A stretch of DNA of 64,000 nucleotides from Ghiorsea bivora (GTDB lineage: Bacteria > Pseudomonadota > Zetaproteobacteria > Mariprofundales > Mariprofundaceae). Positions 1-64,000 of this stretch are shown here, piece by piece. Both the position numbers and the translations under genes were made by a program. Within the stretch, counting starts at the first letter, position 1; the number at the start of each line of letters is the position of its first letter. The DNA lies in contig NZ_JQLW01000007.1 in assembly GCF_000744415.1 (NCBI RefSeq), positions 186,001 to 250,000 on the forward strand, in the 5' to 3' direction. The notes below the pieces were generated by a model, which saw nothing but the letters and a program-made list of their open reading frames with translations, was not told the DNA's origin and ran no database searches.

Positions 1-89
1 ACAACCCATTCTAAACGTGCAAACAGCAAACCCAATACCCAAGCAAGGCTGGGCAATAACAGCGGAATATTTTTAAGCAGGGTAAACAA
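1..89 (-). CDS. possible 5' end of a membrane protein gene (partial)
   Basis: An open frame runs leftward off the window from a TTG at 89-87. It overlaps the 3' end of ribD by about 17 bases. The roughly 29 visible residues are very hydrophobic (leucine, alanine and tryptophan rich), as at the start of an integral membrane protein. A ComEC-like competence protein would fit this kind of N-terminus, but nothing visible identifies it. A GGGG run lies just upstream, too close to be a convincing ribosome site. The call rests only on the open frame, hydrophobicity and close packing with ribD. Confidence 0.3.
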   Translation of the reverse strand, partial: MFTLLKNIPLLLPSLAWVLGLLFARLEWV

Positions 90-1167
90 TATCCCCACGA
101 ATCAACATATCATCACCCAATATTTGCCGCTCGATGTTGGCGATATGCAGCGCATTCTGCATGGTTTCTACACCCTCACCATGCCAAAAACTCATGGCAT
201 CCACCCCGCCAATCAAAAGCGGTGCTTGGTAAAGTAATAATTCATTGCTTATGCCATGCTCCAAACATGCAGCATGAAGCTTTCCACCACCTTCAAGCAA
301 GACTTGCAAACAACCATCAGCTGCCAAATGTTGAAATGCAGCTTCATAATTCTCCACCAACACCACATCCATACCCAGCTCAGACCAAGCCAAAGCATCA
401 TCGCTATCATGAATCACATAAAAACGGCTGGGAGCCTCACCTGAGAGCAGCTTGCAATCTTTCCAAGGTTTGGGTGCATGTTTACCCAGCATCACCCTTA
501 ATGGTGGTTTGCCCATAATGGCTGCATCACGCACGGTTAACGATGGATTATCATGAACCAATGTGCCTACGCCCACCACAATCGCATCACACAAAGCGCG
601 AACACCATGCGCATGTTTGCGAGAGGCTGCGCCACTAATCCATTGCGAATGTTTGGTGCGTGTTGCCATTTTTCCATCCAATGAAATGGCAGCTTTGGCA
701 ATCACCCATGGCATGTTATGTTGAATATAATGAAAAAACGGGCGATTTAGGCTATCAGCTTCGGCTTGGCAGACATTTGCCACCACTTCTATACCTGCAT
801 CTGCCAAAACTTGTGCCCCGCCTGCCATACTAGGATTGGGGTCTGATGATGCATACACTACGGTTTGAATACCTGATGGAATAATCGCTGATGTGCAAGC
901 AGGTGTTCGCCCTTGGGATGCACATGGCTCTAAGGTGACATACAACGCTGCCCCCGACACATCACCTGCATTTTTCAACGCTTCAACTTCAGCGTGATTG
1001 CCACCACAAGCTTGGGTAAAACCTTTACCCAACACATGACCATCGCGCACAATCACTGCCCCCACAGCAGGGTTAGGATGAGTGTTACCCACAGCTTTCA
1101 TGGCTTCAGACAACGCCATTTGCATCCATTGTTGATGTATATTTGTTAAAGTTTCTTCGTTCATCAT
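73..1167 (-). CDS. ribD: RibD, bifunctional riboflavin biosynthesis deaminase/reductase
   Basis: RibD catalyses two consecutive cytoplasmic steps of riboflavin synthesis: deamination of the diaminopyrimidine made from GTP, then NADPH reduction of its ribosyl side chain. The N-terminal cytidine-deaminase-like domain shows the zinc and catalytic motif HAE (about residues 58-60) and PCxxxGRTPxC (about 81-91). The C-terminal half has the DHFR-like reductase signatures, including IAKAAISLDGK and the LLEGGG turn. At 364 residues it has the usual full length. The frame opens at a TTG (1173), but ATGs at 1167 and 1164 are more plausible; no clear Shine-Dalgarno separates them. The loop reads SQGRTPAC where many homologues have a second histidine. 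Confidence 0.96.
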   Translation of the reverse strand: MMNEETLTNIHQQWMQMALSEAMKAVGNTHPNPAVGAVIVRDGHVLGKGFTQACGGNHAEVEALKNAGDVSGAALYVTLEPCASQGRTPACTSAIIPSGIQTVVYASSDPNPSMAGGAQVLADAGIEVVANVCQAEADSLNRPFFHYIQHNMPWVIAKAAISLDGKMATRTKHSQWISGAASRKHAHGVRALCDAIVVGVGTLVHDNPSLTVRDAAIMGKPPLRVMLGKHAPKPWKDCKLLSGEAPSRFYVIHDSDDALAWSELGMDVVLVENYEAAFQHLAADGCLQVLLEGGGKLHAACLEHGISNELLLYQAPLLIGGVDAMSFWHGEGVETMQNALHIANIERQILGDDMLIRGDIVYPA

Positions 1168-1233
1168 AGCCAAGCTTACAGCAAAGCATTGATTTTTGAA
1201 GTTTATTTAAGAAAGTTCCTTAAGAAAACCTAA

Positions 1234-1414
1234 GGAAGGTCTAAACAGATCTGGACAAAACAAGTTCTGGTTCAGGGCAGTCAAAATCTCCAAAAGTAGG
1301 CGCTCTTAGGCGAGGCGCGTGTTGCAAGTAATAGCTCAGCTATTCCTTAAACGCACAACGCAGACTTTGGGTGTGCTGTACAAGATGCGAGTTGATGACT
1401 TGTTTAGACCTTCC
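1234..1414. repeat. 181-bp element bounded by 14-bp perfect inverted repeats
   Basis: GGAAGGTCTAAACA at 1234-1247 is repeated in exact inverse orientation at 1401-1414. The interior has no convincing coding frame. It contains a perfect short hairpin, AATAGCT-C-AGCTATT (1330-1344), and other GC-rich stem-forming stretches. The right arm ends immediately before the stop codon of the neighbouring acetyltransferase gene. This is the structure of a small non-autonomous element (MITE-like) or a conserved intergenic palindromic unit. It fills the 240-base gap between ribD and the acetyltransferase gene. No second copy was noticed in the window. Confidence 0.6.
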
Positions 1415-1867
1415 CTAAGTAGGCAACGAAAGCTTTTTTCGCCGCACGCGCATATTGGTTTTTTGCCACTGTTGTTTATCAAAAAACAATTGGGCTTCTG
1501 CATTGCCACGTCCTGCAAGCAGTTGTAACCTACTCATACCTTGTGCTAAAGCGACGGCTTCCACTGCATTTAAAAGCTGCGTACCCAAACCTTGACCACG
1601 CCAAGCTTCGGCAACAATCAAATCTTCCACCATACCTACAGTCCCACCTTCTGCGGTAGAAATAAGGGGTTGCAAGGTACACATCCCAATGATTTCATGA
1701 TTCAAATCCATAACCAGCACGGTCGCCTGCTCACATTCCATCAAATAAGCCAAACCTTGCCGTTGTTTACGGACATTGGGTTTAAAATCAGATTCAATGG
1801 CAAAAAGTTCACTGACCAACACTGTCAACTTACGCAAATCTTCTGTAGTCGCCTCGCGGATACGCAT
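1415..1867 (-). CDS. GNAT-family N-acetyltransferase
   Basis: About 150 residues with the GNAT acetyl-CoA fold: an N-terminal MRIREATxxDL start, a central VEDLIVAEAWRGQGLGTQLL segment (the Q/RxxGxG/A pyrophosphate-binding loop), and a typical C-terminal half ending FFDKQQWQ. The substrate cannot be deduced. The frame is open up to 2032, but the first 55 residues are not GNAT-like. The ATG at 1867 gives the canonical N-terminus; an ATG at 1924 is the alternative. The stop codon directly abuts the right arm of the inverted-repeat element, so the last few residues may have been altered by its arrival. Transcribed divergently from metG. Confidence 0.85.
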   Translation of the reverse strand: MRIREATTEDLRKLTVLVSELFAIESDFKPNVRKQRQGLAYLMECEQATVLVMDLNHEIIGMCTLQPLISTAEGGTVGMVEDLIVAEAWRGQGLGTQLLNAVEAVALAQGMSRLQLLAGRGNAEAQLFFDKQQWQKTNMRVRRKKLSLPT

Positions 1868-2061
1868 ACCATGCTTGGCAAGTTTGCTGTTTTTCTTTTG
1901 TATCACGCTTACCAACACAGCCATGCTCCAATAGTGCAAAATTCGACGCGAAGCTAATATACATTTATGACATGATTGTGAACATGAATATACCGTGTTT
2001 TTCCTCAGCTTTTTTGTTAAGATGCGGCACAATTATTTTTAAGACTAAGGATAAACCACCC

Positions 2062-3636
2062 ATGCCCGAAAGTACGCAGCCTTATTATGTGACCACACCG
2101 ATTTATTATGTGAATGATGAGCCACATTTGGGGCATATGTACACCACCATTGCAGCCGATGTATTGGCGCGTCATCACAGGCTTTCGGGCGATGATGTGT
2201 TTTTCTTAACGGGCGTGGATGAGCATGGTCAAAAAGTACAACAAGCTGCCGAAGCCCGCGATATTGCGCCAATTGCGCTGGCAGACAAGGTTGTGCAACG
2301 CTACGAAACATTGTGGCCAGAATTATCGATTAGTAATGATGATTTTACCCGCACAAGCTCTGACCGCCATAAAGCTGGCGTGCATGCTATGTGGAAGCGC
2401 CTTTTGGATAACGGTGCAATTTACAAAGGATTTTATGAAGATTGGTATTGTGTGCCATGCGAAACCTATTGGACAGAAACCCAGCTTAAAGATGCAACCC
2501 ACCCTGAAAAAGAAAACTGTCTTACGGCTGAAATTTGCCCAGATTGTAAACGCAGCGTTGAAAAAATTCAGGAAGAATCCTACTTCTTCAAACTCAGTGA
2601 ATACCAAGACAAAATCATTGAACATATCAAAGAAAACCCTGATTTTATTGCCCCAGCTTCGCGTCAAAATGAAGTGCTTCGATTTGTTGAAGGCGGCTTA
2701 AGAGATTTATCCATTTCTCGCACCACATTTTCTTGGGGGGTGCCTGTGCCTGATGATGAAGGGCATGTGATTTATGTGTGGATTGATGCGCTAAGCAATT
2801 ATTTATCAGCCCTTGGTTTCCCAGAAGACACAGAAAACATGAAATACTGGCCTGCCGATGTGCATTTGATTGGTAAAGATATTTTGCGTTTTCATGCAGT
2901 GTATTGGCCTGCGATGTTGATGGCGGCTGAACTTCCATTGCCTAAGCGTGTGTTTGCCCATGGCTGGTGGACAGTGGAAGGCGAAAAAATGAGTAAATCC
3001 AAAGGCAATGCCTTGCGCCCTGCCGATTTATTAGATCAATATGAAAGTGATACGCTTAGGTATTTCTTGTTGCGTGAAGTGCCTTTTGGTTTGGATGGTG
3101 ATTTCTCACATGATGCACTCAAAACGCGCTACAACACCGAGCTTGCCAATGATGTGGGCAACTTACTCAATCGCTCTTTGTCTATGCTGCAAAAGTATAG
3201 AGATGGTGTATTGCCTGCTGTGGTAGAAGAACAAAGCGAAGACCGTGCATTGATTGCTGATATTGAAGGCATGCAACGCGAAGTAAACGAACATTTGAAC
3301 AACCAAGCATTCCATTTGGCGATTGAACGCATCAGCCAAGTAGTGCGCCATGGCAACCGTTATGTGGCTGAGAATGCACCTTGGACACTTGCCAAAGAAG
3401 GCAATGATGCGCGCTTAGATACTGTGCTTTATCATTTGGTGGAAGCACTGCGTTTGATTGCCGTACAGCTATCGCCCGTGATGCCTGTCAAAATGGAACA
3501 AATGCTTTCGCAAATCATGAATACCGACATCAATATTGATGCCTTGCGCATGCAAGATGTTGCAGGTTGGGGATTATTGGAAGCTGGACATCAATGCCAA
3601 AAACCTAGCCCTGTTTTCCCACGCATGGACAGCTAA
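2062..3636 (+). CDS. metG: methionyl-tRNA synthetase
   Basis: Charges tRNA-Met, including the initiator, with methionine in the cytoplasm. Class I signatures are intact: HLGH near residue 22 and KMSKSKGN near residue 309. Two CxxC pairs in the connective peptide (CVPC and CPDC) are the zinc knuckle. The 524-residue protein stops after the anticodon-binding helical domain and lacks the C-terminal tRNA-binding (dimerisation) domain of the longer E. coli enzyme; such short forms are common. The frame is open from 1972, but the ATG at 2062 follows a TAAGGA ribosome site and gives the family N-terminus. First gene of a tightly packed rightward group. Confidence 0.97.
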   Translation: MPESTQPYYVTTPIYYVNDEPHLGHMYTTIAADVLARHHRLSGDDVFFLTGVDEHGQKVQQAAEARDIAPIALADKVVQRYETLWPELSISNDDFTRTSSDRHKAGVHAMWKRLLDNGAIYKGFYEDWYCVPCETYWTETQLKDATHPEKENCLTAEICPDCKRSVEKIQEESYFFKLSEYQDKIIEHIKENPDFIAPASRQNEVLRFVEGGLRDLSISRTTFSWGVPVPDDEGHVIYVWIDALSNYLSALGFPEDTENMKYWPADVHLIGKDILRFHAVYWPAMLMAAELPLPKRVFAHGWWTVEGEKMSKSKGNALRPADLLDQYESDTLRYFLLREVPFGLDGDFSHDALKTRYNTELANDVGNLLNRSLSMLQKYRDGVLPAVVEEQSEDRALIADIEGMQREVNEHLNNQAFHLAIERISQVVRHGNRYVAENAPWTLAKEGNDARLDTVLYHLVEALRLIAVQLSPVMPVKMEQMLSQIMNTDINIDALRMQDVAGWGLLEAGHQCQKPSPVFPRMDS

Positions 3637-3641
3637 TACCC

Positions 3642-4169
3642 ATGCCACGCAAACTTCTCAAAAAATACATGCCCGACCCAAAAACAATCAAAGATAATAA
3701 ATACTTGAAAATTTTTGGTTCATTGCTGCATGCCAGTGAATTGTGGCACTTTAGCCGACACTCTATTGCCAAGGCTTTTGCAGTAGGTTTATTTTGTGCT
3801 TGGGTGCCCGTACCTTTTCAAATGGTATTGGCAGCAGGTGGTGCAATTTTGTTTCGTGCAAACCTTCCCATGTCCATTGCTTTGGTCTGGATTACCAATC
3901 CCTTTACCATGCCACCCATGTTTTATGCCGCTTATAAAATTGGTGCTGTAGTGATGGGTGTTGGTGAAGTCCCCTTTGAAATGGAGCTAACACTGGATTG
4001 GTTAATCCATGGTACATTGCTGATTTGGCAACCTTTTTTATTGGGCTGTTTTATTGTTGGTGTGGTAAGCTCAATGTTGGGCTACTTTGGTATTCAGCTT
4101 TTTTGGCGGTGGCGTGTGATGAAAAGTTGGAGAAATCGTAAACATGCCAAGGTTTCCCGCAAGCACTGA
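3642..4169 (+). CDS. DUF2062 membrane protein
   Basis: A 175-residue protein of the DUF2062 family, whose function is not established. After a basic N-terminus it has a conserved motif region (SIAKAFAVGLFCAWVPVPFQ), hydrophobic segments around residues 45-105 with the TNPFT(M)PPM motif typical of the family, and another transmembrane stretch near 125-155. The tail is strongly basic. It starts five bases after the metG stop and overlaps the next gene by 26 bases, so the three genes are probably co-transcribed. Residence in the inner membrane is inferred from hydrophobicity. Confidence 0.85.
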   Translation: MPRKLLKKYMPDPKTIKDNKYLKIFGSLLHASELWHFSRHSIAKAFAVGLFCAWVPVPFQMVLAAGGAILFRANLPMSIALVWITNPFTMPPMFYAAYKIGAVVMGVGEVPFEMELTLDWLIHGTLLIWQPFLLGCFIVGVVSSMLGYFGIQLFWRWRVMKSWRNRKHAKVSRKH

Positions 4170-5052
4170 TATCAGTCAAAGTCTTGCTGAGGTTTTAGGG
4201 CAAGATATACAACTTGATACTTGGCAATCAGTATCAGGTGGCTCGATTCATCAAGCTTGGCATGTTCACAGCCAGTGTGGGCAACAGTTTTTTGTCAAAA
4301 CCAATCTAGCCAATAAATACCATACCTTAGAAGCAGAATATTTAGGCTTACAAACACTCCACGACCATATCAGCCCAGAAAACCCCTTACACATCCCCAA
4401 GCTTTATACACTGGCTAGCAATGAACAATACAGCTGGCTGATTCTTGAATATATCGAGTTTGGGCAGCAAACACCTGCTTCTCAAACGGCTCTTGGTCAA
4501 GGTTTAGCACTACTACACCAACAAACTGCACCCCAATTTGGTTTTGAGGCAGATAATGTGATTGGAGAAAATCTGCAAACCAATGGTTGGACAAAAGATT
4601 GGTTAAGTTTTTGGGCAGAGCAGCGATTGGGCACACAATTCAAACTGGCGGCACAACATGGCTTTTACAACAGTCTTCAAGATGAAGCAGAACAACTTCT
4701 AAGTCTGCTTCCCCAATTACTGCAAGGTCATCAACCCATACCATCGTTATTGCATGGTGATTTATGGGCGGGTAATGCCGCAGCAGATACAAAAGCTAAA
4801 CCCTTCATCTTTGACCCTGCCGTGTATTATGGTGATAGAGAATGTGATTTGGCGATGACCACGCTTTTTGGTGGATTTTCCGCTGACTTTTATGCAGCTT
4901 ACAACCATGTTTACCCATTGGATAACGGCTACGAACAACGTAAAGATTTATACAACCTGTATCATATCCTCAATCATGCTAACCTCTTTGGTGGTGGTTA
5001 TATTGGGCAAAGTCAGTCTATGATGCAGCAACTCATCAGTCAGGTCTCATGA
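4144..5052 (+). CDS. fructosamine kinase family protein
   Basis: A 302-residue member of the fructosamine-3-kinase/ketosamine kinase family. These enzymes phosphorylate sugars attached to protein amines and so trigger deglycation. Visible motifs are the ATP-binding SVSGGSIHQAW near the N-terminus, the lysine in FFVKTN, the catalytic loop LHGDLWAGN (about 203-211) and the metal-binding FDPAVYYGDRECD (about 222-234). Its start lies inside the end of the DUF2062 gene, in another frame. Its stop shares an ATGA overlap with the helicase gene, so translational coupling is likely. The exact physiological substrate cannot be read from sequence. Confidence 0.92.
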   Translation: MPRFPASTDISQSLAEVLGQDIQLDTWQSVSGGSIHQAWHVHSQCGQQFFVKTNLANKYHTLEAEYLGLQTLHDHISPENPLHIPKLYTLASNEQYSWLILEYIEFGQQTPASQTALGQGLALLHQQTAPQFGFEADNVIGENLQTNGWTKDWLSFWAEQRLGTQFKLAAQHGFYNSLQDEAEQLLSLLPQLLQGHQPIPSLLHGDLWAGNAAADTKAKPFIFDPAVYYGDRECDLAMTTLFGGFSADFYAAYNHVYPLDNGYEQRKDLYNLYHILNHANLFGGGYIGQSQSMMQQLISQVS

Positions 5053-8000
5053 GCCAACCCAACACACCAGTCATTGATGCACAAACACGCAGCCAAGCCA
5101 TTGACCCACAGCATTCCTATTTGGTGCAAGCACCTGCTGGTTCAGGGAAAACCGAGCTATTGGTACAACGTATTTTAGCCCTATTGGCAATCGTCCAAGC
5201 ACCTGAAGAAATTTTAGCCTTAACATTCACCCGCAAAGCCGCCGCAGAAATGCGTGAACGGGTAATTAAAGCATTACAAACAGCAGAAACCACAAGCAAA
5301 CCACAAGAGGCTCATGCACAAACCACTTGGCAACTCGCCCAAGCAGCATTGCAACAGTCCCAAGCAAAAAACTGGCAGCTCACCCAACACCCAGCCCAAC
5401 TTCGTATCATGACCTTAGACGCTTTTGCCTCAGGCTTGGCAAGGCAACTCCCTATTCTCTCTGGCTTTGGGCAAACACCAACCACGGCAGACTTTAGCGA
5501 ACCATTGTACCAACAAGCCGTGCAAGACTTGCTGGTAGATGCCAACCAAAAACATGCACCAGATGAACTCAAACAAGCCGTTCAGCGTTTAATTTTGCAC
5601 ATGGACTGCAACATCGAAAAACTCACGAGTGTCTTATGCATGTTGCTGGGCAGGCGTGAGCAGTGGTTAGCCGATGTATTATTACCCACAGCCCATATGC
5701 CCCAATTTCGTTTGCATCTTGAACAATGCTTAAAAGATGTTATCGAACATCATCTCACAGAAGCTTTGAGCGCCCTGCCTGCCTCTTTACGTGCAGACTT
5801 ACCAGCCATTGCAGCCCAAGCAGCCAAACATCTCGATGTAGAAAAAGCAGATGAACATGGATTACAAACCTTGCTAGATATACAACAGATGCCAAACACC
5901 CAAACAGAAGACTTGGCACAGTGGAAAGCATTGGTATTTTTATTATTAACCAATGACCTAAAAAAGATACAACCGCGTAAACGCCTGACCAAAAATGAAG
6001 GGTTTCCAGCAGGCAAAGAACATGCTGCCCACAAGGAAGCCATGCAACAAATATTGGCTTGTATCGCCGACGACCCACAAACCCTAAAAAAACTAAACCA
6101 AATCCGTTTATTGCCTCGCTCCCCGCATTTTTCCAATGACGATTGGCATGTATTACAGGCATTGTTTATCAGCCTCAAACAACTTGCCGCACAACTTTGG
6201 CAAGTCTTTTCACAACACAAACAAGTGGATTTTATTGAAGTGATGCTAAGAGCTAAACAAGCATTGGGGCATGAAGATGAACAGGGCAATGTGATACCCA
6301 GTGAAGCCCTGCTTCGCCTTGACCATCAAATCAAACATATATTGGTTGATGAGTTTCAAGATACATCCACCTTACAAATCGATGTATTGCGACGTTTAAC
6401 CGCAGGTTGGCACGATGATGGGCGCAGTTTATTTATGGTTGGCGACCCTATGCAGTCCATTTACCGGTTCCGCAAAGCAGAAGTTCGTTTATTTATTCAA
6501 GCTGCACAAAATCAACTTCAATTACCCTATGTTTCCTTTTTATCATTATCGCAAAACTTTCGTTCTGCACCTGCTATTGTTGAGTGGGTCAACCTCGCCT
6601 TTGCCTCTATTTTTCCTGCAAAAAATGATATGGTATCGGGTGCTATCCAATACCATCAATCTCATGCTTTCAAAAAAACACAAGGTAAAGTCTGCTTAAA
6701 TATTTTCAGCCAACGTGATGATGCTGCCGAAAGTGAAGCCATGTTGAATATTATCCGCCAAGCCAAGGCTGAGGGAAAACGTGTTGGTGTCTTGGCGCGA
6801 AACCGTGGTCACCTGCATGCTTTAATGCACCTATTACAAAGTGAAAATATCGCATTTCGTGCCTTAGACATGCTGCCTTTACACCAACAGCCTGAAATAA
6901 TTGATTTACGTGCTTTAACGGCAGCTTTAACCCACCCTTCAGACCATGTGGCATGGGCTGCAGTATTACGCTCACCATGTATTGGTTTATCGCTACAAAC
7001 ATTATTACATATTTTTCAAAGCAGGCCCCTATCTGTCTGGTCGAGTTTAAAAGATTTAACAACAGAGCAGCCAACATCCTATACGATTGCAACAGATGAA
7101 CGCATACGCATCCAACATGCCGTTCAAGCGCTTGAACCTGCTATGCAAAGTATCGGTCGTTTTTCACTGCGCCGTTGCATAGAGAGCGCATGGTTACGTT
7201 TACAAGCACCCACCATATTATCAGCAAATCAACTCAGCAATACATCTTCCTTTTTCGACTTGTTAAGTGCACTGGAACAAGAGCAAGACTTTAATTTAGA
7301 CCTGCTTGATCAACGTTTGCATCAGTTGTATGCCAAACCTGAATCACTGCCCCAAGCTGGCGACATTGAGCTTTTAACCATGCATGGTGCAAAAGGGTTA
7401 CAATGGGATACTGTTTTATTGCCAGGTTTAGGCAAAACACCTCGCGCAAGTGACAAAGATGTTTTGGTGCGAACAGAAACCTACGCTGCAGGCAAAACCC
7501 AACTATTGTTAGCCCCATTACCCAACAAAAGTGCTGCTGACAATGGTATTTACCAACTTATTCAAAGCTTTGAAGCAGAGCGAGACAATTTAGAAACCGC
7601 CCGCCTTTTGTATGTTGCATGTACCCGTGCTAAAGCTGAATTGCATTTGTTTGGGCATGTTTCTGAAAAAACTGCCCAACCCGTATCATCATCACTGCTG
7701 GCTTTATTATGGCAAGAAGATGAAAGCTGTTATTCTGCCGAAATCATCCAACATCATATTGCACAAAACCCAACATACCAAAACCTACAAACAGCACCAC
7801 ACCAACGCATAGCTATGCCTCTTGCAGCGATTAAACCGCAACCATCTATCGCGAGCACCAGCATGGGTACTTTATCACCCAAGCAACACATCAAACCAGA
7901 GTTTACGTGGGCAAGTGCTACAGCGCGTGGTATAGGCATTGCTTTTCATGCTGCACTTCAGCGCATTGCGCAGCTGGGTATAGAACAATGGCAAGAGACA

Positions 8001-8453
8001 AACCGCCCTGCTTTGCTTACATTCATGCGTCATATATTACAGCGTGAAGGTATTAATAACCAAACCTATCTGGCACAAGCCATGCAACGTTGCGAACAAG
8101 GCTTGGATAATATTTTAAACTCGGATAAAGCGCGTTGGATTTTATCCAATCAGCACCAAAGCAGACAGCAAGAGTGGGCATTAACCTTTGTTGACGATAA
8201 AATTTGCAAACATTTCATCCTCGATCAAAGTTTTATTGACCAAGATGGCACACGTTGGATTATTGATTATAAAACAGGTTGGCATCAAGATGATGACTTG
8301 GATGCATGGTTGGATCAAGAGCTCCACCGCTACACTGTTGAAACCACGCAATTGCCCAACTATGTCAAAGCTGTACAAGCTTTAGAACCAGAACGGCAGG
8401 TCAAAGCAGCATTATACTTTCCTATGGTTGATGGTTGGCGAGAGTGGCAATAA
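5049..8453 (+). CDS. UvrD/AddA-like helicase-nuclease
   Basis: A 1134-residue superfamily 1 helicase of the AddA/RecB type. In order: Walker A APAGSGKT (about 28-35), LTFTRKAAAEM, Walker B region VDEFQDT (about 433), VGDPMQSIYRFR (about 463), SQNFRS, TMHGAKGLQWD and the motif VI region YVACTRAK. The C-terminus carries a PD-(D/E)xK nuclease core, IIDYKTG (about 1073), followed by a Q..NYVKA helix. AddA with AddB processes double-strand ends for RecA loading; no AddB gene lies beside this one, where it is usually found. The first bases overlap the kinase gene (ATGA). It could act with a partner elsewhere or as a stand-alone paralogue. Confidence 0.88.
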   Translation: MSQPNTPVIDAQTRSQAIDPQHSYLVQAPAGSGKTELLVQRILALLAIVQAPEEILALTFTRKAAAEMRERVIKALQTAETTSKPQEAHAQTTWQLAQAALQQSQAKNWQLTQHPAQLRIMTLDAFASGLARQLPILSGFGQTPTTADFSEPLYQQAVQDLLVDANQKHAPDELKQAVQRLILHMDCNIEKLTSVLCMLLGRREQWLADVLLPTAHMPQFRLHLEQCLKDVIEHHLTEALSALPASLRADLPAIAAQAAKHLDVEKADEHGLQTLLDIQQMPNTQTEDLAQWKALVFLLLTNDLKKIQPRKRLTKNEGFPAGKEHAAHKEAMQQILACIADDPQTLKKLNQIRLLPRSPHFSNDDWHVLQALFISLKQLAAQLWQVFSQHKQVDFIEVMLRAKQALGHEDEQGNVIPSEALLRLDHQIKHILVDEFQDTSTLQIDVLRRLTAGWHDDGRSLFMVGDPMQSIYRFRKAEVRLFIQAAQNQLQLPYVSFLSLSQNFRSAPAIVEWVNLAFASIFPAKNDMVSGAIQYHQSHAFKKTQGKVCLNIFSQRDDAAESEAMLNIIRQAKAEGKRVGVLARNRGHLHALMHLLQSENIAFRALDMLPLHQQPEIIDLRALTAALTHPSDHVAWAAVLRSPCIGLSLQTLLHIFQSRPLSVWSSLKDLTTEQPTSYTIATDERIRIQHAVQALEPAMQSIGRFSLRRCIESAWLRLQAPTILSANQLSNTSSFFDLLSALEQEQDFNLDLLDQRLHQLYAKPESLPQAGDIELLTMHGAKGLQWDTVLLPGLGKTPRASDKDVLVRTETYAAGKTQLLLAPLPNKSAADNGIYQLIQSFEAERDNLETARLLYVACTRAKAELHLFGHVSEKTAQPVSSSLLALLWQEDESCYSAEIIQHHIAQNPTYQNLQTAPHQRIAMPLAAIKPQPSIASTSMGTLSPKQHIKPEFTWASATARGIGIAFHAALQRIAQLGIEQWQETNRPALLTFMRHILQREGINNQTYLAQAMQRCEQGLDNILNSDKARWILSNQHQSRQQEWALTFVDDKICKHFILDQSFIDQDGTRWIIDYKTGWHQDDDLDAWLDQELHRYTVETTQLPNYVKAVQALEPERQVKAALYFPMVDGWREWQ

Positions 8454-8495
8454 GTGTTATACTACTAACCTAAAAAGCATCACAAGGAGAGTGTT

Positions 8496-8972
8496 ATGCT
8501 CAAAGCCAAAGATATGATGAACCCCAATCCTGAACATTGTCTATTAGATACCCCTATCCAAGACATAATCCAACAATTCTCGGATAAAAATACCGACTAT
8601 TTATTGGTTCTTGATGATGAAGAACGTTTGCAAGGTATTATCACTGAATCTGACCTGATTGACCAACAAGCCAACTTGCATGTACCAACGGCGATTGCCG
8701 TATTTGATATGGTGTTGCCACTAGGTGAAGATAGGTTTGCACAAGAAATCAAACGTTTAGAAGCGCTCACAGCTGCAGAACTCATGGCAACGGAGCTAAA
8801 AACAGTCACCCCTGATACTTCGCTTAATGATTTGGCAACCTTGATGAGTGACACCGCCGTGCACCACTTACCTGTGATTGATGGCAACAGTATTGAAGGG
8901 TTAGTCAGCAAACATGATGTGATTAAAGCATTGGCTAAACGCGCGGCCAAAGCGCAAGAAAACGCTGAATAA
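8496..8972 (+). CDS. CBS-domain pair protein
   Basis: A 158-residue protein made almost entirely of two CBS motifs. The first spans about residues 1-60 (AKDMMNPNPEHC ... GIITESDLID), the second about 90-150 (AAELMATELKTVTPDTSLNDLATLM ... GLVSKHDVIKAL). Tandem CBS domains form a Bateman module that usually binds adenosine nucleotides and regulates a partner; no enzymatic domain is attached here. An AAGGAG ribosome site precedes the ATG. It sits 42 bases after the helicase gene and converges on tolA. The ligand and partner are not evident. Confidence 0.9.
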   Translation: MLKAKDMMNPNPEHCLLDTPIQDIIQQFSDKNTDYLLVLDDEERLQGIITESDLIDQQANLHVPTAIAVFDMVLPLGEDRFAQEIKRLEALTAAELMATELKTVTPDTSLNDLATLMSDTAVHHLPVIDGNSIEGLVSKHDVIKALAKRAAKAQENAE

Positions 8973-8986
8973 ACCTGCTTTCTTCA

Positions 8987-9730
8987 TTACTCAATAGGGT
9001 AAAAACGAATCGTATTGTTTTTAAATAATTCAAACTGTTTTGCGGGCAATTCAAATGGTGCTGCAGCATAAATAGCCTTGCGTAAGGAGTCATCCAACAT
9101 GGCTGAACCAGATGATTCTAAGATTGTTACCTTTAGTACATCTCCTGTTGGTGCTAGCGTTAAAGATACCAATGCGGGTTTAACCTTGTCCATCATTTCC
9201 ATGGGCACTTTCCATTGTCGCTCTACTGCTTTTTGCATACCAAGAATATAACGGTTGAGCTCTTGCTCTGACAATTGCCCTTGCAACAGGTCTTGTAATA
9301 CTTGTTTGCTATTTGTTTTCGGCTTAGGCGCTGATTTTTCTTGCGGCTCGGGTGCGGATTCCAAGGGTGTAAAAGGATCATAATCGGGTTCTTCAATCAC
9401 CTTTTTCTTTTTTGGTTTAGGCGAGGGTTTGGCAACCAGTGCAACCTTGGGTTTCTTTCTTGGTTTTGGCGTGGGCCTCGGTTTAGTTTTTTGTTTGGCT
9501 TTTGGTTTTGTTTTCAGCTTAGCTTTTGGTTTGATTTTGGGCTTATTTTTTGTTTTTACTTCAGGTTTTTGCATCATGGCTTGTAAAGTTTTTAAACTCA
9601 CCATATTCACCCGAATCAAACGCTCAGGTATAGGTTTTCGCTCTGTCTGCCATGCTTGAAGCGTTGCAATCACGGCAACAACCAGCACATGCAAGGCAAA
9701 AGCAAGAATCAAGTCACGTTTTTCAAGCAT
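8987..9730 (-). CDS. tolA: TolA-like energy-transducing protein
   Basis: A 247-residue TonB/TolA-type protein. A single N-terminal membrane helix (about 7-26) is followed by a long lysine/proline-rich periplasmic linker (about 57-125) built of repeats such as KPKAKLKTKPK. A C-terminal globular domain (about 160-247) with AVERQWKVP and a SLTLAPTGDVLKVTILESSG strand matches the TolA/TonB C-terminal fold. Position directly after tolQ-tolR makes TolA the best name. It would link the TolQR proton-driven motor to the outer membrane during envelope constriction. TolB and Pal genes are not in the window. Confidence 0.88.
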   Translation of the reverse strand: MLEKRDLILAFALHVLVVAVIATLQAWQTERKPIPERLIRVNMVSLKTLQAMMQKPEVKTKNKPKIKPKAKLKTKPKAKQKTKPRPTPKPRKKPKVALVAKPSPKPKKKKVIEEPDYDPFTPLESAPEPQEKSAPKPKTNSKQVLQDLLQGQLSEQELNRYILGMQKAVERQWKVPMEMMDKVKPALVSLTLAPTGDVLKVTILESSGSAMLDDSLRKAIYAAAPFELPAKQFELFKNNTIRFYPIE

Positions 9731-9741
9731 ACATAAGTGTA

Positions 9742-10164
9742 TTAATGCTGTGGCTCAGTGACCAAAGATATTTGTTTAATACCCGCAGCTTCCAAATCGC
9801 CCATGATACGCGCCACGTTTCCATAGGCTGTTTTGGCATCACCCCGAATAAATACTGGAAGGTTGGGTTTCGCTTTGCGCATAGCCGCAACTCTTGGTGC
9901 AACCTGCATAATATCAACTTGATGATTTTGCATAAACACATCACCATTTTTCTTAATTGAAATCACCAAAGGTTCGATTTGTTGGCGGATTTGTGGGGCA
10001 TTGGCATCAGGCAAGTCTACATTCACACCTTGGGTTAACATGGGCGCTGCCACCATAAAAATAATTAACAACACCAACATCACATCCACCATAGGTGTAA
10101 TATTAATTTGAGACATGGGTTTTAGCTCATCATCCCATTGTGTATGTCGTTTGCGTGGCTCCAT
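9742..10164 (-). CDS. tolR: TolR/ExbD-family motor subunit
   Basis: 140 residues with the ExbD/TolR layout: a short cytoplasmic N-terminus, one membrane helix (about 19-41) containing the proton-carrying aspartate in ITPMVDVMLVLLIIFMV, and a periplasmic domain ending in the ...KTAYGNVARIMGDLEAAGI... segment typical of TolR. It lies one base downstream of tolQ and 11 bases upstream of tolA. With TolQ it forms the proton-motive-force-driven stator that energises TolA. The neighbouring ybgC gene favours TolR over ExbD. Confidence 0.92.
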   Translation of the reverse strand: MEPRKRHTQWDDELKPMSQINITPMVDVMLVLLIIFMVAAPMLTQGVNVDLPDANAPQIRQQIEPLVISIKKNGDVFMQNHQVDIMQVAPRVAAMRKAKPNLPVFIRGDAKTAYGNVARIMGDLEAAGIKQISLVTEPQH

Positions 10165-10165
10165 C

Positions 10166-10864
10166 TTATTTTCTTACATGCCGCGCAAGAATATTCATGA
10201 ATTCATGGGTGAAGTCATCCAAACGACCATTTAATACCTTCATTTTCGCACTAAATGTATTGTATGCAATCACTGCAGGTATGGCTGCCAACAAACCAAA
10301 GGCTGTCGCAACCAATGCTTCGGCAATACCAGGTGCAACCGTTGCCAAAGATGTATTTTGACTGATACCAATATTCTGAAAAGCATCAATAATACCCCAA
10401 ACCGTACCAAAAAGACCAATAAATGGTGCTGTTGCACCAACTGTGGCTAAAAATGATAAATGATGACCATATTGATCCATTTGTTTAGACCATGCCGTAT
10501 CCATAGCATGACGCACACTTAACATACCCGTTGCCGCTGTCACTTCACCTTCTTGCTGTTGTTGGGCTGCTTGCCTGGCTTTTAAGTATTCACGAAATGC
10601 TTGCTGAAATACCATAGCCTGAGGGCTTGCCTTCATGGTTTTGCTTGCAGCGAGCACTTTTTGCATATCCGAGCCGCCCCAAAACAAATCGGCAAACTTT
10701 GTGTCTTCTTGTTTCGCCCCTTTAAATGTCCGCCACTTATTAAAAATAATAGCCCAAGAAACAAAAGAAAGTATTAATAACAAAATCAGTACAAGTTGTA
10801 CAACAATACCAGCATCCAAAATCAGCGTCCAAATGGACAAATTATGATTCACGGTTTCACTCAT
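10166..10864 (-). CDS. tolQ: TolQ/ExbB-family proton channel subunit
   Basis: 232 residues of the MotA/TolQ/ExbB family. A first membrane helix lies at about 15-37, a long cytoplasmic loop follows, and two C-terminal membrane helices (about 135-155 and 170-195) carry the family motif FLATVGATAPFIGLFGTVWGI and the sequence ALVATAFGLLAAIPAVIAYN. It forms the inner-membrane channel of the Tol motor together with TolR. Its ATG overlaps the end of ybgC by ATGA, implying coupled translation. The order ybgC-tolQ-tolR-tolA is the classic Tol operon order. Confidence 0.94.
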   Translation of the reverse strand: MSETVNHNLSIWTLILDAGIVVQLVLILLLILSFVSWAIIFNKWRTFKGAKQEDTKFADLFWGGSDMQKVLAASKTMKASPQAMVFQQAFREYLKARQAAQQQQEGEVTAATGMLSVRHAMDTAWSKQMDQYGHHLSFLATVGATAPFIGLFGTVWGIIDAFQNIGISQNTSLATVAPGIAEALVATAFGLLAAIPAVIAYNTFSAKMKVLNGRLDDFTHEFMNILARHVRK

Positions 10865-11262
10865 GAGATCTCCTTAAGTAAACGTGTTCGAATATACTCA
10901 GGTATTCGTTTTGCTTTACCTTCTTTGCTAATGGTGGCAATGGTAATATCCGCAGTCACCAATACATCTTGTTTCCTGTATATGGCTTGCTTAAACAAGA
11001 TACGCGCACCTTTTACTGCAAGTAATTGCGTTTCTACACGAATCAAATCATCGTAAACCGCAGGTCGTAAATAACGAACATCCGATTGTGAAAGGGCAAA
11101 GATAACATCATCTTGCGTTGCAATTTCACTTTGTTCAAAACCACAACTGCGTAAGGCTTCAGTTCTCGCCCTTTCCATAAACTTTAAGTAGTTGGCATGA
11201 TAAACAACACCACCTGCATCCGTATCTTCATAATATATACGAACATCCAACTGGTGCATCAT
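10861..11262 (-). CDS. ybgC: YbgC-type acyl-CoA thioesterase
   Basis: A 133-residue hot-dog-fold thioesterase. The signature YYEDTDAGGVVYHANYLKFMERAR near the N-terminus contains the active-site aspartate of the YbgC/4-hydroxybenzoyl-CoA thioesterase family. It hydrolyses acyl-CoA or acyl-ACP esters, and in other bacteria it is tied to phospholipid metabolism. It begins on the last base of the lipoprotein stop codon (TAATG) and overlaps tolQ by four bases, so it is embedded in the ruv-tol operon. Two adjacent ATG codons are possible starts (11262 or 11259). Confidence 0.94.
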   Translation of the reverse strand: MMHQLDVRIYYEDTDAGGVVYHANYLKFMERARTEALRSCGFEQSEIATQDDVIFALSQSDVRYLRPAVYDDLIRVETQLLAVKGARILFKQAIYRKQDVLVTADITIATISKEGKAKRIPEYIRTRLLKEIS

Positions 11263-11684
11263 TAATCATCCACCCGACAAAAGTATTCACGGAAATTCCA
11301 TTCTGAAGTGAGCTCATAATAACAAGCTCTATCTTTGAATAGTTTCTTATTAAATTTTGTACCCAACAATTCATTTTCCACAATATAATAATCATCTGTT
11401 TCTTCAACAATACGATAAGGGTAACTATCTGGACGAATATCCTTTTCACCATCAAGCACTGCACTATACGTGTTTTCAGTATAAGTGATGGTCAAACGCC
11501 CAAAAAAGTTTTTCTCCAAATAAGCTTTGGTTTCATCAGGTATATCTTTCATGCTATGCATAGATGCCAAAGTTTTACTTTTATCCGACTTCCAGCTACC
11601 CACTAAAGAGTTTGCAGGTTTATCATCACAGCCTGCAAGAAAAAATGCAGCGCAAATGCTTAAACTAAATAATGTAATTTTCAT
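11262..11684 (-). CDS. small lipoprotein of unknown function
   Basis: 140 residues starting with a lipoprotein signal peptide (hydrophobic run, then lipobox LAGC at about 16-19). The mature part reads [14 protein letters not shown] and includes a short beta-rich domain, reminiscent of lipocalin-like or DUF-type domains that begin with a GxW motif. No specific family was recognised. It is wedged between ruvB (ATGA overlap) and ybgC (TAATG overlap), so it is translated as part of the operon. A periplasmic or envelope role alongside Tol is a guess from context. Confidence 0.8.
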
Positions 11685-12730
11685 ATCAATGATCCTTGTT
11701 TATCAGATTCGGGTAAATCCCGTTTTAAATGTGTATATGCCAATGGTGTAGCCATACGACCACGTGGTGTGCGTGTGAGAAACCCTTCTTGCATCAAATA
11801 GGGTTCAAGCACATCTTCAATAGTATCCCGCTCTTCAGCAATGGATGCTGCCAAAGTATCAAGGCCAGTGGGGCCCCCACCATATTTATCAATTAATGCA
11901 GCCAATAGCTTCCTATCGAGGTAGTCCAAACCATACTCATCCACATCCAACCTATCCAATGCTGATTTGGCAACATCCAAAGTGATTTCACTATCATGCT
12001 CAACCTCAGCAAAATCACGAACTCGGCGCAACAAACGATTCGCAATCCGTGGTGTACCACGAGAGCGACGTGCAACTTCTTCGGCACCATTTTCATTGGT
12101 TTTAATTTCCAACAATGATGCAGAGCGTTTCACAATATGACTCAAGTCTGCATGATTATAAAATTCCAAACGCATCATCATACCAAAACGATCACGCAAT
12201 GGATTGGTCAGCAAACCAGCGCGTGTGGTTGCACCAAGCAAGGTAAAACGTGGCAAATCCATTTTAATAGAACGCGCAGCAGGCCCTTGCCCAATCATGA
12301 TGTCGAGCTGAAAGTCTTCCATGGCGGGATAGAGAATTTCTTCAACTTGTGGATTCAAACGGTGAATCTCATCAATGAATAATACATCACCTTCTTCCAG
12401 ATTGGTGAGCATGGCAGCCAAATCACCAGGTTTTTCAATCACTGGTCCTGAAGTTGAACGGATTTGCGCCCCCATTTCATTGGCAATAATGTTCGCCAAT
12501 GTGGTTTTACCCAAACCAGGAGGGCCATAAAGCAATACATGGTCTAAAGATTCTTGGCGTTTGTTTGCAGCTTGAATAAAAATGGACAAGTTTTCACAAA
12601 TCTTAGGTTGCCCAACATATTCTGCCAATGTTTTGGGACGAAGTGCAGAGTCCCAGACCTCTTCACCTTGGGAAGCAGCTGCAACCACGCGCTCTTCCAT
12701 ATCGTCATCATCAAAAGGTTCAAAGTTCAT
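11681..12730 (-). CDS. ruvB: Holliday junction branch migration helicase RuvB
   Basis: The 349-residue AAA+ motor that drives RuvA-bound Holliday junction migration. Walker [10 protein letters not shown] is at about 69-77, Walker [10 protein letters not shown] at about 118-125, then the RuvB-specific [18 protein letters not shown] sensor/arginine-finger region and a C-terminal winged helix ([17 protein letters not shown]). Length and all core motifs are standard. Its ATG overlaps the ruvA stop by four bases. RuvC, often next to ruvA, is not present upstream here. Confidence 0.98.
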
Positions 12731-13290
12731 AAGGCTTTCAGTGCAGCCCTAAACATGGCTTCAAAATCCAGCGAACTATCCACACTTTTAAGTACTTTAT
12801 CGATTTGTGCAGGTTTATAACCCAAGTTGACCAATGCCGACTTCACATCATGATGCAAACCACCACCTGTGCTTACTGCTGTATCAGCAGCAATAAGTTT
12901 ACCCCTAAGCTCCAAAATCAAACGTTGTGCTGTCTTTTTGCCAATACCAGGTGTTCGTGCAATCGCCACATCATCACTGTTTTCAATGGCTTGCATCAAG
13001 TCCGCCGCATTCATACCAGACATGAGATTTAATGCCGTTTTTGCACCAATACCCGATACTTTGTTCAAACTACGAAACAGGGTGCGCTCTTTATGGTCGC
13101 TAAAACCAAACAATGTAAATTGGTCTTCACGCACATAACTATGAATTTGCAAGCTAACCTGCGCCCCTACTTTTAGGCCCACCAGTGTTTGCATACTCAC
13201 AAAAACTTCATAACCCACACCATTTACATTCAATACCACACTACCTGATGGGTCCAGTTCAAGCACAGCGCCAGAAAGCCAACTAATCAT
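12727..13290 (-). CDS. ruvA: Holliday junction recognition protein RuvA
   Basis: 187 residues: an N-terminal OB-fold ([29 protein letters not shown]), tandem helix-hairpin-helix DNA-binding motifs ([16 protein letters not shown] and [19 protein letters not shown]) and a C-terminal RuvB-contacting domain ([19 protein letters not shown]). It tetramerises on four-way junctions and recruits RuvB. It is the first gene of the run that continues through ruvB to tolA. The kinase-HDOD gene ends 72 bases upstream on the same strand. Confidence 0.97.
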
Positions 13291-13362
13291 TCAATCTCTC
13301 CCAAAATACACGCAGCGTATAATGCGTAGTCTTCAAGCATTGAGCAAGCATACAAGTGATGA

Positions 13363-15462
13363 CTAAGCCCCTGAATACAAATCAGGAAACGCTTGTTGTA
13401 AACGCTCGACCTGCACCCGTAATTGACTGTATAACGAGGCATCGGTAATTGGTAAATGCAATGGTTTACGCATAATAGATTCTGAACCAGGCACATGCGA
13501 ACGGAAACTATCTTGCCATATACCATCGTGTACATGGTCTAAGGGTGTACCTAAATTTTGCATACCACGCACATCTTGATGTTCCTCTGCCAAAAGTGAG
13601 CTTAAACACAAATGTGAGATATGAATTAACATGGTGGACGCTTGTATATCTGGCGGCCAACTTTGTGGGTTTTGCCAGCAAGGAAAATGATGATAATAAA
13701 TAAACCGATGTACTTTTCTCGGTAATTTCCAATGCAATGCCAGCATCATACCTGCATCGATATGACTATAACCCAATACATGCAACTCCGCTGACAATAC
13801 ATCTTCACCAGCATCAATCGCAGCTTTCAGTGCATCAAGCTTGTCCTTTGGTTCGGCATGTAATATCACCAACTTACCAATATCATGTAAAAGACCAAAC
13901 ATGGTTGCTGATTGACTGTCCACCACCTGACTATAATCAGAAAGTGTACTGGCAATCATGGCAATAGCTTGCCCATGGAACCACAACCTACGCACATATT
14001 TAGATGATTTTTTAATGCCCCCAAACTCGGGAATAATTTCACCAAGAATCAAGGCTTCAGCACCACCCATACCTACCCGAGCTAACGCCAGCGCAACATC
14101 AGTCACAGGGTTTGCCCCAGCTGGCAAATAAGCTGCAGAATTACATATTTCCAAAATACTAGCCGTTAAAACAGCATCTTGCGCAATGACCTTGGCTAAA
14201 TCAGCAGGTGAAGACTCAATATCATCAAAAATCGCCTGCACTTGATACCAAACTTCAGGTAAAGGTGGTATTTTAGCAATGGCTTTCCGCAAATGTGTTA
14301 ATGTATCACGACTTAAAGCTGGCGGGTGCCGCATATCAAAGGGTGGTGATTCTGGAGCAGCAGGCGACTCAATAAGAAAAGCACCCAGCAATGTATTGTA
14401 TGAAACTGTATCAGTCATACTCTCTTCTTCTGTTTCTTCTGCTTCAATAAGCGCTGCCGTACTCTCCTCTTGCTCCATCACGGTTTGGTTTAAATCCGAC
14501 AATGTTGAAACACTATTTTCACCATTTTGCATATCAGTTAAATCAATGCTTAATCGCTCAGGTTCACCAAGTTCTTCAATGCGCGACATCACTTCAGCAC
14601 AATCTTTAGGGCGCTGCTGCGGGTCTTTCTGCAATAAATGCATAATCAAATCATCAAGCGCATCAGGGATATTAGGGTTGAGTTTTTTCGGGTGTTCAGC
14701 TTGATGCCGAACTTGTTTTTCCATAATTTCAAACTCACCACCACCCGTGGACATAAAGGGTAAAATCCCCGTTGCCATGCGATACAACACAATACCAAAA
14801 GCATACAAATCTGTGAATGCACCAATCTCTTTGCCCAAAATCTGTTCTGGAGCCATGTATAAATAGGTGCCAACCGTGATACCACTTGCTGTAATATCTT
14901 CATTGCTGGTGGTTGATTTGGCTAACCCAAAATCCATCAGCTGCACTTCACCTTGATCGGTTAAGAAAATATTGGAGGGTTTTAAGTCACGGTGAATGAT
15001 ATTTTGTTGATGGGCAACTTCTAAGGCTGAAAGCACAGCTTGAGCCACATAAATAATTTCGCCCAAAGGTAATTCACCTTTATGAATAACATATTCTTTT
15101 AAGCTACAGCCACGCAACAGCTCCATCACCAGCGCCATCACTTCACCCTCTTCGAGTACATCAATCAGATGAATAATATTCGGATGTTCTAATTTTTCAT
15201 GCAATCGCATTTCACGTTTAAAGCGTTGCATGTGCTGCGTATCACCAAAACTACTGTGATTCAGCAGTTTGATAGCAACTTCTTGATTGATGCCCTCATG
15301 ACGGGCGCGATACACCACGCCCACGCCACCTTGGCCAATTTTCTCAAGCAAGAGGTATTCACCCAAGCGTACTTTGCCATCTTTATTTGATAATAAATCA
15401 CCACATGACAAACAAAAAAGTTTTTGATCAGGATACCAAGTACCACAAGCAGGACATTTCAT
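13363..15462 (-). CDS. zinc-ribbon / Ser-Thr protein kinase / HDOD fusion protein
   Basis: 699 residues with an uncommon architecture. Residues 1-24 hold a zinc ribbon (CxxC at 3-6 and 17-20). Residues about 34-300 are a complete eukaryotic-type Ser/Thr kinase: glycine loop GQGGVG (43-48), VAIK lysine 65, HRDLKPSN (157-164), DFG (177-179) and APE (204-206), so it should be active. An acidic linker (about 310-365) is followed by an HDOD domain (about 390-590: KIPPLPEVWYQV, ICNSAAYLP, FGLLHDIGKLVILH). HDOD domains occur in bacterial signalling and lack dependable catalytic metal ligands. The rest is uncharacterised. Likely a cytoplasmic signalling protein, since no membrane segment follows the kinase. 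The next rightward gene on the same strand is trmO. Confidence 0.9.
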   Translation of the reverse strand: MKCPACGTWYPDQKLFCLSCGDLLSNKDGKVRLGEYLLLEKIGQGGVGVVYRARHEGINQEVAIKLLNHSSFGDTQHMQRFKREMRLHEKLEHPNIIHLIDVLEEGEVMALVMELLRGCSLKEYVIHKGELPLGEIIYVAQAVLSALEVAHQQNIIHRDLKPSNIFLTDQGEVQLMDFGLAKSTTSNEDITASGITVGTYLYMAPEQILGKEIGAFTDLYAFGIVLYRMATGILPFMSTGGGEFEIMEKQVRHQAEHPKKLNPNIPDALDDLIMHLLQKDPQQRPKDCAEVMSRIEELGEPERLSIDLTDMQNGENSVSTLSDLNQTVMEQEESTAALIEAEETEEESMTDTVSYNTLLGAFLIESPAAPESPPFDMRHPPALSRDTLTHLRKAIAKIPPLPEVWYQVQAIFDDIESSPADLAKVIAQDAVLTASILEICNSAAYLPAGANPVTDVALALARVGMGGAEALILGEIIPEFGGIKKSSKYVRRLWFHGQAIAMIASTLSDYSQVVDSQSATMFGLLHDIGKLVILHAEPKDKLDALKAAIDAGEDVLSAELHVLGYSHIDAGMMLALHWKLPRKVHRFIYYHHFPCWQNPQSWPPDIQASTMLIHISHLCLSSLLAEEHQDVRGMQNLGTPLDHVHDGIWQDSFRSHVPGSESIMRKPLHLPITDASLYSQLRVQVERLQQAFPDLYSGA

Positions 15463-15504
15463 GGCTTTGATTATTGAATTGAATGGTTGAAAGTCAAAGG
15501 TTGA

Positions 15505-16038
15505 TTAAGCTTTGAGTAAATCTATCCACCCGTTGTTAGCATTTTCCTGCATATCCGCTTCTTTGATATAAGGTTTAATGTCCAACACGGGTGTTCCATT
15601 TAGCATATCATGGTTGCCAATAAACAATGTTCTTCCTTGTATAGATGTTAACGACACAAGCGATAAACCAATCGAATTGGGGCGATGTGGCGCCCGTGTA
15701 GAAAACACACCATGTTTATGTTGTTTGTCCCGTGGTGGTTTCACCAATGGATTCCAACCTTGATTCAAGTGCATCCAATAGATCACCCAAATATGCGAAA
15801 AAGTCTGTAAATCTTGCAAAGCTTGTTCGTAATTATGCCCTGCATGGAGCACAATTTTACCTGACTTATCTTCAACGGCATACGCAGGTTGTCTGGGTGT
15901 AGCAAAACGCTCTTGGTAAGGGCTATCCACCACACCAATAGGCTCTAGACAAATGCTTTGCTGAGCCACGTCTTCATTTGTGGCATCTGCAGCATAGGTT
16001 TTGACATCTTTTTTATAGCTGGGGTTACGCCAACTCAT
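15505..16038 (-). CDS. trmO: TrmO/TsaA-like tRNA t6A37 methyltransferase
   Basis: A 177-residue TsaA-like (YaeB) protein. In E. coli this family N6-methylates threonylcarbamoyl-adenosine at position 37 of certain tRNAs, using SAM. Recognisable segments are PIGVVDSPYQERFATPRQP near residue 33 (SAM-binding loop region), FSHIWVIYWMH, the conserved GVFSTRAPHRPNSIGLS and a C-terminal VLDIKPYI. The C-terminal extension of the longer E. coli enzyme is absent, so a substrate difference cannot be excluded. It lies between clpA and the kinase-HDOD gene, all leftward with short gaps. Confidence 0.86.
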   Translation of the reverse strand: MSWRNPSYKKDVKTYAADATNEDVAQQSICLEPIGVVDSPYQERFATPRQPAYAVEDKSGKIVLHAGHNYEQALQDLQTFSHIWVIYWMHLNQGWNPLVKPPRDKQHKHGVFSTRAPHRPNSIGLSLVSLTSIQGRTLFIGNHDMLNGTPVLDIKPYIKEADMQENANNGWIDLLKA

Positions 16039-16071
16039 ACGTACAAATGTTTATTGGCAAAGGTTTTCAGC

Positions 16072-18324
16072 TTATTCTTCACAAGCCTCTTCAGCCCGTT
16101 GCACCACCAAAGCTTCACCATCCACATCCACCGTAGCCACACCACCTTTTTGTAAGTCACCAAACAAAATTTGGTCTGCCAAAGCTTTTTTGATTTGTTC
16201 ACGAATCAAACGCTCCATAGGTCGCGCACCCATCAATGGGTCATAACCTTCTTTCGCCAACCATTTCCTTGCCGCAGGTGTAATATCCAACTCCACTTTT
16301 TTGTCTTGAAGTTGCATTTCCAATGCCATGATAAATTTATCCACCACATGCATAATCACATCTTCGGATAATGGGGCAAAAGGAATGATTGCATCCAAAC
16401 GGTTGCGAAACTCTGGTGTAAACAAACGTTTGATGGCTTCTTCATCTTTGCCAATATTACTTACCGAACTAAAACCAATGCTTTCTTTTTGCATTTCAAA
16501 TGCACCTGCATTGCTGGTCATAATCAAAATCACATGCCTAAAGTCTGCCGATTTACCATTATTATCGGTTAAGGTACCATGATCCATAACTTGCAATAAC
16601 ACATTAAAAATATCTTGATGCGCCTTCTCAATTTCATCAAGCAACAACACGCAATACGGGTGTTTATTAATCGCATCGGTGAGCAAACCACCTTGTTCAT
16701 AACCCACATAACCTGGAGGCGAACCAATCAAACGCGAAACCGCATGCGATTCCATGTATTCGGACATATCAAAACGAATCAATTCCACGCCCATAATACG
16801 CGCCAACTGATTGGCAACTTCTGTTTTACCCACACCTGTTGGCCCTGTAAACAAGAAGCTACCAATGGGTTTTTCAGGTGATCCAAGCCCTGCCCTTGAT
16901 AATTTGATACTTGCCGAAAGTTGACCAATGGCCTCATCTTGTCCAAACACAGACAATTTAAGGTTACGCTCCAAATTCACCAACGATTTTTTATCCGAAG
17001 TGGATACCTGACGTGCAGGAATACGCGCCATGGATGCCACGGTTGCTTCAATATCTTGTACACCCAATTGTTTTTTGCGTTTACCCGCATCTTTTAAGTG
17101 TACCGAAGCACCTGCTTCATCCAACACATCAATTGCTGAGTCGGGCAAATGCCTATCGGTAATATAACGCGCTGCAAGTTTGGCTGCTTCAGCAATCGCA
17201 GGGCGGCTGTATTTAATCTGATGATGTGCTTCCAAACGTGATTTCAAACCATTTAAAATATTTACCGTATCTGAAATGCTTGGTTCCAATACATCCACCT
17301 TACGGAAGCGGCGCGACAATGCATTTTCTTTTTCAAAGGTTTGTCTAAACTCTTGGTATGTGGTTGCCCCCATGCAGCGCAACTCACCATTTGCCAGCGC
17401 TGGTTTCAATAAATTGGACACATCCATAGCACCACCATTGACCGAACCTGCACCAATAATGGTATGAATCTCATCAATAAATAAAATCACATTCTTTTCA
17501 GCTTTGAGTGCTGCAAGCACAGCTTTAAGGCGCTCTTCAAAATCGCCACGGTATTTGGTGCCTGCAAGTAGTGCGCCCATGTCCAATGAATACACTTGCG
17601 CATCTTGCAGCATATCAGGCACTTCTTCATCAATAATACGTTTGGCAAGACCTTCAGCAATGGCTGTTTTACCAACACCCGCTTCACCAACCAACAACGG
17701 ATTATTCTTTTTACGTCGGCAAAGAATATGCATACAGCGGTTTAACTCTTCGTCACGCCCAATCAAAGGGTCTAACTCACCCAACAAGGCTTTATCTGTT
17801 AAGTTTTCGCAATATTTACCCAGCGGTGATGCATCTTTTTGTTCACTGCCTACATGCCCTAACTCAATATTATGCGAAATCGATGATTGTACATTATCCA
17901 AACCTTGGGCAATAAATGTAGTAACATCCAACCGTGTAATACCCTGCTTATTCATGAAATAACACGCATGCGAATCTTTTTCGGAAAAAATTGCCACCAA
18001 AGCATGGGCACCCGTCACTTCATCTTTACCTGCAGATTGCACATGCATCACAGCCCGCTGAATCACACGCTGTAAACCCACGCTGGCAATAGTATCACCA
18101 CTATCTTCGGGTAATACCGTGACATGTGTCTGAATAAATTCTTCCAATTCTTGGCGTAAAAAAGGTATATCAGCACCCAAACCTTCTAATACCGCATAAG
18201 CCTCTGTGTTATCCAAAAGACCCAATAACAAATGTTCAATCGTGACAAACTCATTGCGCTTTAAATGCGCAGCACGAAAGATATTGTTCAATGATTGCTC
18301 TAACTGTTCACTCAAAATTCCCAT
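16072..18324 (-). CDS. clpA: Clp protease ATPase subunit ClpA
   Basis: An unfoldase of about 750 residues feeding ClpP. It has an N-terminal double Clp repeat domain (about 1-145), a first AAA+ module with GEAGVGKT (about 211) and a second with GPTGVGKT (about 491). The IGF loop (KESIGFSS) in the second module is the ClpP-docking tripeptide region, which separates ClpA from ClpB. The lack of the long coiled-coil middle domain also rules out ClpB. The frame opens at 18345, but the ATG at 18324 has a well-placed GGAG eight bases upstream. The adaptor gene clpS, often adjacent, is not seen. Confidence 0.95.
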   Translation of the reverse strand: MGILSEQLEQSLNNIFRAAHLKRNEFVTIEHLLLGLLDNTEAYAVLEGLGADIPFLRQELEEFIQTHVTVLPEDSGDTIASVGLQRVIQRAVMHVQSAGKDEVTGAHALVAIFSEKDSHACYFMNKQGITRLDVTTFIAQGLDNVQSSISHNIELGHVGSEQKDASPLGKYCENLTDKALLGELDPLIGRDEELNRCMHILCRRKKNNPLLVGEAGVGKTAIAEGLAKRIIDEEVPDMLQDAQVYSLDMGALLAGTKYRGDFEERLKAVLAALKAEKNVILFIDEIHTIIGAGSVNGGAMDVSNLLKPALANGELRCMGATTYQEFRQTFEKENALSRRFRKVDVLEPSISDTVNILNGLKSRLEAHHQIKYSRPAIAEAAKLAARYITDRHLPDSAIDVLDEAGASVHLKDAGKRKKQLGVQDIEATVASMARIPARQVSTSDKKSLVNLERNLKLSVFGQDEAIGQLSASIKLSRAGLGSPEKPIGSFLFTGPTGVGKTEVANQLARIMGVELIRFDMSEYMESHAVSRLIGSPPGYVGYEQGGLLTDAINKHPYCVLLLDEIEKAHQDIFNVLLQVMDHGTLTDNNGKSADFRHVILIMTSNAGAFEMQKESIGFSSVSNIGKDEEAIKRLFTPEFRNRLDAIIPFAPLSEDVIMHVVDKFIMALEMQLQDKKVELDITPAARKWLAKEGYDPLMGARPMERLIREQIKKALADQILFGDLQKGGVATVDVDGEALVVQRAEEACEE

Positions 18325-18459
18325 ATCATCAACTCCATGTTTCATGCATCTCTTTTACACTACTTACGCACAACCAATGCCAAAACTAACAAAACCTAAT
18401 CCCTGAAAGCAATGGATATCTTCTATATCTATATATTGCTTACATTTATACAAATATCA

Positions 18460-18485
18460 AGTATAGTCTATGACTATATGATACT
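18460..18485. promoter_or_regulatory. 26-bp imperfect palindrome between clpA and msrA
   Basis: TATAGTC-TAT-GACTATA (18462-18478) is a perfect 7-bp inverted repeat with a 3-base centre. It is extended by AGTAT on the left and ATACT on the right with a small offset. It lies 43 bases upstream of the msrA start, in the AT-rich divergent region shared with clpA. This is the size and position of a dimeric repressor or activator site. The binding protein is unknown. Confidence 0.4.
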
Positions 18486-18527
18486 GGCTTATATATGAAG
18501 TGACTTTCAACACAATAAGGAGCATAC

Positions 18528-19073
18528 ATGACACAACATACTAAAAAACAAGCAACATTTGCAGGTGGTTGTTTTTGGTGTATGGTTTCACCTTTTACCA
18601 ATATAGACGGTGTTTTATCGGTGGTTTCTGGTTTTTCGGGTGGGTATGTTGATCATCCAACTTATGAACAAGTTTGCGCAGGCAATACAGGTCATGTTGA
18701 AGCCATACAAATCACTTACGATACCAACAAGGTCGATTATGACACTTTATTACACACCTTTTGGCAACAAATAGACCCCACAGATGCAGGCGGCTCGTTT
18801 TACGATAGAGGTCATCACTACACTTCAGCTATTTTTTACCATGACCATGAACAACAAGCCTTAGCTGAACAAAGCAAACAAGACTTAGAAGCCAGCCAAC
18901 GCTTTTCACAACCCATTGTCACCGCCATCAAACCCTACACTTCCTTTTATCCCGCTGAAGAGCATCACCAAAACTACCATCAAAAGAACCCCGAACATTA
19001 CCAACGCTACCGCATTGGTTCAGGGCGTGATGCTTTTATTTTAAAAGTATGGAAAAGCTCTAGCCTTTCTTAA
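18528..19073 (+). CDS. msrA: peptide methionine-S-sulfoxide reductase MsrA
   Basis: 181 residues. It reduces the S-epimer of methionine sulfoxide in proteins with thioredoxin as electron donor. The catalytic motif GGCFWC is at about 13-18, followed by GFSGGYVDHPTYEQV, the GHVEAIQITYD strand and the DPTDAGGSFYDRGHHYTSAIF substrate-pocket segment. No resolving cysteine is visible at the C-terminus. An AAGGAG ribosome site precedes the ATG. It is divergent from clpA, and both belong to protein quality control. Confidence 0.97.
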   Translation: MTQHTKKQATFAGGCFWCMVSPFTNIDGVLSVVSGFSGGYVDHPTYEQVCAGNTGHVEAIQITYDTNKVDYDTLLHTFWQQIDPTDAGGSFYDRGHHYTSAIFYHDHEQQALAEQSKQDLEASQRFSQPIVTAIKPYTSFYPAEEHHQNYHQKNPEHYQRYRIGSGRDAFILKVWKSSSLS

Positions 19074-19080
19074 AGCCCCC

Positions 19081-19154
19081 CGTCTTTCCCGCGTAGGCGA
19101 GAATCCAGTGTCTGCAAGGCTTTGTGTGGATTCCTGCCTACGCGAGAGTGACGG
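19081..19154. repeat. palindromic intergenic unit (REP-like)
   Basis: A 27-base left arm (CGTCTTTCCCGCGTAGGCGA...) pairs with a right arm at 19128-19154, 22 of 27 positions being complementary, around a 20-base centre. The type CGTC-TTCCCGCG-AGGCG-GAATCCA resembles dispersed palindromic units common between genes of many proteobacteria. It starts eight bases after the msrA stop and could act as a transcription terminator or mRNA stabiliser. Its GC content exceeds that of flanking sequence. Confidence 0.6.
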
Positions 19155-19223
19155 TTAAAAAGGTTTTTAAACTTCTCTCCTTCAATAGAGGACGAGACTT
19201 ACTCACTCTGTTAGCCTCGCGCC

Positions 19224-19568
19224 ATGAAAAATAATGTTGTATATAAAAAAGTTTGTATTGCCAATGGCTTAAAGCAGTTTGAAATCAAAGATATCTTTGC
19301 TTTGGGCGGTTTAGAGCTAAGCAGCAGCGCCATTAAAGCCCTATCTGCAGGCGCAAAAAACAAGAACTATGAAAAAATGAGCGATGAACAGCTTGAAGCA
19401 TTCATGAATGGTTTAATTATTTATTGGCGCGGTGAAGTTGATGAACCCAGCCTCGTACCCCAAGGTATTGAAAACCTAATTATCAATAGCAGTGCTGATG
19501 TATTGGTTGAGTTGGAGAGTTTGGTTGCCGAAGCACAACTTGCCCTTAGAGACACTGAAAACGATTAA
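19224..19568 (+). CDS. DUF1456 (YehS-like) protein, short form
   Basis: 114 residues with the DUF1456 pattern: VYKKVCIANGLKQFEIKDIFALGG followed by an acidic/basic helix and EAFMNGLIIYWRGE. E. coli YehS carries two such repeats in about 155 residues. Here one repeat is clear and the second appears degenerate (GIENLIINSSADVLVEL). The function of the family is unknown. It lies nine bases upstream of mfd and may share its transcript. No clear ribosome site was identified, so the start is moderately certain. Confidence 0.75.
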   Translation: MKNNVVYKKVCIANGLKQFEIKDIFALGGLELSSSAIKALSAGAKNKNYEKMSDEQLEAFMNGLIIYWRGEVDEPSLVPQGIENLIINSSADVLVELESLVAEAQLALRDTEND

Positions 19569-19577
19569 AGCCTGAAC

Positions 19578-22500
19578 ATGCCAAACAACAGCACTACCCC
19601 TGAACCCATATCTGCCAACCTTTCTCAAGTCGGTTTAGCCTATGACTTAGCCAAACGCGCTAAAAAAAGCAGCCGCCTACATGTCTGGATTTGCCCTGAT
19701 GTACGCTCATATCGCATTTTAGCTGAAGAATTATCTTTTTTTCTTCAAGATAAACCCGAATTATTATGGCGTTTCCCTGCTTGGGAAGTATTGCCCTATG
19801 ATAGGGTAAGCCCGCACCACGGCATTGTCGGCGAACGATTTGCAACATTGGGGCGACTACTACACACGCCCAAAGCCCAAGGTATTCTCATCACATCTCT
19901 ACCTGCATGGTTGCATCGTATTGCACCCAAACCAGTGGTCGCAGCCCATGTTTGGCAATTGGAAGTCGGGCAAACCTTAGACATCGCAAAGTTAACCCAC
20001 CAGTTAGCCGAGGCGGGTATGCAAGCTGCCGAACGGGTATTGGTACAAGGTGAATTTGCCATGCGTGGTGGTCTGTTGGATATTTGGCCAGCCACCGAAG
20101 ACAAACCACTTCGTCTTGATTTATTTGATGATGAAATCGAATCCATACGTTATTTCGACCCTGAAACCCAGCGTTCTGCTGAGCATTTAACCAGTTTTAC
20201 CTCTGTACCTGTACGCGAAGTAATTTTGGATGGGCAAGGCGTAGAAACCTTTACCGCTGCATTTCGCGCACGTTTTCCACAGCATCGTACCCACCCCATG
20301 CTTTCCGCTGTGCAAAAAGGACGTTTGCACCCTGGTATTGAAGCATTATTGCCACTGACCTACCCTGAAACAGCCCGATTGCCTGATTATCTGCCCAAGT
20401 CTGCACAAATATACAGCGTGGATAGCTTAGAAGAGAAACGCGAAAGTTTTGCCGAACAAGTGCGCGGACAATATGAAATGGTACGCATGAATGGTGAACC
20501 ATCCATTGCACCACAAGAGCTTTATGCACTTGAAACTAACACCCAAGTCTTACATTTAGAAACCGAAGCACATATCCAAGCTGCGCCAAGTATTATCCGT
20601 TGGCAGTCATCAGCCAAACCTGTGCAAGCCATGCTGAGTTGGCTGCAAGAAAAACTGGATGATGATTGGAAGTTGATGTTGGTTGCCCACAGCATGGGGC
20701 AACAAGCCCGCATGTTGGATGTATGCAGCTCACTGTCTAAAAACATTTATGAAGTCAAAGGTTTATACGACTGGCTGAATAAAAAAGTCGTCACCTCGCT
20801 AGGCTTTTTAGAAGCTGGTTTTATCCTTGAAGATGAGAAGAAAATTGTTTTAACTGGGCAAGAGTTGCTCGGGCAACGTTTGCCACGCCGCCGCAAAAGC
20901 TCGGTCACCATTCGTGCCGATTTGTTTAGCTCATTGCAGGAGCTAAAAACGGGTGATCCCGTGGTGCATGAAGACCATGGCGTGGGGCGCTACAAAGGTT
21001 TGGTGGCGATGGAAGATGATGATGTGCATGCCGACTTTTTGCACATCGAATACGCAGGTGGCACCAGTATTTATCTACCTGTAGAAGAGTTAGATAGATT
21101 GCACCGCTATACGGGTGATGATAATCCACCGTTAAACAAACTTGGCTCAGACAAGTGGAAAAAAACACGTGAGCGCGTCAAAAAAGACTTATTGGCAATG
21201 GCACATGAATTGATTGCCATTGATGCAGCGCGACAGCAAGCCAAGCGTACGCCAATTCATATCTCTGATTTCCAAGAAGATTACGATGCTTTTTGTGCCC
21301 GTTTCCCCTTTGAAGAAACGGATGAACAGCTACAAGCTATTGAAGCCACGCTTGATGATTTAAGCAAGGCTGCACCCATGGACAGGGTCATTTGTGGTGA
21401 TGTGGGTTTTGGTAAAACAGAAGTTGCGATGCGGGCTGCATTTGTTGTCGCACGGTCAGGCAAACAAGTCGCTATTTTAGCCCCCACCACCGTGCTGGCC
21501 ACCCAACATGCCGCAGCATTTAGTGATAGGTTTTCTGGTTTGGGTTTGAAAGTGGCATTGTTATCACGTTTACAAACCAAAAAGGAAAGTGATGCCCTGA
21601 TTAACGGCTTAAAAAGCGGTGAAGTCCGTGTCGTTGTTGGCACACATCGTTTGTTATCCTGCCAATCAGACTTTGCTGATTTGGGTATGGTGATTGTTGA
21701 TGAAGAACAACGTTTTGGCGTAAAACACAAAGAACAATTGAAAAAACTGCATGCCACCGTGGCATTGTTAACCCTTACCGCCACCCCTATTCCTCGCACC
21801 TTACATCAAACCCTTTCAGGCTTGCGCTCAGTCTCCATTATCAGCACACCACCAGCCGAACGTGAACCGATTCGCACCATGGTTTGCCAGTATGATGTGC
21901 ATTTGGTGAATGAGGCAATTCGCCGTGAATTGTATCGTGGTGGTCAAGTCTATTATTTGCATAATCACGTCAAAAGTATCACCCGCATTGCCGATAGGTT
22001 ACGTGAGGATATTCCCGAAGCACAAGTTGGCATTGCCCATGGTCAAATGTCGCCAGCCGAGCTGGATAAACAAATGATGGATTTTTATGAAGGTCGATTG
22101 CATGTATTGGTATGTACCACCATTGTCGAGTCAGGTTTGGATGTTGCCAATGCCAATACTTTGTTGGTTGAGCGCGCTGATATGTTGGGTTTATCACAAT
22201 TGCATCAAATTCGCGGGCGTGTAGGTCGCTCACATAGGCAAGCTTATGCCTATTTGTTCACCCCAGACCCTAGAGCCATGACGCCCGATGCCAGAGATAG
22301 GCTACAAGCCATTGCCGAGCATTCGGAATTAGGCGCAGGTTTTATGATTGCCCGACAAGACATGGAAATACGCGGCGCAGGTAATCTGCTAGGCTCAGAA
22401 CAAAGCGGTCGCATGGATGCCGTAGGTTTGGATTTATACATGGATATGTTGTCCAAAGCCGTGGCAGAAGCCAAAGGGAAATCGATTGTGCCCCATGATG

Positions 22501-22931
22501 CTGTAGAAGTTGAAATGGGTGTTAATGCCATATTGCCGCCTGACTATGTACCCCAAGTAGGGGAACGCTTGGCATTGTATCGCCGCATTGCACGGGTTGA
22601 AAGCGATGAACAAGTATCCATGTTGTTTGAAGAACTTACCGACCGCTTTGGAAAACTGCCCGATGAAGCGTTGTATTGCTTAGAGAATGCGCGAATCCGC
22701 TGGCGCGCACAACGACTGCACTTAAAAGCCGTGGATGCACTACCTACAGGTGTACGTTTCACATTCACCGAGAAATCACCCATTGAACCCATGGCCTTGA
22801 TGCAGCGTGTACAAAAAGAACCCAATCGTTTCCGCCTCACACCAGATGGTCAGCTCACATTATTAACCCAAGCAGAAAAACGCGCCCGTTTACAACAAAC
22901 TGCTGACTTTTTGGATGAAATCATCAGCTAA
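19578..22931 (+). CDS. mfd: transcription-repair coupling factor Mfd
   Basis: A 1117-residue ATP-dependent translocase that removes RNA polymerase stalled at DNA lesions and recruits UvrA. In order: a UvrB-homology region (about 1-300, PAWEVLPYDRVSPH), the RNA-polymerase-interacting domain (about 455-520, GDPVVHEDHGVGRYKGL), the RecG-like motor with GDVGFGKTEVA (about 607) and VDEEQRFGVKHKE (about 706), LTATPIPRTL, the TRG region with IRGRVGRSHRQAYAYL, and a C-terminal UvrA-masking domain. All helicase motifs are intact and the length is normal. Confidence 0.98.
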   Translation: MPNNSTTPEPISANLSQVGLAYDLAKRAKKSSRLHVWICPDVRSYRILAEELSFFLQDKPELLWRFPAWEVLPYDRVSPHHGIVGERFATLGRLLHTPKAQGILITSLPAWLHRIAPKPVVAAHVWQLEVGQTLDIAKLTHQLAEAGMQAAERVLVQGEFAMRGGLLDIWPATEDKPLRLDLFDDEIESIRYFDPETQRSAEHLTSFTSVPVREVILDGQGVETFTAAFRARFPQHRTHPMLSAVQKGRLHPGIEALLPLTYPETARLPDYLPKSAQIYSVDSLEEKRESFAEQVRGQYEMVRMNGEPSIAPQELYALETNTQVLHLETEAHIQAAPSIIRWQSSAKPVQAMLSWLQEKLDDDWKLMLVAHSMGQQARMLDVCSSLSKNIYEVKGLYDWLNKKVVTSLGFLEAGFILEDEKKIVLTGQELLGQRLPRRRKSSVTIRADLFSSLQELKTGDPVVHEDHGVGRYKGLVAMEDDDVHADFLHIEYAGGTSIYLPVEELDRLHRYTGDDNPPLNKLGSDKWKKTRERVKKDLLAMAHELIAIDAARQQAKRTPIHISDFQEDYDAFCARFPFEETDEQLQAIEATLDDLSKAAPMDRVICGDVGFGKTEVAMRAAFVVARSGKQVAILAPTTVLATQHAAAFSDRFSGLGLKVALLSRLQTKKESDALINGLKSGEVRVVVGTHRLLSCQSDFADLGMVIVDEEQRFGVKHKEQLKKLHATVALLTLTATPIPRTLHQTLSGLRSVSIISTPPAEREPIRTMVCQYDVHLVNEAIRRELYRGGQVYYLHNHVKSITRIADRLREDIPEAQVGIAHGQMSPAELDKQMMDFYEGRLHVLVCTTIVESGLDVANANTLLVERADMLGLSQLHQIRGRVGRSHRQAYAYLFTPDPRAMTPDARDRLQAIAEHSELGAGFMIARQDMEIRGAGNLLGSEQSGRMDAVGLDLYMDMLSKAVAEAKGKSIVPHDAVEVEMGVNAILPPDYVPQVGERLALYRRIARVESDEQVSMLFEELTDRFGKLPDEALYCLENARIRWRAQRLHLKAVDALPTGVRFTFTEKSPIEPMALMQRVQKEPNRFRLTPDGQLTLLTQAEKRARLQQTADFLDEIIS

Positions 22932-23028
22932 AAACACATCTTAAAGCGAACTTCCATTGTAAAACCATTTCATTTGAACTAATGTTATTTGGTTAGCATG
23001 TTGAATAATGGATGTGGGAGTCTTGATA

Positions 23029-23586
23029 ATGAAAATATTATGGATGGTTGGGTTAATTTTGGGTTTGGTCACCAATGCACACGCTGTTGAAGTTGAAGAC
23101 GTACAAGTTGCCGATACAGCAAATGTAGGCGAGCAAACATTGGTGCTTAATGGTGCAGGCGTTCGCACCAAGTTTTTCTTCGATATTTACATTGGTGCCT
23201 TGTATTTACCAAGCAAAACACAGTCTGCAGAAACAGCTATCAACAGCAAAACCAACAAACGTGTTTGGATGTATTTTTTATATGATGAAGTCAGCAAAGA
23301 TAAGTTGACCCATGGCTGGACAAAAGGTTTTGAAAAAAACAGCAAAACCAACTTTGCGCAACTACAAGCGAGGCTGAATCAATTTAATAGCTTCTTCCAC
23401 GACATGCAAAAAGGTGATTCTGTGACCTATGATTTTAATACGGATGGTACAACCACGGTCATGATCAATGATAAACAAGTGGGCAGCATTGCAGGAGAAG
23501 ATTTTCAACAGGCTTTGCTCGCCGTTTGGTTGGGCAAAAAACCTGCCGATGGCGACCTCAAAGAAGCTATGTTAGGTGAAGATTAA
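23029..23586 (+). CDS. secreted chalcone-isomerase-fold protein
   Basis: About 185 residues with a cleavable signal peptide ending TNAHA. The rest matches the bacterial chalcone-isomerase-like family: LVLNGAGVRTKFFFDIYIGALYLP, a MYFLYDEVSKDKLTHGWTKGFEKN segment and AGEDFQQALLAVWLGKKPAD. Bacterial members are periplasmic and their ligand is mostly unknown; lipid or fatty acid binding is suggested for the fold. The frame opens at 23008, but the ATG at 23029 follows GGGAG eight bases away and starts the signal peptide cleanly. It overlaps pldA by 11 bases, suggesting an envelope-lipid link. Confidence 0.88.
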   Translation: MKILWMVGLILGLVTNAHAVEVEDVQVADTANVGEQTLVLNGAGVRTKFFFDIYIGALYLPSKTQSAETAINSKTNKRVWMYFLYDEVSKDKLTHGWTKGFEKNSKTNFAQLQARLNQFNSFFHDMQKGDSVTYDFNTDGTTTVMINDKQVGSIAGEDFQQALLAVWLGKKPADGDLKEAMLGED

Positions 23587-24571
23587 ACCTATAAAGTCCC
23601 CTCTTCCGCCCATGCTGTTGTTTAACATCATACTTTTAATACTTTTTATGCCCTTTAGCCATGTTTATGCAGCCGAAAATGGGCGTTTTCATTCTTATAA
23701 GGACAATGAAGTATTGATTGTTCAACAAACATCTGGTGATGAAAAAGCCTTGGCAGGCAATTTCTCCTTTAGGTATGACTTCTTTAATTGCAGCAATAAA
23801 CCAGGGAAGTTTCTAAAACAAACGTTATGCCCCGCTCAAGATGTCGGTGGCATGAATATCTTTGTCAGTTATACAACTGCATTTGATTTTTATATGTATG
23901 AAACAGGCAATGATACTGTGCGCGCATCCAAACCAATTATTAATAGGTTAAACAACCCTGCAATTCATTTTGTTTGGGAAAACACAGACCTTTCACAAGC
24001 CATAGGCTGGTGGGGCATCAGCCTTGAGCATAGGTCCAATGGGCAAGTGATTAGTGCGGATTTAAAAAATGCAGCGGGGCAATACCTAACACAAATTGAA
24101 TACAACCAAAGTAAACATGAATACTTTGATGCCCTAAGTAGATCTGGCAACTACATCACCCTAGCCTTAGGCGGCAAAGGATTTACCGAACAAGGTAAAT
24201 TTTCTGTCAGTTATAAAATCTACGTCCTTCAACAAGACGAAGAAGCATCCATCACATGGGGGCCTCTCGCAGGAACGCCGACAAAATTCAGTGATTTTGA
24301 CCGCATTACCCTTTCCTTCACAGAACGCTTTGATGAGCCTATTTTTAGAAGCGTGTTGGATTCGATTGGCATGGGCTTAGATGTCACAGTCGGCGACAAA
24401 GGTTTAAGCGACGCATCCGTTGATTTGAAAATCACTGTATTATCAGGCTCTAAAAGTGATTCGTGGAGCATCCCTTGGTATCTCAAAATACACAACGGCC
24501 CTATGGAAAGGTTATCCGATTATTCAACACCCTACTATTCACTCGGTTTAGGCATCGATTTTGATTATTAA
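23576..24571 (+). CDS. pldA: outer-membrane phospholipase A (OMPLA-like)
   Basis: 331 residues with an N-terminal signal peptide (hydrophobic run ending VYAAEN) and a beta-barrel C-terminus. The catalytic region reads GISLEHRSNGQ at about 141-151, with the His-x-Ser pair of PldA (HQSNG in E. coli), followed by a SRSGNY element. It hydrolyses acyl chains from phospholipids displaced to the outer leaflet. The barrel ends YSLGLGIDFDY with a terminal aromatic residue, as expected for BAM-dependent insertion. The ATG at 23576 may be preceded functionally by a later start at the inner MLLFNI; either gives a signal peptide. Confidence 0.85.
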   Translation: MKIKPIKSPLPPMLLFNIILLILFMPFSHVYAAENGRFHSYKDNEVLIVQQTSGDEKALAGNFSFRYDFFNCSNKPGKFLKQTLCPAQDVGGMNIFVSYTTAFDFYMYETGNDTVRASKPIINRLNNPAIHFVWENTDLSQAIGWWGISLEHRSNGQVISADLKNAAGQYLTQIEYNQSKHEYFDALSRSGNYITLALGGKGFTEQGKFSVSYKIYVLQQDEEASITWGPLAGTPTKFSDFDRITLSFTERFDEPIFRSVLDSIGMGLDVTVGDKGLSDASVDLKITVLSGSKSDSWSIPWYLKIHNGPMERLSDYSTPYYSLGLGIDFDY

Positions 24572-24659
24572 TCATCGATAACCGCAATGCAACTCACTAA
24601 CTTCTCGTCACGCTCTAAACGTACAACCCACAAAAGATAACAATCATTGATAACAAAGT

Positions 24660-24706
24660 TTGACATAAACCTACAGATTCATAATGATAAGCTCATCAAC
24701 CTTGAT
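24660..24706 (+). promoter_or_regulatory. candidate parDE promoter and operator
   Basis: TTGACA at 24660-24665 is a consensus -35 box, with an AT-rich -10 candidate (AATGAT, 24683-24688, 17-base spacing). ATCAA-CC-TTGAT (24695-24706) is a near-perfect palindrome just before the AAGGAGG ribosome site of parD. That is where ParD antitoxins normally bind to repress their own operon. A 13-base motif AATCATyGATAAC occurs twice further upstream (24570-24582 and 24642-24654). Confidence 0.5.
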
Positions 24707-24721
24707 TAAGGAGGCAATGCC

Positions 24722-24976
24722 ATGAATGTAAGCTTAACCCCTAGCCTAGAACAATATGTGCGCGATTGCGCATCAACCGATGACTACAACAACGCCAGCG
24801 AAGTGGTGCGTGAAGCTATTCGTTTGCATAAGCAACGCGAAGAATATCGGCAAATGAAGCTAGCAAGGCTTAAAGAAGCTTTGCAATCGGGCATTGATGA
24901 TATGGAAAACGGCAACTTTGCTGATTACTCTCTCGATTCTTTTATTGATGAGTTGGATAACAAAGCCAAGGTATGA
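24722..24976 (+). CDS. parD: ParD-family type II antitoxin
   Basis: 84 residues. The N-terminal ribbon-helix-helix (MNVSLTPSLEQYVRD ... NASEVVREAIRL) is the DNA-binding and dimerisation part; the acidic, probably flexible C-terminal half would wrap the toxin. The pattern matches the CC2985/ParD antitoxin family. A strong AAGGAGG ribosome site precedes it, consistent with antitoxin excess. It overlaps the toxin gene by ATGA. Confidence 0.92.
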   Translation: MNVSLTPSLEQYVRDCASTDDYNNASEVVREAIRLHKQREEYRQMKLARLKEALQSGIDDMENGNFADYSLDSFIDELDNKAKV

Positions 24977-25275
24977 GCAGCTTCAAGCTCACGCCTAATG
25001 CCAAAACCAGCTTAACCAACATTGCCCGCTACACCGAACAAGCATGGGGAAAGAAGCAGCGCAATGTTTACCTTAAACAGTTGGATGATTGCTTTCATTT
25101 ACTTGCCAAACATCCTACACAAGGTAAAGAACGCCCAGAAATTAACCCTTCACTTCGTAGCTTTGCGGTTGGTAAACATGTGGTGTTTTATAGCGTAAAA
25201 CCAAACATGGTCATCATTGTAAACATCTTGCATCAACGTATGGATTTTGAGACTCAACTTTCAAGAATTAAGTAA
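24973..25275 (+). CDS. parE: ParE/RelE-family toxin
   Basis: 100 residues of the ParE toxin fold: FKLTPNAKTSLTNIARYTEQAWG, then QLDDCFHLLAKHPTQGKERPEI and SLRSFAVGKHVVFYSV with a C-terminal ILHQRMD. Characterised ParE toxins poison DNA gyrase; RelE-like relatives cut mRNA. The ParD partner and the RxxxxxGKHVVFY region favour ParE. Coupled to the antitoxin by a four-base overlap. No sign of truncation. Confidence 0.92.
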   Translation: MSSFKLTPNAKTSLTNIARYTEQAWGKKQRNVYLKQLDDCFHLLAKHPTQGKERPEINPSLRSFAVGKHVVFYSVKPNMVIIVNILHQRMDFETQLSRIK

Positions 25276-25292
25276 ACTGTCACCGAATTCGC

Positions 25293-25328
25293 ATATATGT
25301 CCCCGATTTTATATATGTTCCCGAATTT
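25293..25328. repeat. two tandem 18-bp repeats
   Basis: ATATATGTCCCCGATTTT (25293-25310) is followed immediately by ATATATGTTCCCGAATTT (25311-25328), differing at two positions. They sit in the 56-base gap between the convergent parE gene and the AlbA_2/TPR gene. This could be a remnant of an insertion-sequence end or a binding site; nothing else in the gap is notable. Confidence 0.5.
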
Positions 25329-25331
25329 CTC

Positions 25332-26537
25332 TCATTTCCATGAAGCAAGGGACTCACTCACTGACCAAATTTCTCTCCATTCACCCGAGTTTATAGCTGC
25401 TAATATGTCCTGCGCAGTTAATCTTTCATTATCTTCTTCCAAATGAATACTTAAAAATTTTTTCAAAAGTTCTTCTGCCCGACCGACTACATGATTCCTA
25501 ACATATATAATAGCTAAACAATAAAGTGCCCCACTAAGAATATCTAAAGAAGAATCATCACAAAACTGAATGCAACGTTCAAAAAACAGAATAGATTTAT
25601 CTTCATTATTGTTTAAATATAGCTTCTCAGCATACCTAAAGTTTAAATATGCATAATCAGGAGCTAAATCAAATGCGCGTTTAAACAATTCTTCTGACTT
25701 CTCAGAATTTTTAAGCCTTGAGAAAAGTACTCCACCTGCTATGCAACAACTTAGGGACTCCTCAACTTTTACAATTTTATTAAACGTAATTTCAGCTAAA
25801 TCATTATCATCTGCATCCATTAGCTCTGTCATTTCAATAAAAAGATTTTTGTGTTCTTCGGAAATATTATGAGAAAGCATCTCTCTATACACACTCACCC
25901 CAAAGCTATTTGTTTGAGAGTAGCCAGATGAACGCATTGGTATGCTTAAAGATGGAATATGGTGACCTTTAAATAAAAGACTTTCAAGTTCCTTTGTAGA
26001 TATATGAACACCAGCCTTTTGCTGAGCTTCTACATAAGCAATTAACTTCCTATATGGGTTAAGACTACCATCTGCATCATGAATAATTTCAGCCAATTCT
26101 ACTCTGTTCGCAATCGCTGTACTAGACCCTCGCCTAACATAGCATTGGCCTTCAAAGTTTTTCTTTAAACGACCATCACTAAACTTCTTAAATAAGTGTG
26201 GCTTCCGAGAGCTATAAGGGATTACAAATTGTAACAGAGAAAATGTTCCTTGTTCGGTAACGTGAGATACTCTCTTTACATTAAACTGAACTGGTGGATC
26301 AAGCATCGAGTTGATAGTTTGTTGAATTTCAGCTTCATCTGGAACTTTATCATAAGAGACGTTATAAAAATCACCTTCTTTTCTACCAATTAAAATAGTG
26401 CTGTTTTTATTTTTTTTTAAAGTTGAATTAGCCATAGCTGCTATATCTTTTGCCATTTCAACTTTTGTTTCGGGAAGCTTATAAAATGACTTTTTACAAT
26501 CAAAAGAAGTACTTTCCTCTTCAGTAAAAATTGACAT
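25332..26537 (-). CDS. AlbA_2 (Schlafen-like) domain and TPR protein
   Basis: About 401 residues. The N-terminal third (to about 160) looks like the AlbA_2/Schlafen-type putative nucleic-acid-binding domain: EESTSFDCKKSFYKL, DIAAMANS, ILIGRKEGDFY and a Q(C)YVRRGSSTAIA strand. The C-terminal half (about 240-380) is helical with TPR-like repeats (AEITFNKIVKVEESLSCCIAGG, EELFKRAFDLAPDYAYLNFRYAEKLY). The start at 26537 follows a GGGGGAAG ribosome site; the upstream ATG at 26549 lacks one. Composition appears more AT-rich than flanking genes. Function unknown; proteins of this type are often accessory and sometimes defence-linked, but nothing here proves that. Confidence 0.72.
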   Translation of the reverse strand: MSIFTEEESTSFDCKKSFYKLPETKVEMAKDIAAMANSTLKKNKNSTILIGRKEGDFYNVSYDKVPDEAEIQQTINSMLDPPVQFNVKRVSHVTEQGTFSLLQFVIPYSSRKPHLFKKFSDGRLKKNFEGQCYVRRGSSTAIANRVELAEIIHDADGSLNPYRKLIAYVEAQQKAGVHISTKELESLLFKGHHIPSLSIPMRSSGYSQTNSFGVSVYREMLSHNISEEHKNLFIEMTELMDADDNDLAEITFNKIVKVEESLSCCIAGGVLFSRLKNSEKSEELFKRAFDLAPDYAYLNFRYAEKLYLNNNEDKSILFFERCIQFCDDSSLDILSGALYCLAIIYVRNHVVGRAEELLKKFLSIHLEEDNERLTAQDILAAINSGEWREIWSVSESLASWK

Positions 26538-26550
26538 TACTTCCCCCATT

Positions 26551-29500
26551 TTAATACCCCAAATTAGGTGCTAACCAACGCTCGGCTTCATCCATACTCA
26601 TACCTTTACGTTTGGCATATTCTTTGACTTGGTCTTTGTTAATTTTACCCACCATGAAATAATGCGATTCAGAGTTGGCAAAGTATAAACCTGATACGGC
26701 TGCAGTTGGTAGCATGGCAAAGGATTCAGTGATTTCCATGCCTATGTTAGTCTCAACATCCAAAAGCTGCCAAAGCGTGCCTTTTTCGGTGTGGTCTGGA
26801 CATGCAGGATAACCCGCTGCAGGGCGAATGCCTTGGTATTTTTCTTTGATGATTTCGTCATTGCTTAATGACTCATCAGCAGCATAACCCCAGTAGTCTG
26901 TACGCACTTGTTTGTGCAGCATTTCAGCCAATGCTTCTGCCAATCGATCTGCCAAAACTTTAATCATAATCGCTGCATAATCATCATGCTCGGCTTCATA
27001 TGCTTTGGCTTTTTCTTCTGCGCCAAAGATAGACACGGCAAATGCACCGATATGGTCATGGGCTTGCTCTGATTTGGAGATGAAATCGCTCAAACAAAGG
27101 TTGGCGCGTTTATCTTTTTTATCCGTTTGTTGGCGTAAGAAATGGAAACGTGTTTTTTCTTTGGTTTTTGCTTCATCTTCATACACAATCACAGTGTCAT
27201 CATCGGTGGCTTGGGCTGGAAACAGTCCAAAAATCGCTTTGGCTGTAAACCAGTCTTCATCAATGATTTTATCCAGCCAAACATTGGCTTCATCAAACAA
27301 CTTCTGTGCTTCTTTGCCTTTGTGTGGGTCATTTAAGATGCGTGGATACGCACCATTAAGCTCCCATGCACCAAAAAATGGCGACCAATCGATATATTCA
27401 CGGATTTCGGCAATGGATAAATCATCCAACACCGTTACACCAAGTTTATTGGGTGCTGCGGCAATCGTAGCCTCATTCAGTGGTGTTGAATTGGCTCGGG
27501 CATCTGCCAAAGACAACCAATCGGTTTGTTTTTGTCTGCCCAAATAACGCTCACGCACGCCAATATATTCTTCACGGATATTTTTCACAAAGTCAGCGCG
27601 GTTTAACTCAGAAATTAAGTTTTGCGCCACGCCAACCGCACGAGATGCATCTTTCACCCACACAATCGGCTCATCGTATTCTGGGAAGATTTTCACGGCT
27701 GTATGCGCTTTGGATGTGGTCGCACCACCCAACATAATTGGTAATTTAAAGTCCAAACGCTTCATTTCTTTGGCGATATGCACCATTTCATCCAAGGATG
27801 GGGTAATCAGACCCGAAAGACCGATAATATCTACGTTGTGTTTCTTGGCTTCTTCCAAAATCGTCGCCGTTGGCACCATCACACCCAAATCAATGACCTC
27901 GAAATTGTTACACTGCAACACAACACCCACGATATTTTTACCAATATCATGTACATCGCCTTTCACTGTTGCCATCAACACTGTGCCGTTGGATGAGTTC
28001 ACACCTTCAGCCTTACCTGCCTCGATATACGGCATCAAATAGGCTACCGCTTTTTTCATTACCCGCGCAGATTTCACCACTTGCGGCAAGAACATTTTAC
28101 CCTCACCAAACAAGTCTCCCACTACATTCATACCATCCATGAGTGGGCCTTCAATCACTTCAATCGGCGCATCAAATGCTTGTCTAGCCTCTTCGGTGTC
28201 TTCAGTAACAAAAGCATCAATGCCTTTGACTAACGCATGTTCCAAGCGCTTGGCAACAGGCAGCTTGCGCCATTCATCATCGGCTTTTTTCGCGACAACA
28301 CCGTCACCCCGGTATTTTTCAGCAATATCCAGTAATTTATCCGTGGCATCAGGATGTTTATTTAAGACCACATCTTCAACAGCATCCCGCAATTCTGTTG
28401 GAATATCTTCATACACTTCCAACATGCCTGCATTTACAATGCCCATGTCCATGCCTTGTTTGATGGCATAATATAAAAACACTGAGTGAATCGCTTCACG
28501 CACAGGGTTGTTGCCCCTAAATGAGAAGGACACATTGGACACACCACCTGAAACCATGGCATGTGATAGATTCTCCTTAATCCAGCCCGTGGCTTCAATG
28601 AAATCTACAGCATAGTTATTATGCTCTTCAATGCCTGTGGCAATGGCGAAGATATTGGGGTCAAAAATAATATCTTCGGGAGGGAAATTACATTTTTCAG
28701 TGAGCACTTTGTACGAGCGTTCACAAATTTCGGTTTTGCGCTTAAAAGTATCGGCTTGCCCATCTTCATCAAACGCCATCACCACAGCTGCCGCACCATA
28801 TTTACGAATCAGCTTAGCTTGGCGGATAAAGTTTTCTTCGCCCTCTTTAAGTGAAATCGAGTTGACCACACCTTTGCCTTGTACGCACTGCAAACCTTCT
28901 TCGATGATTTCCCATTTCGAGCTATCAATCATCACAGGCACTTTAGAAATATCAGGTTCGGATGCAATCAGGTTGAGGAAAGTCCGCATGGCTGCTTTAC
29001 CATCAAGCATGGCTTCATCCATGTTTACATCAATGATTTGTGCGCCATTTTCCACTTGTTCACGGCAAATATCCAAGGCGGTATCATAGTCGCCTTCCAT
29101 CACAAGTCGTTTAAACTTGGCCGAACCCGTCACGTTGGCACGTTCACCCACGTTTACAAACAATGAGTTCTCATCAATATGTAACGGCTCTAAACCTGAT
29201 AAACGGCATTGCACAGGTACATCGGGAATCACGCGCGGAGCAACACCTTCCACAGCTTTTGCCATCGCGCGGATATGCTCAGGGCTAGTACCACAACAAC
29301 CACCAATAATATTTAAAAAGCCAGAACGCGCCCACTCACCAATTTCGGCAGCCATTTCTTCAGGTGTTTCATCATAACCACCCATAGCATTGGGTAAACC
29401 AGCGTTCGGGTGTGCATTGATATAACATGGAGAAGTATTAGATAACTCCTCAATATATTGACGCAATTCGCCTGCACCAAGCGCACAATTCAAACCAATA

Positions 29501-30228
29501 GAAATCGGTTCTGCATGTGCCATAGAGTTATAAAAAGCTGTCGCTGTTTGCCCAGATAATGTACGCCCTGAAGCATCAGTAATGGTGCCTGAAATCATAA
29601 TTGGCAGTTCAATACCAAGCTCTTCAAAAGCTTCTTTAACGGCATAAATCGCGGCTTTGGCATTAAGCACATCAAAGACTGTTTCAATAAGGATAATATC
29701 CGAGCCACCCTCAACAAGTCCTTTGGTGGCAACTTTATAAGTTTCCACAAGCTCCATAAATGTCACATTTCTAAAACCTGGATCATTCACATCAGGTGAA
29801 ATAGATGCTGTACGTGATGTGGGACCAATCACACCCGCTACAAAGCGCGGTTTTTCAGGCGTACTTGCCGCATCACATGCTTCACGCGCTAATTTTGCAC
29901 CCGCTACATTCATTTCATACACCAGTTCTTCCATGCCGTAATCTGCCATGGAAGGTTTGTTGGAGTTAAAGGTGTTGGTTTCAAGAATATCCGCACCTGC
30001 TTCTAAATAAGCCGTGTGAATGTCTTTAATAATTTGCGGCTGGGTTAATGAAAGTAAGTCGTTATTACCTTTAAGCTCAGATGGCCAGTCGGCAAACCGT
30101 TCGCCTCTATAGTCTGCTTCTTCAAGTTTATAAGCTTGAATCATGGTTCCCATCGCGCCATCAAGGAGAAGGATGCGTTGTTGTAACTGTTTAATAATTT
30201 CTATATGTGAAGGGGTAAGTTGTTTCAT
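26551..30228 (-). CDS. metH: cobalamin-dependent methionine synthase
   Basis: The 1225-residue four-module enzyme moving a methyl group from 5-methyltetrahydrofolate via cobalamin to homocysteine. The homocysteine module (about 1-330) has GLNCALG and GGCCGT zinc cysteines. The pterin module (about 350-620) has [14 protein letters not shown]. The cobalamin cap and Rossmann domains (about 655-880) have [11 protein letters not shown] (about 755) with the cobalt-binding histidine. The C-terminal reactivation module has [12 protein letters not shown]. Full length, no lesions. No cobalamin or SAH riboswitch motif was recognised upstream. The AlbA_2 gene follows closely on the same strand. Confidence 0.98.
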
Positions 30229-30498
30229 AAGGGCAAGGTTATCAGTTCTTTAGGCTATTACAAAACTAGATTACACATTAAGCTTTTCTCAAAAGAAAAT
30301 CATATTTTCTTACACATACAACATTTTTACTTTTATTTATATACTAACATTAAAAATCTACAGCCTTGTTAAGCATAAAACAAGCTTGAGAGTACAGAAA
30401 GGGAGAAGAAAATAAGTTATATCGATGCCGTGCCGCACATAAGGCTTAGGTAGCGTGGGCTGAGGCTTTGGTTAATCACTAAGTACACAATAGATAAG
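30229..30498. other. non-coding stretch upstream of metH
   Basis: No convincing protein frame. The part near metH (30240-30370) is very AT-rich and probably holds its promoter. The part at about 30400-30480 is distinctly more GC-rich (GATGCCGTGCCGCACATAAG and onward) and is followed on the plus strand by a strong bidirectional terminator. That layout would suit a small RNA read rightward, or the tail of an unrecognised RNA element. I could not match it to 6S, SRP, RNase P, tmRNA or a known riboswitch. Confidence 0.4.
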
Positions 30499-30536
30499 AC
30501 ATAAAAAAAGACGCCCTAGGGCGTCTTTTTTTATGT
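30499..30536. terminator. 38-bp perfect palindrome, bidirectional intrinsic terminator
   Basis: GACGCCC-TA-GGGCGTC forms a GC-rich stem (30510-30525) flanked by seven A on the left and seven T on the right. The symmetry continues to 30499 and 30536 without a mismatch. It therefore ends transcripts in both directions. On the minus strand it closes the FAD/Fe-S oxidoreductase gene, whose stop is 13 bases away; on the plus strand it would end any transcript from the non-coding stretch before it. Confidence 0.9.
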
Positions 30537-30548
30537 TCTAACCTATAA

Positions 30549-33500
30549 CTACATCAGTACGCGTTCAATACCGCCATCTTTAATACGCTGTACAAATATT
30601 TTCTGCCAATCATCACCATGCAACTGTTTCATCAGTTCCACCACGATATAATCAGCATCCACACCAGAGCTTTCTTCCAAACGTGATAAACCTTGTAAAC
30701 AAGCGGGGCAAGAAGTTAGGATTTTTTGTTGTTCATCACCCAATAAAGCTAGCTTCTCACTGGCTTCTGCCATTTTTTCTTCTTTACGGGCGCGAATCTT
30801 TCCTGAAATCGCAGGATATGCAGCAGCCAATGTACCTGCTTCAGCACAACATTCTTCACTTTCCACAGATTTTTTGTTCAGCAAAGATGAAATCACCATT
30901 TCAGAGCCATGGCGTTTGAGTGGGTTATGGCAAGGTTCATGGTACATATACTGTACACCTTGCACATTATCCACGCTCACCCCTTGCGTCATTAAATATT
31001 CATGAATATCAATCAAAGGTGCATCGGGAAAAATTTCTTCCAAATAATACTTGGTTAACTGATCATAACATGTGCCACATGAAATCACCACGGCTTCAAA
31101 ATCAAGGTAAGACAATGCATTTTTTAAGCGATGGAATAATACGCGATTATCATAAGTAATCTTATCCCCTTGTTCATGATCACCACTTGCTGTGCTTGGG
31201 TAACCGCAACACAAATACGATGGTGGAAGCACCACATTCACACCCAAATCAAAGAGTGCGGCTTGGGTTGCCATGCCCACTTGTGAAAACAAACGTTCCG
31301 AACCACAGCCTGGGAAATAAAACACAGCTCTACCATTAGCTTTATTGGCATCACGTAAAATAGGTATCATATTTTTATCACGCGATTCAATGCCCAAAAT
31401 TTGCCTTGATGTTTTCAGTGGCAAGGTAGGCAATGGGCGCTCCACGAAGTTAATCACTTGAGCTTGGATACCATCCAAGTTACGTGTTGCCGCAGGTTTA
31501 TCTTTAATAACGCCCATCAGTTTCGCTGCTTTGTGCAACCATTGATGACCTTTATAACTCCAACGAATACCTACTTCGCGTACAATCTTGACCAAATCGG
31601 GATTTTGAATGACCAAAAACATCAAAGATAACTTAGAAACAATGTTAAACCGCGCCTGTCCTTTGTCTTTAAGCAAGGCGCGCATTTTTTCAGTGACCAC
31701 ACCAAAATCAATATCCACAGGGCATGGTGCTTCACATTTATGACAAATTGTGCAATGGCTAGCCACATCTTGTAAACCTTCAAACTGCTCAAAAGATATA
31801 CCCGCTCCTGTTTGCGACTCATACAAAAAGGCTTCAATAATCGCACCTGATGCTTGAATCTTATTGCGCGGTGAATACAACATATTGGCGCGTGGAAAGT
31901 GCGTATTACACACTGGTTTACATTTACCACAACGTAAACATGGAGAAATTTCTTCCGAAAGCTCTGTTAAATCTGCAGCTTCCATGATAACAGACTCATG
32001 TTCTAAAAGATTAAAGCTTGGTGTGTAAGTTAAGCTTAAATCCAAACCAGGTTGTAGTTTTCCACGGTTAAACAGGTCTTCAGGGTCTGCGCCCTTCAAA
32101 TAAGCCGCAGTTTCTGACAAAACTTCATCATTTAAATACGCCAACTTGGTAATACCAATACCATGTTCCCCTGAAATCACACCGCCAAGCTCTTCTGCTT
32201 TACGCATGACCTTTTCAACCACATGATGCGCTCTACGCATCATCATATAGTCATTCGAGTTCACTGGAATATTGGTATGAACATTACCATCACCCGCATG
32301 CATATGGGTAGCAACCACGACACGACCAGATAATACTTGCTGGTGAATCGTTTTGATTTTATTTTCTAATGTTTCATTACCACGTAAGTGCTCAAGCAAC
32401 GGTTTTTCAACTTCTTCACGGTATGAAATGCACAAGTCACCACGCTGAATCACACCAAAAACCGTATCGTCTTCCAACAAATCTATATCTGTAAAATATT
32501 GTGCGTAATTGGTTGCAGGCTCTTTTAAACCTTTACATAAATCACACCATTTTTGCCGTGCTTGTTTAATAATCGCCACACAACTATCTAGCTTCTCAGC
32601 CAAATACATATCATCTTCAAGGTTTAATTCTTGGCGAACCAACTGGTCTTCAGAATCTAACGAATCTTTGGTAGTTTCAAAGTATTCCGACAAAGCATCA
32701 ATGATATCAACTTTATTACCAATCGAGTTTTCAATATTAAGAAACTCTACATAATCATTGTATTCGGATAAACGTGGCAATGGAATCACCACATCTTCAT
32801 TCATTTTAAAGGCTCGCGTGTGTTTGGCAATCGCAGCCATACGCCCTCTATCACCCCAGAAACGTCCTCTATCTTCTTTAGAAATCGCCACAAAACCTTC
32901 GCCATTACCCTCAGATGCCAAACGACAAATATCCGAACATGTCTGTGCCACAGCTTTTTCATCATCACCTGACACATCAATCAATAACACCACTTTAGGG
33001 CGTTCGCGACGTGTGGATTTGCTCACATAATTGATGGCTTTAACGTATTTCTCATCAAAATGCTCAAAACCTTCAAGAAATACCGTTTCTTGCGCGTCCA
33101 CATGGTTTTTAATATTTACCAAAGCTTGGGTTGCATCATCTAGTTTTTGTCCAAAAAACTCACAACATACCGTTCGGGTTACATCATAAGCACGGTGCAA
33201 AATAAAGGTGGCTTCAACAATAAAACCATCTGTACCCTCTTTTTGCACACCGGGCAAACCGCCCATGGCTTTGCGTGTCACGTCTTTACCCAAACCCTCT
33301 TTGCGGAAAATATGCCCTGGCAAATCTAGGTTTTCTTCAGATATCACTGTTCCATCAATAGAGGAAGTTTTCGTGATTTTAAAATGTATCAAGGCTTCAT
33401 CATGCAGTTTGCCCATATTATGGTTGATACGTTCCACCAATAACCAATGTCCATCTGGTGTAACCATTTTCCAACTTAATAGGTTATCAACACATGTACC

Positions 33501-34400
33501 CCAAATTACAGCATGTTTACCGCCTGCATTGGATGCAACATTACCACCAATCGTACATGCCCAAAGGCTGGTTGGGTCAGTAGCAAACACATGGGGTTTG
33601 GATGCATCCATCACTTTACCTGTTACAGCACCAGCTTGTGCTGAAATGGTAGCAACTTCACCTTTATCGCCAATGTTTCTGGTTTCCACTTTCCCTATCT
33701 TATCAAATTTTTCTACATTGATAATCACAGAGTCATTGGATAATGGTACGGAACCACCACATAAACCTGTACCACCACCACGCGGAATCACAACCAACCC
33801 CTGTTGCTGAATCGTACGAATCAAACCAGGTATTTCTTCAGCTGTATCGGGTGTCAGCACACAAAACGGCAAGTGTGAACGCCAATCTGTCGCATCGGTT
33901 GCGTGATGGCTTAATGTAAAAGCATCGAAATGAATATTATTCTTATGGGTAAACTTGGCAAAAGCGCGTTTGACTTTGCGTCTGCGTTTGGGTTCATTAT
34001 CAAACCATGCATAAAAGTCTTCGAGCATACGCTCTGTGGAGCAAGCTACCCGTGTAGCTCTTGGATTATCTTGTGCGCTGGCTTTAATGCGATCAATACG
34101 CTTCTGCTGCTGAAACCTTAATTTCTTTAAGCGTTTAGGATGCTTAAGCAAGTCGTTTTTTAGGAAAATATTGCGCTCAATGACCCATACATCGCCCAAA
34201 ACATCAAACAAAAGACGCGCTGAACGACCTGTTTTACGCTGTGAACGGAGTACACTTAGGTCGTCCCATACCTCTTCACCTAAGAAGCGTTTAACAATCT
34301 CACGGTCTGAATATGACGTGTAATTATATGGTATTTCACGAATATGTTCACTCACTAAGCCACTCCATAGCGCATCAGTTCTACAAAAAAAATCAAACAT
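30549..34400 (-). CDS. DUF3683 FAD-linked / Fe-S oxidoreductase (D-2-hydroxyacid dehydrogenase type)
   Basis: A 1283-residue multidomain flavoprotein. Residues 1-160 match the DUF3683 N-terminus. The FAD PCMH domain carries PRGGGTGLCGG (about 205-215), and the FAD-oxidase C-terminal domain has HMHAGDGNVHTNIP and GGVISGEHGIG. Two 4Fe-4S motifs follow, CLRCGKCKPVC (about 817) and CTICHKCEAPC (about 883). Then come CCG-type cysteine-rich domains (FPGCGSERLF, CCGYPSTASGD, HEPCHNP). This resembles GlcD plus GlcF fused, as in dehydrogenases passing electrons from D-lactate or glycolate to the quinone pool. The substrate is not evident. Divergent from maeB. Confidence 0.88.
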   Translation of the reverse strand: MFDFFCRTDALWSGLVSEHIREIPYNYTSYSDREIVKRFLGEEVWDDLSVLRSQRKTGRSARLLFDVLGDVWVIERNIFLKNDLLKHPKRLKKLRFQQQKRIDRIKASAQDNPRATRVACSTERMLEDFYAWFDNEPKRRRKVKRAFAKFTHKNNIHFDAFTLSHHATDATDWRSHLPFCVLTPDTAEEIPGLIRTIQQQGLVVIPRGGGTGLCGGSVPLSNDSVIINVEKFDKIGKVETRNIGDKGEVATISAQAGAVTGKVMDASKPHVFATDPTSLWACTIGGNVASNAGGKHAVIWGTCVDNLLSWKMVTPDGHWLLVERINHNMGKLHDEALIHFKITKTSSIDGTVISEENLDLPGHIFRKEGLGKDVTRKAMGGLPGVQKEGTDGFIVEATFILHRAYDVTRTVCCEFFGQKLDDATQALVNIKNHVDAQETVFLEGFEHFDEKYVKAINYVSKSTRRERPKVVLLIDVSGDDEKAVAQTCSDICRLASEGNGEGFVAISKEDRGRFWGDRGRMAAIAKHTRAFKMNEDVVIPLPRLSEYNDYVEFLNIENSIGNKVDIIDALSEYFETTKDSLDSEDQLVRQELNLEDDMYLAEKLDSCVAIIKQARQKWCDLCKGLKEPATNYAQYFTDIDLLEDDTVFGVIQRGDLCISYREEVEKPLLEHLRGNETLENKIKTIHQQVLSGRVVVATHMHAGDGNVHTNIPVNSNDYMMMRRAHHVVEKVMRKAEELGGVISGEHGIGITKLAYLNDEVLSETAAYLKGADPEDLFNRGKLQPGLDLSLTYTPSFNLLEHESVIMEAADLTELSEEISPCLRCGKCKPVCNTHFPRANMLYSPRNKIQASGAIIEAFLYESQTGAGISFEQFEGLQDVASHCTICHKCEAPCPVDIDFGVVTEKMRALLKDKGQARFNIVSKLSLMFLVIQNPDLVKIVREVGIRWSYKGHQWLHKAAKLMGVIKDKPAATRNLDGIQAQVINFVERPLPTLPLKTSRQILGIESRDKNMIPILRDANKANGRAVFYFPGCGSERLFSQVGMATQAALFDLGVNVVLPPSYLCCGYPSTASGDHEQGDKITYDNRVLFHRLKNALSYLDFEAVVISCGTCYDQLTKYYLEEIFPDAPLIDIHEYLMTQGVSVDNVQGVQYMYHEPCHNPLKRHGSEMVISSLLNKKSVESEECCAEAGTLAAAYPAISGKIRARKEEKMAEASEKLALLGDEQQKILTSCPACLQGLSRLEESSGVDADYIVVELMKQLHGDDWQKIFVQRIKDGGIERVLM

Positions 34401-34424
34401 ACTTTCTCTAAAAGCGCCGATAGC

Positions 34425-34437
34425 GTAACAGCGTTAC
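34425..34437. promoter_or_regulatory. 13-bp palindrome GTAAC-AGC-GTTAC
   Basis: A perfect 5-bp inverted repeat with a 3-base centre lies in the divergent region between the FAD/Fe-S oxidoreductase gene (start 34400) and maeB (start 34524). It is close enough to both promoters to be a shared operator. A related half-site TTGTAAC occurs 20 bases further on. The regulator is unknown, and a palindrome of this size may arise by chance. Confidence 0.25.
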
Positions 34438-34523
34438 ATGAAAATAAACTAAATGAATTTGTAACTGTTATCATAGCCACTAAATTGCTAGGGTTCGGCA
34501 GTACTTTACCAAGGAGACAGCAC

Positions 34524-36803
34524 ATGCCCAAGCAAGAAACCTTTTCAGCCTTTGACCAAGATGCACTGGACTACCATAGCCAACCTACTCCAGGCAAAAT
34601 AAGTGTGCGTCCTAGCAAACCTTGTGTCACCCAGCGCGATTTAGCACTTGCTTATTCACCTGGTGTTGCCATTCCTTGCTTGGAAATTGAAAAAGACCCC
34701 AACAAGGCTTATGATTACACATCTCGTGCCAATTTGGTAGGTGTGATAAGTAATGGTACTGCTGTATTGGGGCTAGGCAATATCGGTGCACTTGCCAGTA
34801 AACCAGTGATGGAAGGTAAAGGCATTTTATTTAAACGTTTTGCTGATATTGATGTATTTGATATCGAAATCGATGAACTCGACCCCATGGCATTTGTGGA
34901 AACAGTTGCTCGCCTAGAGCCAACCTTTGGCGGTATTAACTTAGAAGACATCAAAGCACCTGAATGTTTTATTATTGAAGAAGAATTAAAGAAACGTGTT
35001 AATATTCCTGTATTGCATGATGACCAACATGGTACGGCTGTTATTACAACCGCAGCTTTAATCAATGCACTTATCCTGCAAAACAAAAATATTGAAGATG
35101 TTAAAATTGTATGCCTTGGTGCTGGCGCTGCGGGTTTTGCTTGCATGCGTTTGATTGAAGAGCTTGGTGCGCAACGTAAAAACATGTACTTCTTAGACAG
35201 AAAAGGTGTGATTCATAACAACCGTGGCGATGAACTTCCTTTTCACAAAGCACACTTTGCCAATGGCGATAAAGATACCAGCCTTGAAGAAATCATGGTA
35301 GATGCCGATGTTTTCCTTGGGCTTTCGCAAGGTAATATGGTTACCCCTGAAATGCTTAAAAGCATGGCAAACAAACCCATTGTTTTTGCCATGGCAAACC
35401 CAACCCCAGAAATCAATTATGACGTAGCCATGAGTACACGCCCTGATTTAATTATGGCAACAGGTCGCTCTGACCATCCCAACCAAGTGAATAATGTACT
35501 TGGTTTCCCATTTTTATTCCGTGGTGCTTTGGATGTGCGTGCTACCACTTTTAACGAAGAAATGAAAATTGCTGCAGTGCATGCACTTGCTGAATTAGCC
35601 CGTGAAGAAGTGCCCGCATCTGTGCTTAAAGTGTATGGTGAAAAAGAATTGCGTTTTGGCCCACAGTATATTTTACCTAAACCCTTTGATCCGCGGTTGA
35701 TTGAGGTTGTGCCCACCGCTGTCGCTAAAGCAGCAGTTGAAACAGGTGTTGCTCGTCAACCGATTACTGATTTTGACAATTATGCACAAGAACTTGCAGG
35801 GCGCATTGACCAGTCCCGCACCTTTATGCGCCTTGTTATGGACAAAGCTAGGCACCAACCTTTACGTTTGGCTTTCCCTGAAGGTGATGACCCTACCATT
35901 ATTCGTGCAGCCACAGTGATGCGTGATGAAAACATCGCAAAACCCATGTTAATTGGTTGCCCAGAAAGCATCCAAAACCAAGCTGAAATGATGCGCCTAG
36001 ACTTAAAAGGTGTAGAAATCATTGACCCTAACGAAGAAAACTCCCGTTTTGATAGCCTAGCTGATGCCCTTTACTTTGACCGTAAACGCCATGGTGTATT
36101 ACGAAATGTTGCCGTGGAAACACTTAAACATGATAAAAATACTTTGGGTTCTTTATTGGTAAGGCAGGGATTTGCAGATGGCATGCTCACAGGTCGCACA
36201 CAACACTACCCAACAGCACTTAGCCCTATACTTAAAGTATTGGGGCATGATGAAAAAACAAGTAAACACCATCATGTATATGGCATGTATTTGTTAATCT
36301 TAGAAGAACGTGCCTTATTATTTGCCGATTGTACTGTTAATGTTGAGATGAATGCCGAACAACTTGCAGAAGTTGCTGTACTAACGGCTAAAACAGCAGA
36401 ATCACTCGGTATTGAACCTAAAGTTGGCATGTTATCTTTTTCAAACTTTGGTAGTTCCACCCATGCTGAGTCTCAAAAAGTTGCCGATGCAGTACGCATC
36501 CTTCACCGAACACACCCTAAACTGGTTGTTGATGGTGAAATGCAAGCTGACACGGCAGTAAATAGTGATATTTTATCCAACTATCCTTTTTCTAAATTGA
36601 CTGAATCAGCAAACGTATTGATATTCCCCACTATGCAAGCAGGGAACATAGCCTATAAACTACTTAAAGAACTTGCTGGAGCTACAGCTATCGGCCCAAT
36701 TCTTATGGGGCTTCCGCAACAGGTTCATGTTTTGCAAACAGGTGCTAGTGTTGATGATATTGTAAACTTAGCTGCTATTGCTTCAGCAAGGGCTATTGAT
36801 TAA
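34524..36803 (+). CDS. maeB: NADP-dependent malic enzyme with phosphotransacetylase-like domain
   Basis: A 759-residue MaeB-type enzyme that decarboxylates malate to pyruvate. The malic N-domain shows LAYSPGVAIPC near residue 40 and RANLVGVISNGTAVLGLGNIG. The NAD(P)-binding part has CLGAGAAGFACMRL. The C-terminal third (about 430-759) is the phosphotransacetylase-like regulatory domain (LAFPEGDDPTIIRAA, FSNFGSSTHAES), usually a site for acetyl-CoA control. The frame opens at 34485, but the ATG at 34524 has AAGGAG upstream and the family N-terminus. The Crp/Fnr regulator gene follows after 46 bases. Confidence 0.96.
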   Translation: MPKQETFSAFDQDALDYHSQPTPGKISVRPSKPCVTQRDLALAYSPGVAIPCLEIEKDPNKAYDYTSRANLVGVISNGTAVLGLGNIGALASKPVMEGKGILFKRFADIDVFDIEIDELDPMAFVETVARLEPTFGGINLEDIKAPECFIIEEELKKRVNIPVLHDDQHGTAVITTAALINALILQNKNIEDVKIVCLGAGAAGFACMRLIEELGAQRKNMYFLDRKGVIHNNRGDELPFHKAHFANGDKDTSLEEIMVDADVFLGLSQGNMVTPEMLKSMANKPIVFAMANPTPEINYDVAMSTRPDLIMATGRSDHPNQVNNVLGFPFLFRGALDVRATTFNEEMKIAAVHALAELAREEVPASVLKVYGEKELRFGPQYILPKPFDPRLIEVVPTAVAKAAVETGVARQPITDFDNYAQELAGRIDQSRTFMRLVMDKARHQPLRLAFPEGDDPTIIRAATVMRDENIAKPMLIGCPESIQNQAEMMRLDLKGVEIIDPNEENSRFDSLADALYFDRKRHGVLRNVAVETLKHDKNTLGSLLVRQGFADGMLTGRTQHYPTALSPILKVLGHDEKTSKHHHVYGMYLLILEERALLFADCTVNVEMNAEQLAEVAVLTAKTAESLGIEPKVGMLSFSNFGSSTHAESQKVADAVRILHRTHPKLVVDGEMQADTAVNSDILSNYPFSKLTESANVLIFPTMQAGNIAYKLLKELAGATAIGPILMGLPQQVHVLQTGASVDDIVNLAAIASARAID

Positions 36804-36849
36804 GACATGCAAAACAAACGTGTATTAGAGAAAAGGAAGAATTAAACGT

Positions 36850-37536
36850 ATGAATAATCTATTGCGAAATATCCCATTGTTTTCAGAGCTTAATGACAAT
36901 GAGATTGAGTCTATTCAAAAGTTAATTACCTTTCATGATGTACCCAAAAAAACCATTGTATTACAAGAAGGTGAAGACGGCTGCTCCTTATTTATCATCA
37001 TTTCGGGCTCAGTCAAAATATCATACTATGCACCCGATGGGCGTGAAGTGGTGTTATCGCTACTTGAAGAAGGCGCTTATTTTGGAGAAATGTCTCTACT
37101 CGACAAACAACCTCGCTCAGCCACTGTGGTCACACTCAACGACTCACGCTTGGCACAGATTCGACGGGCTGACTTTGAACGTTTATTGCTCCAACAGCCC
37201 AAGGTTGCCTTAAAACTACTATCTGAAACTGTATCTCGGTTACGCCGCACCAGCAAAGTGCTTGAGCGTATTAGTACTTTGGATGTCCCCCACCGCCTTT
37301 ATCATTACCTTAAAGATTTTGGGGATCGTTTTGGCAAAAACAAGACCAATGGTATTGTCACAGTTCAACTACCTACCCACCAGATGATTGCTGATCAGCT
37401 TTCAACCAGCCGAGAAACGATTTCTCGTGCCGCCAGCGCCTTAAAAAAAGAAGGTATTATTATCAAATCAGATAAACCTGGTGAATCCCAACTTGATATG
37501 GAATCATTAGAAACACTTCTTCAAGCCATGGGTTAA
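36850..37536 (+). CDS. Crp/Fnr-family transcription regulator
   Basis: 228 residues: a cyclic-nucleotide-binding-type beta-barrel (about 10-115, with EGEDGCSLFIIISGSVKI and GAYFGEMSLLDKQPRSATV), a long dimer helix, and a C-terminal winged helix (about 165-220) whose recognition helix reads TSRETISRAASALKKEG. The four N-terminal cysteines of an Fnr iron-sulfur sensor are absent. The RSATV phosphate-binding-like segment would permit cAMP or another nucleotide, but the ligand cannot be stated. AAGGA precedes the start. It may share the maeB transcript. Confidence 0.92.
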   Translation: MNNLLRNIPLFSELNDNEIESIQKLITFHDVPKKTIVLQEGEDGCSLFIIISGSVKISYYAPDGREVVLSLLEEGAYFGEMSLLDKQPRSATVVTLNDSRLAQIRRADFERLLLQQPKVALKLLSETVSRLRRTSKVLERISTLDVPHRLYHYLKDFGDRFGKNKTNGIVTVQLPTHQMIADQLSTSRETISRAASALKKEGIIIKSDKPGESQLDMESLETLLQAMG

Positions 37537-37540
37537 CAAG

Positions 37541-37570
37541 TTGGCTATAAGCAAAACATCAACCTATAAT
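37541..37570 (+). promoter_or_regulatory. candidate sigma-70 promoter of gyrA
   Basis: TTGGCT (37541-37546) and a perfect TATAAT (37565-37570) are separated by 18 bases. They lie right after the Crp/Fnr regulator stop and about 80 bases before the gyrA ATG. The element would make gyrA-serS-bamD independent of the upstream genes. Confidence 0.6.
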
Positions 37571-37651
37571 AGACATTAGTTCAATGGCTATTTATGCTTC
37601 TGCTCGAAGTGAAAATAGCATCAATGATAGCACCATTACGGAGTTTGAAAC

Positions 37652-40189
37652 ATGGATGATAGTAATCTAAACCCTGCGTTACCTGTTCTTATCGAAGATG
37701 AGATGAAACGTTCTTATCTCGATTATGCGATGAGTGTTATCATTGGCAGGGCATTACCTGATGCTAGAGATGGTTTAAAACCTGTTCACCGCCGTATTCT
37801 ATATGCCATGCAAGATTTAGGCTCTACATTTGAAAAGCCTTATAAAAAATCCGCGCGTATCGTGGGTGATGTGATTGGTAAGTATCACCCTCATGGTGAT
37901 ACCGCTGTTTATGATGCTATGGTGCGTATGGCACAGCCTTGGAGCATGCGTCATGTGCTTGTCGATGGTCAAGGTAACTTTGGCTCTGTGGATGGCGACT
38001 CCCCTGCCGCCATGCGTTATACCGAATCCCGCATGAGTAAACTGTCTGCTGAATTGCTTGCAGACCTTGATAAAGACACTGTCGATTTTGGTCCCAACTA
38101 TGATGAATCCTTGTCTGAACCTAAAGTTTTACCCGCAAAATACCCCAATCTTTTGGTTAATGGTTCGCAAGGTATTGCTGTCGGTATGGCAACCAACATC
38201 CCTCCACACAACTTGGGTGAAGCCATCAATGCTATTATTGCTTTAACCAAAAATATTGATATTGATGATGAAGAATTGATGCAAATCATGCCTGGTCCTG
38301 ATTTTCCAACCGCAGGTTTCATTTATGGTCGCAAAGGCATGCGTGATGCATTTGCCACAGGCCGCGGTTCGGTCACCATGCGAGCCAAAGTGGTGATTGA
38401 GCGCAACAAACGCACCAAACGCGAGTCATTGGTTATCGCTGAGCTTCCTTACCAAGTGAACAAAGCAAAATTACACAAATATATTGCTGAATTAGCGAGA
38501 GATAAAAAAATTGAGGGTATTTCAGAGGTTCGTGATGAATCGGATCGTGATGGTATGCGCTTGGTCATTGACCTGAAAAAAAGTGAAGTTCCTGAAATTG
38601 TATTAAACAACCTCTACAAACAAACAGCCATGCAGTGCAACTTTAGCTGCAACTATTTATCACTTATTGATGGTCAACCCAAACTTTGTGGTGTACGCGA
38701 ATTATTATTACACTTCCTTGATCATAGACGCCAAGTTGTAACACGCCGTAGTTTGTTTGATTTAGCCAAAGCCGAAGCGCGCATTCATATTTTGGAAGGT
38801 TTATTGATTGCCTTGGACAATATTGATGCAGTCATCAAACTTATTCGCGCTAGTAAAACAGGAGCAGAAGCCAAAGAAGGTTTATGCGCCAAGTTTGAAC
38901 TATCTGAAAAACAGGCTCAAGCCATTTTAGATATGCGTTTACAGCGCCTAACAGGTCTAGAATATGATAAAATTAAAGCCGAGTTTGATGAAATAGCTGC
39001 TTTAATTAAATATCTTAAAGAAATTTTGGCTGATGAAAAATTATTGATGAAAGTGATTGTCGAAGAACTTGAACAAGTCCGCGACAAATATGCAGACCCA
39101 CGCCGTTCTATCATCATTGATGAAACCGCAGAATTATCGATTGAAGACTTGATTACCGAAGAAGATATGGTGGTTACCATTTCCAATGAAGGTTATATTA
39201 AACGTAACCCAACAACGCTTTATAGAGCACAACGTCGTGGTGGCAAAGGCAAAACTGCCATGACCACCAAAGATGAAGATTTTGTGCAACAACTCATGGT
39301 TGCATCTACACATGACTTCTTATTGTTCTTCTCGGATAAAGGGCGTGTGTTCCGCAAAAAAGTATATGAAATCCCACAAGCAGGTCGTGCTGCGCGTGGT
39401 AAAGCATTGGTCAATATCTTACCTGTAGAAAAAGGTGAGAAAATTTCTGCGACACTGGCTGTGCGTGAATTTGAAGATGGTCGGTACATCATCATGGCAA
39501 CCAAAAATGGTGTGGTGAAGAAAACAAGTCTCACCGAATACAAAAATATTCGCTCCAATGGTATTATTGCTATTCGTTTGGATGACAATGATGAGTTAAT
39601 TGCTGTAGCTATCTCCAACGGTGACCAAGATATCATGCTTGCTTCAAGCAATGGCAAAGCCATTCGCTTTAGTGAAACAGATGTTCGCCCACTTAGTCGT
39701 AGTACGCGTGGTGTTACAGGCATCCGCATGAGCGAAGGTAACCGTGTGATTTCCATGTCTGTGGTTGCTGAAAAAGCTACATTCTTGGCTATTTCTGAAA
39801 ATGGCTATGGTAAACGTACGGCAGTCAGTGAATACAATACACAAAAACGTGGTGGACAAGGCGTATTTACGCTCAAAACAGGTGGACGCAACGGTGATAT
39901 GATTGGTGCACTTCAAGTATTGGATGACGACCAAGTTATGATGATGACAGACTCAGGTCGTTTGGTGCGCATTCGTATGAATGGCATCAATGTGATTGGT
40001 CGTAATACACAAGGTGTAACATTAATTGACTGCTCTGCTAAAGAACGTGTGATTGGTGCAGTGCGTGTGGTTGAAAAACAAGATGACAGTGATAATGAAA
40101 ATATTGTTGAATCTGACTTTGACAGTGATTTTGATGAAAATGCAACCAATGACACAACAAACACATCAGATACAGGTGACAATGAATGA
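37652..40189 (+). CDS. gyrA: DNA gyrase subunit A
   Basis: The 845-residue breakage-reunion subunit of gyrase. The active-site tyrosine is in [10 protein letters not shown] (Tyr123). The quinolone-determining region [15 protein letters not shown] has Thr84 at the position of E. coli Ser83 and the acidic Asp88; a threonine here is natural in many species and does not by itself show resistance. The gyrase-specific GyrA box QRRGGKG (about 527-533) separates it from topoisomerase IV ParC. The C-terminal pinwheel domain is complete and ends in a strongly acidic tail. Its stop overlaps serS by ATGA. Confidence 0.98.
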
Positions 40190-41478
40190 TAGACCGCAAA
40201 GCGCTACGTACTGATGCGCCAAACATGGAAGAAGCATTAAAAAAACGTGGTGAAGATGTTGTAAACGCAACCTCTACTTGGAAGAAGTCTTTAACACTTG
40301 ATGCGCAACAACGCCAATTAAAAAGTGAATCTGAACAGCTTCAAGCTGAGCGTAATAAAGTGTCCAAGCTGATTGGTTTAAAAAAGAAAAATGGCGAAGA
40401 TGCGACTGCAGAACTTCAAAGCATGGCTGAAGTAGGCAAACAAACCAAGCTGTTAGATACCCAAGCAAAGGAAGCTGAAGCAGCCTTTAACTTAGCGTTG
40501 CTTGAAATTCCCAATATACCTCATGAAAGTGTACCTGCGGGGCGGGATGAAGCAGACAATGTGGAAATTCGCCGTTGGGGAAATCCGCGTACAGATACTG
40601 TACCTGCACATTGGGATATTGGTGAAGATTTAGGCATCATTGACTTTGACGCAGGTGCCAAACTAGCTGGCAGCCGCTTTTCTGTACTCAAAGGTGCTGG
40701 CGCACGCATGGAACGTGCACTGATTCAATTCATGCTGGATAAACATGCTGACAGACATGGTTATGAAGAAGTATGGGTTCCTGCCATTGCCAATCGAAAA
40801 ACCATGACGGGCACAGGGCAATTGCCCAAATTTGAAGATGATGCCTACAGACTTTCTGGGGAAGACTTATTTCTTATCCCCACAGCAGAAGTCCCCGTCA
40901 CCAATCTTTACCAAGATATGATTCTTGAAGCGTCACAATTGCCCATTAAACACTGTGCCTACACCCCATGCTTTCGCCGTGAAGCTGGCTCTGCTGGGCG
41001 CGATACACGGGGCATCATTCGCCAACACCAATTTGATAAAGTTGAACTTGTACAACTCGTACACCCTGCAAATGCTTTAACCGCCCTAGATGAACTATTA
41101 TCACATGCTGCTGCTATTTTAGAAGCATTAGAATTACCCTATCGATTGGTCAATCTATGTGCTGGAGACCTTGGTTTCTCTGCTGAAAAAACATTTGATT
41201 TAGAAGTCTGGCTACCAAGCCAAAATACTTATCGTGAGATTTCATCATGCTCATCTTTTGGGCAATTTCAAGGGCGTCGCGCTGGTATTCGTTTCCGTGA
41301 AGAAGGTTGCAAACCGCAAGCTGTTGCCACCATTAACGGCTCTGGTTTGGCTATTGGACGAACCATGGTTGCTATTCTTGAAAACTATTGGCAAACTGAT
41401 GGTAGCGTCAATATTCCCCTTGCACTACAACCTTATATGGCAGGTTTACAAAATATTCAAACCAAAGCAACTGCATAA
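40186..41478 (+). CDS. serS: seryl-tRNA synthetase
   Basis: A 430-residue class II synthetase charging tRNA-Ser and tRNA-Sec. The N-terminal antiparallel coiled-coil arm (about 27-100) contacts the tRNA long arm. Motif 2 is [22 protein letters not shown] (about 263-284) and motif 3 is [20 protein letters not shown] near 385. Its ATG lies inside the end of gyrA (ATGA), so expression is coupled to gyrase. bamD starts 14 bases after its stop. Confidence 0.98.
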
Positions 41479-41492
41479 AGAGAGCCTTAATT

Positions 41493-42215
41493 ATGTTTAA
41501 ATATACCCTCATCATTGCAGCCTTTTTACTCAGTTCTTGCGCAAGCGAACCATTAAATTTTTCAAAATCTGCTAAAGGTGACTACCTCAAAGGAAAAAGC
41601 TTAATTTCTTCGAATAAATATGCACGAGCAGTACAATTTCTTGAGAAATTTGCAGCCAAATATCCATACAGTGAATATGCAACAAAAGCCAAAATATTAC
41701 GCCTTGAAGCAGCTTATTTGGACGAACAATATGTACTTAGTGAAACATTGGCTTTGCGTTTTATGGATACCCACCCTACGCACCCACAACTCGCGCAGGT
41801 ACAATATTTGCTTGGTATGAGTTATTACCAAGAATCATCCAATGCCTACCATGACCAGCAATTCTCAAATAAAGCTAGGGATACTTTTGTTGCCCTTAAC
41901 CAAAAGTTTCCCCATAATCCAAACTTCAACCAAGCCAAACAATACATTCAAGAACTAACCGACCGCTTGGCTAAACATGAACTCATTGTTGGGAAATTTT
42001 ATTTTGACAAAAAGCTTTATGTTGCAGCAACCAACCGTTTTATTCAGGCCAAAAACACCTACCCCAATAGTCATCAAACTGATGAGATTTTATATTACCT
42101 TGTTGCATCATACGTCGCATTAAAACAAAAGGACTATGCAAAAGAAGTATTAAGTATACTCCAAAAAAAACCTGTACAAAACCAATGGCGTAAACAAGCT
42201 GAAGCACTGATGTGA
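41493..42215 (+). CDS. bamD: outer-membrane assembly lipoprotein BamD
   Basis: 240 residues beginning with a lipoprotein signal (lipobox LSSC at about 13-16). The mature protein is a string of TPR repeats (YLKGKSLISSNKYARAVQFLEKFAAKYPYSEYA; LRFMDTHPTHPQLAQVQYLLG; IVGKFYFDKKLYVAATNRF), the hallmark of BamD. It scaffolds BamA for insertion of beta-barrel proteins such as the PldA encoded in this window. No defects. It overlaps the next lipoprotein gene by one base (TGATG). Confidence 0.92.
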   Translation: MFKYTLIIAAFLLSSCASEPLNFSKSAKGDYLKGKSLISSNKYARAVQFLEKFAAKYPYSEYATKAKILRLEAAYLDEQYVLSETLALRFMDTHPTHPQLAQVQYLLGMSYYQESSNAYHDQQFSNKARDTFVALNQKFPHNPNFNQAKQYIQELTDRLAKHELIVGKFYFDKKLYVAATNRFIQAKNTYPNSHQTDEILYYLVASYVALKQKDYAKEVLSILQKKPVQNQWRKQAEALM

Positions 42216-42607
42216 TGTTTCGTTTTATTTTCATTACTACAGTTTTTATGATTACAGCATGTACAGATAATCAAGCTCAAAGTATTCAAACCTTACTAGA
42301 GGCTAGAAACCATAGTATAAGCCAACAAAATATAGAGAAGTACACTTCACTTTTAGATGCCAACTATTTAAAACATGAAGGTCAACATAAGGTAGCACAA
42401 ATGGCAGAAGTGTTTACCCGATTCGAAAAGGTTCACATGGATACTAGAGATCAAGAAATACGTATCATTGATGATAACCACGCTATTTGTGAACAAACCT
42501 ATATATTAAAGGTTTTTGCGGATGGGGACTGGCGTGAAATTGTACAACGTGAACAGCTGACCTTTACCAATACCGATGGCCATTGGAAGATTAGCGGCGG
42601 ACTTTAA
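42215..42607 (+). CDS. small lipoprotein with SnoaL/NTF2-like domain
   Basis: About 130 residues. A signal peptide with lipobox ITAC is followed by a compact domain resembling SnoaL/DUF4440 (NTF2-like) proteins: helical QSIQTLLEARNHSISQQNIEKYTSLLDANYLKHEG, then strands RDQEIRIIDDNHAICEQTY and a terminal TNTDGHWKISGGL. Such domains are ligand-binding or scaffold folds without a common reaction. The ATG at 42215 overlaps the bamD stop (TGATG); a GTG at 42212 is also in frame. A periplasmic or outer-membrane location is inferred. Confidence 0.78.
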   Translation: MFRFIFITTVFMITACTDNQAQSIQTLLEARNHSISQQNIEKYTSLLDANYLKHEGQHKVAQMAEVFTRFEKVHMDTRDQEIRIIDDNHAICEQTYILKVFADGDWREIVQREQLTFTNTDGHWKISGGL

Positions 42608-42616
42608 AGAAAAAAT

Positions 42617-42693
42617 GCCCTCGTAGCTCAGATGGATAGAGCGACCGCCTCCTAAGCGGTAGGCCACAGGTTCGACTCCTGTCGAGGGCACCA
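42617..42693 (+). tRNA. tRNA-Arg (anticodon CCT)
   Basis: The cloverleaf is complete: acceptor GCCCTCG/CGAGGGC, D-arm GCTC...GAGC, anticodon stem ACCGC/GCGGT with loop CTCCTAA (anticodon CCT, reading AGG), T-arm ACAGG-TTCGACT-CCTGT, discriminator A and encoded CCA. It starts ten bases after the lipoprotein gene and is probably processed from the same transcript or from a short own promoter. No integrated element is attached to its 3' end. Confidence 0.97.
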
Positions 42694-42771
42694 TTCCTTA
42701 TTTACAGAATAAACTTGCACATCACCGATAAACACTGAAAATACGCGCATCTTATCCAAGGGAGTCAGCAC

Positions 42772-43722
42772 GTGCCTCATTATCAACACACTATTCTTGA
42801 GCTCATTGGCAATACACCTTTGGTTCGCATCACCAATATTACTAAAGATTTACCTGATAACATTCAAATTCTTGCCAAACTAGAACGCCATAATCCAGGT
42901 GGCTCTGTTAAAGACCGCCCTGCTCTATGGATGGTTAAAGAAGGGATCACATCTGGAGCGCTAACCAAAGACAAGATTATTTTTGACTCTACGTCTGGAA
43001 ACACGGGCATTGCGCTCGCTATGATTGGTGCTGCAATGGGTTATAAGGTAAAACTTGTAATGCCTGCAAATGTGTCGGATGAACGCAAGCGTATTTGTCA
43101 GGCTTTTGGTGCAGAACTTGTCTTTTCCGACCCTCTAGAAGGTTCTGATGGAGCAATCCTATTGGCTAGAGAGCTTTATAAGCAGTCACCTGAACTTTAT
43201 TTTAAACCAGACCAATACAATAATCCTGCCAATCCCAAGGCTCATGAAGAATCAACGGGTCCTGAAATTTGGCGTGATACCCATCAAGAAGTGACACACT
43301 TTGTAGCCTCTATGGGCACATCTGGCACCTTGGTTGGCACTGGTCGTTACCTCAAACAACAAAATAGCGCAGTACAAATTATCGCAGCAGAACCGGACTC
43401 ACCTTTTCACGGTATTGAAGGTTTAAAACATATGGAATCAAGTATTGTGCCTGGCATTTATGATGAAACAGTGTACGACACCAAACTGGGCATCACAACT
43501 GAAGACGCCTATGAACTTACACAACGCCTAGCAAGTGAAGAAGGCATGTTATGTGGTCAGTCTTGTGGCTGTGCCTTGGCGGCCAGTTTACAAATTGCGC
43601 ACCAACTTGCAGCGCAAGGTCAATCAGGAACTATCGTTTGTATTTTCCCTGATGGTGGTGAGAAATATTTAAGTACACCTGTATTTGCAAGTGGAACAGT
43701 CTTTGCAGGTGAAGGTATTTAA
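42772..43722 (+). CDS. cysM: cysteine synthase (CysM/CysK family)
   Basis: 316 residues of the PLP-dependent O-acetylserine sulfhydrylase family. It makes cysteine from O-acetylserine and sulfide (or thiosulfate for CysM). The PLP lysine is Lys47 in NPGGSVKDRP. The substrate loop STSGNTG is at about 73-79 and the phosphate loop GTSGTLVGTG near 180. The short ELYFKPDQYNNPANP segment and overall pattern lean towards CysM, though CysK is not excluded. Translation starts at GTG 42772 with a GGGAG site eight bases upstream. Converges on csrA. Confidence 0.93.
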   Translation: MPHYQHTILELIGNTPLVRITNITKDLPDNIQILAKLERHNPGGSVKDRPALWMVKEGITSGALTKDKIIFDSTSGNTGIALAMIGAAMGYKVKLVMPANVSDERKRICQAFGAELVFSDPLEGSDGAILLARELYKQSPELYFKPDQYNNPANPKAHEESTGPEIWRDTHQEVTHFVASMGTSGTLVGTGRYLKQQNSAVQIIAAEPDSPFHGIEGLKHMESSIVPGIYDETVYDTKLGITTEDAYELTQRLASEEGMLCGQSCGCALAASLQIAHQLAAQGQSGTIVCIFPDGGEKYLSTPVFASGTVFAGEGI

Positions 43723-43735
43723 CACAACAAACGGG

Positions 43736-43915
43736 TTATGCCTTATTTTCGGCATTTTCCTGACGCTTCAGTAACACCTCTTCCCGCGTAATGCTTACGG
43801 ACTGTGGCGCATCAATGCCGATGCGCACTTGCCCACCTTTAATCGATAAGACTTTGACTTCAATATTTTCACCTATGGTGATCGTTTCGCCTGATTTTCG
43901 TGTAAGAATTAACAT
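43736..43915 (-). CDS. csrA: carbon storage regulator CsrA
   Basis: A 59-residue post-transcriptional regulator that binds GGA motifs in mRNA leaders. The conserved start [12 protein letters not shown], core [10 protein letters not shown] and SITREEV with the RNA-contact arginine are all present. The frame is open to 43951, but the ATG at 43915 gives the invariant family N-terminus. No Shine-Dalgarno precedes this ATG, and the best promoter places transcription start at or next to it. It lies 42 bases after arsM on the same strand, an unusual neighbourhood. Confidence 0.96.
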
Positions 43916-43922
43916 AATAGTA

Positions 43923-43951
43923 GTTATAGCAACTATGAAGCCAATACACAA
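43923..43951 (-). promoter_or_regulatory. candidate csrA promoter
   Basis: On the minus strand TTGTGT (43951-43946) and TATAAC (43928-43923) are separated by exactly 17 bases. A start site six to eight bases downstream of the -10 box falls at about 43917-43915, which is the csrA ATG itself. This predicts a leaderless or near-leaderless transcript, consistent with the missing ribosome site. Confidence 0.5.
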
Positions 43952-43957
43952 GTTTAC

Positions 43958-44818
43958 TTAGTCACATGTATGCCAAGTCGCACACACGCCCGACTCACAA
44001 TCTACACCACCCGGTTTAACTGCTTCAATATAAGCTGAAAGCACATAATCTTCCACACCACGCCCAGGCGCCCAATCTTTGATAAACGCACGTGACTCAT
44101 CTTTTGGTGTGATACAAATATTCTCAAAACCTGCTTTTTGCAACATGGTTTCAATATCCTCAATTAATTCAGCGCCCGCCATACAGCCCGCATGTAATAA
44201 AGGGTCACTTTTCATTTCTTCAGGCATTTCAGCTGTTGCCACCACATCAGAAACTGCCAAACGACCCCCCGGCTTTAACACACGGAATGCATCATTAAAT
44301 ACTTGCTGTTTGTTGGGTGATAAATTAATCACACAGTTAGAGATAATAATATCTGCCGTATTATCCGCGATAGGTAAATGTTCGATTTCGCCCAAACGAA
44401 ATTCAACCTGAGAGAACTTGCCTTTAAGTGCATTTTTACGTGCTTTTGAAATCATTGTAGGTGTCATATCTACGCCAATAACCTTACCAGAAACACCAAC
44501 TTCACGGGCGGACAAAAACGCATCAAAACCACCACCACTGCCTAAATCCACCACTATTTCCCCTTCTTTAAGTGAGGCAATCGCTCTAGGATTGCCACAG
44601 CCTAAACCCATATCGGCACCATCAGGTACAGCATCCAAATCGCCTTCTGAATAACCCAAACGCGTGGAAATCAATGTATTAATCGCAGCATCATCAGATA
44701 CACCACAACAACTGGCAACCTCACCACAGCAACTACCTTCATTGCTCGCTTCTGCTACTTTCGCATATTCTTCTCTTACATTTTGACGAATATTATCCAT
44801 ATTATGATGGTCACTCAT
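43958..44818 (-). CDS. arsM: arsenite S-adenosylmethionine methyltransferase ArsM
   Basis: A 286-residue class I methyltransferase that methylates As(III) to volatile or less retained forms using SAM and thiols. The SAM motif VVDLGSGGGFDAF is at about 89-101. Arsenite-binding cysteines fit Cys74 (GLGCGNP), Cys162 (SNCVINL) and Cys212 (HAGCMAG). Additional CC pairs lie at 30-31 and 37-38, and the tail contains C-x4-C and a terminal cysteine. The SDVV and LKPGG segments are family typical. Encoded 31 bases after arsR, so likely induced by arsenite. Confidence 0.94.
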   Translation of the reverse strand: MSDHHNMDNIRQNVREEYAKVAEASNEGSCCGEVASCCGVSDDAAINTLISTRLGYSEGDLDAVPDGADMGLGCGNPRAIASLKEGEIVVDLGSGGGFDAFLSAREVGVSGKVIGVDMTPTMISKARKNALKGKFSQVEFRLGEIEHLPIADNTADIIISNCVINLSPNKQQVFNDAFRVLKPGGRLAVSDVVATAEMPEEMKSDPLLHAGCMAGAELIEDIETMLQKAGFENICITPKDESRAFIKDWAPGRGVEDYVLSAYIEAVKPGGVDCESGVCATWHTCD

Positions 44819-44849
44819 ACCAATACACCCCTTTTATTCATTAAAATAA

Positions 44850-45155
44850 TCATATATTAAAATAATCGGATAACTGCGTTAAAACATCCGCATCTACCCT
44901 ACAAATAATTCTCTTGCCATCGCGTTGCATATCAACCAACCCCGCCTCATTCAATGCCTTCATATGATGCGACAGTGTGGATGGTGCAACATCTACCAAT
45001 GCTGCCAAATCACCAATGCAACGTTGCACATCACAATTGGCGCCTGGTAAGCAGCATTGGGTTAGTTCCATGAATATTTTTAAACGCACAGGCGTAGACA
45101 GTGCTTTAAACTTCACCGCCATAACATCAATATCTAAACTAGAACAATTCGACAT
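44850..45155 (-). CDS. arsR: ArsR-family arsenic-responsive repressor
   Basis: About 101 residues, a winged-helix ArsR/SmtB repressor (FKALSTPVRLKIFMEL, recognition region VAPSTLSHHMKALNEAGLV, wing DGKRIICRV). The cysteine cluster QCCLPGANCDVQRC (residues 34-46) is a plausible As(III)-binding site. The start is uncertain. ATG 45155 gives a reasonable N-terminus but lies inside a palindrome; the next ATG at 45122 starts just before FKALS; the frame is also open to 45185. No clear Shine-Dalgarno marks any of them. Leads the arsR-arsM unit. Confidence 0.9.
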   Translation of the reverse strand: MSNCSSLDIDVMAVKFKALSTPVRLKIFMELTQCCLPGANCDVQRCIGDLAALVDVAPSTLSHHMKALNEAGLVDMQRDGKRIICRVDADVLTQLSDYFNI

Positions 45156-45208
45156 ATATCGAAACGTAGTGCAGAATTGCGGCAAGTCAACACATCATGT
45201 ATATCGAA
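45148..45208. promoter_or_regulatory. candidate ArsR operator sites
   Basis: TTCGA-CATATA-TCGAA (45148-45163) is a perfect 5-bp inverted repeat with a 6-base centre. The 9-base word TATATCGAA within it (45155-45163) is repeated directly at 45200-45208, between arsR and the divergent amidase gene. A palindrome at the start of an arsR gene is the expected position for autoregulation. The second copy could extend control towards the amidase promoter. Confidence 0.5.
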
Positions 45209-45276
45209 TTCCTTTAATTTTAGCTGATAATATGCATGATTAGGCTAACTTAGCATGATAGGAGTGCACCTGACCC

Positions 45277-46614
45277 ATGAAAAATTTGGCAAAAAAACGT
45301 GTTTCTCATCGCAGAGTTTCCTTGTTTGCCTTTGTTTTCTATGCCCTTACATTGCTTGCCGCTTCCCCTGCTTTGGCTTATACCAATATCAACGATATAC
45401 GCATGTGGACAGCTCCTGATCATACCCGCCTAGTATTTGACCTATCAAGAAGCACAAAATATGAAATTTTTCGCCTGCACAACCCTGAACGCATTGTCAT
45501 CGATATCGCAAATTCTAAAATGCAGGCAAAACCTTCATCTTTAGCCTTGCCTGACCCTGTTTTATTATCCATTCGACATGGCAAACAAAAGAATGGTGTT
45601 ACCCGTATTGTTTTAGATGTTAAAAAAGGAGTGTCACCCCGCTCATTTTTACTCAAAAAATCTTCCAAGAAATCTCATCGCCTTGTTGTCGACTTAATCC
45701 CCAAGCAAAAGAAAGTCATAAAAACAAAGGACATTAGCAACAAAGGTAAACATCGTGATATTATCATAGCTGTAGATGCAGGTCACGGCGGTGAAGACCC
45801 TGGCGCAACAGGAAAAAACAAACTCAAAGAAAAAACCGTAACACTTGCTGTTGCCAAACAACTTGCCCGACTTATCAATGCACGCCCAGGAATGAAAGCC
45901 GTGCTGATACGCAGTGGTGATTATTATGTCTCTTTAAAAAACCGCGTACGAAAAGTTCGTGCTATCAATGCAGATATGATGATTAGTATTCATGCCGATG
46001 CAATCAAAACACGTAGCGTGAAAGGTGCAAGTGTTTATACGCTTTCAGAAAGTGGCGCAACACCTGATAGGGTTGCAGCAGCCCTTGCTGCTAAAGAAAA
46101 TGCTGTGGATGAAATTGGCGGCGCTCGCCCTGAACAAGAAGTCACTGACCCGCTGGTGCGTGGTATTTTGGGTGATATGGCAAAACGTGATGGTTTAGAT
46201 AGCTCAGAAATGTTGGCTAACCTGATGATTAAAAAATTAACAGGCACCTTTCCTATCAAGTATAACCACCCAAAACATGCACGTTTTGCGGTGTTAACCA
46301 CATTAGAAATACCATGTATTTTGGTAGAAATGGATTATATTTCTAACCCCAAACGAGAAAAGTTACTTAAATCAAAATCACACCAGAAAAAATTAGCTCA
46401 AGCTATGTATAAAGCAAGTATAGACTTTTTCACGCGTATGGGGCGCTTATCGCCACAAAATGCAACTGCACATATACATACCGTTCACCAAGGTGAAAGC
46501 CTATGGAGCATTGCCAAGCAATATGGTGTTAGTGTTTCTAGCTTAAAAAAATTAAACCAGTTTAAACATTCCACATTAAAAGTTGGGCAGCGTATTCGTC
46601 TTCCCCAATCATAG
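45277..46614 (+). CDS. N-acetylmuramoyl-L-alanine amidase (AmiC/AmiB-like) with AMIN and LysM
   Basis: A 445-residue periplasmic cell-wall hydrolase that splits septal peptidoglycan. An N-terminal signal peptide ends near SPALA. An AMIN domain (about 36-130) should target division sites. The zinc amidase_3 domain runs from about 162 (VDAGHGGEDPGATG) through SIHADAI and the catalytic ILVEMDYISNP. A C-terminal LysM repeat (about 402-444, HQGESLWSIAKQYGVSVSSL) binds glycan. Domain order matches AmiC/AmiB-type enzymes, usually activated by EnvC or NlpD. A GGAG site lies 12 bases upstream of the ATG. msbA follows after six bases. Confidence 0.95.
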   Translation: MKNLAKKRVSHRRVSLFAFVFYALTLLAASPALAYTNINDIRMWTAPDHTRLVFDLSRSTKYEIFRLHNPERIVIDIANSKMQAKPSSLALPDPVLLSIRHGKQKNGVTRIVLDVKKGVSPRSFLLKKSSKKSHRLVVDLIPKQKKVIKTKDISNKGKHRDIIIAVDAGHGGEDPGATGKNKLKEKTVTLAVAKQLARLINARPGMKAVLIRSGDYYVSLKNRVRKVRAINADMMISIHADAIKTRSVKGASVYTLSESGATPDRVAAALAAKENAVDEIGGARPEQEVTDPLVRGILGDMAKRDGLDSSEMLANLMIKKLTGTFPIKYNHPKHARFAVLTTLEIPCILVEMDYISNPKREKLLKSKSHQKKLAQAMYKASIDFFTRMGRLSPQNATAHIHTVHQGESLWSIAKQYGVSVSSLKKLNQFKHSTLKVGQRIRLPQS

Positions 46615-46620
46615 GATTTT

Positions 46621-48342
46621 ATGTACCGTCGTTTATTACAATTCTTAGTTCCATACAAAGGCAAACTTATCGTTGCCATTATCTGCATGATTATTCTTGC
46701 CGCTTGCACAGCTGCACTAGCATGGGCATTTAAACCCATGCTTGATGAAGTATTATCAGGTAAAAATATGACCTATATTTATCTCATGCCCATAGGTATT
46801 ATTATATTATACCTTATCAAAGGCATTGCGTTTTATGGTCAAGCAACGCTAATGGGCTATATTGGTCAACGTATCATTTATGATATACGAAACATGATTT
46901 ACAGCAAACTTACAGGGCAATCATTAAGCTTTTTTACCCACCGTAAAACAGGCGAACTGCTCGGGCGCATCACTTACGATATTACCTTATTACAAGGCGC
47001 TGTAAGCACCACGGTGACTTCACTCATGCGTGATGTCATGTCGATTGTTTTCTTACTCGCAGTGATTTTCAACTCAGATTGGTTGTTGGCACTACTTTCA
47101 CTCATTGTGTTTCCTATCATGGTTTATCCTATTGTTCATTTTGGACAAAAAATGCGTAAAGCCAGTTATGATGGTCAAGTATCTATGGGAAAAATGTCTA
47201 GCCTGATTGAAGAAACCGTGGGTGGTATTCGTGTGGTCAAAGCCTTTTGTATGGAGGAATATGAACGAAACCGATTCAAAGCCATCACCAAAGACTTTAT
47301 GACCCACCAAATCAAAGCCCTTAAAATACAAGCATTATCCTTCCCAATCATGGAGTTTGTTGCAGGTTTGGGCATTGCAGGCATTCTTTTGTATGGCGGT
47401 ATTCGTGTTGCAGAAGGTGAAGCCACTGCAGGTGGTTTGATGTCTTTTATTGTCTCTTTACTGCTCCTTTATGACCCCGTACGCCGTTTATCTCGTGCAA
47501 ATAACGAGGTACAACAAGGTTTATCAGCTGCTGAGCGTATCTTTGAAATCTTAGATTCACCCGTTGATGTACAAGACCCCAAAGAACCACAACCCATCCA
47601 ACCTTTTTCAAACAATATTACATTTAACGATGTATGTTTGACCTACCCCAACGCCTCCAAACCTGTGTTGCAAAATATCAACTTAAACATCCAAACAGGC
47701 GAAGTGGTCGCCCTTGTTGGACGCAGTGGTGCGGGTAAAACAACACTCGCCAATATGTTGCTGCGGTTTATGGATCCAAGCTCTGGCAGCATATGCCTTG
47801 ATGGGCATGATATCAGAAGCTTTAAACAAACTGACTTACGTTCACAAATGTCCTTGGTCACCCAAGAAATCGTACTTTTTAACGATTCTGTTTTGCATAA
47901 TATTGCTTATGGTCATGAAAACATAGACCGCGAAAAAGTCATAGCGATTGCCAAAATAGCCAATGCCCATGAGTTTATTGAAAAATTAGAAAATGGTTAC
48001 GATACCTTGGTTGGTGAGCGTGGTGTGATTCTCTCGGGTGGGCAAAGACAACGTTTAAGCCTTGCTCGTGCCTTGTTGAAAAATGCGCCCATTTTGGTCT
48101 TGGACGAAGCCACAAGCAGCTTGGATACCGAGTCTGAACGTTTGGTACAACAAGCCATTGATAAACTCATGCAAGACCGCACGGTGTTGGTGATTGCCCA
48201 TCGTTTATCCACCATTCGTAATGCGGATAAAATTGTAGTCTTGGACGCTGGGAAAATTGTACAAGTTGGGTCACATGATACCTTGATTGAACAAGGTGGT
48301 ATCTATGCTGAATTGTACCAACTTCAATTTGGCGACGACTAA
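46621..48342 (+). CDS. msbA: lipid A flippase MsbA (ABC exporter)
   Basis: A 573-residue half-transporter: six membrane helices in about 1-310, then an ATPase domain with Walker A GRSGAGKTT (about 366), signature LSGGQRQRLSLARALL (about 470) and Walker B LVLDEATSSLD (about 490). MsbA flips core-lipid A across the inner membrane. The context (cell-wall amidase, DUF374 acyltransferase, kdsA and lptF elsewhere in the window) supports this over a generic multidrug exporter. It begins six bases after the amidase stop and ends two bases before the DUF374 gene. Confidence 0.93.
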   Translation: MYRRLLQFLVPYKGKLIVAIICMIILAACTAALAWAFKPMLDEVLSGKNMTYIYLMPIGIIILYLIKGIAFYGQATLMGYIGQRIIYDIRNMIYSKLTGQSLSFFTHRKTGELLGRITYDITLLQGAVSTTVTSLMRDVMSIVFLLAVIFNSDWLLALLSLIVFPIMVYPIVHFGQKMRKASYDGQVSMGKMSSLIEETVGGIRVVKAFCMEEYERNRFKAITKDFMTHQIKALKIQALSFPIMEFVAGLGIAGILLYGGIRVAEGEATAGGLMSFIVSLLLLYDPVRRLSRANNEVQQGLSAAERIFEILDSPVDVQDPKEPQPIQPFSNNITFNDVCLTYPNASKPVLQNINLNIQTGEVVALVGRSGAGKTTLANMLLRFMDPSSGSICLDGHDIRSFKQTDLRSQMSLVTQEIVLFNDSVLHNIAYGHENIDREKVIAIAKIANAHEFIEKLENGYDTLVGERGVILSGGQRQRLSLARALLKNAPILVLDEATSSLDTESERLVQQAIDKLMQDRTVLVIAHRLSTIRNADKIVVLDAGKIVQVGSHDTLIEQGGIYAELYQLQFGDD

Positions 48343-48344
48343 AC

Positions 48345-48965
48345 ATGCGCCTTAAAGACAAGCTGATTGTTTGGTCTGTCACAGCTGTTATTCGTTTTTT
48401 GCGTGCCTCTGTTCGCTGGACATATATAGGTTCTGCTATTCGCCCTGAAAACACACCCTGCATTATCAGCTCATGGCATGCTCGCCTTTTGCTCACACCC
48501 CTACTCCTTGGCAAGTGGCAAGGACCTTTGATTATTTCCGACCATAGAGATGGTGAGCTTATCGCTGCTGTTTTCGACAATTTCGGTCTTGAAGCATCCC
48601 GTGGTTCATCCAGCACTGGTGGTGCAAAAGCTTTGCTTAAAGTCATTCGCATGGCAAAAGAAGGTTATTCACCCGGTATCACCCCAGATGGACCAAGAGG
48701 CCCTGCGCAAGTGGTCAAAGATGGTGTTGCCCAAATTGCCATCAAATCAGGCTTACCCATTGTACCCGTCTGTTATGCCACCAACCGTTATTGGCGTTTA
48801 TCTTCATGGGATAAGTTTTATGTACCCAAACCTTTTAGCAAAGGCATTGTGGTGGTTGGTGAAGCATTATACCCCAACAGTGATGAATCAGCCCAAGCAT
48901 TTACCGTGCGCATTCAGCAAGCGATGGATAAAACGCAAGAAGAAGCTGATACATATTTTAGTTAA
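48345..48965 (+). CDS. DUF374 lysophospholipid acyltransferase family protein
   Basis: 206 residues of the DUF374 branch of the LPLAT acyltransferase superfamily. It has SSWHARLLLTP (equivalent of the HX4D region, here H-A-R), SDHRDGELIAAVFDNFGLEASRGSSSTGG and the strongly conserved TPDGPRGPAQVVKDGVAQIA. It directly follows msbA. Such genes are often found with LPS or lipoprotein lipid genes, so an acyl transfer step in envelope lipid assembly is likely, but the acceptor is unknown. Its end overlaps the convergent cupin gene by four bases. Confidence 0.9.
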   Translation: MRLKDKLIVWSVTAVIRFLRASVRWTYIGSAIRPENTPCIISSWHARLLLTPLLLGKWQGPLIISDHRDGELIAAVFDNFGLEASRGSSSTGGAKALLKVIRMAKEGYSPGITPDGPRGPAQVVKDGVAQIAIKSGLPIVPVCYATNRYWRLSSWDKFYVPKPFSKGIVVVGEALYPNSDESAQAFTVRIQQAMDKTQEEADTYFS

Positions 48966-49861
48966 TGCACAAACTGAATATCTAAAGTCCGCATATAGGT
49001 ATGCAAACCTGCATCTTGCACAGGAAACACATAAGCATCGGTATCTGATTCATTGTGATGCGAATGCCACCAGCCTGGAGGCGTTACAAAGACTGTATTC
49101 TTTTCCCACATCGCTTTGACGGGATTGATAATATGACCATCAGCATCTACTTTTTTACCAATCAAAGTATAGGTATTTTCGCCCGCTGATACTGCCAAAT
49201 CCAAAGCAACGGATTGATGACGGTGAGGTTTTTGCATCTGTTGTTTAGGCAAAAGGTTAAACAATGTCCACATTGTATGGGTTACTGTTTTTGACTTCGC
49301 AGAAGCATGGTTACCCAAAATAATACCTACACGGTTTCGATTTTCAGTCATTGCAACTTCACGAATGCGTTCCACTTCATCCAGCATATATTTTTTGCTG
49401 TAAAAAGCAGGTTTAAACATCGCTTTATTCGGCACCACACCCATATGTTCAAGCAATGGTCCATCATGCGTCCAGTACAACGCACTATCTTCATGGGCAT
49501 GGTGAGTCACACCTTTGTTACACGGCAAGGTAAACGAGTCCCCTTCTTTCCACTGAATCGTACCTGTTTCTGTTTCTGTATAACCTGAACCACGCATCAC
49601 AAAAAATATTTCAGATGTCGCTTCAACATGTGTGTGAATATTTTCACCCGGATTGATGCGAATGTAATTGGCAAGCAAGTTCGGAGAGGTTGCCAAATAT
49701 GGTGTTTCCAACTCTTTGGATAAATCCAAGGCAATCACACGTGTTTCCCCATGCTTATGCAACGATGCAGGAAAGGGTTGAATCGGCACTTCATTTAAAT
49801 CAGGGGTAGCAGCCGAGGAATATTCCCAACTTACAACTTCCTGCGCCCATGTTTCATTCAT
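48962..49861 (-). CDS. bicupin protein
   Basis: 299 residues with two cupin barrels. The first (about 65-130) has GENIHTHVEATSEIFFVMRGSG, the full metal-binding HxH...E pattern. The second (about 205-290) has KPHRHQSVALDLAVSAGENTYTLIG and a PPGWWHSHHNES histidine cluster. The layout recalls gentisate 1,2-dioxygenase-type bicupins, but no aromatic degradation genes accompany it, so the reaction is unassigned. A stand-alone gene, convergent with DUF374. Confidence 0.85.
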   Translation of the reverse strand: MNETWAQEVVSWEYSSAATPDLNEVPIQPFPASLHKHGETRVIALDLSKELETPYLATSPNLLANYIRINPGENIHTHVEATSEIFFVMRGSGYTETETGTIQWKEGDSFTLPCNKGVTHHAHEDSALYWTHDGPLLEHMGVVPNKAMFKPAFYSKKYMLDEVERIREVAMTENRNRVGIILGNHASAKSKTVTHTMWTLFNLLPKQQMQKPHRHQSVALDLAVSAGENTYTLIGKKVDADGHIINPVKAMWEKNTVFVTPPGWWHSHHNESDTDAYVFPVQDAGLHTYMRTLDIQFVH

Positions 49862-49933
49862 ACTTTGCCTCGCTTATCTATCAATTCGAGGCGCATACTC
49901 ATGATTTAGTTGGCTAAGGCAATTCAGTTTTTC

Positions 49934-51754
49934 TTATTCTTTTCGTCCAAAAAGCTTATCCAAGTCATACAGCGACAAACCAACATAGGTGGGGCGACCA
50001 TGGTTACATTGTGCGATATTGGGTGTCTGTTCCATTTCCCGCAATAAGTTCACCTGCTCTTCATGTCTAAGGGTGTGCCCTGCTTTAATCGAACCTTTGC
50101 AAGCGCGATTACCCAACCAACGCTCTAATATGCGCCCTAGCCCTGTTTTATCACCTTCAGCTTCTATGCCTAAGAGCATACATGATTCAATCAGCTCTGC
50201 CACAAGCTCTGCTGGTGATTCTTGGCTTAACATCGCAGGCACACTTTGAATCCAAACACTTTGCTCATCCTTTACCTTTAAAGATACAGCAAAAGGCTGC
50301 AATGCATCAGGATTATCCAACACCCATGCCATGCTTTCACTACCCAAATCTAAAGCTTCGGGTGTAAGCAGCATTTGTGCGGCAACCTTGCCACCAGATA
50401 GCTGGCTTTTAAGCTTTTCAAACGTCATACGTTCATGTGCTGCATGTTGATCCACTAAAATAATACCATCAGCCGTTTGCGACAAAACATAACATTGATG
50501 AATTTGTGCCAAAGGTTGCCCCAAATCCAATGCTTCTTCCGCAGCATATTGCGAATCTCCCACTTGTTGCAAAGGTGAAGGCGTTGAAAACAAAAGCCTT
50601 TGCACATCCTCAGGCACAATATTTGAAGGTCTTGGGCGGTAGTTTGCAGAAGATTCCGAAACAAACCGTGGCATACTGCTATGCGCAACTGGCTGTGTCT
50701 GGCGATATGAAGATTGCATGGCATCCAAAGCCTTGCCTGTGGTCGTAGAAGCCACCGTTTGCCCCATGCGTTCAATACCAGTGCGAACACAGCCCACAAT
50801 GGCTGCAAACACAGCTTGTGGCGATTTAAAGCGCACTTCCCGCTTGGCAGGGTGCACATTCACATCCACAGCCGCTGGGTCTATCTCTAAGCGAATCACA
50901 GCCACGGGATAACGGTCGTGAAACATCACATCACGGTAGCCTGCCCTTAAAGCTGCAATGAGTTGTTTATCCCGAATCACCCGCCCGTTCACCAAAAATA
51001 ACATCCGTGTACTGTCTCTATGGTGAAAAGTCGGCAAACCCAAATAGCCCGTCACCTTCATACCTTCATGTTCCAAACTTTGCGCTAAAAAGTTGTCAGC
51101 AAAATCATTGGGCATGATGGCAAGCACTCTTGCTTCTTCACTTTGCACCATAAAATCAAAACGTTTGCGTCCATCAAGCTGCAAAGACATGGCAACATTG
51201 GGGTGTGCCAATGCTAAACCTTTAAAAACTTCGACAATGGCTGCCTCTTCAGTTTTGTCGGTGCGCATAAATTGCAAACGTGCAGGTGTGTTTAAAAACA
51301 AGTCCAGAATCTCAATTTTGGTGCCTTTGCGTTTGGCTGCAGGGCGCGTTTGTGTGTTCAAACCACCATCCACGCGCACCTCTATAGCTTCGGAGTCACC
51401 TTTTACCGCTGTTGTCATGCGAAAACGTGATACCGAAGCAATCGAAGGCAAGGCTTCGCCCCTAAAACCGTGCGAAGCAATGCGATGTAAGTCTTCTGAT
51501 GATTCAATTTTACTGGTCGCATGGCGCTGTAAAGCAAGCTCTGCATCTGCAGGTGACATACCCATGCCATCATCTTCAACTTCAATGCGCTTTTTCCCTG
51601 CTTGTTCAATACGCACCGAGATACGTTTAGCGCCAGCATCCACGCTGTTTTCCATCAACTCCTTCACTGCTGAGGCAGGGCGCTCTACCACCTCACCTGC
51701 GGCGATTTGGTTGGCGACTTGCGGTGGTAAAATATGAATAAAAGACTGGCTCAT
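49934..51754 (-). CDS. mutL: DNA mismatch repair protein MutL
   Basis: A 606-residue GHKL ATPase coordinating mismatch repair between MutS and the strand nicking step. N-terminal motifs are VKELMENSVDAGA, DDGMGM and SHGFRGEALPSI (about 30-105). A proline-rich linker (about 330-420) leads to the C-terminal dimerisation domain (about 430-600, DQHAAHERMTFEKL ... CNHGRPTY). The C-terminus does not show a clear DQHA(x)2E(x)4E endonuclease motif; DQHAAHERMTFE is close to it, so endonuclease activity cannot be ruled in or out by eye. Divergent from the DUF4389 gene. Confidence 0.95.
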   Translation of the reverse strand: MSQSFIHILPPQVANQIAAGEVVERPASAVKELMENSVDAGAKRISVRIEQAGKKRIEVEDDGMGMSPADAELALQRHATSKIESSEDLHRIASHGFRGEALPSIASVSRFRMTTAVKGDSEAIEVRVDGGLNTQTRPAAKRKGTKIEILDLFLNTPARLQFMRTDKTEEAAIVEVFKGLALAHPNVAMSLQLDGRKRFDFMVQSEEARVLAIMPNDFADNFLAQSLEHEGMKVTGYLGLPTFHHRDSTRMLFLVNGRVIRDKQLIAALRAGYRDVMFHDRYPVAVIRLEIDPAAVDVNVHPAKREVRFKSPQAVFAAIVGCVRTGIERMGQTVASTTTGKALDAMQSSYRQTQPVAHSSMPRFVSESSANYRPRPSNIVPEDVQRLLFSTPSPLQQVGDSQYAAEEALDLGQPLAQIHQCYVLSQTADGIILVDQHAAHERMTFEKLKSQLSGGKVAAQMLLTPEALDLGSESMAWVLDNPDALQPFAVSLKVKDEQSVWIQSVPAMLSQESPAELVAELIESCMLLGIEAEGDKTGLGRILERWLGNRACKGSIKAGHTLRHEEQVNLLREMEQTPNIAQCNHGRPTYVGLSLYDLDKLFGRKE

Positions 51755-51833
51755 GCAACAACCCTAGCCAACTCTTTGCTTTAATCCAAAAATAACTTAA
51801 ACTTGTTCTTGTTGCGTGAAATTGGAGGCTGCC

Positions 51834-52319
51834 ATGAGTGAAGAAAACAAAGCATATGATATGAATACTATCGTTAAAGATAAAAGTATTTGGATACGTC
51901 TATTATACATGCTTCTATTTGCCTTCTTATACTCTGCTGCTGAGTTTGTAATTCTTGCAGTGGTTGTGTACCAGTTTTTACATGTACTGCTTACTGGCGG
52001 CGATAAAGATGAAAGGGTAAAAAACCTAGGTTCACAACTTTCTGTCTATGTTTATCAAATTTTACAATTCCAAACCTTCAACACAGAAGATAAACCTTTC
52101 CCAATGGCAGACTGGCCAGCAGCTAAAAAACTAAGCCCAGAAGAAGACAAATCCAAAACTGCGCCACGCAAACGTACAACCACAAGAAAAACACCTGCAA
52201 AAAAAGCAGCTGCTAAAAAAACAACCAGCAAACGTACAACAACAAAAGATGAAACTAAAACCAATGAAACAACGGTTGATGAAAGCACACAAACCGAAGA
52301 TAAACCAACATCAACATAA
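51834..52319 (+). CDS. DUF4389 membrane protein with lysine-rich tail
   Basis: About 161 residues. The DUF4389 region has a transmembrane segment (about 20-50, LLYMLLFAFLYSAAEFVILAVVV) and the family motif YQILQFQTFNTEDKPFP. The C-terminal 60 residues are an extended, low-complexity basic stretch of KRTTTRKTPAKKAAAKKTT type, resembling histone H1 or AlgP-like tails, ending acidic/threonine-rich. The frame opens at 51816, but the ATG at 51834 has TTGGAGG five bases before it. A membrane anchor with a DNA- or RNA-binding tail is one reading; function is unknown. Confidence 0.82.
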   Translation: MSEENKAYDMNTIVKDKSIWIRLLYMLLFAFLYSAAEFVILAVVVYQFLHVLLTGGDKDERVKNLGSQLSVYVYQILQFQTFNTEDKPFPMADWPAAKKLSPEEDKSKTAPRKRTTTRKTPAKKAAAKKTTSKRTTTKDETKTNETTVDESTQTEDKPTST

Positions 52320-52346
52320 TAAAATTGTTTTCTAAACCTTTATCGG

Positions 52347-52820
52347 TTGAACATTTACCTTTTAACACACAGCAGAGAGCTCAAACGCAAAACCAATACA
52401 GGTGTTTTGGTGCAACAAACCTTAGCAACACAATGTTCGATATTTGAGTGGCAACGTAAACAGCCCAACCCTACACTTATGCAACACATACAAAATGAAT
52501 CGGTTGCCTTGCTTTACCCGCATGACCATAGTGTTAGACTAGATAAACAACAGGTTCTCAAGTTTGACAGCTATATTCTGATTGATGCGACATGGCAAGA
52601 AGCACAAAAAATGTATAACCATAGCCCTTATTTGCATGATTTATCTAAGGTGGTACTTAAACCTGACGTAGCTTCAATATATACACTAAGACGCAATCAA
52701 AAAACATCTGGTTTATGTACTTCAGAATGTGTTTCAGCTTTATTAAACCTATATGGTCAAACAACGCAAGCCAACATACTTGATAATAAATTAACAAGTC
52801 ATATCAAAAGTTTACGTTAA
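52347..52820 (+). CDS. DTW-domain protein (tRNA acp3U transferase TapT-like)
   Basis: 157 residues with the DTW family pattern: N-terminal LLTHSRELKRKTNTG, central LIDATWQEAQKMYNHSPYL (the D-T/A-TW motif) and LRRNQKTSGLCTSE. E. coli and human DTW proteins add an aminocarboxypropyl group from SAM to uridines in tRNA. This is shorter than many homologues but contains all three blocks. The only plausible start in frame is TTG 52347, without an obvious ribosome site. Convergent with the isomerase gene, four bases apart. Confidence 0.87.
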   Translation: MNIYLLTHSRELKRKTNTGVLVQQTLATQCSIFEWQRKQPNPTLMQHIQNESVALLYPHDHSVRLDKQQVLKFDSYILIDATWQEAQKMYNHSPYLHDLSKVVLKPDVASIYTLRRNQKTSGLCTSECVSALLNLYGQTTQANILDNKLTSHIKSLR

Positions 52821-52824
52821 TCAG

Positions 52825-53409
52825 CTACAAACAAGCCCTGCTTAAAAAATCCATACGGTCCACACCAAAAAACATCTTCGGGCGTGGTGTGTCGTGCAAA
52901 ATAAAGGTTGGCACACCAAAAGCACCTGCTTTTAGGGCTTGTTGCGTTGTTGCATCCAGTTCCTGCTTGGCTTGGTCGTGTGGCGTATGCCGCCAAGCTT
53001 GAGGCAGTTTCTTTTGTACAAAAATATCATCCAACCAATGTTCAGTACGCATATCCACATCACCCGACCACACGGCTTCAAATACAGCTTTACAAAATTC
53101 AACCCTTTCATCCCCTGCCAATGCCCAAGCAATATACATGGCTGGTCGACTATCAAATGTGCTTGGGCGAATCATTTTAAAGGGAACATTTAAATATTCA
53201 GCCCAGCGTTTTAAATCACGTAAAGAATACAAAGCTTTATTTTTAATGTTCGCAGGCGGTGTATTACCTGAAAGTTTGATAAGTTTAGGTAGGTTAACAG
53301 GTATCCAATTAACCTGCACATCATGTTCAGTCACAAACTTATCCATTTTCATCACTGCCAAATAAGTATACGGACTGATAAAATCAAAATAAAAATCAAC
53401 TTGTTTCAT
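52825..53409 (-). CDS. 2-hydroxychromene-2-carboxylate isomerase family protein (DsbA fold)
   Basis: 194 residues of the kappa-class GST/HCCA isomerase family: FYFDFISPYTYLA at the N-terminus with the active-site serine, IPVNLPKLIKLSGNTPPANIKNKALYSLRDLKRWAEYLNVPF, and C-terminal AGAFGVPTFILHD. The characterised role is glutathione-dependent isomerisation in naphthalene breakdown, but no aromatic pathway is nearby and most chromosomal members have unknown substrates. Likely cytoplasmic, as there is no signal peptide. The nested insertion element begins about 140 bases upstream of its start. Confidence 0.88.
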   Translation of the reverse strand: MKQVDFYFDFISPYTYLAVMKMDKFVTEHDVQVNWIPVNLPKLIKLSGNTPPANIKNKALYSLRDLKRWAEYLNVPFKMIRPSTFDSRPAMYIAWALAGDERVEFCKAVFEAVWSGDVDMRTEHWLDDIFVQKKLPQAWRHTPHDQAKQELDATTQQALKAGAFGVPTFILHDTPRPKMFFGVDRMDFLSRACL

Positions 53410-53533
53410 TGGTCTAGCTTACAGGGTATGTATAAAAGTACCACTCACTTTTAGCTGCAAACAAGCAGCACCATGTGGTTAAACCTATACAGTGTTAAAT
53501 CAAGCTTATACCTTGCCCGCGATAATCAAGTAA

Positions 53534-53547
53534 GGTATATAAATATA
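53534..53547. repeat. left target-site duplication of the IS1202/ISNCY-type element
   Basis: GGTATATAAATATA, identical to 56234-56247 on the other side of the element (15 identical bases if the preceding A is counted). Target duplications of about 14-18 bases are known for part of the IS1202/ISNCY group and are much longer than those of most IS families. Confidence 0.85.
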
Positions 53548-53854
53548 TGTAGGCGCAAAATGAAAGTGTCCGCTTTTAGCAAAATAGAAATGTCCCCTTT
53601 AGTGTTTGGTTTAGGGGTTTTAAATGAAAGCGGAAATACTACATATGAGCAAGCAAGAACAATCACGATCCGAGGTTATACGCCTATATATTGAAGGTCA
53701 TATTAAACAGAATACAGCGGCAAAACGTATGGATGTTAGCACACGTCAAGTTCGCCGGATAGCCAAGAAATATCGCCAGCACGGTGCTAAATCATTGATT
53801 CATGGCAATCGAGGTAATGTAGTGGTCCAGTAAAAGTATAGACATCGAAAAGGG

Positions 53855-54729
53855 TTATGCTGCTTGTGACAGCATTTGCTGAACACTTTCATATTCGTTC
53901 GGACTAAGATAGCCTAAATATGAATGTGCTCTGCAACTGTTGTAGAACATTTCGATATAATCAACGATGTCCTTTCTTGCTTCATCTGGCGTTTGGTAAT
54001 CTGCATAATAAACCTGCTCAGATTTCAGGCTACGGTAAAAGCGTTCCATAACCGCATTATCCCAACAATTACCTTTACGGCTCATGCTACAAATAATGTC
54101 ATGTTGTTTGAGTAAGGATTGGAAATCATCACTGCAATACTGGCTGCCACGGTCAGAATGATGGATAAGCCCCTTGTCAGGTTTTCTTCGCCAAACAGCC
54201 ATCAGCAAGGCATCCATCACCAGTTGGCGTGTCATGGATGTGTCCATGCTCCAGCCTACAATTCGGCGTGAATACAAATCCATCACCGTTGCCAAATAAA
54301 GCCAGCCTGTTGCAGTCCAAATATATGTAATATCAGAAACCCAGTAGCGGTTGGGTTGACTGACATCAAACTTCCTATCTAACAGGTTCTCGGCTACGGG
54401 CATGTTATGTTTGCTATCAGTCGTATTCACAAAGCGCTTTTTAGTGCGTACACGCAATTGGCTAAACGCATCAAGATTCTTGCTCTACAACGCCCACAAT
54501 CAATGCCTTGTTTGCGTAGTTCCGTTGCCATTCGCCGTGTGCCAAAACTCTGGCGCATTTTTACATGAATGGCTTGAACGATGGGAATCAGAGTTTCATT
54601 CTCACGCTTGCGTAAAGAATATGGGCGCTTGCACCATGCATAATATGCACTGACTGACAGCTTCAATACTTTGCATATCAGAACAATTGGCCATGCCTTC
54701 TTATACCATTCAACAAAGCGGTACTTCAC
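53855..54729 (-). pseudogene. IS3 orfB transposase, frameshifted
   Basis: The N-terminal part (54729 to about 54460) has the HTH_21-like region VEWYKKAWPIVLICKVLKLS and FGTRRMATELRKQGIDCGR. The C-terminal part (from about 54457) carries the rve integrase core with DITYIWTATGWLYLATVMDLYSR, HHSDRGSQYCSDDF and the DDE glutamate in NCWDNAVMERFYRSLK. The two lie in different frames. Reading VRTKKRF from RLAN needs one extra base near 54456-54459, so a single-base deletion is likely. The catalytic residues survive but no continuous protein is made. Confidence 0.85.
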
Positions 54730-55025
54730 TTCATTTCCTTGGCAAAGAAGGCCGTGGCTTTTTTTAGGATGTCACGCTCCATGCGTAAACGTTTATTCTC
54801 AGCTTTCAAGCGTGCAAGTTCCGCGTGTTCGGGTGTCATATGACCTTTACTTGGAAAAGCATGTTCCCCGTTCTTTTCGCGTTCAATCTTCCAGCGACTC
54901 AGCATGTTGTAGTTAATACCAAGATTGCGGGAGGCTTCGGCTATCGAATAACCTTGCTCAAGTATTAAATCAACTGCTTCTCGCTTAAATTCCTGCGTAT
55001 ATGTGGTTCGTTTCCTCTGACTCAT
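54726..55025 (-). CDS. IS3-family transposase OrfA
   Basis: 99 residues: an N-terminal helix-turn-helix (QEFKREAVDLILEQGYSIAEASRNLGINYNMLSRWK) and a C-terminal leucine-zipper-like helix (LARLKAENKRLRMERDILKKATAFF), the standard OrfA layout of the IS3 group. The AAAAAAAG run encoding LKKA is a typical -1 frameshift site that would produce an OrfAB fusion. Since orfB is broken, OrfA alone remains and might only bind the element ends. Confidence 0.93.
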   Translation of the reverse strand: MSQRKRTTYTQEFKREAVDLILEQGYSIAEASRNLGINYNMLSRWKIEREKNGEHAFPSKGHMTPEHAELARLKAENKRLRMERDILKKATAFFAKEMK

Positions 55026-56233
55026 GGGTAATCTCCTAAGCTTGGATTATTACCCTTTTCTAATCCTACACAATCACTGAACCACTATAGTAAGGTTAGC
55101 AACCGTAAGATATGGGATGAGATAAAGCTTCGTTCCTTGGCGTTAGTTCGAAGTCATTATCATGATTTTGGACCAACATTCGCAGCGGAGAAGCTGTTAG
55201 AAAAACACGAGATTAACGTATCTTCAGAAACCTTACGCCAATGTATGATTAGCGATGGCATTTGAAAACCCAAGAATAAGAAAGTGCAGCGTAATCACCC
55301 CACACGCGAGCGTCGCCCACGTATGGGAGAATTGATTCAGATTGATGGAACACCTCATGACTGGTTTGAAGGTAAAGCAGCCAAGTGCACATTGATGGTA
55401 TTCATTGATGATGCGACCAGCAAACTTCTTGATTTGCAGTTCTACCCAACCGAAGGAACGCAAGCCTATATGGAGGGGCTAAGACGCAATATGAAAGCCT
55501 ACGGTCGCCCAGCAGCACTTTATTCGGATAGACATAGCTCATTAACCGTCAACACGGTTGATGCTCAATCAGGGGAACAACTCACACAATTTGGTAGAGC
55601 CTTGAAAACATTGGATATTGAACATATCAAAGCCAATTCACCACAAGCCAAGGGGCGTGTTGAACGTGCCAACTTAACCTTGCAAGATAGGCTGCTCAAA
55701 GAGATGCGTTTGGAAGGTATTTCCAGCATTGAAGAAGCCAACGCCTTTTTGGCAACATACATGAAAAAACATAATCAAAAGTTCGCTGTATTACCTGCCT
55801 CCAAAGAGGATGCCAATCGCCCTGTGTTGCATAGCGAGGAGGAGTTGAATTTAATCTTTTCCAAGCATCATAAACGCAAGCTATCCAAGAACTTAACCCT
55901 GCAATACAACAACATCATTTACCAAGTAAACATCAAAGGCATTGGCTATGCCATGCGCGGGTCAATGATCACCATTTGCGAAGCATTTGATGGCTCGATA
56001 ACACTATTGTACAAGGGAAAGGCTTTACAATACATCACATTCAAACGGGGTGATAAAATACCTGAACCAGTCAGTGAGAAGTCCATCAACCAAACTGTCA
56101 ATCAAGCGATTATAAAGCAAACTAAAAGAGTGAACTACAAACCAAAACCCGACCATCCGTGGCGAAAATCAATAACTCAAAACCAGACAATTCTATCTGG
56201 GGCAAAAGCGGACATTTCTACTTTGCGTTGACA

Positions 56234-56247
56234 GGTATATAAATATA
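56234..56247. repeat. right target-site duplication of the IS1202/ISNCY-type element
   Basis: The exact copy of the 14 bases at 53534-53547. It lies 11 bases downstream of the prfC stop codon, so insertion did not damage prfC. Confidence 0.85.
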
Positions 56248-56257
56248 AGTCGTTCAG

Positions 56258-57844
56258 CTAAATCTGTTCCCTAGTTTTGTGAAATGTAATTTCAGGGTGC
56301 TGCTCTTCAGTGTAGCTAAGTTTCCAAGCAGATGGTGCAAGATACGTTAAGAAACCATCCCCATCTTCTGCAAGATTGGCATCAAAAATCTTTTTAAAGG
56401 CTGCAAGTTTCTTTTCATCTTCACAAGTCACCCAACGCGCCACCTGAAAGTCAGTACCCACATAGTCTGCATCCACTTTGTATTCCGATTTCAAACGTTC
56501 GACGGTCACTTCAAACTGCAACACACCCACAGCACCCAGAATATAATCGCCACCCAAAAAGGTGCGGAATACTTGCACTGCACCTTCTTCTGATAACTGA
56601 ATCAAACCTTTGTGCAATTGTTTACGTTTTAAAGGATCATTCAAGCGAATACGTCTAAACATTTCAGGGGCAAAGTTGGGCACACCTGTAAATTTAAGAG
56701 GCTCTTTGGTGGTAAACGTATCACCAATACGAATCGTGCCATGGTTGTGAATACCAATAATATCGCCAGCATAAGCTTCTTCGACATGCGCTCTATCTTG
56801 CGCCATAAAAATAGTGGCATTAGGCACTTTGATGTCTTTACCCAAGCGATGATGGCGCACAGTCATACCCTTGGTAAACTTACCTGAGCACATGCGGAAA
56901 AATGCAATTCTATCCCTGTGTTGTGGGTCCATATTGGCTTGAATTTTAAAACAAAATGCCGAAAAATCTTTTTCTGTGGGTTCAACCACACGTTCAACCG
57001 CCTCACGCCCTGCTGGGTGCGGGGCAAACTCAACAAAAGCATTCAATAACTCACGCACCCCAAAATTATTAATCGCAGAGCCAAAAAATACAGGTGTTTG
57101 TGAACCTTTAAGAAACTCTTCCAAATCAAATGGGTTGGCAGCACCCTCCAATAATTCAATTTCTTCACGCAGTTCATCCGCTTGGCTACCCAAAAGTTCA
57201 TCCAATTTGGGGTCATCCAAACTATCAATAGCAATGGAATCAGCAATATCATCCGAACCTGCGACAAACAGGTGCAACTGTTTTTTGTATAGATTGTACA
57301 CACCTTTAAAAGCTTTACCCATGCCAATCGGCCAAGACAGTGGCGCACATTCAATTTGCAGCTTTTCTTCAATATCTGCCAACAAATCCAATGGCTCCAG
57401 CCCTTCCCTATCCAGCTTATTGATGAACGTAATAATAGGCGTATTGCGCATACGACAGACTTCCATCAATTTAAGTGTTTGCCCTTCCACACCTTTACCC
57501 GAATCAATCACCATCATGGCAGAATCCACCGCAGTAAGTACGCGATAGGTATCTTCAGAAAAATCTTGGTGACCCGGTGTATCAAGCAGATTGATTTCGT
57601 ATTCAGAGCCATCCACAGCATAGTTAAACTTCATTACCGATGAAGCCACAGAAATACCACGGTCTTGCTCAATTTTCATCCAGTCCGATGTCGCATGTCG
57701 GTCTGTTTTACGCGACTTCACAGCACCCGCCATTTGAATTGCGCCCCCAAAGAGCAACAACTTCTCAGTTAACGTGGTTTTACCCGCATCAGGATGGGAA
57801 ATAATGCCAAATGTACGGCGTTTTTCGATTTCTTCTTCAAACAT
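56258..57844 (-). CDS. prfC: peptide chain release factor 3
   Basis: A 528-residue GTPase that recycles RF1/RF2 from the ribosome after termination. G-motifs: [13 protein letters not shown] (about 16-28), the switch [16 protein letters not shown] and FINKLDR. The start [17 protein letters not shown] is the family N-terminus, so ATG 57844 is preferred over the upstream 57871. Domains II and III follow with the C-terminal [10 protein letters not shown] segment. The IS element inserted just beyond its stop, so its terminator may have been displaced. Confidence 0.97.
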
Positions 57845-57946
57845 GGTGACCCCAAAAATAATTAAGGGCAAAGTATAACAACAAATCTATTTTGAGCAGT
57901 GAATTATTTAAACCTTGGGCATCATCTGAAAAACTTACAAACAAAC

Positions 57947-59062
57947 CTACGATGTGCGTTTCATCCTTTTGAATAAAATCACACCCCGTTGCTGCACCAT
58001 CCATAACAACCAAAGACCAATAACAACAAACAAAGCCAATACCAACCACAGTGACCACCAAGGAAGCAAACCCAGCTCAGTTTTTCTAAACACTATCATT
58101 TCAGTTTGGTTAATCGCCCACATCACAAGGCTGGCAAACAAAAAGACAGCCCCTTGTTTGCTTCGTTTCGCCCTTAAACTAATCGGAACAGCATAACAAA
58201 AAAGCACCAATACCGACAATGCCAATACCCAACGAAAATGCCAGTTTGCGATATGTGCAGGGGTGACATTATCCAAACTTAGCGCATGAAATAACGAAAA
58301 AGCATCCATATAACCCGGTGGTTTATTGGGACCTAGCTCTAAGTAGCGTTTGCTTTCCGTTAAAGGTACAACAATATCATAATTTGAAAACTTCACCGAC
58401 CGCAGCTGATCTTTTTCCCCAATCAACTGGCTACCAGAAAACAACGAAACCACTAAACCTGTATCAACCCTTGATAACACAGCCTTTTCTGAAAAATATG
58501 TCACCACTTCACCTGTTTTACTGCGTGAATCTGTCAACATAAAATGTGCATAAGAACCATCACTGTTTTTACCATCAAAATAAAAGACCATATCATCAAT
58601 ATCATTAATAAAACGTTGTGGTTCAAAGGATGGTGCAGCATTCAGAGCATTCAGTTTGGCTGAAATATTATGCGAAAACACTTTACCCATAGGCACCAAT
58701 TGTAAAGTGAGTAAAAACATGACAAAGGTGAGCAATACCCCTGCCCAAAATACGGGTGCTAAAATATTCAGAATAGACTGACCACCAGCATACATGACAT
58801 CCAATTCACTGCTGCCTTGTAAGTCTAAAACCAGCTTGATTAAGGCAAAAAAGAAAGCAATGGGTATGGTCATCACCATATCCATCGGCATCATCGATAC
58901 AAAGAGCGAAAGTGTGAGCTGCATGGGTGCTTCATGCTCTACGAGTATGGGCAACCAAATGGAGACTTTACGAATTAAGAAAATGGCATTGATTAACACA
59001 AATATGACAACAAATGGCATAGCCCACAAACGCAAAATATAAAGGTTGAGCGTGGAAAACAT
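57947..59062 (-). CDS. lptF: LPS export permease LptF/LptG family
   Basis: About 371 residues. Six transmembrane helices (three in about 1-120, three in about 280-365) flank a periplasmic beta-jellyroll (about 125-265), the LptF/LptG plan. These permeases with LptB extract LPS from the inner membrane. Typical features are the VMTIPIAFFFALI helix and DLQGSSELDVMYAGG loop. LptF and LptG are hard to separate by eye. The partner gene, often adjacent, is not next to it. ATG 59062 follows a GGGGA site; the frame opens further up at 59122. Confidence 0.88.
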   Translation of the reverse strand: MFSTLNLYILRLWAMPFVVIFVLINAIFLIRKVSIWLPILVEHEAPMQLTLSLFVSMMPMDMVMTIPIAFFFALIKLVLDLQGSSELDVMYAGGQSILNILAPVFWAGVLLTFVMFLLTLQLVPMGKVFSHNISAKLNALNAAPSFEPQRFINDIDDMVFYFDGKNSDGSYAHFMLTDSRSKTGEVVTYFSEKAVLSRVDTGLVVSLFSGSQLIGEKDQLRSVKFSNYDIVVPLTESKRYLELGPNKPPGYMDAFSLFHALSLDNVTPAHIANWHFRWVLALSVLVLFCYAVPISLRAKRSKQGAVFLFASLVMWAINQTEMIVFRKTELGLLPWWSLWLVLALFVVIGLWLLWMVQQRGVILFKRMKRTS

Positions 59063-59090
59063 TAAGTTTCCCCGCCCAAGTTGTATACAG

Positions 59091-60440
59091 TTAGACTTTT
59101 TTCCATCGTGTGCCTTCTGCACTATCTTCTAATACAATGCCTTGCGCCAATAACTCAGCACGAATGGCATCTGCTTTGGCATAATCTTTGGCTTTTTTGG
59201 CTTCATCACGCGCCAAAACCAAAGCTTCGATATTTGCTGTATCCGCATCAACACCTTGAAACCACACATCAGGTTCATGGTTAAGAATATTCAACATTTG
59301 ACTCATCGCCACAAAAGATGCGGCAAGTGTATCATCATATTGTTTGTTCAAGGTGCGGCATGTATCAAATAATATTGCCACTGCTTCTGCCGTATTAAAA
59401 TCATCATTCATAGCATCAACAAAAGCTTGTGGCAATTCACCAGCTTGTACACTTTCAAACTTACGTTTGCTTTCATAAAGCCTATCCAAACCTGCTTTAG
59501 CAACATCCAAAGCTGCATCTGAATAATCCAGCGGTGAGCGATAATGCGTGCTTAAAATAAACATGCGTAATACTTCTGGGTTGTATTGCTCTAAAACTTC
59601 AGCAATGGTAAAAAAGTTGCCCAAAGATTTGGACATTTTCTCTGCATTGATATTCACAAAACCATTATGCAACCAGTATTGGGCAAAGTCACCACCATTG
59701 GCAGCCCGAGCTTGCGCAATCTCATTTTCATGGTGTGGAAATTTTAAATCCATACCACCACCATGAATATCAAAAGTGGTTCCAAGATGTTTGCAGCTCA
59801 TCGCTGAACATTCAATATGCCAACCAGGGCGACCTTTGCCCCATGGTGAATCCCAAGAAGGTTCATTCGCTTTGGCTTGTTTCCACAATACAAAATCAAG
59901 CGGATCGCGTTTATGATGGTCTACTTCCACCCTGCTTCCTGATTCCAAATCATCAATATTTTTACCCGACAACTGACCATATTCTGCAAACTGGCGTACG
60001 GCATAAAGCACATCGCCCGAATCAGCCACATAAGCAAAACCTTTTTCAATCAAGCTCTCAATCATGGCTATCATTTCAGGCATATGTGTGGTTGCTCTAG
60101 GCTCCAATGTAGGGCGCAAACAACCCAAAGCATCCATATCCCGATGAAATGCATCAATCATGGACCCAGTAAGTTCATTAATATCCATGTTTGCCAGTTG
60201 CGCACGTTGGATAATTTTATCATCCACATCGGTAAAATTGCGCACATAACTCACCGTATAACCTGATGTTTGCAACCAACGGTAAATGGTATCAAATACC
60301 ACCATCACCCGCGCATGACCGACATGGCATTGGTCATAAACGGTTACACCACAAACATACATGCCCACTTTACCAGTCTCTAAAGGCTGAAAAGTCTCTT
60401 TTTGGCGCGAAAGTGAATTATAGACTTGCAATGCTGACAT
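59091..60440 (-). CDS. cysS: cysteinyl-tRNA synthetase
   Basis: A 449-residue class I synthetase for cysteine. HVGH at 39-42, the KMSKS loop (INAEKMSKSLGN, about 265-276) and zinc ligands Cys30, the cysteine in SAMSCKHLG and the following histidine motifs are intact. The C-terminal helical anticodon domain ends EDSAEGTRWKKV. It begins on the last base of the gltX stop codon (TAATG), and lptF follows after 28 bases, giving a leftward run with gltX. Confidence 0.98.
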   Translation of the reverse strand: MSALQVYNSLSRQKETFQPLETGKVGMYVCGVTVYDQCHVGHARVMVVFDTIYRWLQTSGYTVSYVRNFTDVDDKIIQRAQLANMDINELTGSMIDAFHRDMDALGCLRPTLEPRATTHMPEMIAMIESLIEKGFAYVADSGDVLYAVRQFAEYGQLSGKNIDDLESGSRVEVDHHKRDPLDFVLWKQAKANEPSWDSPWGKGRPGWHIECSAMSCKHLGTTFDIHGGGMDLKFPHHENEIAQARAANGGDFAQYWLHNGFVNINAEKMSKSLGNFFTIAEVLEQYNPEVLRMFILSTHYRSPLDYSDAALDVAKAGLDRLYESKRKFESVQAGELPQAFVDAMNDDFNTAEAVAILFDTCRTLNKQYDDTLAASFVAMSQMLNILNHEPDVWFQGVDADTANIEALVLARDEAKKAKDYAKADAIRAELLAQGIVLEDSAEGTRWKKV

Positions 60441-61837
60441 TAAATTAACCCTAAAACCTGCTTCAAACGTGTTTGCACGCCTGATTCACCCAAAAACACC
60501 ACCACTTTACTCATTTCAGGGCCATGTGCTTGTCCTGTAAGCGCGATACGCAAAGGCATAAATAAAGCCTTGCCTTTGGCTCCCGTGGCTTCTTTAAGCG
60601 CTGTTGTCCATGTTTTCCAATCCGTACAATCGCCCGCTTGGCTTGTGCTTAAAGCTGCTTCAAAGAAAGCTGTACCTGAAGCTTTAAGAACAGCCAAATC
60701 CTTCTCATCAAAGGATGTATTAACATCTAACAAACGTTTAAATTGCAAAACATCTTCGATGCGATTGAGATTGCCTGCCATCATTTCAGTCAATACCAAT
60801 GCTTGCTGTTCATCCAAATCAATGCCGTTGTTTGCCAGTGTTTGTTGTAACATCGGCGCTAATTCGGCAATGGGTTTTGCATGTAATATCTTGGTATGCC
60901 AACGCCACATTTCATCATTGGACCAACGCACGGATGAAGTCGATAAATGTTCAATATCCGTGTATTGCATCAAAGCATCAAGTGATAACGCATCATCGGG
61001 AATATTTGGGTGCCCTAAACGAATCATGGCTTGCTGCAAAGCTTCAGGGAACAAACCTGCAGCCCTTAAATCAGCCACACTATGGCTTCCCGTACGCTTG
61101 GATAGTTTTGCACCATCTTCACCCAATAACAAACCATGATGCAGGCATACAGGCGCAGTATATCCCAAAGATTCCAACATCCATACTTGGTAAGCAGAGT
61201 TGGTTAAATGGTCATCACCACGCAACACATGGCTGATACCATCCACTGCATCATCAATGGCATTGGGCAATAAAAAAGTAAATGTGCCGTCTGAACGCAC
61301 CACCACAGGGTCATCCAAATCTTTGCGTAAAAACACCACATTATCACGCAACAAATCAGGCACAGTCACTTCACCACTATCCGCATGAACTGCCAAACGC
61401 CATGTATGGGTTTCACCTGCATCCAATTTGGCTTGTCTTTCTTCGGCTGTCAAAGCTCGACAACGACCATTGTAGCGCGGTGGCAAACCACGCGACGTGG
61501 AAAGTTTCCTATCCAAATTCAATTGACTTTCTGAACAAAAACAAGGGTATGCATGATTCTCTGCTGCCAACTTGTCCAATGCTTCTTGGTGTTGTTCAGC
61601 ATGTTTGGATTGAAACAAAGGTTCATCATCCCATTGCAAACCCAACCACAACATATCTTCTTTAAGTGCATCAATGTATTGCTGCTCAGAGCGACTTTGG
61701 TCGGTATCTTCAAAACGCAGTAAAAATTTACCGCCCATTTTCTTGGCAAACATCCAGTTCAGCATGGCTGTACGCACATTACCAAGATGCATCAAACCTG
61801 TGGGTGATGGGGCAAACCGTGTCACTACTTTACTCAT
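60440..61837 (-). CDS. gltX: glutamyl-tRNA synthetase
   Basis: A 465-residue class I synthetase. The HIGH-type motif appears as HLGN (17-20) in SPTGLMHLGNVRTA and the KMSKS-type motif as KLSKRTGS (about 241). The catalytic domain includes CFCSESQL and the zinc-like cysteine region; the C-terminal alpha-helical part ends near VLGLI. No GlnRS-type features. It overlaps cysS by one base and lies two bases after ftsB, so translation is probably coupled. Confidence 0.97.
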   Translation of the reverse strand: MSKVVTRFAPSPTGLMHLGNVRTAMLNWMFAKKMGGKFLLRFEDTDQSRSEQQYIDALKEDMLWLGLQWDDEPLFQSKHAEQHQEALDKLAAENHAYPCFCSESQLNLDRKLSTSRGLPPRYNGRCRALTAEERQAKLDAGETHTWRLAVHADSGEVTVPDLLRDNVVFLRKDLDDPVVVRSDGTFTFLLPNAIDDAVDGISHVLRGDDHLTNSAYQVWMLESLGYTAPVCLHHGLLLGEDGAKLSKRTGSHSVADLRAAGLFPEALQQAMIRLGHPNIPDDALSLDALMQYTDIEHLSTSSVRWSNDEMWRWHTKILHAKPIAELAPMLQQTLANNGIDLDEQQALVLTEMMAGNLNRIEDVLQFKRLLDVNTSFDEKDLAVLKASGTAFFEAALSTSQAGDCTDWKTWTTALKEATGAKGKALFMPLRIALTGQAHGPEMSKVVVFLGESGVQTRLKQVLGLI

Positions 61838-61839
61838 GA

Positions 61840-62145
61840 TTATTCCTCTTTCTCAGCCTGTGGTGCTGCATCCACTTTTTCATCAGCCTTAGGCATAATT
61901 AACATATACTCATCGGGATAAACATAACCCAATTCCCGACGAATAACCTCTTCTAAGGTTTTAGGGTCTTCGCGCAAACGAATAATTTCTTCTTTTAAAC
62001 GCGCCTCTTCTGCACGCAAACGTTTAATCTCTTGCTGTAAGGTTTGCTGCTGTTCACGCTCATGCTGAAACACAAAGTACCCATGGTCTGAGAATATTAA
62101 ATCCCAAATCATGAGTACTATAATGATCAGCCCAAAGGCATACAA
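61840..62145 (-). CDS. ftsB: cell division protein FtsB (septum formation initiator)
   Basis: At least 101 residues: a membrane helix (LIIIVLMIWDLIF), a coiled coil (about 25-65, EREQQQTLQQEIKRLRAEEARLKEEIIRL) and the FtsB/DivIC ending EEVIRRELGYVYPDEYMLIM. FtsB with FtsL and FtsQ activates septal peptidoglycan synthesis. The only in-frame starts are non-ATG. TTG at 62145 begins right at the membrane helix; a CTG at 62184 would add a basic 13-residue cytoplasmic leader (KKYNLKWLS...) and lies three bases after the eno stop. I regard the longer form as biologically more typical but unproven. Confidence 0.9.
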   Translation of the reverse strand: MYAFGLIIIVLMIWDLIFSDHGYFVFQHEREQQQTLQQEIKRLRAEEARLKEEIIRLREDPKTLEEVIRRELGYVYPDEYMLIMPKADEKVDAAPQAEKEE

Positions 62146-62187
62146 AAACCAAGTGGAAAGCCACTTTAAGTTATACTTTTTCAGATG

Positions 62188-63468
62188 TTACGCTCGTAAA
62201 AATGTAGACAAACCAGCATATTTTGCGCGGCTTCCCAACTCTTCTTCAATGCGTAAAAGCTGATTGTATTTTGCCATACGATCAGAGCGAGATGCAGAAC
62301 CTGTTTTAATTTGTCCACAAGATAATGCCACTGCCAAATCCGCAATAGTTGTATCTTCTGTTTCACCCGAACGATGTGACATCATTGAGCGATAACCCGC
62401 ATCATGTGCCATGCTCACTGCAGCAATGGTTTCTGTCAGCGTACCGATTTGGTTCACTTTCACCAACAATGCATTGGCAATACCTTTATCAATACCTTCT
62501 TTCAAAATTTCAGGATTGGTCACAAACAAATCATCACCAACCAATTGCACCTTATTGGCAAGACGGTCTGTCAAAATTTTCCAACCGTCCCAATCATTTT
62601 CATCCAAACCATCTTCAACAGATACAATTGGGTATTGGTCACAAAGCTTCTCAATAAAGTCTACCATACCTTCAGAGTCTAGCTTACGTCCGCCTTCACC
62701 ATCTAAGACATACATACCATCTTTATAAAACTCTGATGCAGCCATATCTGTACAAAGTACGATGTCTGAACCTGCTTTTAAGCCAACTTTTTCAATGGCT
62801 TCCAAGATAACTGTGATGCCTTCTTCATTGGAACCAAGATTGGGTGCAAAACCACCTTCATCACCCACTGCAGTGATATGACCACCTTTTTGTAATACTG
62901 ATTTCAACGCATGAAATACTTCAGTACCCATGTCCATCGCTTCACTAAAACTAGAAGCACCTGCTGGGGCAATCATATACTCTTGAAAATCAATGCTGTT
63001 ATCAGCATGAGAGCCGCCGTTAATCACATTCATACACGGTACGGGCATCAATACTGCATCTTCACCACCAATATGTTGAAACAATGATACATTGTCTTCA
63101 GCTGCTTGCGCCTTGGCAACTGCCATAGATACGCCCAAAATGGCGTTGGCACCCAAACGTCCTTTATTGGCTGTGCCATCAAGTTCAATCAATACATGGT
63201 CCAAACCACGTTGGTCTGCTGCATCCAAATCAATCACTGATTTTGCAATCTCACCGTTCACATGTGCTACGGCTTTACGTACACCTTTACCACCCAAACG
63301 TTTGTCGCCATCACGCATCTCTACAGCTTCACGTTGTCCTGTTGATGCACCACTCGGCACTGCCGCACGACCAAACGCACCTGAATCCAATCTCACATCA
63401 ACTTCTACTGTTGGATTACCACGCGAATCAAAAATTTCACGGCCATGTACACTTACTATCTTACTCAC
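62188..63468 (-). CDS. eno: enolase
   Basis: The 426-residue glycolytic enzyme interconverting 2-phosphoglycerate and phosphoenolpyruvate. All signatures are present: the N-terminal [46 protein letters not shown], the catalytic-lysine region [12 protein letters not shown] and [17 protein letters not shown]. It could also act in the RNA degradosome as in E. coli, but no RNase E gene is visible. Located between kdsA and ftsB, a common proteobacterial order. Confidence 0.98.
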
Positions 63469-63515
63469 TTCTTACTCCTAATCAGCCCCATTGCTGATAC
63501 TTTTCTATATTTTCC

Positions 63516-64000
63516 CTACAAACTTTCTTTTACAACTTCGTCCAAACGTTTCAAAGTTGTTAACAAACCTTCCAATTCAGCCAAAGGTACAGAATTGGGA
63601 CCATCCGACTTCGCATTGTCTGGGTCAGGGTGAACTTCCATAAATACGGCAGCCACACCAATACTAACTGCAGCCCGTGACAAACCTGGGACATATTCCC
63701 GATTGCCACCCGTTGCACCACCTAAACCACCTGGTTGTTGCACCGAATGCGTTGCATCAAAAACTACTGGCGCACCAGTTTGTCCCATTACCATCAAGGA
63801 ACGAAAGTCAGAAACCAAGTTATTGTAGCCAAAACTTGTGCCCCTGTCACATAACATGATATCTGCATTACCCGTAGACTTGGCTTTTTCCAATACATGC
63901 GGCATGTCCCATGGTGCTAAAAACTGACCTTTTTTTACATTCACAGGTTTGCCAGCTTTGGCTACAGCTGTGATGAAATCCGTTTGTCGACACAAAAAAG
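63516..64000 (-). CDS. kdsA: 3-deoxy-8-phosphooctulonate synthase, C-terminal part
   Basis: The gene runs off the right edge; about 161 C-terminal residues are visible. KdsA condenses PEP with arabinose 5-phosphate to make Kdo-8-phosphate for LPS. Visible motifs are [47 protein letters not shown] and [19 protein letters not shown], which contain the active-site and metal-binding segments of the barrel. The FDATHSVQ stretch and length after it are standard. Followed leftward by eno after 47 bases. Confidence 0.96.

What the first reader, a model, noticed from the sequence alone, without database searches (positions are those of the whole stretch)
24570..26537. Toxin-antitoxin pair plus AlbA_2/TPR gene as a small accessory patch
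Between conserved pldA and metH lie parD-parE with a consensus promoter and palindrome, a pair of tandem 18-bp repeats, and a convergent AT-rich gene joining a Schlafen-type AlbA_2 domain to TPR repeats. AlbA_2 proteins are frequent in genomic islands and some are linked to phage defence. The proximity to a TA module makes a horizontally acquired defence or stability patch worth considering.
Basis: partly seen in the sequence, partly recalled or inferred. Interest (0 to 1): 0.5.

Follow-up and report, generated by a model that had tools for sequence, protein, structure and literature searches.

The report
Swapped-in nuclease gene behind metH
Behind a core methionine-synthesis gene this bacterium carries a foreign, AT-rich gene predicted to encode an RNA-cutting (Schlafen-type) enzyme, in a spot where several related species carry other, unrelated predicted nuclease or toxin genes, so the spot looks like a place where such genes are swapped in and out.

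Summary
The genes described are there: parD-parE (24722-25275, +), an 18-bp tandem repeat (25293-25328) and a convergent AlbA_2/TPR gene (25332-26537, -). The interpretation must be split. The AlbA_2/TPR gene is an acquired accessory gene: no match in 60 related genomes, GC 0.34 against 0.41-0.47 in neighbouring genes, codon usage beyond all 228 length-matched segments. parDE is not part of that unit: normal codon usage, a conserved operator-promoter block, and present on the metH side in five other genomes of the genus with different cargo. 'pldA' is a sub-threshold match and not conserved (3 of 61 genomes). The variable site is the 3' end of metH. It could be read in 10 of 16 genus genomes (11 ends); at 7 of 11 ends the gene starting 1-33 nt after the metH stop, on the same strand, is AlbA_2-TPR, HARE-HTH (2), DUF4365, BrnT (2) or MqsR: five unrelated families that I read as nucleases or toxins. 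The first half of the AlbA_2 protein has the Schlafen/SAMD9-tRNase fold and acidic residues; its second half matches TPRs, as in none of 84 relatives scanned. Best reading: a translation-blocking RNase with a TPR sensor, expressed by read-through from metH. Defence is plausible, not shown.

The parts
24638..24688 (+). Putative parDE operator and promoter: imperfect 15-bp palindrome 24638-24652, TTGACA 24660-24665, AATGAT 24683-24688
   Evidence: Nearly invariant block upstream of parD in six genus genomes; promoter scan; one search found no inverted repeat of 8 or more
24722..24976 (+). parD, RHH-type antitoxin, 84 aa
   Evidence: PF03693 E 2.7e-9; TIGR02606 E 4e-16; PDB ParD relatives
24973..25275 (+). 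parE, ParE toxin, 100 aa, overlaps parD by 4 nt
   Evidence: PF05016 E 4.4e-20; PDB 7r5a E 1.4e-22
25286..25286 (.). Right end of homology to the G009 parDE copy, 11 nt after the parE stop
   Evidence: blastn alignment 24637-25286, 89%
25293..25328 (.). Two 18-bp tandem repeats in the parE to AlbA_2 spacer
   Evidence: TRF, shuffles, genome pattern search
25332..26537 (-). AlbA_2/TPR gene, 401 aa: predicted Schlafen-type nuclease half (about 1-157) and helical TPR-like half (about 207-399); alternative start 26549
   Evidence: PF04326, alignment of 85, AF2 model, fold matches, composition, absence in relatives, TPR only here among 85
26551..30228 (-). metH; its stop codon (26551-26553) is the edge of the variable slot
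   Evidence: Pfam; blastn to relatives ends at 26549-26555 in 13 of the 15 loci that run past the metH end (the other two, L058 and L060, stop earlier inside metH)
23576..24571 (+). pldA-like outer-membrane phospholipase candidate, left neighbour, not conserved
   Evidence: PLA1 sub-threshold; 3 of 61 genomes

Best explanation
A resident ParDE toxin-antitoxin module and a separately acquired AlbA_2/TPR gene share a variable site at the 3' end of metH. The acquired gene most likely makes a Schlafen/SAMD9-type RNase (probably cutting tRNA or rRNA) kept quiet by its TPR half until a trigger, perhaps a phage protein or complex, binds; it would then stop translation and growth. It starts 13 nt behind the metH stop on the same strand and would be expressed by read-through from metH. 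In several related species the same slot holds other predicted nuclease or toxin genes in the same orientation. Shown: gene identities, foreign composition, absence in relatives, slot variability, fold match and acidic residues. Inferred: RNase activity, TPR sensing, read-through, defence role, mode of insertion.
For: Absence: match in 1 of 61 genomes, 15 of the others in the same genus. Composition: GC 0.339, GC3 0.235, codon distance 0.404; 0 of 228 length-matched segments of 43 other window genes as extreme. Slot: metH 3' end readable in 10 of 16 genus genomes; 8 of 11 ends have a same-strand ORF of 60 aa or more starting 1-33 nt after the stop, of five families read as nuclease/toxin in 7 of 11; in another genus (G016) an Eco47II-type restriction nuclease and a C5 methylase follow metH. 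Partial control: 31 of 34 neighbouring gene-pair comparisons in five genus genomes keep orientation and spacing within 300 nt. Nuclease: E8 in 84, D13 in 83, K15 in 84 of 85; position 54 E or D in 80 of 85; fold match to 3lmm Z 11.3 (rmsd 2.7, 128 aligned) and the SAMD9 tRNase domain 9o0d Z 9.5 (rmsd 4.0, 148 aligned). SLFN13 needs E205/E210 and D248 (PMC5862951, passages). Schlafen-linked systems are described as antiphage modules that cut tRNA (PMC12839542, passages).
Against: No PADLOC hit. None of 84 relatives scanned has a TPR match, so no conserved architecture vouches for the fusion; TPR matches here are below Pfam cut-offs and the model is moderate (pLDDT 76, pTM 0.52). Foldseek gives no match at E 0.001 or better; helical Z values are weak evidence. 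No integrase or transposase was recognised between pldA and metH. Three of 11 metH ends lack the same-strand pattern. The metH 5' side varies too: its window neighbour is kept in 6 of 8 genus genomes read and missing in G001 and G006, and shifted by 2.5 kb in G008.
Confidence: 0.6

Rival explanations
1. A neutral, short-lived passenger: metH lies at a rearrangement breakpoint and any DNA lands behind it; the nuclease content is coincidence.
For: Here mfd-chalcone-pldA lie to the left, in G003, G014 and (one gene further) G009 secB; the metH 5' neighbour is also lost in G001 and G006; non-nuclease genes (DUF2809/VanZ-like in G012, a membrane protein in G005) also occur; no control for the nuclease content of other variable sites was run.
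Against: Seven of 11 ends have genes of five families read as nuclease/toxin on the metH strand; the AlbA_2 frame is intact over 401 codons.
Confidence: 0.28
2. The AlbA_2 domain is only a DNA/RNA-binding module and the protein is a regulator or adaptor, not a nuclease.
For: AlbA_2 was described as putatively DNA-binding (PMC5445408, passages); the structure hit 7ksp is the SAMD9 domain bound to DNA, Z 9.4.
Against: The acidic positions expected of the SLFN active site are almost invariant in 85 sequences, which binding alone would not require.
Confidence: 0.2
3. parDE and the AlbA_2 gene were acquired together as one stability or defence patch.
For: They are adjacent and convergent; TA modules and RNases often cluster in defence islands (general knowledge).
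Against: parDE is present on the metH side in five other genus genomes without the AlbA_2 gene, has normal codon usage, and its homology to G009 stops 11 nt after parE.
Confidence: 0.1

Closest known systems
Schlafen (SLFN13-type) tRNA/rRNA endoribonuclease and bacterial SLFN_AlbA_2 proteins
   Same: SLFN_AlbA_2 domain over the Pfam cut-off; E8 and D13 five apart like E205/E210; third acid about 40 residues on
   Different: One AlbA_2 lobe, not a pseudo-dimer; TPR-like second half where 84 relatives scanned show no TPR match
SAMD9/SAMD9L (AlbA_2, SIR2-like, STAND NTPase, TPR, OB)
   Same: AlbA_2 fold match (9o0d, Z 9.5) and TPR-like repeats further on
   Different: 401 aa, no SIR2-like, NTPase or OB domain found; works like at most, not a member
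ParDE type II toxin-antitoxin modules (PDB 7r5a, 7b22)
   Same: Antitoxin-first, overlapping genes, ParD and ParE families
   Different: Nothing unusual seen
Islands at gene 3' ends and defence hot spots
   Same: Variable cargo behind a conserved gene; partial copy of the metH 3' end in G014 and on contig C288 of G005
   Different: No integrase recognised here, cargo of about 1-3 kb; the two literature searches on metH as such a site gave nothing on point

Membership tests
ParDE type II TA | ParD/RHH antitoxin gene directly before a ParE toxin gene | tested here: met
ParDE type II TA | Autoregulatory operator upstream | tested here: inconclusive
   Conserved block with imperfect palindrome; no inverted repeat of 8 or more by tool
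ParDE type II TA | Toxicity of ParE neutralised by ParD | not testable with these tools
   needs an expression test
SLFN_AlbA_2 / Schlafen-type RNase | Domain over the curated cut-off | tested here: met
   45.3 bits against 25.3
SLFN_AlbA_2 / Schlafen-type RNase | Three acidic active-site residues | tested here: met
   E8, D13, E54 by alignment of 85; the match of E54 to D248 of SLFN13 is by position and inference
SLFN_AlbA_2 / Schlafen-type RNase | AlbA_2/SLFN fold | tested here: met
   VIA Z 11.3 to 3lmm, 9.5 to 9o0d; Foldseek alone weak
SLFN_AlbA_2 / Schlafen-type RNase | RNA cleavage | not testable with these tools
   needs an enzyme assay
SAMD9 family | SIR2-like, STAND NTPase and OB domains | tested here: not met
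   None of these among the 11 Pfam matches to E 10 in 401 aa
Known anti-phage defence system | Match to a PADLOC model | tested here: not met
   0 families at E 0.1 for four proteins
Integrative genomic island | Integrase and direct-repeat ends | tested here: inconclusive
   No second metH 3' end in the own genome; partial copies only in G014 and G005:C288; no integrase seen among ORFs of 21-31 kb by reading, not all scanned

The most novel reading that the evidence does not exclude
The 3' end of metH is a dedicated capture slot for growth-stopping nucleases in this genus, selected because read-through from metH ties their level to methionine/SAM status: a phage that lowers SAM (as phages with SAM-degrading enzymes do, recalled) would raise metH transcription and with it the downstream nuclease, so the slot acts as a swappable metabolic tripwire.
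Probability: 0.06. Interest if true: 0.8.

Novelty: new variant of a known kind. Interest (0 to 1): 0.4.

Why it matters
If right, a housekeeping gene marks a small, easily found cargo site where a genus swaps nucleases and toxins, so reading metH 3' ends would yield new candidate defence genes; and a Schlafen-type nuclease joined to TPR repeats is a compact bacterial counterpart to the SAMD9 layout (AlbA_2 effector plus TPR array). The TA pair itself is ordinary.

Tried and rejected
Known families: no PADLOC hit for the four proteins of the locus; the only NCBIfam hit of the AlbA_2 protein is far below its cut-off (PA2171 family, 15.8 against 190 bits); no Rfam family at gathering score in 24000-31000, so no known riboswitch in front of metH.

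Relatives: no match of the AlbA_2 protein in 50,697 phage records at E 0.001; 6 plasmid records match its first half or little more. A single-sequence scan of genome contigs found none; the allowed second scan with alignment A1 found 91, 80 kept, and viral contigs gave 10.

Neighbourhoods of the AlbA_2 relatives: 148 of 159 neighbour proteins were scanned (neighbours over 1100 aa had been left out before). Restriction methyltransferase, Gabija, Qat and Shos-like matches occur, and four phage-integrase matches; no family recurs in more than 4 of 148 (first 25 families listed by count). No control set was run, so no enrichment is claimed.

Mobile-element reading of the 18-bp repeat: a related motif (CTGTCMCCGAWTTT, one mismatch) has 62 sites in 16 genus genomes against 36 for the reversed control, and 3 against 2 in this genome. 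Some sites lie near transposase-like ORFs in G004 and G010 (by reading), but for this window it stays a lead. Its first part, CTGTCACCGA, is shared parDE_A 3' flank.

The gene-pair control counts a pair only when both genes lie on the same fetched stretch, so pairs torn apart are missed; 34 comparisons, one of them metH itself with its 5' neighbour. Contig ends near the metH 3' end were considered as a sign of repeats and dropped: by eye not clearly above what fragmentation gives.

Full report
What is there. The window lies in a 2.15 Mb genome (contig C7). Between a pldA-like gene (23576-24571) and metH (26551-30228, -) are parD (24722-24976, +), parE (24973-25275, +) and a minus-strand gene of 401 codons (25332-26537; alternative start 26549). 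ParD and ParE are over their Pfam cut-offs, and ParE resembles the solved toxin 7r5a over most of its length (E 1.4e-22). The minus-strand protein has SLFN_AlbA_2 (45.3 bits, cut-off 25.3) and sub-threshold TPR matches. metH is a B12-dependent methionine synthase. The 18-bp tandem repeat is real, not matched in 300 shuffles or 1142 window tiles, and unique in the genome at up to one mismatch.

What is foreign and what is not. The AlbA_2 gene has GC 0.339 and GC3 0.235; none of 228 length-matched segments from 43 other window genes is as low in GC or GC3 or as far in codon usage. parD and parE are ordinary by the same measure (14% and 22% of segments as far or farther). A search of 61 genomes (own, 15 of the genus, 21 more of the family, 24 more distant) finds the protein only in its own. 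A spread of 398 genomes of the phylum gives six others with partial matches: two to the first half and four to the repeat half. Other AlbA_2-domain proteins do occur in the genus (5 of 16 genomes including this one), but none of the genus genomes matches this protein at E 0.001.

The flanks. The left neighbour is not a conserved pldA: PLA1 scores E 0.0033 here and 0.00035 in the best relative, below the cut-off, and the gene is in 3 of 61 genomes. In G011 the order mfd, chalcone-isomerase-like, pldA-like is kept, with homology to 24586; homology of the parDE block begins at 24637-24638 in G003, G005 and G009. So the left junction lies in about 50 nt of intergenic DNA. On that side of parDE G003 and G014 have secB, and G009 a methyltransferase gene and then secB.

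The metH 3' slot. Of 16 genus genomes, the metH 3' flank could be read in ten (G000, G002, G003, G005, G006, G008, G009, G012, G013, G014), with a second metH end on contig C288 of G005, a genome listed at 6% contamination: 11 ends. In six (G001, G004, G007, G010, G011, G015) the hits and stretches that I had do not reach it. Immediately behind metH, on the same strand: AlbA_2-TPR in G000; a HARE-HTH protein in G009 and G013 (82% identical); a DUF4365 protein in G003 (E 1.1e-22; PADLOC Aga restriction-nuclease model E 9.2e-12); BrnT in G014 (E 5.4e-26) and its relative in G005:C288 (89%); MqsR followed by MqsA in G008 (E 1.9e-8 and 1.2e-17); a DUF2809/VanZ-like gene in G012. The starts lie 1-33 nt after the stop (here 1 nt for the longest frame, 13 nt for the preferred start). 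G005:C320 has a convergent small membrane protein overlapping the metH stop with a weak PADLOC match (Hydrolase-TM, E 0.00029), and G002 and G006 have convergent short frames 9 and 133 nt away. In G013 a DUF4389 gene lies beyond the HARE gene and an integrase-core (transposase-type) remnant; the G002 frame next to metH resembles it by reading, though Pfam gave no match for that 80-aa piece. I read G002 as a candidate empty site. HARE-HTH is below the Pfam cut-off (20.6 and 16.4 bits against 25.9), its nuclease nature is my reading of an E-x-K motif plus the family description, and PDB gave nothing. That DUF4365 is a nuclease rests on the PADLOC match and recall.

Is the slot unusual? In five genus genomes, 31 of 34 testable neighbouring gene pairs around the window keep orientation and spacing within 300 nt; pairs torn apart are missed by that count. 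The three exceptions include the metH 5' side in G008 (2843 nt against 320). The 5' neighbour of metH in the window is kept in 6 of 8 genus genomes read (G003, G005, G008, G010, G012, G014) and not found in G001 (about 8 kb read) or G006 (about 17 kb read), so metH is not a quiet neighbourhood on either side. Outside the genus I read eight genomes by eye and no 3' neighbour recurs. One of them, G016, has an Eco47II-type restriction nuclease (E 2.9e-85) and a C5 DNA methylase (E 9.3e-88) there, 195 nt behind metH on its strand.

parDE as a resident. parDE lies between the cargo and the outer flank in G000, G003, G005, G008, G009 and G014, as two allele groups (about 61% ParD, 40% ParE identity) and a more distant copy in G008. 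A block upstream, AATCATTGATAACAA..TTTGACATA, is nearly invariant in all six and looks like an operator with a -35 box. G009 has the allele group of the window (ParD 93%, ParE 91%), but HARE-HTH in place of AlbA_2; homology stops 11 nt after parE and resumes at the metH stop. The two genes in the finding therefore have separate histories.

Traces of how DNA enters. In G014 a second piece of the metH 3' end (100 nt; 34 codons, 85% identical to the window protein) sits beyond brnTA; G005:C288 has the same arrangement with the same 619-nt offset. It is not a recent copy of the neighbouring metH end: it differs at several positions. In G005:C320 the last 35 codons of DUF6172 are repeated beyond an inserted small gene, G013 has the last 43 codons of a ccdB, and G010:C201 two parE 3' parts. 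Leftover gene 3' ends suggest additive recombination using gene ends as homology, or integration at gene ends. The own genome has no second metH end, so for this insertion the mode is unknown.

How the AlbA_2 protein may work. In 88 of 90 public loci a relative with the first half was found (91 genome hits, 80 kept, plus 10 viral); 71 of 88 are 370-430 aa. In 85 aligned first halves (84 relatives of at least 250 aa plus this one; four shorter frames dropped), E8 is kept in 84, D13 in 83, K15 in 84, and position 54 is E or D in 80. SLFN13 needs two glutamates five apart and an aspartate 38 further on (PMC5862951, passages); SAMD9L has an equivalent triad (PMC11221667, passages). The model (pLDDT 76, pTM 0.52; first half mostly over 85) matches the bacterial protein 3lmm (Z 11.3) and the SAMD9 tRNase domain 9o0d (Z 9.5); the second half matches helical repeat proteins, many of them TPRs. 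A profile search links the first half to CbCash, 9ylu (E 1.3e-4); no paper in the library holds that name. The second half (residues 156-401) matches none of 2977 ORFs in the 90 loci at E 10, and in a Pfam scan of the 85 proteins all have SLFN_AlbA_2 but only this one has a TPR match: it has exchanged the family's usual second half for repeats. SAMD9 proteins also combine AlbA_2 with TPRs (PMC5445408, passages). A passage in a study of BREX systems describes Schlafen-linked prokaryotic systems as antiphage modules that cut tRNA and cites a 2025 preprint on bacterial Schlafens, which I have not seen (PMC12839542, passages). Hence the proposal: an RNase half restrained by a repeat half that senses a partner, expressed with metH. 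The steps after fold and residues are inference.

Verdict. The small accessory patch exists but is one acquired gene beside a resident TA pair; the surprising part is the slot behind metH, which the coordinates only touched. Two literature searches for metH as an insertion or integration site returned nothing on point: 15 of 34 listings seen, where 'metH' also matched unrelated words, and one unrelated paper. The genus is unnamed by the tools and I do not name it.

Noticed in passing
L046:3980-4079 and L265:5531-5630: Partial second copy of the metH 3' end beyond a brnTA pair, same 619-nt offset in two contigs; in L046 the sequence has diverged from the adjacent metH end.
   Followed up: partly
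L044:2380-2484: Last 35 codons of a DUF6172 gene repeated beyond an inserted small membrane-protein gene, with inverted copies of CTGTCCCCGATTTT at 2276 and 2367.
   Followed up: partly
L263:2604-4608 and L050:1007-1333: G013 has HARE-HTH plus integrase-core and ccdB remnants between metH and a DUF4389 gene; G002 has metH next to a frame that resembles that gene: candidate occupied and empty site.
   Followed up: partly
window 24638-24688 and five relatives: parDE operator-promoter block stays nearly invariant across two allele groups whose toxins are about 40% identical.
   Followed up: yes
L268:300-642: Two different parE 3' ends in one 3.5 kb contig of G010, both followed by the same AATTAAGTAAACTGTCACCGATTTT.
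   Followed up: no
L060:3843-5907 (G016): An Eco47II-type restriction nuclease and a C5 DNA methylase follow metH in another genus of the family.
   Followed up: partly
L054:3-1229; window 14881-15342: A leucine-rich-repeat/kinase-like gene (by reading) lies near pldA in G011; the window has a 27% match to its later part.
   Followed up: no
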